Shown: piece by piece, positions 1-29,319 of the stretch
Layout of the letters: the number at the start of each line of letters is the position of its first letter
Position numbering within the stretch: position 1 is the stretch's first letter
Origin: a virus
Reading direction: 5' to 3' (one strand)
DNA length: 29,319 nucleotides
IMG/VR virus record: IMGVR_UViG_3300042505_000620
Coordinates: 1-29,319 of that record
The notes under the pieces: model-generated
What the model saw: only the letters and a program-made list of their open reading frames with translations
Databases searched by the model: none
Told to the model about the DNA's origin: nothing
Position numbers and translations under genes: made by a program

Positions 1-1
1 T

Positions 2-37
2 ACAGGTATCGTGTTAGCTGTCGTGGAGGTAAAATAA
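2..37 (+). CDS. 3' end of an upstream gene (partial)
   Basis: Frame 2 is open from the window edge and stops at TAA 35-37, which overlaps the ATG of the next gene (TAATG). The visible C-terminus is TGIVLAVVEVK. The overlap fits the tight packing of the following genes, but eleven codons are too few to assign a product. Confidence 0.4.
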   Translation, partial: TGIVLAVVEVK

Positions 38-225
38 TGTTTGTATTACGCAAAGTTGGTTCCTTGTATAAGGTCTATTACGGTTCGGTTCGTATGAATG
101 GTGCCGTAGTTAAAATGGATGAGGTCGCGGACTTCATGGGCACCTTGGCTCAATGTGAAAAATACATTGAAGGTGCAATAGCACTAGACAAAGAGTTGGC
201 TGTCAAGGCCTTGGAGGTAGCATAA
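37..225 (+). CDS. small hypothetical phage protein, 62 aa
   Basis: I do not recognise this protein. A strong Shine-Dalgarno GGAGGT at 25-30 sits a normal distance before the ATG. It has no cysteine or membrane segment, and its C-terminal half (about residues 28-62) looks helical and acidic. Its stop codon overlaps the next start (TAATG), so it is probably translationally coupled in an operon of small early-type genes running to about position 1725. Confidence 0.7.
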   Translation: MFVLRKVGSLYKVYYGSVRMNGAVVKMDEVADFMGTLAQCEKYIEGAIALDKELAVKALEVA

Positions 226-377
226 TGATTAAATTCTACACCAGAACGGCTCAGTTTGATGAATGGACTGAGCGTAATGTAACCATTAGCGAGTTTGCTA
301 AAGAGGTATTATTTTACGTTGCAATGGGTTACTACATCAAAATTGATAGACAGGAGATTGATGATGAGGAAGTTTAA
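225..377 (+). CDS. small hypothetical phage protein, 50 aa
   Basis: The ATG at 225 overlaps the previous stop, and the frame runs 50 codons to TAA 375-377 (starts MIKFYTRTAQF, ends DRQEIDDEEV). The upstream AGGT at 216-219 can act as ribosome binding site. The product is small and acidic at its C-terminus. The next gene's start at 364 lies inside this frame, so the two overlap by 14 nt. Function unknown. Confidence 0.6.
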   Translation: MIKFYTRTAQFDEWTERNVTISEFAKEVLFYVAMGYYIKIDRQEIDDEEV

Positions 378-558
378 GGTAGAACAAAAAGTTCAATGTG
401 AGGTAAATGTTTGGTTCACCGTTGAGGCTGAAACATTAGAGGATGCCTTGAATGATGTGGAGAACTCATTTACAGCGCCAACCAGTATACCTGGATGTGA
501 TTATGAGGTTGTGTCTGACGGTGATATCCTAAGTACCAGAATTCAGGAGATTATGTAA
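364..558 (+). CDS. small hypothetical protein, 64 aa (paralogue of the next gene)
   Basis: I place the start at ATG 364 (MRKFKVEQ), because AGGAG at 352-356 is seven bases upstream; a longer reading from 295 would run through the preceding gene. The protein has a beta-strand-like N-terminus (QKVQCEVNVWFTVEAE) followed by TLEDALNDVENSF. The pattern V-E-A-(E/D)-T-x-E-(D/E)-A recurs in the next protein (VEADTAEEA), so the two look like diverged tandem duplicates. Function unknown. Confidence 0.65.
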   Translation: MRKFKVEQKVQCEVNVWFTVEAETLEDALNDVENSFTAPTSIPGCDYEVVSDGDILSTRIQEIM

Positions 559-749
559 TGGCTAAATTTACAGTTTATTCAAGCGAAACCGTTTATTATC
601 AAAATTATGTAGAAGCTGATACAGCTGAGGAAGCACGTGAGTTGTTGCTATCGGGTGGTTATGATTTAACTCAATGTGATTCCAGTGGTTTTGATGTTGA
701 TGTGGTTGAGGAGATTGTGGAAGATGACACTTCTCAAGATAAAAGGTAA
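558..749 (+). CDS. small acidic hypothetical protein, 63 aa
   Basis: The start overlaps the previous stop (TAATG), and AGGAG lies at 544-548. The N-terminus is beta-like and contains VEADTAEEARELLLSGG, a strand-helix layout shared with the preceding protein. The C-terminus is highly acidic (VDVVEEIVEDDTSQDK). It has no recognised catalytic motif. It may be one of a family of small phage regulators or inhibitors, but the sequence does not say which. Confidence 0.65.
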   Translation: MAKFTVYSSETVYYQNYVEADTAEEARELLLSGGYDLTQCDSSGFDVDVVEEIVEDDTSQDKR

Positions 750-954
750 GTCCAAGTTTGGATTGTCCAAAATAAATGAAGCCCGTACCAACATATGGGA
801 AGTGGTAAAGACAAAAGATACGGTTACTTTTGACCCGTCAGGTGGAAGTAAATGGGTATTGATGACACCGAAAGGCCAGTCGGCCTTTCATTCGTGTTGT
901 AGTTGGGTTCATATACCAAATGATGAAAACTTTGAGGTAATAAATTATGACTGA
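724..954 (+). CDS. hypothetical protein, 76 aa
   Basis: The start is ATG 724 (MTLLKIKGKSKF), preceded by GAGGAG at 708-713. A longer reading from 676 would lie entirely within the preceding gene and has no better ribosome site. The product contains WEVVKTKDTVTFDPSGGSKW and ends HIPNDENFEVINYD, suggesting a small beta-rich domain. It overlaps the next gene by 8 nt. Not recognised. Confidence 0.55.
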   Translation: MTLLKIKGKSKFGLSKINEARTNIWEVVKTKDTVTFDPSGGSKWVLMTPKGQSAFHSCCSWVHIPNDENFEVINYD

Positions 955-1261
955 GTTTAATAAAAGTGAATACATTGACACGCAGGTAGAATATGTGTTG
1001 GATTATTTTGACTTTGACCGTGCATATAAGGCACGTGTTGCAGTAGGTTGGCCCGGCACGGAAAAAGATGTTGGTGATTTACGCCAATTTGCTCGTGCGT
1101 TAATTCGTATGGCTTTAAAAGGTGTTTCATTAGGTACAACAGACCGTTCGACAACAGCTAGTGGTGGCTTTCGAGTTGATGTGGACACTTATGCTGATGA
1201 AGCGGAAAAAATATACTTGAGGTTATCATTCGTATTGACGGAAACGGATAATTATGACTGA
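947..1261 (+). CDS. hypothetical protein, 104 aa
   Basis: GAGGT at 932-936 precedes the ATG. The protein is mostly helical (YVLDYFDFDRAYKARVAVG, then LRQFARALIRMALKGVS) with a Thr/Ser-rich loop (TTDRSTTASGG) and a second helical part. It has no cysteines or transmembrane segment. It overlaps its neighbours by a few bases at each end, as expected in this operon. Function unknown. Confidence 0.6.
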   Translation: MTEFNKSEYIDTQVEYVLDYFDFDRAYKARVAVGWPGTEKDVGDLRQFARALIRMALKGVSLGTTDRSTTASGGFRVDVDTYADEAEKIYLRLSFVLTETDNYD

Positions 1262-1472
1262 TGAGGTAAATGTTCCAACGGTTGATGAGTTTAAACAATA
1301 CTTTATTGATAAACTGGACCGAACAGGTAGTTTAGACGAGGCCTTCACTAAGGCGGTATGGTCTGCGTTTCGGGTAGGTTATAATATGGGGATAGATGAT
1401 GGACTTATGGGAAAAAATGTCAAGTTCAAATTTAACAGACGAACAGGCCAAAGAGTTAATAAGACGCCGTAG
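1254..1472 (+). CDS. hypothetical protein, 72 aa
   Basis: The ATG overlaps the previous gene by 8 nt. The middle of the protein (about residues 10-52) looks helical (DEFKQYFIDKLDRTGSLDEAF, read in two pieces around TGS) and the C-terminus is basic (KNVKFKFNRRTGQRVNKTP), which would suit nucleic-acid binding. That is an inference from composition only. The last 76 bases are shared with the next gene in another frame. Confidence 0.55.
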   Translation: MTDEVNVPTVDEFKQYFIDKLDRTGSLDEAFTKAVWSAFRVGYNMGIDDGLMGKNVKFKFNRRTGQRVNKTP

Positions 1473-1725
1473 AGGCCAGATGGTGATACATTCGTATCTA
1501 TACTATAAGGCCGACAAACCTATCATATCAGATGACCAATGGCAGAGTTGGGCTGAAGAGTTGACCAAATTACAAGCGAATTATCCACATTGTTGTAAGA
1601 TAAAACACTATGATGCTGAGTTCTCTGATTGGGATGGTACAACAGGTATGCATCTACCAACTCATGTGTATATAGAGCAGGCAGCTGAACAGGTCTACAA
1701 GGCATGGGAAGCACATAACGCTTGA
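1396..1725 (+). CDS. LigA domain Ia-like small phage protein
   Basis: The central part, RGQMVIHSYLYYKADKPI followed by ISDDQWQSWAEELTKLQANYP, resembles the N-terminal Ia domain of NAD-dependent DNA ligases (helix, Y-Y, then I-S-D-x-x-W/Y and a second helix ending at Y-P). No adenylation lysine motif follows, so it cannot be a ligase alone. Such stand-alone proteins occur in tailed phages with unknown role. The start is uncertain: ATGs lie at 1396, 1399 and 1417 with only weak purine-rich stretches upstream (GGGGA near 1388, GGGA near 1408). It is the last gene before the sigma70-like promoter at 1722. Confidence 0.6.
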   Translation: MMDLWEKMSSSNLTDEQAKELIRRRRGQMVIHSYLYYKADKPIISDDQWQSWAEELTKLQANYPHCCKIKHYDAEFSDWDGTTGMHLPTHVYIEQAAEQVYKAWEAHNA

Positions 1726-1749
1726 CATTAAGACCTATTCGTGTATAAT
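1722..1749 (+). promoter_or_regulatory. sigma70-like promoter for the AAA+ ATPase gene
   Basis: TTGACA at 1722-1727 and TATAAT at 1744-1749 are separated by 16 bp, 31 bp before the start codon at 1781. The sequence after the -10 box (TATAATGGT) and the leader before the start codon resemble those before the cobS-like ATPase gene at 9711. Confidence 0.75.
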
Positions 1750-1780
1750 GGTGTGGTATCATTGATTAAGGACATATATT

Positions 1781-2518
1781 ATGAGTAAGAAAATTGTGGA
1801 AGAAATTGTTAAACCAAAACCAAAGTTCTCGGTGACCGAGCGCTTTGAGTTCATTAGTCAGTTTGTTAACCTTGTAGGTTCTAGTAAACTAAACTCATTC
1901 ATCCTTACAGGCTCTGGTGGTCTAGGTAAGACTCATGCTGTTATTGAAGGTCTTAAAAAGAAAGGCCTTCGTGAGGAAACTGTAATGGATGCAGGTGATT
2001 ACATCTGTATTCGTGGTTTCTCTACGGCTAAGGCCTTGTATCGTACCTTGTGGGAAAATAACGGCAAGGTAATTATATTTGATGATGCCGATTCGGTTCA
2101 CCGTGACCCTATTGGTGCCAATATTCTGAAGGCTGCATTAGGTTCAGAGGATAAACGTATCATTTCATGGGGTGCTGAGTTCCCAGAGGCTGAATCATTA
2201 CCTAATCGTTTTGAGTTCATTGGTCGTGTGGTGTTTATATCAAACCTATCACAATCACAATTCCCACAGGCCTTGTTATCTCGTAGTATGCGGGTTGACC
2301 TGACATTGAATACTGTGGAGAAACTAGAGCGTATCCGTCAGGTATTCGGTGACATCAAGGGTGAGGTAGAGGAAAAGGCTGAAGTCATGGAGTTCATTGA
2401 CAAGTATGCTGAGGTGGCATCCGACTTAAACATCCGTAGTGCTTTATCGGTTCTCAAATTAAAAAAAGATATAGGACAAGGATGGGAAAGAATTGCTTTA
2501 TATAATTTTACTGCATAG
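1781..2518 (+). CDS. AAA+ family ATPase with a substituted C-terminal end
   Basis: This is a P-loop ATPase of 245 residues. Walker A GSGGLGKT is at residues 44-51 and Walker B VIIFDD at about 97-102. A sensor-1-like stretch VVFISN lies near 150-155, with candidate arginine-finger residues R168 and R171 in LLSRSMRV. The substrate is unknown. The last 26 codons (from 2438) are matched by a second, diverged 81-nt copy at 3196-3276, after a homing endonuclease gene. The gene therefore appears to have received a foreign 3' end when the endonuclease element inserted, and it remains full length. The stop is shared in a 21-bp convergent overlap with the endonuclease's 3' end. It is driven by the promoter at 1722. 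Confidence 0.85.
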   Translation: MSKKIVEEIVKPKPKFSVTERFEFISQFVNLVGSSKLNSFILTGSGGLGKTHAVIEGLKKKGLREETVMDAGDYICIRGFSTAKALYRTLWENNGKVIIFDDADSVHRDPIGANILKAALGSEDKRIISWGAEFPEAESLPNRFEFIGRVVFISNLSQSQFPQALLSRSMRVDLTLNTVEKLERIRQVFGDIKGEVEEKAEVMEFIDKYAEVASDLNIRSALSVLKLKKDIGQGWERIALYNFTA

Positions 2519-3160
2519 GTGTATAGACAATCGGTTAATTCCAACTGTCTTTTTACATTTGATACACGAACAATAAGCCATAGGTTTCTTTTTACCAACA
2601 TTAGATAATCTAATTTTTTCTTTAGTTTCACTGGAATGATTATATTGTCCGACCATTAATTTTCTAGCCTCTGACATTTTTTGTTTTGACTCTTTAGAAT
2701 ATATACCTGTTTTACCTTTATTCCATGGAGTTATGCCTTTAAGTGCTTTACTAATTTGCGGACATTTTTTACCTTTGTTCCAAGTTGGTTTTCCACTTCT
2801 AGCCAATTTGTGTTTCATACTAGTTTGTTCGCCAAATTTTAAACCATAATTGTTAAATGATTTGTTGGCCATGGCTTGGTTGATGTATAAATCAGATTGA
2901 ACTACATTAAGTTGTTTTTGTAGTTTTTCTTCTTTATTAAAAGCCTCGAGTCTATTGGTATGATATGAGATTGCCTTTGTTTTGAATAAGTGTGGATTGT
3001 TAGTAAGTTCTTCATTCCATATTGATTTGTATTTTTGTGATGAAACTGAACCATGATATCCATTGTTTATTTTATTGGTTGTAGTTGACCCAATATAGAA
3101 TGGAGGTAATTTGTTACCAAAATAAGTGGTTAGGTATACACAATAATTCATGGTTGTCAT
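2498..3160 (-). CDS. GIY-YIG homing endonuclease with NUMOD3-like repeats
   Basis: The 220-residue protein has a GIY-YIG-type N-terminus: Y6-C-V-Y9 and the F-Y-I-G-S motif at 21-25. A spacer helix is followed by two WNKGK motifs (residues 127-131 and 146-150) and a third basic repeat near 177-191; these are NUMOD3-type DNA-binding repeats. The C-terminus has C197, C199, C202, H214 and C216, a possible zinc knuckle. Such freestanding enzymes cut a cognate gene and spread by repair copying. It converges on the ATPase gene with a 21-bp overlap. An exact TATAAATA late promoter lies upstream on its strand. Translation may begin at 3160 or at the ATG three codons later (3151). Confidence 0.88.
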   Translation of the reverse strand: MTTMNYCVYLTTYFGNKLPPFYIGSTTTNKINNGYHGSVSSQKYKSIWNEELTNNPHLFKTKAISYHTNRLEAFNKEEKLQKQLNVVQSDLYINQAMANKSFNNYGLKFGEQTSMKHKLARSGKPTWNKGKKCPQISKALKGITPWNKGKTGIYSKESKQKMSEARKLMVGQYNHSSETKEKIRLSNVGKKKPMAYCSCIKCKKTVGINRLSIHLCSKII

Positions 3161-3183
3161 CTTGGCAAAGTTATTATATTATA

Positions 3184-3191
3184 TATTTATA
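3184..3191 (-). promoter_or_regulatory. T4-type late promoter of the endonuclease gene
   Basis: The minus strand reads TATAAATA here, an exact match to the T4 late -10 octamer, 23 bp before the endonuclease start. T4's intron-encoded endonuclease I-TevI is also under a late promoter, so the placement fits the family. Confidence 0.65.
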
Positions 3192-3195
3192 ACAA

Positions 3196-3276
3196 ACTGC
3201 CTTGAATGTATTAAAACTTAAACGTGATGTTGGTGATAACTGGCAACGTCTAGCATTATATAACTTTACCAGTTAA
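3196..3276 (+). pseudogene. displaced original 3' end of the AAA+ ATPase gene
   Basis: This 81-nt stretch reads T-A-L-N-V-L-K-L-K-R-D-V-G and ends W-Q-R-L-A-L-Y-N-F-T-S then TAA. It aligns without gaps to the last 26 residues of the ATPase ending at 2518. It has no start codon or ribosome site, and the frame is closed by a TAA just upstream (3190-3192). It is best read as the ancestral end of the ATPase gene, cut off by the inserted endonuclease element. The codons are different but the protein is conserved. Confidence 0.8.
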
Positions 3277-3281
3277 TATGC

Positions 3282-3310
3282 TTGACATAATTTAGTTAAT
3301 AGTGTATATT
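3282..3310 (+). promoter_or_regulatory. sigma70-like promoter for the DUF262 gene
   Basis: TTGACA at 3282-3287 and TATATT at 3305-3310 are separated by 17 bp. The leader to the start at 3376 contains CCTTTTTAGG twice (3332-3341 and 3358-3367). The first copy can fold as a short GCCT/AGGC hairpin and the second provides the AGGAG-like ribosome site. Confidence 0.7.
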
Positions 3311-3375
3311 AGCCCAAGTAGTATCAATTAAGCCTTTTTAGGCAAAAAAACAATTAACCTTTTTAGGAGATTTAT

Positions 3376-4884
3376 ATGAGTGTAGCTGGTGTACCTTGGA
3401 TTCATTCCATTAAAACCGTATCAGAATTCTATGATATGTTGAAACCTAATAGTAAAAATCGTATTGATTGTGACCCCGTTGGCCAGCGACCCGATATGGA
3501 AGATTTAGGCAAAAAACAAGGTATCATTGATACAATGATACGTGGTTATGATTTTGGTGAATTTAAACTTAGGACACTTACCAAAGCTTTACAAGATGCT
3601 TTCGGTTTCAAATATCGCTCTATTGATGGCGGTCACCGTAAACGAGCCATTCGTGATTTTATTGATGGAAAGTTCAAAACTCATAGAGATACTGTCGCTG
3701 TTGTAAATGGCGAGGAAATCTATGTAGGTAACAAAACATATTCACAATTACCAGAAGGTGTTCAAGACCAATTTAATTCGTATCGTATTCGTATGACTGT
3801 ATATGACGAAAGTATGACAGATGGACAGGCGGGTGAAACATTCCGTAGAACCAACATTTCTACCGATGTCAACCATCAAGAAATGCTCAACTCACATGAG
3901 GATAATTTGGTTGCTATTTGGGTTCGTGAAATCTCACGTCCTATTCCAGGTTTAAATAATAAGTATCACCTATTATTTGAATACACTTATCCATCACCAG
4001 ATGACCGCCAACAAAGATGGTACAAAGATGTATCTAAACGATTGCGTGATGACCGCTCAGTGTCAGCATTATTGACATTTTTCAAGCGCCTAGATAAAGG
4101 TGAGAATAATCTTTATGCAATTACTGATGATGAACTGACACGGACATGGAACGAATTTGGTGACCCAATTGGCGGTATGTGGTATCGCCAACCAACACAA
4201 GCTAAAAAATATAAATCATTAGTTGAGGATGCTCTAAACTTTCTATACAATTACGCAGTTCAAAAGAAAAACAATTCAAAATATGGTTTAACTGGCCGTG
4301 ATTTTGCCTTAATGTATCGTTTTTATGTTTACATGTATATCACATACGGCAAAACATTCCGTGTTAAAGATTTTGAAAAATTACAATTCTCAGTTCGTAA
4401 AGCCATGGACAAATTCATTGGTAAAGACGAGAGTAAATTGCGAATGGAAGTTTGCCAAGAAGATAGTGAGAAACGACCAGTGTGTAAATGTTTTGAGGCT
4501 TATCTAACAGTTCATGGCGACAATCGTAAATCGGAACAAACGGTTAAATGGTTGTTAGAAGAAATGGGAGACCTAAAAAATAGTGGTATTGTTTTCTTAT
4601 CTAAAGACAGAGATTTTGGTGCTGAAATGATTGAGGAAAAATGGCGCGCTAACGATTGTAAGTGTGAGATAGATAATGAATATCTTGCATTAAATGAAGC
4701 TGTTGGTGCTCACATTGAGGCTTGGAGTGAGGGTGGCCCAACCGTAATGACCAATTTGATGGTTGTCCGTAAAGAACACAATGACAAAATGGGCGCTATG
4801 AACGCATTAGATTATAAACGAATCTATTGGAATAATGTCAATAATGTTGATTTAACTCCTAGTGAGGAATTATATGAGTTATAG
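3376..4884 (+). CDS. DUF262 (ParB-like) protein with C-terminal HNH-type nuclease motif
   Basis: The 502-residue protein has the DUF262 hallmark S-I-D-G-G-H-R-K-R-A-I at 82-92 (the family's D-G-Q-Q-R region) and F-R-R-T-N at 156-160 (the F-x-x-x-N region). The C-terminus has an HNH-like arrangement: H446, then W-S-E-G-G, N460, then H468-N469. A C-x-C precedes it near residue 430. DUF262 plus HNH/DUF1524 is the layout of GmrSD-type modification-dependent nucleases and relatives. Here the HNH part looks like a classic HNH rather than DUF1524. It may attack modified competitor DNA or act in host takeover; neither is shown by the sequence. It has its own promoter and is followed by three short conserved genes. 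Confidence 0.75.
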   Translation: MSVAGVPWIHSIKTVSEFYDMLKPNSKNRIDCDPVGQRPDMEDLGKKQGIIDTMIRGYDFGEFKLRTLTKALQDAFGFKYRSIDGGHRKRAIRDFIDGKFKTHRDTVAVVNGEEIYVGNKTYSQLPEGVQDQFNSYRIRMTVYDESMTDGQAGETFRRTNISTDVNHQEMLNSHEDNLVAIWVREISRPIPGLNNKYHLLFEYTYPSPDDRQQRWYKDVSKRLRDDRSVSALLTFFKRLDKGENNLYAITDDELTRTWNEFGDPIGGMWYRQPTQAKKYKSLVEDALNFLYNYAVQKKNNSKYGLTGRDFALMYRFYVYMYITYGKTFRVKDFEKLQFSVRKAMDKFIGKDESKLRMEVCQEDSEKRPVCKCFEAYLTVHGDNRKSEQTVKWLLEEMGDLKNSGIVFLSKDRDFGAEMIEEKWRANDCKCEIDNEYLALNEAVGAHIEAWSEGGPTVMTNLMVVRKEHNDKMGAMNALDYKRIYWNNVNNVDLTPSEELYEL

Positions 4885-5134
4885 AGAAGTGGATTACGTT
4901 GGAATACAAATGTATTGCCAAGAATGGTTGAATAAGTATGAGGCCAAGAAGCATGAATTGGATTCCAAACCCGTTAAGACCAATTGGTGGGGTAGACCAC
5001 TTCCTATTGAAACTCTCAATATGGATGCTTACAATAAAGTTAAGGCTTTGTTAGCCTTAACTAAGTGTCCTGCTTCACACAATCGCATCATTTATTTGGA
5101 TGCTGAAGACTGCCGTATATTATTTGGAGATTGA
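4874..5134 (+). CDS. hypothetical protein, 86 aa
   Basis: I chose ATG 4874 (MSYREVDYVG), with GAGG at 4863-4866; the longer reading from 4862 lacks a ribosome site. The protein is soluble and helical, with K-T-N-W-W-G-R-P-L-P in the middle and two cysteines. It overlaps the end of the DUF262 gene by 11 nt, so it is probably coexpressed. Not recognised. Confidence 0.65.
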   Translation: MSYREVDYVGIQMYCQEWLNKYEAKKHELDSKPVKTNWWGRPLPIETLNMDAYNKVKALLALTKCPASHNRIIYLDAEDCRILFGD

Positions 5135-5136
5135 TT

Positions 5137-5481
5137 ATGATTATTCATCCACACATACCAAAAAGTAAACCTAAAAAACCTAATGCTAAACAACGGGCAC
5201 TACAAGCCTCTTGGGAAGATATATTAAGGAAATATGATGTTAAACCCCAAAACAATAAAACAGTTACTAGCGGACCTAGTGTTTCTAGGCCTATTCGTGC
5301 TGGTTCTAGCACTAGTCATATCCCTAGTTTGGATAATCAACACGGTATAGCAGTGAAAAAGAGTGCATCACAATACACTGGTGATGCTATGATTGGTATT
5401 TCAGTATTACACAAATCAAATGGCATCCCTGTGTTTAGGCATGAGGATATCATTGACATTAGTAAAATGCGGAGAGGTTAA
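5137..5481 (+). CDS. conserved T4-like phage protein, 114 aa, unknown function
   Basis: The start is ATG 5137 after GGAG at 5126-5129. The N-terminal 40 residues are basic and proline/lysine-rich (HIPKSKPKKPNAKQRALQ), followed by a low-complexity Ser/Thr linker. The C-terminal module, S-V-L-H-K-S-N-G-I-P-V-F then D-I-S-K-M-R-R-G, is one I remember as widespread in T4-like phages without known role. It may be a DNA-binding or scaffold-type small protein, but no activity can be assigned. Confidence 0.65.
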   Translation: MIIHPHIPKSKPKKPNAKQRALQASWEDILRKYDVKPQNNKTVTSGPSVSRPIRAGSSTSHIPSLDNQHGIAVKKSASQYTGDAMIGISVLHKSNGIPVFRHEDIIDISKMRRG

Positions 5482-5485
5482 ACGC

Positions 5486-5851
5486 ATGACTCAAAAAATT
5501 GTAATCAATGCGTGTTATGGTGGCTTTGGCGTTTCAATCAAAGCCTTTGAACGGTATCTAGACCTTAAAGGCATTACGTATTATAAATGGAAAAATTCAG
5601 TGGATATGAATATGCTCACCACGGTGCCGCAGAATGAATATGATGAATACAATAATGACCACTTTTTGAGTTTATATCACATTAAACGTGATGACCCCGT
5701 TTTAATACAGATTATTGAAGAAATGGGTGTTGAGGCTGATGGTCATTATGCCGAATTAAAAATTATTGAAATACCTGATGATGTTAAATGGTACATTGAA
5801 GATTATGATGGTATGGAACACGTTGCTGAAGTGCATAGAACCTGGCCTTAA
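5486..5851 (+). CDS. conserved phage protein, 121 aa, unknown function
   Basis: ATG 5486 follows GGAGAGG at 5471-5477; the longer in-frame reading from 5393 lies inside the preceding gene. The N-terminal motif V-I-N-A-C-Y-G-G-F-G-V-S is characteristic of a common phage family of unknown function. The remainder is acidic and ends with a Glu/Asp-rich strand-helix segment (EIPDDVKWYIEDYDGMEHV). No catalytic residues are recognised. Confidence 0.7.
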   Translation: MTQKIVINACYGGFGVSIKAFERYLDLKGITYYKWKNSVDMNMLTTVPQNEYDEYNNDHFLSLYHIKRDDPVLIQIIEEMGVEADGHYAELKIIEIPDDVKWYIEDYDGMEHVAEVHRTWP

Positions 5852-5860
5852 GGAGACCAT

Positions 5861-5986
5861 ATGAAAAATTACCTACTAAGATTTTTGCGTTACTTAAATG
5901 TTTTCAATCACGTTAAGTTAAATTTGCCAACGAACAATTGCACCGGCAATTGCAACCAAGGCCGCACTTGTGATTGTAAAAAGTAG
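5861..5986 (+). CDS. 41-aa cysteine-rich small protein (CxGNCNQGRxCxC)
   Basis: A 41-codon frame starts at ATG 5861, nine bases after the previous stop, with AAGGAG at 5849-5854. The basic amphipathic N-terminus (MKNYLLRFLRYLNVFNHV) is followed by N-C-T-G-N-C-N-Q-G-R-T-C-D-C-K-K. The four cysteines in C-x3-C-x5-C-x-C spacing could bind a metal. From memory, similar short CTGNCNQGR-type proteins occur in betaproteobacteria and their phages; this is a weak host hint and I could not check it. Confidence 0.6.
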   Translation: MKNYLLRFLRYLNVFNHVKLNLPTNNCTGNCNQGRTCDCKK

Positions 5987-5987
5987 A

Positions 5988-6016
5988 TTGACATATACCA
6001 CTTTTTGGTATATAAT
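5988..6016 (+). promoter_or_regulatory. sigma70-like promoter
   Basis: TTGACA at 5988-5993 and TATAAT at 6011-6016 are separated by 17 bp, upstream of the small membrane protein gene at 6050. The -10 region again reads TATAATGGT, as in the promoters at 1722 and 9650. Confidence 0.75.
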
Positions 6017-6049
6017 GGTTGTATTATTTAATTAACAAAAGGAAATTCT

Positions 6050-6247
6050 ATGTTTAAAGATATAAATTGGTGGACAATGGGTCTATGGACACTTGTGAGT
6101 TATACATTTGGCATGTCGTATTTTTATTTCAATAGTGGTTTTGCATATTCACTAATTGATTCTTTAGCTATTTTTGCTGTAGCCATGGTTGGTCATTTCC
6201 AAGCTCTACGTAAATTAGAAATTGATTTTGGGGTAAATGATGAGTGA
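6050..6247 (+). CDS. small inner-membrane protein, 65 aa
   Basis: AAAGGA at 6038-6043 precedes the ATG. Two hydrophobic segments are visible: about residues 9-27 (MGLWTLVSYTFGMSYFYF) and 32-49 (YSLIDSLAIFAVAMVGHF). A charged tail follows (LRKLEIDFGVNDE). It is likely a two-pass inner-membrane protein. It has its own promoter and could be an early membrane-acting effector such as superinfection exclusion, but nothing in the sequence proves that. Confidence 0.65.
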   Translation: MFKDINWWTMGLWTLVSYTFGMSYFYFNSGFAYSLIDSLAIFAVAMVGHFQALRKLEIDFGVNDE

Positions 6248-6701
6248 TTATATTGCTAACGTAAAATACGATGAGCATTCTGAAAATTATTACATAGTCT
6301 TACCAGATGAGTCGGTAAGTAATCTTGGTTGGAATGAAAATGATAGTGTTAGCTGGACTGATAATGGTGACGGGAGTTTTACAGTGAAAAAAGTAGAAAA
6401 CAAAGTATGGGTTTTAGTTGAGTGTGTTCAACAACATCGTATGCGTTATGTGGTTGAAGCGCCAGCTGACCGACCTGAATTTGCATTAGATGTAGTAACC
6501 ATGAATCAGGCTAAAGAGTTCTCACAGAAAGACCTTGGTCAAACTATTGTATCTCACCGAGTGGTGTCTGGTGCCGAGGCTTTGGATATCTGTGATGAGG
6601 ATAATGATTATCTGAAAGATTGGACTGATTCCAAGAAAATCGATGTGCTATTCACTAAAGAGGGTGATGATAATTACTATGATGAGGAATTTACCATATG
6701 A
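6240..6701 (+). CDS. AbrB/SpoVT-like N-terminus, conserved phage protein
   Basis: I take ATG 6240 (MSDYIANVKYD). Residues about 14-46 (Y-Y-I-V-L-P, then L-G-W-N-E-N-D-S-V-S-W and G-S-F-T-V-K-K) resemble the swapped-hairpin DNA-binding fold of AbrB/MazE proteins. A second domain follows (VWVLVECVQQHRMRYVVEAP, then a helix and VSGAEALDICDEDNDYLKDW). I recall this second domain as a common T4-like phage family of unknown role. The protein is strongly acidic. Overlaps of a few bases with both neighbours suggest translational coupling. Confidence 0.6.
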   Translation: MSDYIANVKYDEHSENYYIVLPDESVSNLGWNENDSVSWTDNGDGSFTVKKVENKVWVLVECVQQHRMRYVVEAPADRPEFALDVVTMNQAKEFSQKDLGQTIVSHRVVSGAEALDICDEDNDYLKDWTDSKKIDVLFTKEGDDNYYDEEFTI

Positions 6702-7360
6702 AAGTTTATCTAAGTGGTTACCGAGACCATTGGTTAAGTCCATACACTATCATGGGTGGTGTGATGTTTTGGAAGAAATGGACCGACCCAAAGTTTGACC
6801 TATATGATGATGAAAATGATTATTTGGTCAATTGGTTAAATCCGCCATGTGAGTTGTTGCGCAAGTTCTTAGATTTTGTGCATCCTCGTATTGATTATGT
6901 TAAGATTGACAAATATGATACATGGTCTATGGATTCAACGCTAGCGAAAATTATTCTTCCGATGCTTAAGAGTGTTAGAGCTGCAAAATGTGGTGCGCCT
7001 AGCACCGATGACAAAGATGTACCTAAACACCTACGCAGCACATCTGCTAAACCTAAAGAAAATTCATGGGATACAGATGAGTTTTGGTTTGACCGTTGGA
7101 ATTGGATACTTGATGAAATGATTTTTGCCTTTCAAAGTATTGTTGATGATAATTGGGAAGACCCGTTCTTTACCGGCGAGACCGACCATAAATCCGAACC
7201 ATGCGAATGGGATGCTAATGGTAAACCAACTCTATACAAAATGGTACAAGGTCCAAATCATACACACAAATTTGATAAAAATGGTTGGCTGAAAGTTGAG
7301 AAACGAATTAATAACGGATTGACATTATTTGGCAAATACTATCGCAGCCTTTGGACCTAG
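6698..7360 (+). CDS. conserved T4-like phage protein, 220 aa, unknown function
   Basis: The start overlaps the preceding stop (ATGA). The protein is rich in Trp, Tyr and Asp. It begins Y-R-D-H-W-L-S-P-Y-T-I and has a central F-D-R-W-N-W-I-L-D-E-M-I-F-A-F helix. Both are features I associate with a family widespread in T4-like phages that has no assigned function. Length is typical. No nuclease or ATPase motif is visible. Confidence 0.7.
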   Translation: MKVYLSGYRDHWLSPYTIMGGVMFWKKWTDPKFDLYDDENDYLVNWLNPPCELLRKFLDFVHPRIDYVKIDKYDTWSMDSTLAKIILPMLKSVRAAKCGAPSTDDKDVPKHLRSTSAKPKENSWDTDEFWFDRWNWILDEMIFAFQSIVDDNWEDPFFTGETDHKSEPCEWDANGKPTLYKMVQGPNHTHKFDKNGWLKVEKRINNGLTLFGKYYRSLWT

Positions 7361-7361
7361 A

Positions 7362-7787
7362 ATGAAACTATTTTTAGATTGTGAATTTACCAACTTTCAA
7401 GGCCATTTGATTTCTATGGCCTTGATTGACGAGAACGGCAAATCATTTTATGAAGTGGTCAATTTTAATGAGGTTGATTGCCATGAATGGGTGTTAGATA
7501 ATGTGATACCTATTCTATTAAAACAACCTATGCCGTATGAGGACTTCCAAAGAAGCCTCAGAACTTTCTTGCGCCAATATGATACGATAGAAGTTATTGC
7601 AGATTGGCCTGAAGACTTCTGGCACTTCACACAAGCATTATTGACTGGGCCTGGAATGATGATGGATATACCAAAACTCACCATGACAATGGAACGTAGA
7701 TTAGATTACGTTAGTGATATTCCACACAATGCCTTAGAAGATGCTATAGCAATCAGAAAAGCTTACTTTAAAAAATATACCCCTTAA
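7362..7787 (+). CDS. DEDDh 3'-5' exonuclease-like protein
   Basis: I start at ATG 7362 (MKLFLDCEFTNF), directly after the previous stop; a reading from 7329 would lie in that gene. D6 and E8 form the first exonuclease motif (F-L-D-C-E-F-T), D81 lies in I-A-D-W, and H122 with D127 form the H-N-A-L-E-D motif. Together these suit a DEDDh fold (DnaQ/RNase T-like), compact at 141 residues. It may trim DNA or RNA. The polypeptide is shorter than stand-alone DnaQ, but such mini forms are common in phages. Confidence 0.7.
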   Translation: MKLFLDCEFTNFQGHLISMALIDENGKSFYEVVNFNEVDCHEWVLDNVIPILLKQPMPYEDFQRSLRTFLRQYDTIEVIADWPEDFWHFTQALLTGPGMMMDIPKLTMTMERRLDYVSDIPHNALEDAIAIRKAYFKKYTP

Positions 7788-7798
7788 AGGATTTAAAT

Positions 7799-8578
7799 AT
7801 GAAAATTGGAATTATTGGTGTTGGTTTTGTTGGTACAGCAGTCAAACTAGCGTATGAGGCTGCTGATATTGACACCGTATGTATTGATGAACACAAAGGT
7901 TACTATGCTACCTATGATGATGTTATGGACTGCCAGGCTATTTTCGTGTGTGTACCTAGTCCCGTAGCGGATGATGGTTCATGTGATACGTCTTACCTAT
8001 TAGATGTGATGAATAAATTGAAAGACTATTCGGGCATCATCATATCTAAAGTCACTGCACCACCCACAGTCTATACGGAACTAAGCAAAACATATTGCAA
8101 TTTGGTTCATGCACCTGAATTCTTAACGGCCGCTAATGCTAATGAGGATTATCGAACAGGTCAGTTTGCTATCATCGGCGGTTATGAACCATGCACACAA
8201 GATGCAGCACGCATCATTCGAATGGGTCAACCTAGAATTCATGCTATTCAGTATGTTTCAATTGGCGAGGCGAGTCTAGCTAAGTATGCAATCAACACCT
8301 ACTTAGCAACCAAGGTCATATTCAACAATGAATTACATAACCTTGCTAAGTCTATTGGTTTGAATTACACGGCAGTTCGCCATGCAATTGCCTTAGATAC
8401 ACGAATAGGTCTTTCACACTTAGATGTTCCAGGTCCTGATGGCCAGTATGGTTTCGGTGGTGCTTGTTTCCCTAAAGACACCAGTGCTTTGTTACACTTT
8501 GCTGAACAGAATGGTGTTGAGTTGTCTGTATTGAAATCTGCCGTATTGACTAATAAAACCTATAGGAGTGATGTATGA
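7799..8578 (+). CDS. UDP-glucose/GDP-mannose dehydrogenase-like enzyme, short form
   Basis: A Rossmann NAD-binding motif G-V-G-F-V-G is at 7-12. The dehydrogenase middle helix G-E-A-S-L-A-K-Y-A-I-N-T is at about 156-167. The catalytic cysteine motif G-F-G-G-A-C-F-P-K-D places Cys223. Enzymes of this family oxidise nucleotide sugars to uronic acids in two steps. At 259 residues it lacks most of the C-terminal sugar-nucleotide-binding domain (family members are usually about 390-450). It may therefore use a smaller substrate, act with a partner, or be degenerate in function. It is probably an auxiliary metabolic gene for surface polysaccharide, and lies near an LpxH-like phosphatase gene. Confidence 0.85.
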   Translation: MKIGIIGVGFVGTAVKLAYEAADIDTVCIDEHKGYYATYDDVMDCQAIFVCVPSPVADDGSCDTSYLLDVMNKLKDYSGIIISKVTAPPTVYTELSKTYCNLVHAPEFLTAANANEDYRTGQFAIIGGYEPCTQDAARIIRMGQPRIHAIQYVSIGEASLAKYAINTYLATKVIFNNELHNLAKSIGLNYTAVRHAIALDTRIGLSHLDVPGPDGQYGFGGACFPKDTSALLHFAEQNGVELSVLKSAVLTNKTYRSDV

Positions 8579-8742
8579 TTTTTACATTTGGATTTATATT
8601 ATTATTGATTGGTTACTTTTGGTATCGTCAAACCGAATACAGTAAAGACTGGCGAGATGCCGTTCAATTTGCTTTGATGGCCATTGGGTCATTAGCCGTA
8701 TTGATTAGTCTATTGACACTTGCTGTTAGATACCTGCCGTAA
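8575..8742 (+). CDS. two-pass small membrane protein, 55 aa
   Basis: The ATG at 8575 overlaps the dehydrogenase stop (ATGA), with AGGAG at 8564-8568. Two hydrophobic segments (F-T-F-G-F-I-L-L-L-I-G-Y and A-L-M-A-I-G-S-L-A-V-L-I-S-L-L-T) flank a charged loop (RQTEYSKDWRDAVQ). The coupling suggests coexpression with the dehydrogenase. Function unknown; a role in membrane anchoring or lysis cannot be judged. Confidence 0.6.
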   Translation: MIFTFGFILLLIGYFWYRQTEYSKDWRDAVQFALMAIGSLAVLISLLTLAVRYLP

Positions 8743-8768
8743 TACTTATGTGAACCTTTTGTGACAAC

Positions 8769-8798
8769 GTGCTCGGTATGGTTAAATACCATAAGCAC
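8769..8798. other. imperfect inverted repeat / hairpin
   Basis: GTGCT (8769-8773) pairs with AGCAC (8794-8798), and TATGGT (8777-8782) pairs with ACCATA (8888-type arm at 8788-8793) around a TAAAT loop, leaving a 3-nt CGG bulge. There is no T tract, so it is not a typical terminator. It could be an operator or an mRNA processing or stability element between the two small membrane genes. Confidence 0.4.
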
Positions 8799-8823
8799 TA
8801 TAGTTTATAACAAAGGGTAAAAC

Positions 8824-8889
8824 ATGGATATAAATTTAGAAATTATATTATTGGTTGGACTTTTCATATTGATGTTGAGTCTGTTATGA
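8824..8889 (+). CDS. 21-aa transmembrane microprotein or translational coupler
   Basis: A 21-codon frame starts at ATG 8824 after AAAGGG at 8813-8818. It reads M-D-I-N-L-E followed by an uninterrupted hydrophobic run to the stop at 8887-8889, which overlaps the phosphatase ATG at 8886. It may be a genuine membrane microprotein. It may instead be a leader peptide that couples translation of the phosphatase, which has no ribosome site of its own. Confidence 0.4.
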   Translation: MDINLEIILLVGLFILMLSLL

Positions 8890-9635
8890 TAACCAAATAC
8901 AAAACTATCTGTATATCTGATTTCCATTTGGGAGCAAAAGACTGTCAAGCAGAATTGCTTAATAACTTTCTAAAACACCACACGTGTGAGAACTTGTTTT
9001 TAGTTGGCGACATCATTGACGGTTGGAAAATTCAACAGAACAAATGGCGATGGAAACAAAGTCATTCAAATGTAATTCGTAGAATTTTAGGTATGGGTAA
9101 ACATGGTGTAAATGTAACCTATATTACCGGCAACCACGATGAATTTATCAGGCCTTTTGTTCGGCAAATTTTTAGCATGGGTAATTTATCTATTGCCAAT
9201 TATGCGGAATACCGAGATATAGACGGCCGTAGATTGTTAATAATTCATGGTGATATGTTTGATGGCGTTACTAGATTATCACCATGGATAGGTTTCATGG
9301 GTGATAAAGCATATGATGTAGCTCTATGGATTAATACTCATTTCAATTTTTGGCGTCATAAAATGGGGTTTGGTTATTGGAGTCTTTCACAATATCTGAA
9401 ATTGAAAGTCAAAAAAGGTGTTGATTTCATTTTTAAATTTGAAAAGACGATTACCGAATACTGTCACCGACAAAATTATGATGGTGTAATATGTGGACAT
9501 ATCCATACTCCCGAAATCAAAACCGTTAACGGCATTCTATACATGAATGATGGTGATTGGCAAGAGACCTGTTCAGCCCTCGTTGAACATTTTGATGGTA
9601 GATGGGAAATCATTTACTGGACCGAAATGAAATAA
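8886..9635 (+). CDS. LpxH-like calcineurin-type metallophosphatase
   Basis: All five metallophosphoesterase blocks are present in order: S-D-F-H-L-G (11-16), G-D-I-I-D-G-W (41-47), G-N-H-D-E (82-86), H-G-D-M-F-D (121-126) and G-H-I-H-T-P (204-209). The H-x-L-G/G-D-x-x-D-x-W and late N-D-G-D-W-Q-E-T-C signatures point to the UDP-2,3-diacylglucosamine pyrophosphatase group, whose LpxH members act in lipid A synthesis. The length (249) is normal. A phage copy could alter lipid A or another nucleotide-linked envelope precursor; the substrate is not proven. It is preceded by the 21-codon microprotein and followed by the cobS-like gene's promoter. Confidence 0.82.
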   Translation: MITKYKTICISDFHLGAKDCQAELLNNFLKHHTCENLFLVGDIIDGWKIQQNKWRWKQSHSNVIRRILGMGKHGVNVTYITGNHDEFIRPFVRQIFSMGNLSIANYAEYRDIDGRRLLIIHGDMFDGVTRLSPWIGFMGDKAYDVALWINTHFNFWRHKMGFGYWSLSQYLKLKVKKGVDFIFKFEKTITEYCHRQNYDGVICGHIHTPEIKTVNGILYMNDGDWQETCSALVEHFDGRWEIIYWTEMK

Positions 9636-9649
9636 TATATTATTACCGC

Positions 9650-9678
9650 TTGACAAAAATGGTAAGAATATGTATAAT
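9650..9678 (+). promoter_or_regulatory. sigma70-like promoter for the cobS-like gene
   Basis: TTGACA at 9650-9655 and TATAAT at 9673-9678 are separated by 17 bp. The context TGTATAATGG and the leader ending TATATTATGAG are nearly the same as before the other AAA+ gene at 1781. Confidence 0.75.
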
Positions 9679-9710
9679 GGTATTTCAATAGTTGATAAGG
9701 CATCTATATT

Positions 9711-10826
9711 ATGAGTTTGACTAAAACACAAGAGCAATTTGTTACGATAATGGAAACCAAACACGGCCAAAGTGCCGTGGTTGGCCGTACCGATTTGAAA
9801 CAAATTGCACAAGAAAACAATCTTGGTTTTCCACACTGGTTGACCAAATCTCCATTCAAAATTGGTAAGAACCAATTCAAAGTACCAACGAGTTCACATA
9901 TGACACCATTAACACCACAACCTGAAATGGCGGTTGTAATGATGCGTCAACCTAAACTCGTTGATGATTCCGATGTATCAATTCCAGAAAAATATCCAGA
10001 CTATGTTCCTTTCGGTTTCTACAATGACCTAAAGAATATCATTAAATCAAAACAGTTCTATCCTGTGTTCATCACTGGTCTATCCGGTAACGGTAAAACT
10101 TTGATGGTCGAACAAGTTTGTGCTGACTTGAAACGTGAATGTATCCGTGTCAACGTATCAATTGAAACAGATGAATCCGATTTACTTGGTGGCCCGACAT
10201 TGGTCAACGGTAATGTAGTGAACCGTGATGGTCCTGTGATTACCGCAATGAAACGTGGTGCCATCTTATTGATTGATGAGGTAGACCGCGGTTCAAATAA
10301 ACTAATGTGCTTACAAGGTATCTTAGAAGGTAAACCTTACTACAATAAGAAATCTGGTGAAGTGGTACGACCCGTAGGTGGTTTTTCGGTGATTGCTACT
10401 GCTAACACCAAAGGTAGAGGTTCAGACGAAGGCAAATATCTATCACAAATCTTAGATGATGCCTTTTTGGAACGTTTCCCTATTACGGTAGAACAGGAAT
10501 ATCCTGATACCAAAACTGAACGTAAAATTCTTAAGCCTTTAATCAATGACGAGGCATTTGTTGACAATCTAATCAAATGGGCTGATGTTATCCGTAAGAC
10601 CTACGGTGAAGGCGGTATTGACGAGATTATATCAACTCGCCGTTTGGTTCATATTGCTAGAGCTTTAGCAATCTTTAATGATAAAAAGAAAGCTATCGAG
10701 TTGTGTGTTGCTCGTTTTGATGAAGACACCAAGACATCATTCTTAGATTTATATTCTAAGATTGAGAATCCAGAACCTGAAGTGATTGTTGAACAACCTA
10801 TCATTACTGAAGAAATACCATTTTAA
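9711..10826 (+). CDS. cobS: CobS-like (MoxR-related) AAA+ ATPase
   Basis: The 371-residue protein has a poorly conserved N-terminal region (1-100) and then an AAA+ core: Walker A G-L-S-G-N-G-K-T at 123-130, Walker B L-L-I-D-E at 186-190, and a sensor region with I-A-T-A-N-T. It resembles the proteins annotated CobS in T4-like cyanophages and other aquatic myoviruses. True CobS is the ATPase of aerobic cobaltochelatase and works with CobT and CobN. Neither partner is in this window, so the cobalamin role is an annotation habit rather than evidence. It could equally be a MoxR-type chaperone. It has its own promoter and opens a run of coupled genes. Confidence 0.8.
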   Translation: MSLTKTQEQFVTIMETKHGQSAVVGRTDLKQIAQENNLGFPHWLTKSPFKIGKNQFKVPTSSHMTPLTPQPEMAVVMMRQPKLVDDSDVSIPEKYPDYVPFGFYNDLKNIIKSKQFYPVFITGLSGNGKTLMVEQVCADLKRECIRVNVSIETDESDLLGGPTLVNGNVVNRDGPVITAMKRGAILLIDEVDRGSNKLMCLQGILEGKPYYNKKSGEVVRPVGGFSVIATANTKGRGSDEGKYLSQILDDAFLERFPITVEQEYPDTKTERKILKPLINDEAFVDNLIKWADVIRKTYGEGGIDEIISTRRLVHIARALAIFNDKKKAIELCVARFDEDTKTSFLDLYSKIENPEPEVIVEQPIITEEIPF

Positions 10827-10836
10827 GGAGTAGATT

Positions 10837-11094
10837 ATGAGAGTATATAATAAAATTGCCGTTGTGATGAAATCGGGTGAACCTGTTACGGTTGACCAGT
10901 TTAAAACTGTATTTGCTGGTACTAAAGTTGAACCCGTATTGTATCGATTGAGTACCTATATTTGGAACATTAAGAAAAATGGTGGGATAGTCAAGGCTGT
11001 TAAGAATGGCCGCAATGTTGTAGGCTATCAATTGATTAATGCTAACGAATTCGACCCCAAAGGTTATTGGGTTGGAAAACAGGAGACTGTATAA
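10837..11094 (+). CDS. hypothetical protein, 85 aa (possible winged-helix)
   Basis: AAGGAG at 10825-10830 precedes the ATG. The layout is helix (VTVDQFKTVFAG), helix (YRLSTYIWNIKKNGG), then a basic hairpin (IVKAVKNGRNVVGYQLI). That order would suit a small winged-helix DNA-binding domain, as inference from predicted secondary structure. It overlaps the next gene's start by one base (TAATG). Confidence 0.6.
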   Translation: MRVYNKIAVVMKSGEPVTVDQFKTVFAGTKVEPVLYRLSTYIWNIKKNGGIVKAVKNGRNVVGYQLINANEFDPKGYWVGKQETV

Positions 11095-11297
11095 TGTTAC
11101 ACGCTGCGGTTTTAGTGGAGTTTGACGCTAAGAATACAACACATCGCCAACACTATCATTATTTTATGAAGAGTAATAAATGGAGGCCATCTGCTCCTCG
11201 ATTTGTATTAGAGAGTCCTTTTGTTAATATACCATTAATGATACAACATAAACTTTTAGAATTTTATCTCAACAGTGAATATAAGGAAAACAAATGA
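11094..11297 (+). CDS. hypothetical protein, 67 aa
   Basis: I start at ATG 11094 (MLHAAVLVEFDAKN), overlapping the previous stop and preceded by AGGAG at 11081-11085. It contains a His-rich stretch T-T-H-R-Q-H-Y-H-Y-F and a C-terminal amphipathic helix. Not recognised. It overlaps the next start by 4 nt (ATGA). Confidence 0.55.
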   Translation: MLHAAVLVEFDAKNTTHRQHYHYFMKSNKWRPSAPRFVLESPFVNIPLMIQHKLLEFYLNSEYKENK

Positions 11298-11461
11298 AAA
11301 CTGATTCAAATTACCGAATGTCCAAACAAATTAAGCGTACACTAAGTACAATTATGGACCGCAAGGAACGAAACATATATAAGAGAGCGGCGATTGATGC
11401 TGATGCGAGTTGGCAAAAAGGCAGCTGGGTAATTTTAAAAAATGGTAATGATAAGGAGTAA
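11294..11461 (+). CDS. small basic conserved phage protein, 55 aa
   Basis: A 55-codon frame starts at ATG 11294 (MKTDSNYRMSKQIKRTL) with AAGGAAAA just upstream, and ends TAA 11459-11461. The pattern K-x-x-K-R-T-L-S-T-I-M-D-x-x-x-R then K-R-A-A-I-D-A resembles a short family I remember from T4-like phages of aquatic bacteria, without known function. The high lysine/arginine content suggests nucleic-acid or RNA-polymerase contact, but that is a guess. Its end supplies the AAGGAG ribosome site for the next gene. Confidence 0.6.
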   Translation: MKTDSNYRMSKQIKRTLSTIMDRKERNIYKRAAIDADASWQKGSWVILKNGNDKE

Positions 11462-11463
11462 TT

Positions 11464-11778
11464 ATGGCTACATTAATTCAAGTAGAATCAAAAGAGAAAA
11501 ACTGTTCGGTGATTGTTAACCTAGACCACGTTATGGAGATTGCACCATTGTCTGCCGGTGGTTGTGCAATTCGTTTCATTGCTGATGGTGGTAAGAATGT
11601 CCGTGAAATCTTTGTAAGTAATGCTTATACAGAATTCAAACAATTCGTATTAGAAACAGTAACATCAGAACACATCTCAAAAAAAGTTGAGGAGTTGTCC
11701 AAACTCCAAAAAAAACTAGGACCTAAAGAACCAGTTGCCCTTAAAACCGGTGATGACGTTCCTGCCTTTGGTGGGTAA
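11464..11778 (+). CDS. hypothetical protein, 104 aa
   Basis: AAGGAG at 11453-11458 lies before the ATG. The N-terminal 60 residues alternate beta strands (L-I-Q-V-E-S-K-E, C-S-V-I-V-N-L-D-H-V, C-A-I-R-F-I) and faintly recall the small FlbD/LytTR-type beta fold. A C-terminal lysine-rich helix (SKKVEELSKLQKKLG) follows. No function can be assigned. Confidence 0.55.
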   Translation: MATLIQVESKEKNCSVIVNLDHVMEIAPLSAGGCAIRFIADGGKNVREIFVSNAYTEFKQFVLETVTSEHISKKVEELSKLQKKLGPKEPVALKTGDDVPAFGG

Positions 11779-11781
11779 TTT

Positions 11782-12570
11782 ATGATTAATGAAAGTCAAC
11801 AGAGCTGGACTCTCCAGCAATTCTTTGACCATTACACAAAACTAATTGAATCCAAACACCCTTTCTCATTCGTGAGATGGGGTGATGGAGAATTAGCTGT
11901 TGCGGCTGGTCATCCTGTCGGTGAACAATCACTCGTAAATCAAAACAAAGAATGGGTCTTCAAAGAGGGTGGTCGTACCAAATTGGGAGATGCCTTAGTT
12001 GAGTCTTTAAAACTACAAGGACCTGACAACCATTATGGTTTACCTTGTCGGTGTTGTGCTTCACAATCTGAACATACAGCTTTGATACCACTTATTACGG
12101 AATCACCAGTGGCACCAAATACAATCTTTGGTAATGCTAACTATGCTAGGTTCATTGAGTGGGCTAAAACATTAAACGATAAAGGCATATCTGTGTCATT
12201 GGTTGTTAACCATCTAGCACAAGATAACCTAGACAAATATCCTTTTAGAGTTAATAAATTCTGTCCTGTTCCATCAAATTGTATTCAAGAGTTTGAGAAA
12301 AACGGAGACCGTTTAGTTGAGGGTGTTCGTGAGTTTGCTGAATCATTTAGTGGACATTTTGTCATGGTTGCCGCAGGCCCTATGTCAGAAGTATTCATTA
12401 CTGAAATGTGGAAAGCTAATCCTCGTAACATTTATTTTGATGTTGGTTCATCACTAGACGTTTATACTAAAGCGGGTGTCCTGGACATAACCAGACCACA
12501 CCATGACCCAAACAATCATTACGCTCACGTTGAATGTAGAATGACAGGACCTTTTGCGAGACCATACTAA
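11782..12570 (+). CDS. GT-D type (DUF1792-like) glycosyltransferase
   Basis: The motif F-V-R-W-G-D-G-E at 30-37 matches the R-x-G-D-G-E core of the GT-D/DUF1792 fold, and the late Y-F-D-V-G-S-S-L-D motif matches the family's second conserved block. GT-D enzymes transfer sugars from nucleotide-sugar donors onto glycans or glycoproteins. Length (262) suits a single-domain enzyme. Cysteines C49-type pair C-R-C-C in the middle is unusual. In a phage it could modify DNA bases, a virion protein or a host glycan; the nearby oxygenase and dehydrogenase genes do not settle which. The start lies three bases after the preceding stop. Confidence 0.7.
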   Translation: MINESQQSWTLQQFFDHYTKLIESKHPFSFVRWGDGELAVAAGHPVGEQSLVNQNKEWVFKEGGRTKLGDALVESLKLQGPDNHYGLPCRCCASQSEHTALIPLITESPVAPNTIFGNANYARFIEWAKTLNDKGISVSLVVNHLAQDNLDKYPFRVNKFCPVPSNCIQEFEKNGDRLVEGVREFAESFSGHFVMVAAGPMSEVFITEMWKANPRNIYFDVGSSLDVYTKAGVLDITRPHHDPNNHYAHVECRMTGPFARPY

Positions 12571-12845
12571 TGTATCAAAAAGAAATTGAATTCTTTTGGC
12601 CACTCACAGAACAAATACAGTTGGATTTGGATTACAGTAGGTGTGTTAAACCATCGGTGACTACTAATATAGTTAATGGTGGCACCAGTATTGCAATGGT
12701 CAGTCCTTCTAATTTGACTTGGACAACAACAGTCACTGCATCTGAAATATCAACTGAACGATTGACATTAACGGTTGACAAGTCACCTAGTTTTATGAGA
12801 AAATGGCTTTATAAATTACTAGACATCAAATGGAAAATTAAATAA
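12570..12845 (+). CDS. hypothetical protein, 91 aa
   Basis: The ATG overlaps the glycosyltransferase stop (TAATG), implying coupled translation. The middle is Thr/Ser-rich and beta-like (TNIVNGGTSIAMVSPSNL), and the C-terminus is basic and amphipathic (MRKWLYKLLDIKWKIK). Not recognised. The tail could bind membrane or nucleic acid. Confidence 0.5.
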   Translation: MYQKEIEFFWPLTEQIQLDLDYSRCVKPSVTTNIVNGGTSIAMVSPSNLTWTTTVTASEISTERLTLTVDKSPSFMRKWLYKLLDIKWKIK

Positions 12846-12848
12846 TAT

Positions 12849-13592
12849 ATGGCGAAACAACCACGAAGTTATGGTTTTGAGGAACATCCAGAACAACCGG
12901 TTCAACCAAAATCAAATACATTAAGAATTAAACTGAGTGATTTAAAATCATTTAGTCCTTTGACCAATAATCAAAAGAAATTCTTTGATGCTTATAAACG
13001 AGGCGATTACTTCATTGGTTTATTTGGAAGTCCAGGTGTAGGTAAAACATTTCTTACACTATATAAAGCACTAGAAGAAGTATTGGATCCAGGTATTTCT
13101 TTCAATAAGGTTGTAGTAGTTCGTTCAGCTGTACAGGTTAGAGACCAAGGTTTCGTTCCTGGTGATTTGGATGAAAAGATGAAAATCTATGAACAACCTT
13201 ATAGAGAAATCTGCCAAACTTTATTTGATAAACCAGATGCTTGGGATAGATTGAAAGAGCAAGGTAAGTCTAGGTTCATTTCAACTACCGCTATTCGTGG
13301 TATTTCGATTGACGATGCCATTATTATTGTAGATGAATCACAATCTATGACATGGCATGAATTATCATCTGTTATTACACGAACAGGTCACAGGTCTAAA
13401 ATTATATTTGTTGGTGATTTGAAACAGAATGACTTACTTAAAAATAAAAATGATGTATCTGGTCTAAAAGAATTCTTACGAGTGGCTGAAACCATGAAAG
13501 AATTTACTATGATTGAATTTACATCAGAAGATATTGTTAGGTCATCATTGGTCAAATCTTGGATTGTAGCATGTGAGAAATTGGAGGTATAA
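12849..13592 (+). CDS. phoH: PhoH-like P-loop ATPase
   Basis: Walker A G-S-P-G-V-G-K-T is at 60-67, Walker B I-I-I-V-D-E-S-Q at 158-165, and G-D-L-K-Q-N-D at 189-195. The block V-V-V-V-R-S-A-V with G-F-V-P-G-D-L-D-E-K is diagnostic of PhoH. The family is common in phages of aquatic hosts and is linked by name to phosphate stress. Its biochemical role, probably RNA-related ATPase or helicase activity, is unsettled. Length (247) is normal, with a short disordered N-terminus. It overlaps no neighbour and provides GGAGGT for the next gene inside its last codons. Confidence 0.9.
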   Translation: MAKQPRSYGFEEHPEQPVQPKSNTLRIKLSDLKSFSPLTNNQKKFFDAYKRGDYFIGLFGSPGVGKTFLTLYKALEEVLDPGISFNKVVVVRSAVQVRDQGFVPGDLDEKMKIYEQPYREICQTLFDKPDAWDRLKEQGKSRFISTTAIRGISIDDAIIIVDESQSMTWHELSSVITRTGHRSKIIFVGDLKQNDLLKNKNDVSGLKEFLRVAETMKEFTMIEFTSEDIVRSSLVKSWIVACEKLEV

Positions 13593-13593
13593 T

Positions 13594-14145
13594 ATGAACA
13601 TCTTTTATCTTAGTCGGAACCCCGATGAATGTGCTCAAATGCACAACGATAAGCATACAATAAAAATGATACTTGAGTCAGCTCAATTATTGTCTACTGC
13701 TCATCGTGTGCTTGACGGTACTGAAACTGTAGGTCTTTCACAGTCAGGTCGCAAAAAGAAAATATGGAAATTGGCTAATGATGAATTAGATACTCATTTA
13801 TATTCAGCTACACATAACAACCATCCTTCAGCAATATGGGTTCGACAATCTAAAAATAATTATGTTTGGTTGTTTGATTTATTTTGTAGTTTGATTGCTG
13901 AATATCGATACCGTTATGGTAAAGTACATAAATGTGCTTCAATGATTGACACCTTGGCCAATATTCCAAATAATACACCCGATATTGAGTTTACAGAACC
14001 AACACCAGCAATGCCAGATGAATGTAAAGTGCCAGGTAATTCGTTAGCATCTTATCGAAATTATTACCGAATGAACAAACAACACTTGGCTTCATGGTCA
14101 GGTAAAATCAATTCACGAAATATACCGGAGTGGTACACAACATGA
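13594..14145 (+). CDS. conserved phage protein, 183 aa, unknown function
   Basis: I take ATG 13594 (MNIFYLSRNPDECAQMH), preceded by GGAGGT at 13583-13588. The N-terminus C-A-Q-M-H-N-D-K-H-T-I-K-M-I-L-E-S-A-Q-L is a clear motif of a phage family with invariant His/Asp/Lys residues. Later come H-P-S-A-I-W-V-R-Q-S and W-L-F-D-L-F-C-S-L helices. Some relatives are annotated as pyrimidine-dimer glycosylase-like, which I cannot support. The clustered histidines suggest metal or nucleic-acid binding. Coexpression with phoH is likely. Confidence 0.65.
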   Translation: MNIFYLSRNPDECAQMHNDKHTIKMILESAQLLSTAHRVLDGTETVGLSQSGRKKKIWKLANDELDTHLYSATHNNHPSAIWVRQSKNNYVWLFDLFCSLIAEYRYRYGKVHKCASMIDTLANIPNNTPDIEFTEPTPAMPDECKVPGNSLASYRNYYRMNKQHLASWSGKINSRNIPEWYTT

Positions 14146-14654
14146 AAATAATAGATAATGCTTTCTCATTAAGTGATAGGTTGTCTTTATATGATTATAT
14201 AATCAAACAAGACTTTTATTTGGGTTGGCCAGATACAAATAATATCGAAGACGGTGATAAAAAATATTTACATTCCAATTACACCGAAGAGCAGGTTAAC
14301 AAATCTAAAATTTTAGAAATGGTAAATGGGAATGAGGAAATAAAAAACACACTTGAGGGTAAACAGTGTGTAAAATGTATTGTCAATCTATCTATTCCTA
14401 CATATAGTTTTCGAGCTCATACACACCCTGGAACAACCATAGTTTTATGTTATGTCAATTTAAATTGGAAAAATGATTGGTTTGGTGAAACCGTGTTTTA
14501 TGATAATGATGACAAAGAAATAATTAAATCAATATCTTACACACCAAATAGAGTTGTAATTTTTGATGGTGACACCCCGCACGCTTTGAGGCCGCAATCT
14601 GCAGCTGCTCCAGATTATCGTTTTACTATGGCTTTATGGTATATCAACAAATAA
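14142..14654 (+). CDS. 2OG-Fe(II) oxygenase-like protein
   Basis: I start at ATG 14142, which overlaps the preceding stop (ATGA). The double-stranded beta-helix pattern is visible: R-A-H-T-H-P-G-T-T at 91-99 (iron ligands probably H93 and H95, where most family members have H-x-D), F-G-E-T-V-F-Y-D, then P-N-R-V-V-I-F-D-G-D-T-P-H-A-L-R with H147, and R160 in Y-R-F-T-M-A-L-W-Y as the 2-oxoglutarate contact. Such dioxygenases are frequent in T4-like aquatic phages and may hydroxylate protein or DNA. The H-x-H in place of H-x-D is a departure to check. Confidence 0.72.
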   Translation: MKIIDNAFSLSDRLSLYDYIIKQDFYLGWPDTNNIEDGDKKYLHSNYTEEQVNKSKILEMVNGNEEIKNTLEGKQCVKCIVNLSIPTYSFRAHTHPGTTIVLCYVNLNWKNDWFGETVFYDNDDKEIIKSISYTPNRVVIFDGDTPHALRPQSAAAPDYRFTMALWYINK

Positions 14655-14666
14655 AAAGGTTAAAAG

Positions 14667-14948
14667 ATGCCCAACTATGATATGAGAAATAAAGAAACAG
14701 GTGAGATTGTTGAACACACAATGTCATACACAAAGTTAGACCAATTCTTGGTGGATAATCCACAGTTGGAAAGATTTCATTCTGCGGCTCATTTGCCGGT
14801 GATGTCTGATGGTGCTCGAATGTCGGTACCAGGTATTGGTCAACCAGATGCTAGGTTTGAACGTGAGATTATTGGTCGAATTAAAGAGAAGGTGCCAGGT
14901 AACACACTAGCACAAGGCCACAAAACAAAGATGCCTAGGGAATGGTAG
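14667..14948 (+). CDS. conserved phage protein, 93 aa, unknown function
   Basis: AAAAGG at 14654-14659 precedes the ATG. The N-terminus M-P-N-Y-D-M-R-N-K-E-T-G-E-I-V-E-H is the opening of a widespread small phage family, followed by L-D-Q-F-L-V-D-N-P-Q-L-E. The opening resembles FmdB-type zinc ribbons, but all cysteines are absent, so no zinc is expected. The C-terminus is basic (GHKTKMPREW). It closes the early/middle run before the late promoter-like site at 14949. Confidence 0.65.
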   Translation: MPNYDMRNKETGEIVEHTMSYTKLDQFLVDNPQLERFHSAAHLPVMSDGARMSVPGIGQPDARFEREIIGRIKEKVPGNTLAQGHKTKMPREW

Positions 14949-14956
14949 CATAAATA
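14949..14956 (+). promoter_or_regulatory. late-promoter-like octamer before the adhesin gene
   Basis: CATAAATA differs from the T4 late octamer TATAAATA at one base and lies 32 bp before the next start codon, starting directly at the stop of the previous gene. The following AAGGAAG is the ribosome site. The same CATAAATA lies before the gene 48-like start at 26991. Confidence 0.45.
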
Positions 14957-14987
14957 GAGAATATTACACAATAAGGAAGAATAATCC

Positions 14988-15983
14988 ATGGCTTTACCCG
15001 CTTCTGGTGCAATATCACTTAATAACATTAACGTTGAGTTGGGGTTTTCTGGTACTGCAGCTATATCACTTAATACTACTGTAGTAAGAACACTTGCCGG
15101 TGTGGCTAGTGGTGCAATATCAATGAGTAATTTTCATGGTAAGTCAAATACACCACCAGCAGGCCAACAAGAATATACCACTGCAGGTACCTTTTCGTGG
15201 CTATGCCCAACAGGGGTTACATCTGTCAGTGTGGTATGTGTTGGTGGAGGTGGTGGTGGCGGAAGTTCTCCTGGCGTAAGTGCCGCATCCGGTTCTGGTG
15301 GTGGTGGCGGTGGATTACGCTGGATAAATAATCTGGCAGTAACTCCAGGCGAAACCCTGACCATAGTAGTTGGGGCTGGAGGAAGTCCGGCCGGTGCAGG
15401 TGGCAATTCCATAATGCACCGCGGCGGAACTGTTTTAATACAGGCCAACGGCGGTGGTGCTGGTTTTACTGGTAGTAATGTAAGTGGACCTGCTGGTGGC
15501 GGAGGATCAACCATAGGTGGAAACATCGGTGGTGGCAACGGCGGCCAGGGAGGCAGGGCTTCTAGCGGTAATGACGGTGGCGGCGGCGGCGGAGCTGGTG
15601 GATATTCTGGTAACGGAGGTGCAAGTAACACAACAACTAACGCACCTGGAAGTCCGGGGTCTGGCGGTGGTGGCGGTGGCGGTGCAACATCCGAAGGTAG
15701 TACCCAAAGGCCCGGTGGCGGTGGTGTTGGAATCTATGGTGAAGGAGCTTCTGGTGCTGGCGGCGCTAGACCTGGCGGTGGCGGTGGTGGTGGTTCTGGT
15801 GGTGCCAATGGTGGAAGTGGCTCAGGAACCACAGGCGGTGCTTTTGGTGGTGGCGGTGGCGGTGTTGAAGACGACACTAATAGCGCTGGTACACCTGGTG
15901 GCGGTGGTGCAGTTAGGGTCATCTGGGCTGGTTTGAATTTCCCAACTAGAGCTTTCCCTTCAACTAATACAGGAAATGTATAA
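14988..15983 (+). CDS. glycine-rich tail adhesin-like structural protein
   Basis: Residues 1-50 contain A-L-P-A-S-G-A-I-S-L-N-N-I-N-V-E-L-G and a partial repeat of it (A-I-S-L-N-T-T-V-V, then A-S-G-A-I-S-M-S-N-F), a module I recall from virion proteins of aquatic myoviruses. A beta domain follows (residues about 60-80). From about residue 83 to 310 there are many poly-glycine runs (GGGGGGG) separated by short Ser/Asn/Thr loops, ending V-R-V-I-W. Poly-glycine blocks of this type form packed polyglycine-II helices in the distal receptor-binding adhesin gp38 of T4-like phages such as S16. A host-recognition role is therefore likely, by analogy. The local base composition is GC-rich because of GGN codons. 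Confidence 0.72.
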   Translation: MALPASGAISLNNINVELGFSGTAAISLNTTVVRTLAGVASGAISMSNFHGKSNTPPAGQQEYTTAGTFSWLCPTGVTSVSVVCVGGGGGGGSSPGVSAASGSGGGGGGLRWINNLAVTPGETLTIVVGAGGSPAGAGGNSIMHRGGTVLIQANGGGAGFTGSNVSGPAGGGGSTIGGNIGGGNGGQGGRASSGNDGGGGGGAGGYSGNGGASNTTTNAPGSPGSGGGGGGGATSEGSTQRPGGGGVGIYGEGASGAGGARPGGGGGGGSGGANGGSGSGTTGGAFGGGGGGVEDDTNSAGTPGGGGAVRVIWAGLNFPTRAFPSTNTGNV

Positions 15984-15985
15984 TT

Positions 15986-16297
15986 ATGGAAAATTTATGG
16001 ATTGAAATTATTAATGGACAAACGGTTAATCACCCGTACTTAGAATCTAATTTATTACAGGCGTGTCCAGAATGGAATGGCGTAGTACCATTAGATAGAT
16101 TTGCTCCATTCATTAGGCGTGAACCTCCACCAGATAAAATAGTAATTAGTGTAGAATACCAACTAGTTGATGGTGTTTGGACTGATGTATTTGAGTGTAC
16201 CGATATACCAACAGAAGAATACCAACTAGTTGATGGTGTTTGGACTGATGTATTTGAGTGTACCGATATACCAACAGAAGAACCACAACCAGAATAA
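15986..16297 (+). CDS. hypothetical virion-associated protein with tandem duplicated 21-residue unit
   Basis: The gene starts two bases after the adhesin stop, with ATAATT and GGAAATG-like context. The N-terminal part has W-I-E-I-I-N-G-Q-T-V-N-H-P and F-A-P-F-I-R-R-E-P-P-P, a pattern I have seen next to tail-fibre genes of aquatic phages. The C-terminus contains two perfectly identical 21-residue units (each Y-Q-L-V-D-G-V-W-T-D-V-F-E-C then T-D-I-P-T-E). It may be a fibre chaperone or small decoration protein. Each unit holds one cysteine. Confidence 0.6.
   Translation: MENLWIEIINGQTVNHPYLESNLLQACPEWNGVVPLDRFAPFIRREPPPDKIVISVEYQLVDGVWTDVFECTDIPTEEYQLVDGVWTDVFECTDIPTEEPQPE
16154..16279 (+). 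repeat. perfect tandem duplication, 2 x 63 bp, in frame
   Basis: Copies at 16154-16216 and 16217-16279 are identical in every base as read here. They are a multiple of three, so the frame is kept. Identity at synonymous positions implies a very recent duplication or active slippage/recombination. Confidence 0.95.
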
Positions 16298-16344
16298 ATT
16301 GTACAATAAATAGTATTATTGAGATGAATATTCCTAAAGACATG

Positions 16345-16684
16345 TTTCCTGGGAAACCACGGAAGAAAAACTTCTTGGCGTACTTAGTGTATGGCAAGAT
16401 ATGAGAAAATCAAATTTAGAATATGAACAAAGGTTTGAAAAATTACTCAAAGATTTTGAGTATACCTTAAATTTACTTGTTATAGCCGAACCAACTACTA
16501 GTGAGTGTTTTACCATGACAATAGAACGACATAAACTTGGTTACTTTGGCAAACCGAAAATGAATTAAATGTTTCATATGAAACTATTCTTAAACCTGGA
16601 GACAGGCTGTATCTTCCAAGTGGTAAGTATCACAAGTGTAAACCATTAGGTAAACGATTATCGTTAAGTGTTCCTATATTATAA
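16345..16684 (+). pseudogene. decayed cupin/JmjC-like gene
   Basis: No intact gene lies between 16298 and 16692. One frame reads W-E-T-T-E-E-K-L-L-G-V-L-S-V-W-Q-D-M to about T-T-S-E-C-F near 16510. A shift of one base in the TTTT run at about 16507-16510 then gives Y-H-D-N-R-T-T, a TAA, and T-W-L-L-W-Q-T-E-N-E-L-N-V, then L-K-P-G-D-R-L-Y-L-P-S-G-K-Y-H-K and R-L-S-L-S-V-P-I-L with stop at 16682-16684. The P-G-D-x-L-Y-L-P-x-G-x-x-H block is typical of cupin-type oxygenases. One frameshift and one nonsense codon would explain it. An upstream short ATG frame (MNIPKDMFPGKP) may be the old start. Confidence 0.5.
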
Positions 16685-16692
16685 AGTAAATT

Positions 16693-17358
16693 ATGTTCAA
16701 TTATTGCCCACCCAAAGTTCTTGAGGAACTATCCGCTGAAACGACCCAATACGGTAGAAAGTATCTGCTACCCGATGGGTCTAAAGTGCCATCTATCACC
16801 ACAGTCTTATCTTATTTCAAAAAAGATATCATACAAGAATGGCGTAATCGTGTAGGTGAAGTTGAAGCTAATCGTATCAGTAAGCAGGCCTCAAACCGAG
16901 GGACGAACGTCCACACTCTTTGTGAAAAATACTTGAACAACGAGACCAATTATGCTCGTGGTGCGTTCCCAGACGCTTTGGAGATGTTTAAGAGTATTCG
17001 TCCCAAGTTAGATGAAAATGTAACAGATATTTATTACCAAGAACAAGCACTGTGGTCTACACATTTAGGTGTAGCTGGTCGTTGTGATTTGATTGGGCAT
17101 TGGGATAAGGTTTTAAGTGTTGTTGATTTTAAAACCAGTAGAAAACCTAAAGTTAAAGAATATATTACTGACTATTTTATGCAAGGCACAGCATATGCTT
17201 TGATGCATGAAGAACTAACAGGCATTCCAATTCATCAAATTGTTATTTTAATTGCTGTTGAAAATGCTGAACCTCAAGTATTTGTAGAATATACAGAAAA
17301 TTGGATAGAACCATTGGTCAATTGTGTTATGGATTATAAATTAAACGTAAGAACATAA
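16693..17358 (+). CDS. PD-(D/E)XK exonuclease (RecB/Cas4-like), T4-like phage type
   Basis: The 221-residue nuclease has G-R-C-D-L-I with D132, V-V-D-F-K-T-S with D145 and K147, an upstream E118 in Y-Q-E-Q-A-L-W, and the Q-x-x-x-Y motif (Q164, Y168), all in RecB-nuclease order. The N-terminus F-N-Y-C-P-P-K-V-L and P-S-I-T-T-V-L-S is typical of the single-domain exonuclease found in many aquatic T4-like phages, likely acting in DNA recombination or host DNA breakdown. Its last 18 bases overlap the 3' end of a convergent homing endonuclease gene, the same arrangement as at the AAA+ gene near 2500. The C-terminal residues (L-N-V-R-T) may have been altered by that insertion. Confidence 0.82.
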   Translation: MFNYCPPKVLEELSAETTQYGRKYLLPDGSKVPSITTVLSYFKKDIIQEWRNRVGEVEANRISKQASNRGTNVHTLCEKYLNNETNYARGAFPDALEMFKSIRPKLDENVTDIYYQEQALWSTHLGVAGRCDLIGHWDKVLSVVDFKTSRKPKVKEYITDYFMQGTAYALMHEELTGIPIHQIVILIAVENAEPQVFVEYTENWIEPLVNCVMDYKLNVRT

Positions 17359-17883
17359 CCATCCTTTATGAGATTTATATAATCCTTGAGCAACACATGT
17401 CATAGATCCTTGTCGTAATGAATAATTTTTACAGAATTGATTCAAATTTCTAATATTAAATATTTCTCCATTTGGAGAAGTAACAATATATGATTTGCTT
17501 TTGTTTGTTTTGTGTTGTTCCGACATTGGTATACCTTTTTTACTTATAGATATACTTAACCGTCTTTTTTCAGTACAAGGAATTTTAAAACCGGACGTTC
17601 CTTCACCGCCGTCTGTTCTATTCCATAATAAACCGGTATTATTATCTTTACGGCCATACCATTTGATATAATTTCGCTCAAGAGCAAAAGCACCAACTTC
17701 AGTTAAATTTTGTTCAAGTATGACAATCAATGATTTATTTTTTGGAATATTAACCGTATGTTTTTTTGATAAATGTCGGTTGCCTTGGCCTTTGCCTATA
17801 TAATATGGCGAACCGTCAGATTCCCGTAAATAAGCATATACATAATATTTTAATTCTGGAGTATAAATATTCATTACTGACAT
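17341..17883 (-). CDS. GIY-YIG homing endonuclease with C-terminal NUMOD1-like helix-turn-helix
   Basis: Y-V-Y-A-Y at 14-18 and Y-Y-I-G-K-G at 27-32 mark the GIY-YIG nuclease, followed by R36 and the conserved E-x-N-Y-I-K-W region. The middle has basic NUMOD-like sequence (K-R-R-L-S-I-S-I-S-K-K-G). The C-terminus (I-F-N-I-R-N-L-N-Q-F-C-K, then S-M-T-C-V-A-Q-G and S-H-K-G-W-L-C) is an IENR1/NUMOD1-type DNA-binding motif. It converges on and overlaps the exonuclease gene by 18 bp. AGGA at about 17886-17889 on its strand and a late promoter at 17941-17934 precede it. Confidence 0.87.
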   Translation of the reverse strand: MSVMNIYTPELKYYVYAYLRESDGSPYYIGKGQGNRHLSKKHTVNIPKNKSLIVILEQNLTEVGAFALERNYIKWYGRKDNNTGLLWNRTDGGEGTSGFKIPCTEKRRLSISISKKGIPMSEQHKTNKSKSYIVTSPNGEIFNIRNLNQFCKNYSLRQGSMTCVAQGLYKSHKGWLCSYV

Positions 17884-17933
17884 TCCTATATAATGTTAGA
17901 GTGTATGCGGTCTGAACACCGGCGATACACACC

Positions 17934-17941
17934 TATTTATA
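17934..17941 (-). promoter_or_regulatory. T4-type late promoter of the second endonuclease gene
   Basis: The minus strand reads TATAAATA followed by GG, an exact late octamer, about 50 bp before the endonuclease start. The leader contains a CGGT/ACCG hairpin at about 17909-17922. Confidence 0.6.
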
Positions 17942-17956
17942 TAAAAGGACTCATAA

Positions 17957-18697
17957 ATGAAGAAGTTAGTATTACTGCTGTTGTTACCAATTACAACACT
18001 TGCGAATCCGTTAGATGACAAGTGTCCACAATTTGCGCCTTATGGTGCACCAATTGGCAAAACAACCACAGAATATTTGTGCCGGACCAATTATGCAATC
18101 CAACACAACAACGAAACTAAGACCGCTTACTTTGTTTTAGAGCATGTAACAGTAGAGTCAATGACAGGTCCAGCTAAACGCAAAGATGACTTCAGACCTG
18201 ATGGCCAAGTACCTAAACAATTTCAAGCTACGCTAGCAGACTACGCAACAGAAGGTAAAACTTACGACCGTGGGCATATGTCACCCGCAGGTGATAATAC
18301 TCAGAATGAAAAGATTATGTCTGAATCATTCTTATTGTCTAATATGGTTCCACAAATCGCCAATAACAACCGCGGTATTTGGAAACAATTAGAAACTAAG
18401 GTAAGAACCTATGTTGCTAGTACCAATGACCTTTATGTAGCATCTGGCCCAATCTATGATGTCGGTTATAAAACCATTGGTCCTAACAAAGTTGGTGTAC
18501 CAACCAGATTATACAAAATAGTAATTGACACAAAGAATAACAAGGCATCAGCTTATATTTTTCCAAACACTGCATTACCTGTAGCGGATATGGAGAAATT
18601 TAAAGTAACCATTGTTGATGTTGAGAAATCCACAGGTATCAATTTTAACCCTAAACTACCAGCAAATTCGGGAGTTGAAACCAAAAAGGATTGGTAA
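17957..18697 (+). CDS. secreted DNA/RNA non-specific endonuclease (NucA/NucM type)
   Basis: Residues 1-17 form a signal peptide (M-K-K, then L-V-L-L-L-L-L-P-I-T-T-L-A), so the product should go to the periplasm or beyond. The catalytic D-R-G-H motif is at 104-107 (H107 general base). The metal/active-site helix N129-M-V-P-Q with N136-138, W142 and E146 follows in the canonical spacing. Two cysteines (C23, C42) could form a disulfide. Length (246) is typical. In a phage it could destroy incoming competitor DNA in the periplasm or help degrade released nucleic acid; neither is shown. AAAGGA precedes the start and the tmRNA promoter follows directly. Confidence 0.85.
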   Translation: MKKLVLLLLLPITTLANPLDDKCPQFAPYGAPIGKTTTEYLCRTNYAIQHNNETKTAYFVLEHVTVESMTGPAKRKDDFRPDGQVPKQFQATLADYATEGKTYDRGHMSPAGDNTQNEKIMSESFLLSNMVPQIANNNRGIWKQLETKVRTYVASTNDLYVASGPIYDVGYKTIGPNKVGVPTRLYKIVIDTKNNKASAYIFPNTALPVADMEKFKVTIVDVEKSTGINFNPKLPANSGVETKKDW

Positions 18698-18703
18698 TAT
18701 CAC

Positions 18704-18733
18704 TTGACAGAATTGGTATAATTGTTATATAAT
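18704..18733 (+). promoter_or_regulatory. sigma70-like promoter of the tmRNA gene
   Basis: TTGACA at 18704-18709 and TATAAT at 18728-18733 are separated by 18 bp. Transcription would begin near 18740, just before the acceptor piece of the tmRNA. Confidence 0.7.
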
Positions 18734-18810
18734 AGCAGTATAGTAAAAAACAGCGTAAACCTTAAAGTAATACATGTTGGATGGCGGTTCGATTCCGCCC
18801 ATCTCCACCA

Positions 18811-18998
18811 AAAGCACATTGTCACTAAAGTCCCGTAAGGATTATGTCTTTAGCGAGATAGTGTGCTTCTGATGGAGATGATAGGTATCTCTACCAGTAA
18901 GCATATTAGTGCCACTTAATCAATATATGCGGAGTCATTCTAGATGACGACCTTCCGCGGGTTACCGACTGTACAATCGGGCTAATGTGCTTACTAAT
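18811..18998 (+). other. structured internal spacer of the tmRNA precursor
   Basis: The 188 nt between the two mature pieces fold by eye into three units. AAGCACA (18812-18818) pairs with TGTGCTT (18862-18868), enclosing CTAAAG/CTTTAG. GGAGAT (18874-18879) pairs with ATCTCT (18887-18892), followed by ACCA. A 12-bp stem GTAAGCATATTA (18897-18908) pairs with TAATGTGCTTAC (18983-18994), ending four bases before the mature 5' GGGG, with two smaller hairpins inside (GTCAT/ATGAC and CCGA/TCGG). Confidence 0.65.
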
Positions 18999-19130
18999 GG
19001 GGATGACCAGGTTTCGACAGCGTGGGATAGGATAAAGGCGCTCGACACAGATAGTCGTAAAAAGTAAATCAAAAGTAAACGCAAACGATAGCGAATACAG
19101 AATGGCAGCCTAAACGCTGACCGGAGTTTC

Positions 19131-19161
19131 GGTGGATTTCTTGGCAACAGAATAATCCACC
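19131..19161 (+). terminator. terminal hairpin of the tmRNA coding piece
   Basis: GGTGGATT (19131-19138) and AATCCACC (19154-19161) form an 8-bp stem with a 15-nt loop. The downstream ACTTTATTATTA is only weakly T-rich, so it may be a 3' processing or stability hairpin rather than a true terminator. Confidence 0.4.
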
Positions 19162-19186
19162 ACTTTATTATTAAATAGGAGTAAAA

Positions 19187-19771
19187 ATGAAGTATTCAAT
19201 TTTATTAGCAGCTTTACTGTCATCTTTAAGTGTTAATGCTGCCGAGCAATCAACACAATACGCACACATTCAATACACATTTCGTGATACTGTAGGTGAC
19301 AATAGTGCTGACCCAAATCGCCAAGGTATGAATTTTACTTTTGGTAAAACCGTGAAACCCGGTATCACTTTAGATGCTGGTAGTCAATTCCGTACAGAGC
19401 GTTTGAATAATAATCAAGGTCAAAATACCAATCGTTTGGAAGTGGGCGCCACAGGCACATATGGTGTTTTAAATATTGTAGATTTATATACACGAGCTGC
19501 TATGGGCCAGAAATTTACACAAGATGAAGACCACGCATATTATAGTATTGAATCTGGTGCCAAAATGAATTTGACTCCTGTGTGGACAATTAAAGCTGGT
19601 TATCGATATCGTGATAGTTTTGATAATTCATATTCAGATAGGACGAATACAATTCGTTTAGGTACTGAATATGCTTTAGATAAATCATCATCACTCACTT
19701 TGGGTGTAGATAGAGCTTACGGAGACAGTGATTTCGTAGGTGTCAATGCCGGTTATCAAATCAAGTTCTAA
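19187..19771 (+). CDS. predicted outer-membrane beta-barrel protein
   Basis: Residues 1-18 are a signal peptide (ends S-V-N-A before A-E-Q). The mature part is a run of alternating amphipathic strands rich in Tyr, Thr, Gly and Asn (for example Y-A-H-I-Q-Y-T-F, N-R-L-E-V-G-A-T-G-T-Y, W-T-I-K-A-G-Y-R-Y-R, T-I-R-L-G-T-E-Y). It ends in G-Y-Q-I-K-F; a C-terminal Phe with aromatic at -3 or nearby is the BAM recognition signature. About 175 mature residues would suit an 8- to 10-strand OmpA/OmpX/Lom-like barrel. It may mask receptors (superinfection exclusion) or change permeability. AGGAG at 19178-19182 precedes it. Confidence 0.75.
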   Translation: MKYSILLAALLSSLSVNAAEQSTQYAHIQYTFRDTVGDNSADPNRQGMNFTFGKTVKPGITLDAGSQFRTERLNNNQGQNTNRLEVGATGTYGVLNIVDLYTRAAMGQKFTQDEDHAYYSIESGAKMNLTPVWTIKAGYRYRDSFDNSYSDRTNTIRLGTEYALDKSSSLTLGVDRAYGDSDFVGVNAGYQIKF

Positions 19772-19778
19772 GGAACTA

Positions 19779-19796
19779 GGGAGACTTCGGTCTCCC
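19779..19796 (+). terminator. rho-independent terminator-like hairpin
   Basis: A 7-bp perfect stem GGGAGAC/GTCTCCC closes a TTCG tetraloop just after the barrel gene's stop. The following sequence (ACCCCTTCCC) is pyrimidine-rich but not a clean T tract, so termination may be partial. Confidence 0.6.
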
Positions 19797-19826
19797 ACCC
19801 CTTCCCAATAAAACAAGGAATAAAAA

Positions 19827-20297
19827 ATGAAAAACACACTAATACTGTGGGTGTCATTGATTACGCTCGTGTTTTCCAACCTAACTTTTGCTGACAACCA
19901 AGTAATGTGTCTAGCAAAAAACATATATTATGAAGCAGGTGCGGAATCTTTTGATGGTAAATTAGCGGTAGCCCAAGTGACTATCAATCGTACAAAGTAT
20001 GATGGTTATCCAAGTACTGTTTGTGGTGTAGTTAAACAGAAACGTAACGGAACCTGTCAATTCTCATGGTTCTGTCAAGAGCCTAAACCAATCAATAAGA
20101 AATCCAAAAACTGGAAAGATTCATTGCATGTAGCTAATTTGTTCTTGACATATAAAATGTCTTATGATAAACTGAGTGAAGATGTAATATTTTTTCATAC
20201 TGTTTCTTCTCCTTTTACTTGGGTGAAACGGTATCAAAAGCACACAACCGTGGGCAATCATATATTTTATAAACCAAAAAAGAAGATTAACACATAA
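19827..20297 (+). CDS. SleB-type cell-wall hydrolase with signal peptide (endolysin candidate)
   Basis: Residues 1-22 form a signal peptide or signal-anchor (T-L-I-L-W-V-S-L-I-T-L-V-F, then F-A-D). The Hydrolase_2/SleB domain follows: N-I-Y-Y-E-A-G-A-E-S with the catalytic Glu36, L-A-V-A-Q-V-T-I-N-R, Y-P-x-T-V-C-G-V-V, and C-Q-F-S-W-F-C. The cysteines C64-to-C88 region could form disulfides in the periplasm. The fold is a lytic-transglycosylase-like muramidase. Being secreted, it could work as a signal-arrest-type endolysin without a classic holin; that is inference. It overlaps the late-coactivator-like gene by one base. Confidence 0.8.
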   Translation: MKNTLILWVSLITLVFSNLTFADNQVMCLAKNIYYEAGAESFDGKLAVAQVTINRTKYDGYPSTVCGVVKQKRNGTCQFSWFCQEPKPINKKSKNWKDSLHVANLFLTYKMSYDKLSEDVIFFHTVSSPFTWVKRYQKHTTVGNHIFYKPKKKINT

Positions 20298-20521
20298 TGC
20301 CAACCAAGGAAGAAATTAAGAACTTTTCACTATTGATAGAGAGTATGGCCAGGACATTACAATGTACTCATATAGATGCTATCGTAGACCATTGTAAACA
20401 AACTGGATTTGAGATTGAAGTGGCCTCAACCCTAATCTCTCCTAGACTGAAAGGTCTAATTCGTGATGAAGCACACAATATGAATATGTTGAAGAAAGAA
20501 GGGGCTAGTTTGCCGCTATGA
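20297..20521 (+). CDS. 33: gp33-like late-transcription coactivator
   Basis: The 74-residue helical protein has I-K-N-F-S-L-L-I-E-S-M-A-R near the start, I-D-A-I-V-D-H-C in the middle and L-K-G-L-I-R-D-E-A-H-N-M-N-M-L near the end. This is the layout I recall for the short gp33-type coactivators of T4-like aquatic phages, though T4 gp33 itself is 112 residues. gp33 links RNA polymerase to the sliding clamp at late promoters, which fits the TATAAATA sites in this window. The ATG overlaps the hydrolase stop and its own stop overlaps gene 59 (ATGAG). No sigma gp55 gene is visible here. Confidence 0.6.
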   Translation: MPTKEEIKNFSLLIESMARTLQCTHIDAIVDHCKQTGFEIEVASTLISPRLKGLIRDEAHNMNMLKKEGASLPL

Positions 20522-21126
20522 GTGAAAATGGAGGGTATGCAACCTTTGCTCTCTTCCACACATTACACCTACATTTCACACAGAAATCCTATGACTACTT
20601 TAAATATCATGGAAAGTGTAATATAGGAAAAGACGCATTTTTAAACCGTAGGGACAAGTATGTATTTTATGCTTTGAGTCGTAAATACAACCTTACTGAC
20701 ATTAAAGATTTCTTTGTGAGCAATTTGTTTGAGAAACCTAAGTGTTGGATTGGTGACTTGAACACACAAGAAGGTGATGATGTCTATAAAAAATATCAAA
20801 AGAAAATACAGAGCTTGACATATGTGTTTTCTAATGATATAATTAACCTCTTTGATAAAGTAGAAAAGCCGAATGATATTATTATGGTCAAAGGTGGGCA
20901 AGAACCTATTTTATTAAAAGAATTATATTATGGGAACATAGCTGCGGAAACACTCATTATCCTGAATCATTATTTGAAGTTCACAGACATGTGGAATGAA
21001 AAGATACAAGATGATGTGGTGTATCCGGAGTTTATGTTCAAGTTGAAGAAGTATGAACCATTTGTATCTTTTGATACAGAAAAGTTCAAAACAATCCTTG
21101 TTGATAAAATTAAGGAGTATAAATAA
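20518..21126 (+). CDS. 59: gp59-like loader of the replicative helicase
   Basis: The 202-residue protein matches T4 gp59 (217 aa) in the block R-R-D-K-Y-V-F-Y-A-L-S-R-K-Y-N-L then F-F-V-S-N-L and W-I-G-D, and in the overall helical, lysine-rich character. gp59 binds forked DNA and gp32 and loads helicase gp41. Its placement directly before gene 32 is the T4 order (59-32). It overlaps the gp33-like gene by 4 nt. The late octamer for gene 32 lies within its last codons and stop. Confidence 0.88.
   Translation: MSENGGYATFALFHTLHLHFTQKSYDYFKYHGKCNIGKDAFLNRRDKYVFYALSRKYNLTDIKDFFVSNLFEKPKCWIGDLNTQEGDDVYKKYQKKIQSLTYVFSNDIINLFDKVEKPNDIIMVKGGQEPILLKELYYGNIAAETLIILNHYLKFTDMWNEKIQDDVVYPEFMFKLKKYEPFVSFDTEKFKTILVDKIKEYK
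21118..21125 (+). promoter_or_regulatory. T4-type late promoter before gene 32
   Basis: TATAAATA is an exact late octamer, about 53 bp before the gene 32 start. T4 gene 32 also has late as well as earlier promoters. Confidence 0.55.
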
Positions 21127-21177
21127 TGATGCAGTATAAATCAATTAACGTAGATAACAGTAGAGAGGTAGATTAAG

Positions 21178-22098
21178 ATGAGTAGTTTCGCAAATTTAAA
21201 ACGTAGTGCCGGTAATATTGACAAATTAACTAAAGCATTAGAACAAATCAACACCAATTCAGGTGACAGCTCAGACGATAACTTTTGGAAACCCGAGGTT
21301 GACAAAGCAGGTAACGGTTACGCAGTAATTCGTTTCTTACCAGCTCCAGCAACAGACGGTGACGAGGGTTTACCATGGGCTAAAGTGTACACACATGGCT
21401 TCCAAGGCCCAGGTGGTTGGTACATCGAGAATTCACTCACAACACTCAATGAAAAAGACCCAGTATCAGAATACAACTCCGAATTGTGGAACTCTGGCAT
21501 TGAAGCGAACAAAGAAATTGCACGTAAACAAAAACGCCGTTTAACGTATATTTCTAATGTATTGATTATCGAAGACCCAAAACATCCAGAAAACAACGGT
21601 ACAGTTAAGTTGTTCAAGTACGGTAAGAAAATCTTTGATAAGATTACGGAAGCAATGAATCCGGCCTTTGAGGACGAGAAACCAATCAACCCATTTGACT
21701 TGTGGTCTGGTGCTAGTTTCAAACTAAAAATTCGTAAAGTTGAGGGTTATCAAAACTACGATAAATCTGAGTTTGAAGGTGCATCTGCTCTATATGATGG
21801 TGATGATGAAAAACTTGAGAAGTTATGGCAATCTGAGCATTCTTTGAAAGAATTCTTGGCACCAAAACACTTCAAATCGTATGATGAATTGAAAGTTCGT
21901 TTACACCGTGTTCTTGCAACTAATCCTGTGTCGGCTACTGCCCCACAAGTTGCACCAACCGTTAAACAAACAACAATTGAATCCGTTAAAGTTTCACCTG
22001 TTGCAAGTACATCAGTAGATATTGATAAACCTTGGGCAGATGACGATGACGAAAATATGATTATGGACCATTTTGCAGCATTAGCTGAAGAAGATTAA
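21178..22098 (+). CDS. 32: gp32-like single-stranded DNA-binding protein
   Basis: The 306-residue protein has the gp32 order: a basic N-terminal cooperativity region (L-K-R-S-A-G-N), an OB-fold core with K-R-R-L-T-Y-I-S-N-V-L-I-I-E-D-P and L-F-K-Y-G-K-K-I-F-D-K-I, F-K-L-K-I-R-K-V-E-G-Y-x-N-Y-D-K-S, and a long linker to an acidic C-terminus (D-D-D-D-E-N-M). T4 gp32 binds zinc through one His and three Cys in the core, whereas this protein has no cysteine at all. The expected Cys positions read D-P-V-S-E-Y-N. It acts in replication, recombination and repair with gp59. GAGAGG at 21162-21167 is the ribosome site. Confidence 0.93.
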   Translation: MSSFANLKRSAGNIDKLTKALEQINTNSGDSSDDNFWKPEVDKAGNGYAVIRFLPAPATDGDEGLPWAKVYTHGFQGPGGWYIENSLTTLNEKDPVSEYNSELWNSGIEANKEIARKQKRRLTYISNVLIIEDPKHPENNGTVKLFKYGKKIFDKITEAMNPAFEDEKPINPFDLWSGASFKLKIRKVEGYQNYDKSEFEGASALYDGDDEKLEKLWQSEHSLKEFLAPKHFKSYDELKVRLHRVLATNPVSATAPQVAPTVKQTTIESVKVSPVASTSVDIDKPWADDDDENMIMDHFAALAEED

Positions 22099-22108
22099 GG
22101 AGAAATAT

Positions 22109-22291
22109 ATGGATATTAATTTAAGTTTATCACTGGAAGAGGTTAATGGCATTATGGCAGCACTAGGTCAAATGCCGTTCGGTCAAGTTGAACCTCTTGT
22201 CAACAAAATTCGCCAACAAGCAATTCCTCAGGCTCAAGCAATTCAAGAGGCCGACCAGGAAGTAGAAGCAGTAACACCTAAAACTAAGTAA
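22109..22291 (+). CDS. small conserved phage protein, 60 aa
   Basis: AAGGAG at 22097-22102 precedes the ATG, 10 bp after gene 32. The sequence N-L-S-L-S-L-E-E-V-N-G-I-M-A-A-L-G-Q-M-P-F-G and V-N-K-I-R-Q-Q-A belongs to a short helical family I recall as common in T4-like aquatic phages, unknown in function. It is the last gene before a strong bidirectional terminator, and probably cotranscribed with gene 32. Confidence 0.65.
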   Translation: MDINLSLSLEEVNGIMAALGQMPFGQVEPLVNKIRQQAIPQAQAIQEADQEVEAVTPKTK

Positions 22292-22310
22292 TTAGTTAGG
22301 CGCAAAAAGA

Positions 22311-22336
22311 AACCCACCTTAATCGGTGGGTTTTTT
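22311..22336. terminator. bidirectional rho-independent terminator
   Basis: AACCCACC (22311-22318) and GGTGGGTT (22325-22332) form an 8-bp stem with a 6-nt loop. A T run follows on the plus strand (to 22336), and an A-rich run (AAAAAGA) before it gives T's on the minus strand. It separates the convergent gene 32 operon and the minus-strand tail block. Confidence 0.88.
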
Positions 22337-22348
22337 CGTTTTATACTG

Positions 22349-24133
22349 TTATACTGGTCTGACATTTTGATATTGTAATCGTGTCAACACAGCCTCATCG
22401 TTTCTCACTCTACTACCACCTCCAGAACCGCCAGAGACCCCGCCATTATTTACAACGTTTGTGGTCTTATTAACTATCACAGGTGCTGATGATTTTGCGC
22501 TTGGACCTGCTAGGTTTTGATTCTCTTTAGTAGCGGCTGTAGCTCTTGGACCTAATGAAGAAGGTGGGGTTTGTTGAGGCGTAGCTGTCGTTTGAGTCGC
22601 TTGCATATGAGCCTCTTCTTTAACACTTTGTACAAACTTTGGGTCTTTCATGGCATCAGCGCCATATTCATTGGATAACTTCTTATAAATTTGTTCTTCA
22701 GTTTGAGGGTTAACTGTATCTGGCACTTTAGTTGCTGTTTGTCCGACTGATTTGGGTGCAATACCTTTTTGTGTTTTCCATTCTTCAAATGTAGGACGTT
22801 TTTTGCCTTTATAATCTTTCAGTTCAACTTCTGTTTTATATTGTTGATATGGGTCAGTTTTCTTAAATTGTTGATACTTTTCAAACTCAGCCATTTCAGC
22901 CGTGCGTTGTTTAGTTACATCTTGACCTGTAAATTTATTTACAATTTTACCTGTTCTTTTTAGTTGTTCTTTATCCGCTTCCATGGATTTAACTCTAACT
23001 TCATCAGAAACACCAGACAATTTACGTTTATCCATAAATTTCTTCATATCTTCTGGTGTTGTTTTTTCATCATAAGATTTGTTATAAGAATCTGAAGATT
23101 TACCTGTGATTGCTTCATATCCTTTATCAATTAATTTAGAACCTGCTATCACTCCACCAACAACTAAACCCAATGGGGCTAGTATGCCAGCCAAAGGACT
23201 GAGTATTGATAACAAACCTGTACCAAAAGTGGATAACAGACCGCCAAGTGTGCCTAAAATTGATTTGAAATTCTTAGCAATAAAATCAAATATACCTTCT
23301 TTTTTCTCCTTAGGTTTCATTCCTTTGGTGATAGCATTTATTAATTCTTTATGTCTGGTTCCAGTATCCTTCTTGTCATTTTCATATCGAGTATCAGCTT
23401 CTGATTTTTGTTCTTCTTTGAATGCTTCATCTAATTCTCTAATTTTTTTATCTTCTTCAAATTTGTCAGACATTAATTTATATAAAGATTTAATGGCTGT
23501 AGCGGTACCAGATTCACTAGTATTGGAAGTACCTTTATTTTGACCAAAAACTTTAGAAAACATTTTAGATTTTCTATTTTCAGTTGGTGTTGGTTCTTCT
23601 TCAGCCCTTGGAGGCGCTTGTATTCCTGTGAAATATGAGATATCACTAGGGTCTCGTTTTCTTTTCATGCCGTAGGCTGTGGCGGCTAATTTACCTATAC
23701 CCGGAATCTTACTGAGCATATTCATTGGGTCAAACATACGTTTAATGCCTACACCTTTTGCATGAATTTTATCTCCAATTGCTCCGGCTAAGGATTTACC
23801 CAAGCCTTCTTTATTCAACATACGTTCGGATGCTAATTGCATTAAACCTTTTGAACGGACGACATCAGCCTCTTCATATCCTGAACCGGTTCTAAACCGA
23901 TGGCGCTGTGGTTTATTTGTTTTTGGATTTGTGGTGTAATAGTATTTTTGTTTTTCAACATCTTTAGGAGATTCTTCTGATGATTTTGGACGGCTCCCTA
24001 ATTTTTGAGCTTCACCTCTAGATGCCGCTCGAGCAAAACTATCATTTAGTCCAACAACATACCACCATCCTTTGCCTTTATAAGCAGTAGGATCCCAACC
24101 AAATGTAATTTTACCTATTTTCTTTTTAATCAT
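22349..24133 (-). CDS. tail tape-measure-like protein (gp29-type position)
   Basis: The 594-residue protein is close to T4 gp29 (590), the baseplate-hub tape measure. It has a Gly/Lys/Arg-rich N-terminus, a charged coiled-coil-like region at about 215-275, and one long hydrophobic stretch at about 291-331 (L-G-T-L-G-G-L-L, I-L-S-P-L-A-G-I-L-A-P-L-G-L-V-V-G-G). The C-terminus is low-complexity Pro/Thr/Gln with G-G-S-G-G-G-S and the ending R-N-D-E-A-V-L-T-R-L. A membrane-active stretch in a helical tail protein downstream of the chaperone-like 26/51 pair is the usual tape-measure setting. Sequence similarity to gp29 is not evident by eye. Its ATG overlaps the gene 51 stop (ATGA). Confidence 0.62.
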   Translation of the reverse strand: MIKKKIGKITFGWDPTAYKGKGWWYVVGLNDSFARAASRGEAQKLGSRPKSSEESPKDVEKQKYYYTTNPKTNKPQRHRFRTGSGYEEADVVRSKGLMQLASERMLNKEGLGKSLAGAIGDKIHAKGVGIKRMFDPMNMLSKIPGIGKLAATAYGMKRKRDPSDISYFTGIQAPPRAEEEPTPTENRKSKMFSKVFGQNKGTSNTSESGTATAIKSLYKLMSDKFEEDKKIRELDEAFKEEQKSEADTRYENDKKDTGTRHKELINAITKGMKPKEKKEGIFDFIAKNFKSILGTLGGLLSTFGTGLLSILSPLAGILAPLGLVVGGVIAGSKLIDKGYEAITGKSSDSYNKSYDEKTTPEDMKKFMDKRKLSGVSDEVRVKSMEADKEQLKRTGKIVNKFTGQDVTKQRTAEMAEFEKYQQFKKTDPYQQYKTEVELKDYKGKKRPTFEEWKTQKGIAPKSVGQTATKVPDTVNPQTEEQIYKKLSNEYGADAMKDPKFVQSVKEEAHMQATQTTATPQQTPPSSLGPRATAATKENQNLAGPSAKSSAPVIVNKTTNVVNNGGVSGGSGGGSRVRNDEAVLTRLQYQNVRPV

Positions 24134-24327
24134 CTGTTTCTCTCAGCATTTTTTTGTTTAATTTTTTCATTTTCAGCTTCGATATACTGAATTAGCATAG
24201 TGATATAAATGTCTCTTTCCCACGGTATCATTTCCTCAAGCTCCGCAAGACTATACTTATGGTGTTGCATCAGTGAGAAATTAGTTTTATAATAATTTCC
24301 CAAATTTTCATGACGAAAGGTAATTAA
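24130..24327 (-). CDS. 51: gp51-like baseplate hub assembly protein, probably made by -1 frameshift from gene 26
   Basis: This frame has no ATG at its 5' end. It reads L-I-T-F-R-H-E-N-L-G-N-Y-Y-K-T-N-F then S-L-M-Q-H-H-K-Y-S-L-A-E-L-E-E-M and I-P-W-E-R-D-I-Y, which I recognise as the gp51 family of aquatic T4-like phages. It joins gene 26 in the -1 frame at eight T's (24333-24326), exactly where gene 26 ends F-F-stop, so a slip on T-TTT-TTT would append 65 residues. Other starts are TTG 24303 and ATG 24270, neither with a Shine-Dalgarno. Gene 51 was missed by simple ORF calling because of this. It overlaps the tape-measure start by 4 nt. Confidence 0.75.
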   Translation of the reverse strand, partial: LITFRHENLGNYYKTNFSLMQHHKYSLAELEEMIPWERDIYITMLIQYIEAENEKIKQKNAERNR

Positions 24328-25043
24328 AAAAAACTTTCGAGGCCTTCTACTTTGATTTTATGATTGAAACCACATTTCTTGCAGGTGACTTCAATTTCTT
24401 TTTTCAATTTAGGTAAGTTCTCAACAAATTCTTCTATTTTCTCAAATTGGTCTTTTGTTAATGATTCTAAAAAGGCCATCAACTCTTCTCTAGGAGTTTC
24501 ATGTGCATAATATAAATTGTCTTCATCATAGATATATTCAATACATTCAATAATCAATTCAAAAGCAATATCTGTTGCATTATCAAGGTCTTGTAATTTA
24601 TCAACCAAATCAAAATTTGGATATCTTAATTTAACACCAACAGTTGGTGTAATTTGAATCTTATCATTTAAATCTTTTGGCATGTCAACTTGGACATCCA
24701 ATATGTTAAATTTGGTATCCATCGTGTTGTTACAAACCACACCATCTACTTCATTTTCACATTTATATTTCGATTCTACAACCTCACCAACAGACCTGGC
24801 ACGAATGTTTAGAAAATAATATTCAATATCAACAATTGGTAATGTATCAATGTCAATATCAGAAATCAAACAATTATTTAAAATATGTTTGACATTACTT
24901 TCAATTACACCTTTTTCGCCAGATTCCATTGCCATCAATAAAATCTTTTGTTCTTTGACCAAAAATGGTCTAAATTTAATACTTTTCTTCGACACCGGCA
25001 GAGTAATCTCAAACGTGGGTGCGGAAATCTTAGGTAAAGCCAT
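24324..25043 (-). CDS. 26: gp26-like baseplate hub / tail assembly protein
   Basis: The N-terminus P-T-F-E-I-T-L-P-V-S-K-K-S-I-K-F-R-P-F-L then E-Q-K-I-L-L-M-A-M-E is the signature of the gp26 family. Four cysteines (C95, C104, and C221-x-x-C224 near the end) probably bind zinc, a feature of aquatic-phage members. Length is 239 against 208 in T4. The coding sequence ends A-GTT-like context AGT TTT TTT TAA, a run of eight T's ideal for -1 slippage into gene 51. gp26 acts with gp51 and other factors in building the central hub in T4. Confidence 0.85.
   Translation of the reverse strand: MALPKISAPTFEITLPVSKKSIKFRPFLVKEQKILLMAMESGEKGVIESNVKHILNNCLISDIDIDTLPIVDIEYYFLNIRARSVGEVVESKYKCENEVDGVVCNNTMDTKFNILDVQVDMPKDLNDKIQITPTVGVKLRYPNFDLVDKLQDLDNATDIAFELIIECIEYIYDEDNLYYAHETPREELMAFLESLTKDQFEKIEEFVENLPKLKKEIEVTCKKCGFNHKIKVEGLESFF
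24326..24333 (-). promoter_or_regulatory. candidate -1 ribosomal frameshift site (T8) linking genes 26 and 51
   Basis: In gene 26 frame the minus strand reads AGT TTT TTT TAA. T-TTT-TTT allows both tRNAs to re-pair one base back, with the stop codon directly after the heptamer. The new frame continues TTA ATT ACC TTT into the gp51-like sequence. Confidence 0.7.
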
Positions 25044-25065
25044 TATTTAACTCCTATCAAATCAG

Positions 25066-25893
25066 TTATGGTAAAAATTTATCAGTAGTGCTTTTCATTC
25101 CTTGGATTGTGAATTTATCTTGGTTAATCTTAGAAGCATTTTGGTCCAATTGAGTGTCCAAAGCGCCTCGGCCTTGTGAATTAATAACCGAAGACATTGT
25201 TTTTGTGCCGCCCAAACTAGGGATAATTGATGTAGCTGCACCGGCAACACCCAATATAGCGTATGGATTGCCATTTTTCAACGCTTGGCCAGCATTTGCA
25301 GCTAAAGCACCAATCTGAATTGCCGCGGCTAAATTGAATGGTGAGTTCTTACCGGATACCAATGCGTGTGCGGGTTGAGCGGTAGATAGTAATTCCCAAT
25401 AAGTGTATGCAAATGTAACATTTAATTTGTGATACGAATTATCATTTGACCAATCCAAATCTAATTGATTAACTGCTATTGGAAAAGCATCAATCATTTT
25501 TATGTTATGTATTTCATTATTCGACATATCATATTGTGTTACGGTGATATCTGAAACATAATTCTTTTTGAATTCAAAGTTCCAATTTTGAGTTGGATTG
25601 ATATAGTTCATCCATTCATTGAATACGGTCTTTTCAAGCATAGAACCACCTACAATAAATGTTAAGGTGATGTCTTCATATGCGCTTTGATATGGAAACT
25701 TTTCAGAGGGGCCGTAAATTTTTAGGTCACTTGTAGATATTGTACGACCAGGAAGTTGAGCATTCTCACATCTGAGTGATAATGTTTGAGCATCTATAAT
25801 TCCATTGAGTTTAGCAGGAATGTTTATTTTGACCTTGAAACGAGAAGGTCTTGCTAAATCATCAGTAAAAGATGAAAGAAAATTGTTTATCAT
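25066..25893 (-). CDS. 54: tail-tube-fold baseplate protein, gp54-like
   Basis: The 275-residue protein has the tail-tube fold pattern: A-R-P-S-R-F-K-V-K-I-N at the N-terminus, C-E-N-A-Q-L-P-G-R-T-I-S-T, Y-E-D-I-T-L-T-F-I-V, F-N-E-W-M-N-Y-I then N-F-E-F-K-K, D-A-F-P-I-A-V-N-Q-L-D-L-D-W and L-N-V-T-F-A-Y-T-Y-W. A hydrophobic, Ala/Gly-rich C-terminal extension (about 195-240) follows. This suits gp54, the tail-tube initiator on the baseplate (T4 gp54 is 320 aa), or a gp19-family tube protein. The extension and location among hub genes favour gp54. Overlap of 4 nt with the upstream gene suggests coupling. Confidence 0.65.
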   Translation of the reverse strand: MINNFLSSFTDDLARPSRFKVKINIPAKLNGIIDAQTLSLRCENAQLPGRTISTSDLKIYGPSEKFPYQSAYEDITLTFIVGGSMLEKTVFNEWMNYINPTQNWNFEFKKNYVSDITVTQYDMSNNEIHNIKMIDAFPIAVNQLDLDWSNDNSYHKLNVTFAYTYWELLSTAQPAHALVSGKNSPFNLAAAIQIGALAANAGQALKNGNPYAILGVAGAATSIIPSLGGTKTMSSVINSQGRGALDTQLDQNASKINQDKFTIQGMKSTTDKFLP

Positions 25894-26549
25894 ACTTGTC
25901 CTATTGTCGTTACAGTATTAGCATGTTGACCTTGGCTTCCATATTTAATTTGATTCATCGACTCTTGCCAAACTTCTTTTGCTGTTGCCTTTTGGAACTG
26001 TTGTGTAGGCAAGAACACTGCTGTTTCCCACTCATGTGGTTGTACCATTAAAATCTTGCTTGCTATACGAGGATACAAATATCGTTTTAAACAAGGTCTA
26101 AATTCTTTGTATCGTTTTGTAGCATCTAAAATTTCATAACTAATTCTTACTTTAACTGGGTCATCATTCTGATTTACCACAGCTCTATCCATCAATTTGT
26201 CCATAAATCCAGCACGGATTTTAGGTGGAATATAATGTAAATTCAAACCCAAGAACCCATCGTTATATCTCTCAAGTGGAATAACTAGAGGGAACGCATC
26301 CCAATAGTCTAACCTTTCGGCTGTTTTAGCATTATAATAAAAATAATACAAACCACCAATCAGAAATCTGTTAGTATTTCTATCGGTTTCTTTTCTAATC
26401 TGATTAGCCAAAGTAATCGGATTACGTAGATTGTTTATCTTACTAACAAACCATTTATAAGAATCAACCGAATATTTGTGATAATCGTATTGACTTCTTT
26501 GACTGGTTAAATCTGTTAATTTTGATATTGTTCTTGTAGGTGTCATCAT
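25890..26549 (-). CDS. DNA end-protector-like protein (gp2-like, tentative)
   Basis: The protein (219 aa) has the striking motif D-Y-W-D-A-F-P-L-V-I-P-L then G-F-L-G-L-N-L-H-Y-I-P-P-K-I-R, conserved in a T4-like phage family, and a basic F-R-P-C-L-K-R-Y-L-Y segment. It sits directly after gene 4; in T4, genes 2 and 4 are adjacent, and gp2 caps packaged DNA ends against RecBCD. The link to gp2 rests on position and a remembered resemblance, so treat it as provisional. The second Met codon may be the true start. Confidence 0.5.
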   Translation of the reverse strand: MMTPTRTISKLTDLTSQRSQYDYHKYSVDSYKWFVSKINNLRNPITLANQIRKETDRNTNRFLIGGLYYFYYNAKTAERLDYWDAFPLVIPLERYNDGFLGLNLHYIPPKIRAGFMDKLMDRAVVNQNDDPVKVRISYEILDATKRYKEFRPCLKRYLYPRIASKILMVQPHEWETAVFLPTQQFQKATAKEVWQESMNQIKYGSQGQHANTVTTIGQV

Positions 26550-26558
26550 CTATTTATG

Positions 26559-26993
26559 TTATAATCCCAAGTGTTCTTCAGTTAAGATTTTGAATTCCCA
26601 ACCTCGGTCATTACAAAATTCTGTAGCAGCTTTCCATTTGGCCTGATTGACAGACCAAGTCACAACTTCATTGATATATTGTTTTGTAATTCTCTTCTTA
26701 ACCTGTGGTTCGGTTGCCTGTTTTTTAGGCTTAACTTCCCATAAAAAAGATTTAAGTTTGCCGTCTACGGTCTTGACTTGAACATAAAAATCAACAAAAT
26801 AACGGTGCCACTTGCCATCAGCTGGAGATTTGTATGGAACAATGATTTCTTCTGATGACCACGACACCACATTTGAGTTTTTATCAAGCCATAACATGAC
26901 TTTTTTCTCCCATGAAGAACGGTAGGTAATATTTTTATAATTACCTTTATACTTTTGTGGGTTTATTGGGGTATATGTGCCGGAATATCTCAT
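26559..26993 (-). CDS. 4: gp4-like head completion protein
   Basis: I choose ATG 26993 (M-R-Y-S-G-T-Y-T-P), because T4 gp4 begins M-A-Y-S-G; the longer frame would need a TTG at 27029. Matching blocks include K-Y-K-G-N-Y-K-N-I-T-Y-R-S-S-W-E-K, L-W-E-V-K-P-K-K-Q, Y-I-N-E-V-V-T-W-S-V-N-Q-A-K-W-K-A-A and F-K-I-L-T-E-E. The E-x-K (E118-V-K120-like, in W-E-V-K-P) and preceding D-F-Y resemble a nuclease fold. T4 gp4 completes heads before tail joining. Length (144) is close to T4's 150. It starts the minus-strand morphogenesis run. Confidence 0.9.
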   Translation of the reverse strand: MRYSGTYTPINPQKYKGNYKNITYRSSWEKKVMLWLDKNSNVVSWSSEEIIVPYKSPADGKWHRYFVDFYVQVKTVDGKLKSFLWEVKPKKQATEPQVKKRITKQYINEVVTWSVNQAKWKAATEFCNDRGWEFKILTEEHLGL

Positions 26994-26998
26994 AAATA
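26991..26998 (+). promoter_or_regulatory. late-promoter-like octamer before the gene 48-like start
   Basis: CATAAATA, one base from the T4 late octamer, lies 35 bp before the start at 27033. It overlaps the start codon of the divergent gene 4. TATATATA just downstream (27000-27007) may serve the opposite strand. Confidence 0.45.
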
Positions 26999-27032
26999 GT
27001 ATATATATTAAATTTTCAACAAGGCGCAAAGT

Positions 27033-28121
27033 ATGGCTGAAATAGGACCAGATTACCGAGGTGGGTATTACGGTGAACAGATTGAATCGTCAGGTGGTGG
27101 GTGGGACCCAGCATCCGATAATAAAAATAGCGGCCCGTTAGCTAAACTTTATAATTCCGATATTTACGACTTCAATAATAGATTTTATCCCAGAAATCTA
27201 GGTTCCGAAGCTCGTGGCCATTATATTAATTTTTATGTTAATGTGGCTCAAGGTTCTATGTATAAAGAACAAGGTAGATATACTTTAGTTACAACTAAAG
27301 ATGGTCAAACATTCAATGGAAAAACAGCATATAACCAGTCAAAAGGTAATACAGCTTCAAATATTAATTTAAAAAATGTTGTAAATTCAGTAGGTGCACC
27401 TTTAGGATTAAATGTCACGAATGATATCACATTAGCAAGAAAAACTAAACGAATTACACAAGCTATTGCTTTGTATATGCCAGATACGATGAATATACAA
27501 TACGGCGCTCAATGGGATTCTGCCAGTTTAACTGACGCCGGTGGTAAAGCTTTGTTCATGGGCCAAATTGGTAAATCATTGTATGACAATGCTGAAGGTT
27601 TCAATACCAAAACATTAAAAAATATAGCTAGTGACCCATCAACATATGGGGCCGCACTAGAAGCGTTGGGTACGACAATGGGTGGAGGTGATACGACATC
27701 GTTCTTATTGGCGGCCACAGGACAAGCATTAAATCCACAACTTGAAGTATTATTCAAAGGTGTGGACATGAGAACCTTTCAATTTGATTTCTTGTTTGCT
27801 CCGTTCGATGAATCTGAAGCTAAAAATGTTTTAGAAATTGTCAAAACATTTAAATTCCATATGGCACCAGAAATAAACAAAGGTTTGATGGGACGTTATT
27901 TTACACCACCATCTGAGTTTGATATTGATTTCCTATTCAACGGCCAAATCAATCCAAATGTACACCAAGTTGGTACTTGTGTATTACAAAATGTCAATGT
28001 AGATTATGCACCCAACGGATGGTCAACGTTTGGTAACGGTATGCCAACGCATATTAGAATGACATTACAATTCATGGAAACCGAAATTGTTACAAAACAA
28101 AGAGTGGATGAGGGGTATTAA
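27033..28121 (+). CDS. 48: gp48-like baseplate tail-tube cap
   Basis: The 362-residue length nearly equals T4 gp48 (364). Features are a Gly-rich N-terminus, R-G-H-Y-I-N-F-Y-V-N-V, I-A-L-Y-M-P-D-T-M-N-I-Q-Y then an Ala-rich helical insert, and N-P-Q-L-E-V-L-F-K-G-V-D-M-R-T-F-Q-F-D-F with K-T-F-K-F-H-M-A-P-E. The last block is the tube-cap family signature. gp48 with gp54 starts polymerisation of the tail tube on the baseplate. AAGGCG at 27021-27026 is a modest ribosome site. It is divergent from gene 4. Confidence 0.82.
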   Translation: MAEIGPDYRGGYYGEQIESSGGGWDPASDNKNSGPLAKLYNSDIYDFNNRFYPRNLGSEARGHYINFYVNVAQGSMYKEQGRYTLVTTKDGQTFNGKTAYNQSKGNTASNINLKNVVNSVGAPLGLNVTNDITLARKTKRITQAIALYMPDTMNIQYGAQWDSASLTDAGGKALFMGQIGKSLYDNAEGFNTKTLKNIASDPSTYGAALEALGTTMGGGDTTSFLLAATGQALNPQLEVLFKGVDMRTFQFDFLFAPFDESEAKNVLEIVKTFKFHMAPEINKGLMGRYFTPPSEFDIDFLFNGQINPNVHQVGTCVLQNVNVDYAPNGWSTFGNGMPTHIRMTLQFMETEIVTKQRVDEGY

Positions 28122-28726
28122 TGCCTAGATATTTCAATAAATTTCCAAAATTATTATACACTAAAGACAATAACACTTCTTTAGTTACTAATCTTTTAAT
28201 TCGTGTTGACACAATCAAAGAGAGATTGAACAACATGGCGTTATTTTACACATATGATATTCGAGAAGGTGAAACTCCTGAAATGATAGCGTCAAAATAT
28301 TACAATGATGCTGAATTGCACTGGGTGGTTTTAATGTTTAATGATATGTATGACCCGTTCTATGACTGGCCAATGCATTATCAACAATTCCAATCGTATA
28401 TTATAAACAAATATGGTGATGTAGCCGCGGCAATGGCCACAAATCATCATTATGAAAAAATAGTATCTACAATTGACGGTTATTCAGGTGAAACTACAAA
28501 AAATACATACAATATCGACTTAGCTTCATATACTGCAACTATTGCTGGAACAATCACTAAAACTTTTCCAAATGGCCAAACGGTAACTGTAACAACATCT
28601 AAACGAGCTGTTGATGCTTACCTGTATGAGGATGAATTGAATGAATCTAAACGAACAATTAAATTAATCAAAAACGAGTTGATACCTGATATTAAAAAAC
28701 AATTTGATTATCTAATGAGTGTATAA
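28121..28726 (+). CDS. 53: gp53-like baseplate wedge protein
   Basis: The 201-residue protein matches T4 gp53 (196) in order: a Phe/Tyr-rich N-terminus, Y-T-Y-D-I-R-E-G-E-T-P-E-M-I-A-S then Y-Y-N-D-A-E-L-H-W-V-V-L-M-F-N-D-M-Y-D-P (the LysM-like segment), and a C-terminal helix (K-R-T-I-K-L-I-K-N-E-L-I-P-D-I). T4 has W-V-L-L-M-C-N-D-N-Y-D-P at the same place. gp53 staples neighbouring wedges when the baseplate assembles. The start overlaps the gp48 stop (TAATG), and its own stop overlaps the next gene the same way. Confidence 0.88.
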   Translation: MPRYFNKFPKLLYTKDNNTSLVTNLLIRVDTIKERLNNMALFYTYDIREGETPEMIASKYYNDAELHWVVLMFNDMYDPFYDWPMHYQQFQSYIINKYGDVAAAMATNHHYEKIVSTIDGYSGETTKNTYNIDLASYTATIAGTITKTFPNGQTVTVTTSKRAVDAYLYEDELNESKRTIKLIKNELIPDIKKQFDYLMSV

Positions 28727-29319
28727 TGGCAGATAGTATAAATCAAATAGGATTAGGTTATCCGCAAGATTTTGCATTGGAATCATGCGTAATAATAACA
28801 GCTCTAGGACAACCAACAGATTTCAGTAAAATGGTTGTTGAAATAAACTATTTTGAAGATATTTACAGTCCAACAATCACCGGCAATTTAATACTGAATG
28901 ATTCCAGTGGTTTCTTAAACATGTTGGGGTTTTCTGGTAACGAATATTTAATGTTGTCATTTGGTAAACCAGGCCTAGACACCAGAAAAATTAGTAAAAC
29001 ATTTAGAATTTTTAGTGTTTCTAATCGAGGCATGGTCAAAGACCAAAATGAAAATTATATTTTGAATTTCTGTTCAGAAGAAACCGTATTATCTGAACAA
29101 TATAAAGTTAGCAAATCTTACAGAAATAAAAAAATATCAGAAATTATTAAAGACATTTTATTCAATCAATTATCAGTAAAAACGGGTAAATTCGAAGATA
29201 ACAATATTGAAGAAACACGTGGAACAAGAGATATCATAATTCCCAATTTGAAGCCATTTGAAGCTATTAGTTGGTTGAGTACACAGGCTATTTCCAATTC
29301 ATCAAAAACAGAAGGTTCC
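28726..29319 (+). CDS. 27: gp27-like baseplate hub protein, 3' end outside the window
   Basis: At least 198 residues are open to the window edge. It has the gp27-type order: N-Y-F-E-D-I-Y-S-P-T-I-T-G-N-L-I-L-N-D, then S-G-N-E-Y-L-M-L-S-F-G, F-R-I-F-S-V-S-N-R-G, N-Y-I-L-N-F-C-S-E-E then S-K-S-Y-R-N-K-K-I-S-E-I-I-K-D-I. It ends in a beta-domain beginning K-P-F-E-A-I-S-W-L-S. Such proteins form the trimeric hub that carries the spike gp5. T4 gp27 is 391 residues, so about half is missing. gp27 versus a gp5-fused hub cannot be told from this part. Confidence 0.65.
   Translation, partial: MADSINQIGLGYPQDFALESCVIITALGQPTDFSKMVVEINYFEDIYSPTITGNLILNDSSGFLNMLGFSGNEYLMLSFGKPGLDTRKISKTFRIFSVSNRGMVKDQNENYILNFCSEETVLSEQYKVSKSYRNKKISEIIKDILFNQLSVKTGKFEDNNIEETRGTRDIIIPNLKPFEAISWLSTQAISNSSKTEGS

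What the first reader, a model, noticed from the sequence alone, without database searches (positions are those of the whole stretch)
2438..3276. Homing endonuclease element that brings a replacement 3' end for the gene it enters
Seen: the AAA+ ATPase ending at 2518 and a stray 81-nt frame at 3196-3276 encode the same C-terminus (17 of 26 residues identical by my count, both ending in A-L-Y-N-F-T-x-stop, both exactly 81 nt). They agree at only about 47 of 81 bases. Between them lies a GIY-YIG endonuclease gene on the opposite strand whose 3' end overlaps the new ATPase end by 21 bp. Known: freestanding homing endonucleases spread by cutting an allele and copying themselves with flanking sequence. 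Inference: the element inserted inside the ATPase gene but carried a working 3' end from a diverged phage, so the target stayed intact and the old end was left as a remnant. This would be a target-gene-preserving strategy without intron or intein.
Basis: partly seen in the sequence, partly recalled or inferred. Interest (0 to 1): 0.9.

Follow-up and report, generated by a model that had tools for sequence, protein, structure and literature searches.

The report
Phage endonuclease bringing replacement gene end
In an uncultured T4-like phage, a selfish DNA-cutting gene sits inside another phage gene and carries a diverged spare copy of that gene's last 26 codons, so the invaded gene still reads through to an intact end; this trick is known from fungal mitochondria, but I found no earlier report of it in a virus.

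Summary
The NrdC.10-like ATPase gene and the 3196-3276 frame encode the same C-terminus (17/26 residues, 47/81 nt). In about 36,600 frames from roughly 100 loci the stray copy scores E 8e-10 and has no rival.

Two relatives without the endonuclease (L007, L008) carry an uninterrupted 245-codon gene; joining window 1781-2437 to 3196-3276 restores exactly 245 codons. The 758-bp insert lies between invariant Arg219 and codon 220. Its ATPase end (2438-2518) is foreign in base and codon composition and resembles the endonuclease; the 3196 copy resembles resident genes.

The window holds a second, weaker case: a GIY-YIG-like gene (17341-17883) entered the end of an exonuclease gene, replaced its last codons, and left the native end beyond it.

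No donor was found, homing is untested, and the strategy has a close precedent in fungal mitochondria (PMC3630166). Sequence identity alone does not decide which end is native (sign test p 0.17-0.42; tree unresolved); composition, frame geometry and the empty alleles do.

The parts
1781..2437 (+). Resident body (219 codons) of the NrdC.10-like AAA+ ATPase gene (phrog_1250)
   Evidence: 78-79% nt identity to the empty alleles L007 and L008; resident-like GC (0.426) and codon use
2438..2518 (+). Imported replacement 3' end of the ATPase gene (26 codons plus stop), left edge of the insert
   Evidence: GC 0.296 and codon use below all 393 windows of resident genes; divergence from L007/L008 above all 194 body windows
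2498..3160 (-). GIY-YIG-like homing endonuclease gene (220 aa) with NUMOD3 motifs and a Cys/His motif at its C-terminus; its last 7 codons including the stop overlap the imported ATPase end antisense
   Evidence: phrog_10820 E 9e-25, NUMOD3 E 1e-8; YIG, Glu77 and Asn94 invariant in the family alignment
3184..3191 (-). TATAAATA, match to the T4 late promoter, upstream of the endonuclease start
   Evidence: Exact match on the endonuclease's strand; 4 in the window, 3.8 expected by chance, so the position and not the number is suggestive
3196..3276 (+). Displaced native 3' end of the ATPase gene, right flank of the insert
   Evidence: Joined to 1781-2437 it restores an open 738-base gene, the length of L007 and L008; resident-like codon use; 21-22 of 27 positions identical to L007/L008 ends
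16693..17358 (+). Second case: PD-(D/E)XK exonuclease gene with a replaced end (..DYKLNVRT*)
   Evidence: Relatives without the endonuclease end ..DYKRTHK* or ..YKRNNK*
17341..17883 (-). Second case: GIY-YIG-like endonuclease gene overlapping the exonuclease end by 18 bp
   Evidence: Found by a profile of endonuclease relatives, E 5e-34, a profile that included this protein; no Pfam match
17940..17960 (+). Second case: native exonuclease end (YKRTHK*) left beyond the endonuclease, overlapping the start of the next gene
   Evidence: 19 of 21 bases identical to the native gene end in L113

Best explanation
A free-standing GIY-YIG-type homing endonuclease gene entered the 3' part of the phage's NrdC.10-like ATPase gene, between codons 219 and 220, next to the family's invariant Arg219. 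It came with the 3' end of the donor's ATPase gene, which is physically tied to it because the endonuclease's last seven codons (stop included) overlap that end on the opposite strand. The resident body now reads in frame into the imported end, so a full 245-residue ATPase is kept without intron or intein. The displaced native end lies unused on the far side. Most likely route: the endonuclease cut the empty allele at the conserved NIR-S/T codons; the left side of the break was repaired by homology to the donor's ATPase body, copying the imported end plus the endonuclease gene; the right side rejoined at the cut. The diverged end should then resist re-cutting. Shown: structure, empty alleles, in-frame reconstruction, foreign composition. 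Inferred: cutting, the donor, the repair route, and function of the hybrid protein.
For: Duplicated gene end far above chance. Two empty alleles of 738 bases without endonuclease or second copy. The window body plus the 3196 copy is exactly 738 bases and open; both junctions fall at the same homologous codon, so nothing was lost. Codon use of the imported end lies below all 393 resident windows (-10.4, mean +4.0) while the old end is typical (+4.3), and this holds for the first 20 codons that do not overlap the endonuclease. Body tree joins the window with L007/L008 (97/96). The same genome has a second insertion of the same geometry.
Against: No donor with the new end was found. Direct comparison of the two ends with the empty alleles is not significant and trees of the ends are unresolved. 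About 5% of relatives without a neighbouring endonuclease also have an AT-rich end. No case with a repeated gene end was found among 20 other endonuclease-like frames. Cutting activity is untested, and the endonuclease structure prediction failed.
Confidence: 0.7

Rival explanations
1. One-off illegitimate insertion. A donor segment with an ATPase end and the adjacent endonuclease gene was captured once by phage recombination unrelated to the endonuclease's own cutting; the element does not home at this site.
For: Only one occurrence of this insert was found, with no relative at the same site. T4-type phages recombine freely (own knowledge). The right junction has no visible homology beyond a few bases.
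Against: Insertion exactly at the most conserved codon without loss of target sequence is what a cut at a recognition site gives. A second endonuclease in the genome shows the same geometry.
Confidence: 0.18
2. Tandem duplication of the ATPase gene or its end in the resident lineage, with later insertion of an endonuclege gene between the copies and decay of the second copy.
For: Two homologous ends in tandem; tandem paralogs occur in related phages.
Against: L007 and L008 have one copy. The remnant starts at the very codon where the foreign composition begins, with no trace of earlier codons. The unused copy is the resident-like one and the used copy is the odd one.
Confidence: 0.05
3. Assembly chimera of two related phages in the metagenome.
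For: Uncultured IMG/VR fragment; no second contig covers the junctions.
Against: Two precise junctions 758 bp apart, an in-frame hybrid on the left and the native continuation on the right, are hard to get from misassembly. Elsewhere the contig is matched at 98% by an independent contig, L109.
Confidence: 0.04

Closest known systems
Mobile ORFs of fungal mitochondria that carry a foreign C-terminus (Allomyces macrogynus atp6; Glomus atp6, atp9, cox2, nad3; PMC3630166)
   Same: Endonuclease gene inside the 3' part of a gene, an imported diverged C-terminus in frame with the resident body, and the native C-terminus left downstream; native end closer to empty relatives than the imported one
   Different: Mitochondrial, mostly LAGLIDADG (GIY-YIG in atp9); in several the endonuclease is in phase and on the sense strand. 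Here the host is a phage, and the endonuclease is antisense and overlaps the imported end by 21 bp
Free-standing GIY-YIG homing endonucleases of T4-type phages (seg genes; PMC2988022)
   Same: Gene type, T4-like host, small overlaps with neighbouring genes, late-promoter-like sequence upstream
   Different: Seg genes are described between genes, with cut sites often far away; gene-inserting cases (mobE in Aeh1 nrdA, mobA in gene 60) split the target into two polypeptides instead of replacing its end
Engineered home-and-rescue gene drives (HomeR; PMC7968924)
   Same: Nuclease element inserted at the 3' coding part of a target gene while the drive restores that gene's function
   Different: Man-made CRISPR system; an analogy of logic only, not a relative

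Membership tests
GIY-YIG homing endonuclease | GIY-YIG catalytic domain with conserved YIG, Glu and Asn | tested here: inconclusive
   YIG, Glu77 and Asn94 invariant among 9 relatives; Pfam GIY-YIG weak in 3 relatives and absent for this protein; AlphaFold model unusable, pLDDT 45
GIY-YIG homing endonuclease | NUMOD-type DNA-binding motifs | tested here: met
   NUMOD3 E 1e-8, above the curated cut-off
Homing element | Empty alleles exist and the element interrupts the site | tested here: met
   L007 and L008
Homing element | Sequence-specific cutting of the empty allele and super-Mendelian transfer | not testable with these tools
   Needs enzyme assays and phage crosses
Mobile ORF with replacement C-terminus (fungal mitochondrial type) | In-frame foreign C-terminus plus displaced native C-terminus flanking the endonuclease | tested here: met
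Mobile ORF with replacement C-terminus (fungal mitochondrial type) | Hybrid gene expressed | not testable with these tools
   No transcript data
Group I intron or intein | Insert is removed by splicing to join the flanking coding parts | tested here: not met
   The ATPase frame runs through to its own stop at 2518 inside the insert, and the endonuclege gene is on the opposite strand; no separate intron-model search was run

The most novel reading that the evidence does not exclude
Phages use natural home-and-rescue elements: endonuclease genes whose cut site is inside a conserved gene and which carry a diverged, re-cut-resistant 3' end of that gene, fixed to them by antisense overlap. This would be a general third way, beside introns and inteins, to invade conserved coding sequence, with two independent cases in this one genome.
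Probability: 0.3. Interest if true: 0.75.

Novelty: new variant of a known kind. Interest (0 to 1): 0.6.

Why it matters
Free-standing homing endonucleases lack splicing, so in phages they are mostly known from sites between genes, or as insertions that split a gene. An element that brings its own replacement gene end can sit inside conserved coding sequence, which makes its target site durable, makes hybrid genes, and moves gene ends between phages. It would extend to phages a strategy described in fungal mitochondria, parallels engineered home-and-rescue drives, and can be tested with a simple cutting assay and phage cross.

Tried and rejected
Donor search: patterns for W-E/Q-R-x-ALYNF and for KLKKDIGxxW in IMG/VR gave only the two empty alleles and one unrelated protein with a vWA-like look (L099). 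Another IMG/VR scan gave only the same two empty alleles and a GTDB genome scan gave none. The endonuclease is absent from 41 phage records, most of which carry this ATPase family, apart from three partial matches. Tree of the ends: unresolved; in the first run row L021 was shifted by one residue, and the corrected run is also unresolved. Operator-like copy of the target upstream of the endonuclease: none above chance. Structure prediction: mean pLDDT 45, not used. Possible similar case in Rhizobium phage RHph_I1_18 nrdD (L100), 24-bp antisense overlap: an 8-residue match at the boundary does not continue; rejected. Generic scan of 1,503 ORF ends in 190 loci: eleven rows score above the window pair; by inspection they look like tandem paralogs or repeats and were not followed further. 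Tandem duplication was considered and disfavoured.

Full report
What is there. The window is a 29,319-base IMG/VR virus record with T4-like gene content. The ATPase gene 1781-2518 belongs to phrog_1250 and matches genes annotated nrdC.10 in T4-like phages. Its last 26 codons and the frame 3196-3276 encode the same C-terminus. Between them, on the minus strand, is an endonuclease gene (2498-3160) with NUMOD3 motifs and the YIG, Glu and Asn residues of the GIY-YIG type.

Not chance. A profile of the C-termini of this family was run over 36,579 frames of about 100 loci. The stray copy scored 39 bits (E 8e-10); the next frame outside the ATPase genes scored 9.6. When the two flanks of each of 21 endonuclease-like frames were compared, this pair scored 104 and all others 44 or less.

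Empty alleles. Two IMG/VR contigs carry the ATPase without the endonuclease: L007 (81% protein identity) and L008 (78%). A tree of the body puts the window with them (97/96). Both genes are 738 bases long. In the window, 1781-2437 joined to 3196-3276 is also 738 bases and open. Identity of the translated gene to the empty alleles falls at 2438-2440, and the remnant starts at the homologous base. The insert (2438-3195, 758 bp) therefore sits between codon 219 (Arg, invariant in the eight-member family alignment) and codon 220, with at most a few bases of microhomology.

Which end is foreign. Direct identity favours 3196-3276 as native (56 and 54 of 81 bases to L007 and L008, versus 47 and 50 for 2438-2518), but sign tests on so few sites are not significant and trees of the ends are unresolved. 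Three other measures are clear. The new end is more diverged from L007 and L008 than any of 194 same-sized windows of the body, while the old end is high but within range (10 and 2 of 194 as high). Its codon use is below all 393 windows of resident genes (-10.4, mean +4.0), including its first 20 codons, which do not overlap the endonuclease; the old end is typical (+4.3). Its GC is 0.296, like the endonuclease (0.303) and unlike the body (0.426). Caveat: about 5% of relatives with no endonuclease nearby also show an AT-rich end.

A second case in the same genome. A GIY-YIG-like gene at 17341-17883 (minus) overlaps by 18 bp the end of an exonuclease gene (16693-17358). In L113 (the same contig as L007), L111 and L112 that gene ends DYKRTHK or a close variant and overlaps the next gene's start, with no endonuclease. 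In the window the gene ends DYKLNVRT, and TATAAAAGGACTCATAAATGA, 19 of 21 bases identical to the native end in L113, lies at 17940-17960 beyond the endonuclease. L110, 93% identical in the exonuclease, has a different GIY-YIG body at the same place with the same leader and yet another gene end, DYKKNF. Here the replacement end is short and not homologous, and the native end may be kept because it holds what looks like the next gene's ribosome-binding site (AAAGGA). It is a weaker case of the same geometry.

A possible third. In L009 a different GIY-YIG-like gene follows the ATPase directly, and that ATPase has the sharpest fall in third-position GC at its end among 86 relatives (z -3.7). There is no remnant. 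Suggestive only, and noticed after the fact.

How it probably works. Shown: a hybrid, full-length gene; an intact-looking endonuclease gene; a displaced native end; empty alleles. Inferred: the endonuclease cut the empty allele at the conserved codons; the left side was repaired by homology with the donor's ATPase, bringing the donor's gene end and the endonuclease gene as one linked piece; the right side was rejoined at the cut. An alternative route within the same explanation is that the donor already had the native-type end on the right, so the cassette moved like an intron between two flanks; the data do not separate these. A TATAAATA late-promoter match lies upstream of each of the two endonuclease genes on the matching strand, two of only four in the window.

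Compared with what is known. Fungal mitochondrial mobile ORFs do the same thing: foreign C-terminus, endonuclease, displaced native C-terminus (PMC3630166); partial C-terminal duplications beside endonuclease ORFs also occur in PMC6279837. The review of T4-type endonucleases describes intergenic placement and gene splitting (PMC2988022). I found no phage case with a replacement end, in searches limited to titles, abstracts and a few read papers of an open-access library. Engineered home-and-rescue drives follow the same logic (PMC7968924). Verdict: real, well supported in structure, unproven in activity; a new variant of a known kind.

Noticed in passing
window 17341-17960; L109, L110, L111-L113: A second GIY-YIG-like gene sits antisense inside the 3' end of an exonuclease gene; the native end survives beyond it. 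L109 shares it (98% identical); L110 has a different endonuclease body at the same place with the same leader and first codons.
   Followed up: partly
L009 1930-2821: A different GIY-YIG-like gene directly follows the ATPase gene on the same strand, and that ATPase end shows the strongest third-position GC drop of 86 relatives, with no remnant.
   Followed up: partly
window 3184-3191 and 17934-17941 (-): TATAAATA late-promoter matches upstream of both endonuclease genes on their own strand; the second leader can fold into a GC-rich hairpin, not beyond chance (z -1.3).
   Followed up: partly
L191, L192 (contigs of L114, L115): Truncated pieces of a relative of the first endonuclease (56% over residues 3-56, with a stop) in phages related by their exonuclease gene.
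   Followed up: no
L100 3001-3753: In Rhizobium phage RHph_I1_18 a relative of the first endonuclease is convergent with nrdD and overlaps its 3' end by 24 bp; no second copy of the nrdD end was found.
   Followed up: partly
L105 1549-4270: Agrobacterium phage OLIVR5 has two homing endonuclease genes alternating with two neck-protein genes, each overlapping its neighbours slightly.
   Followed up: no
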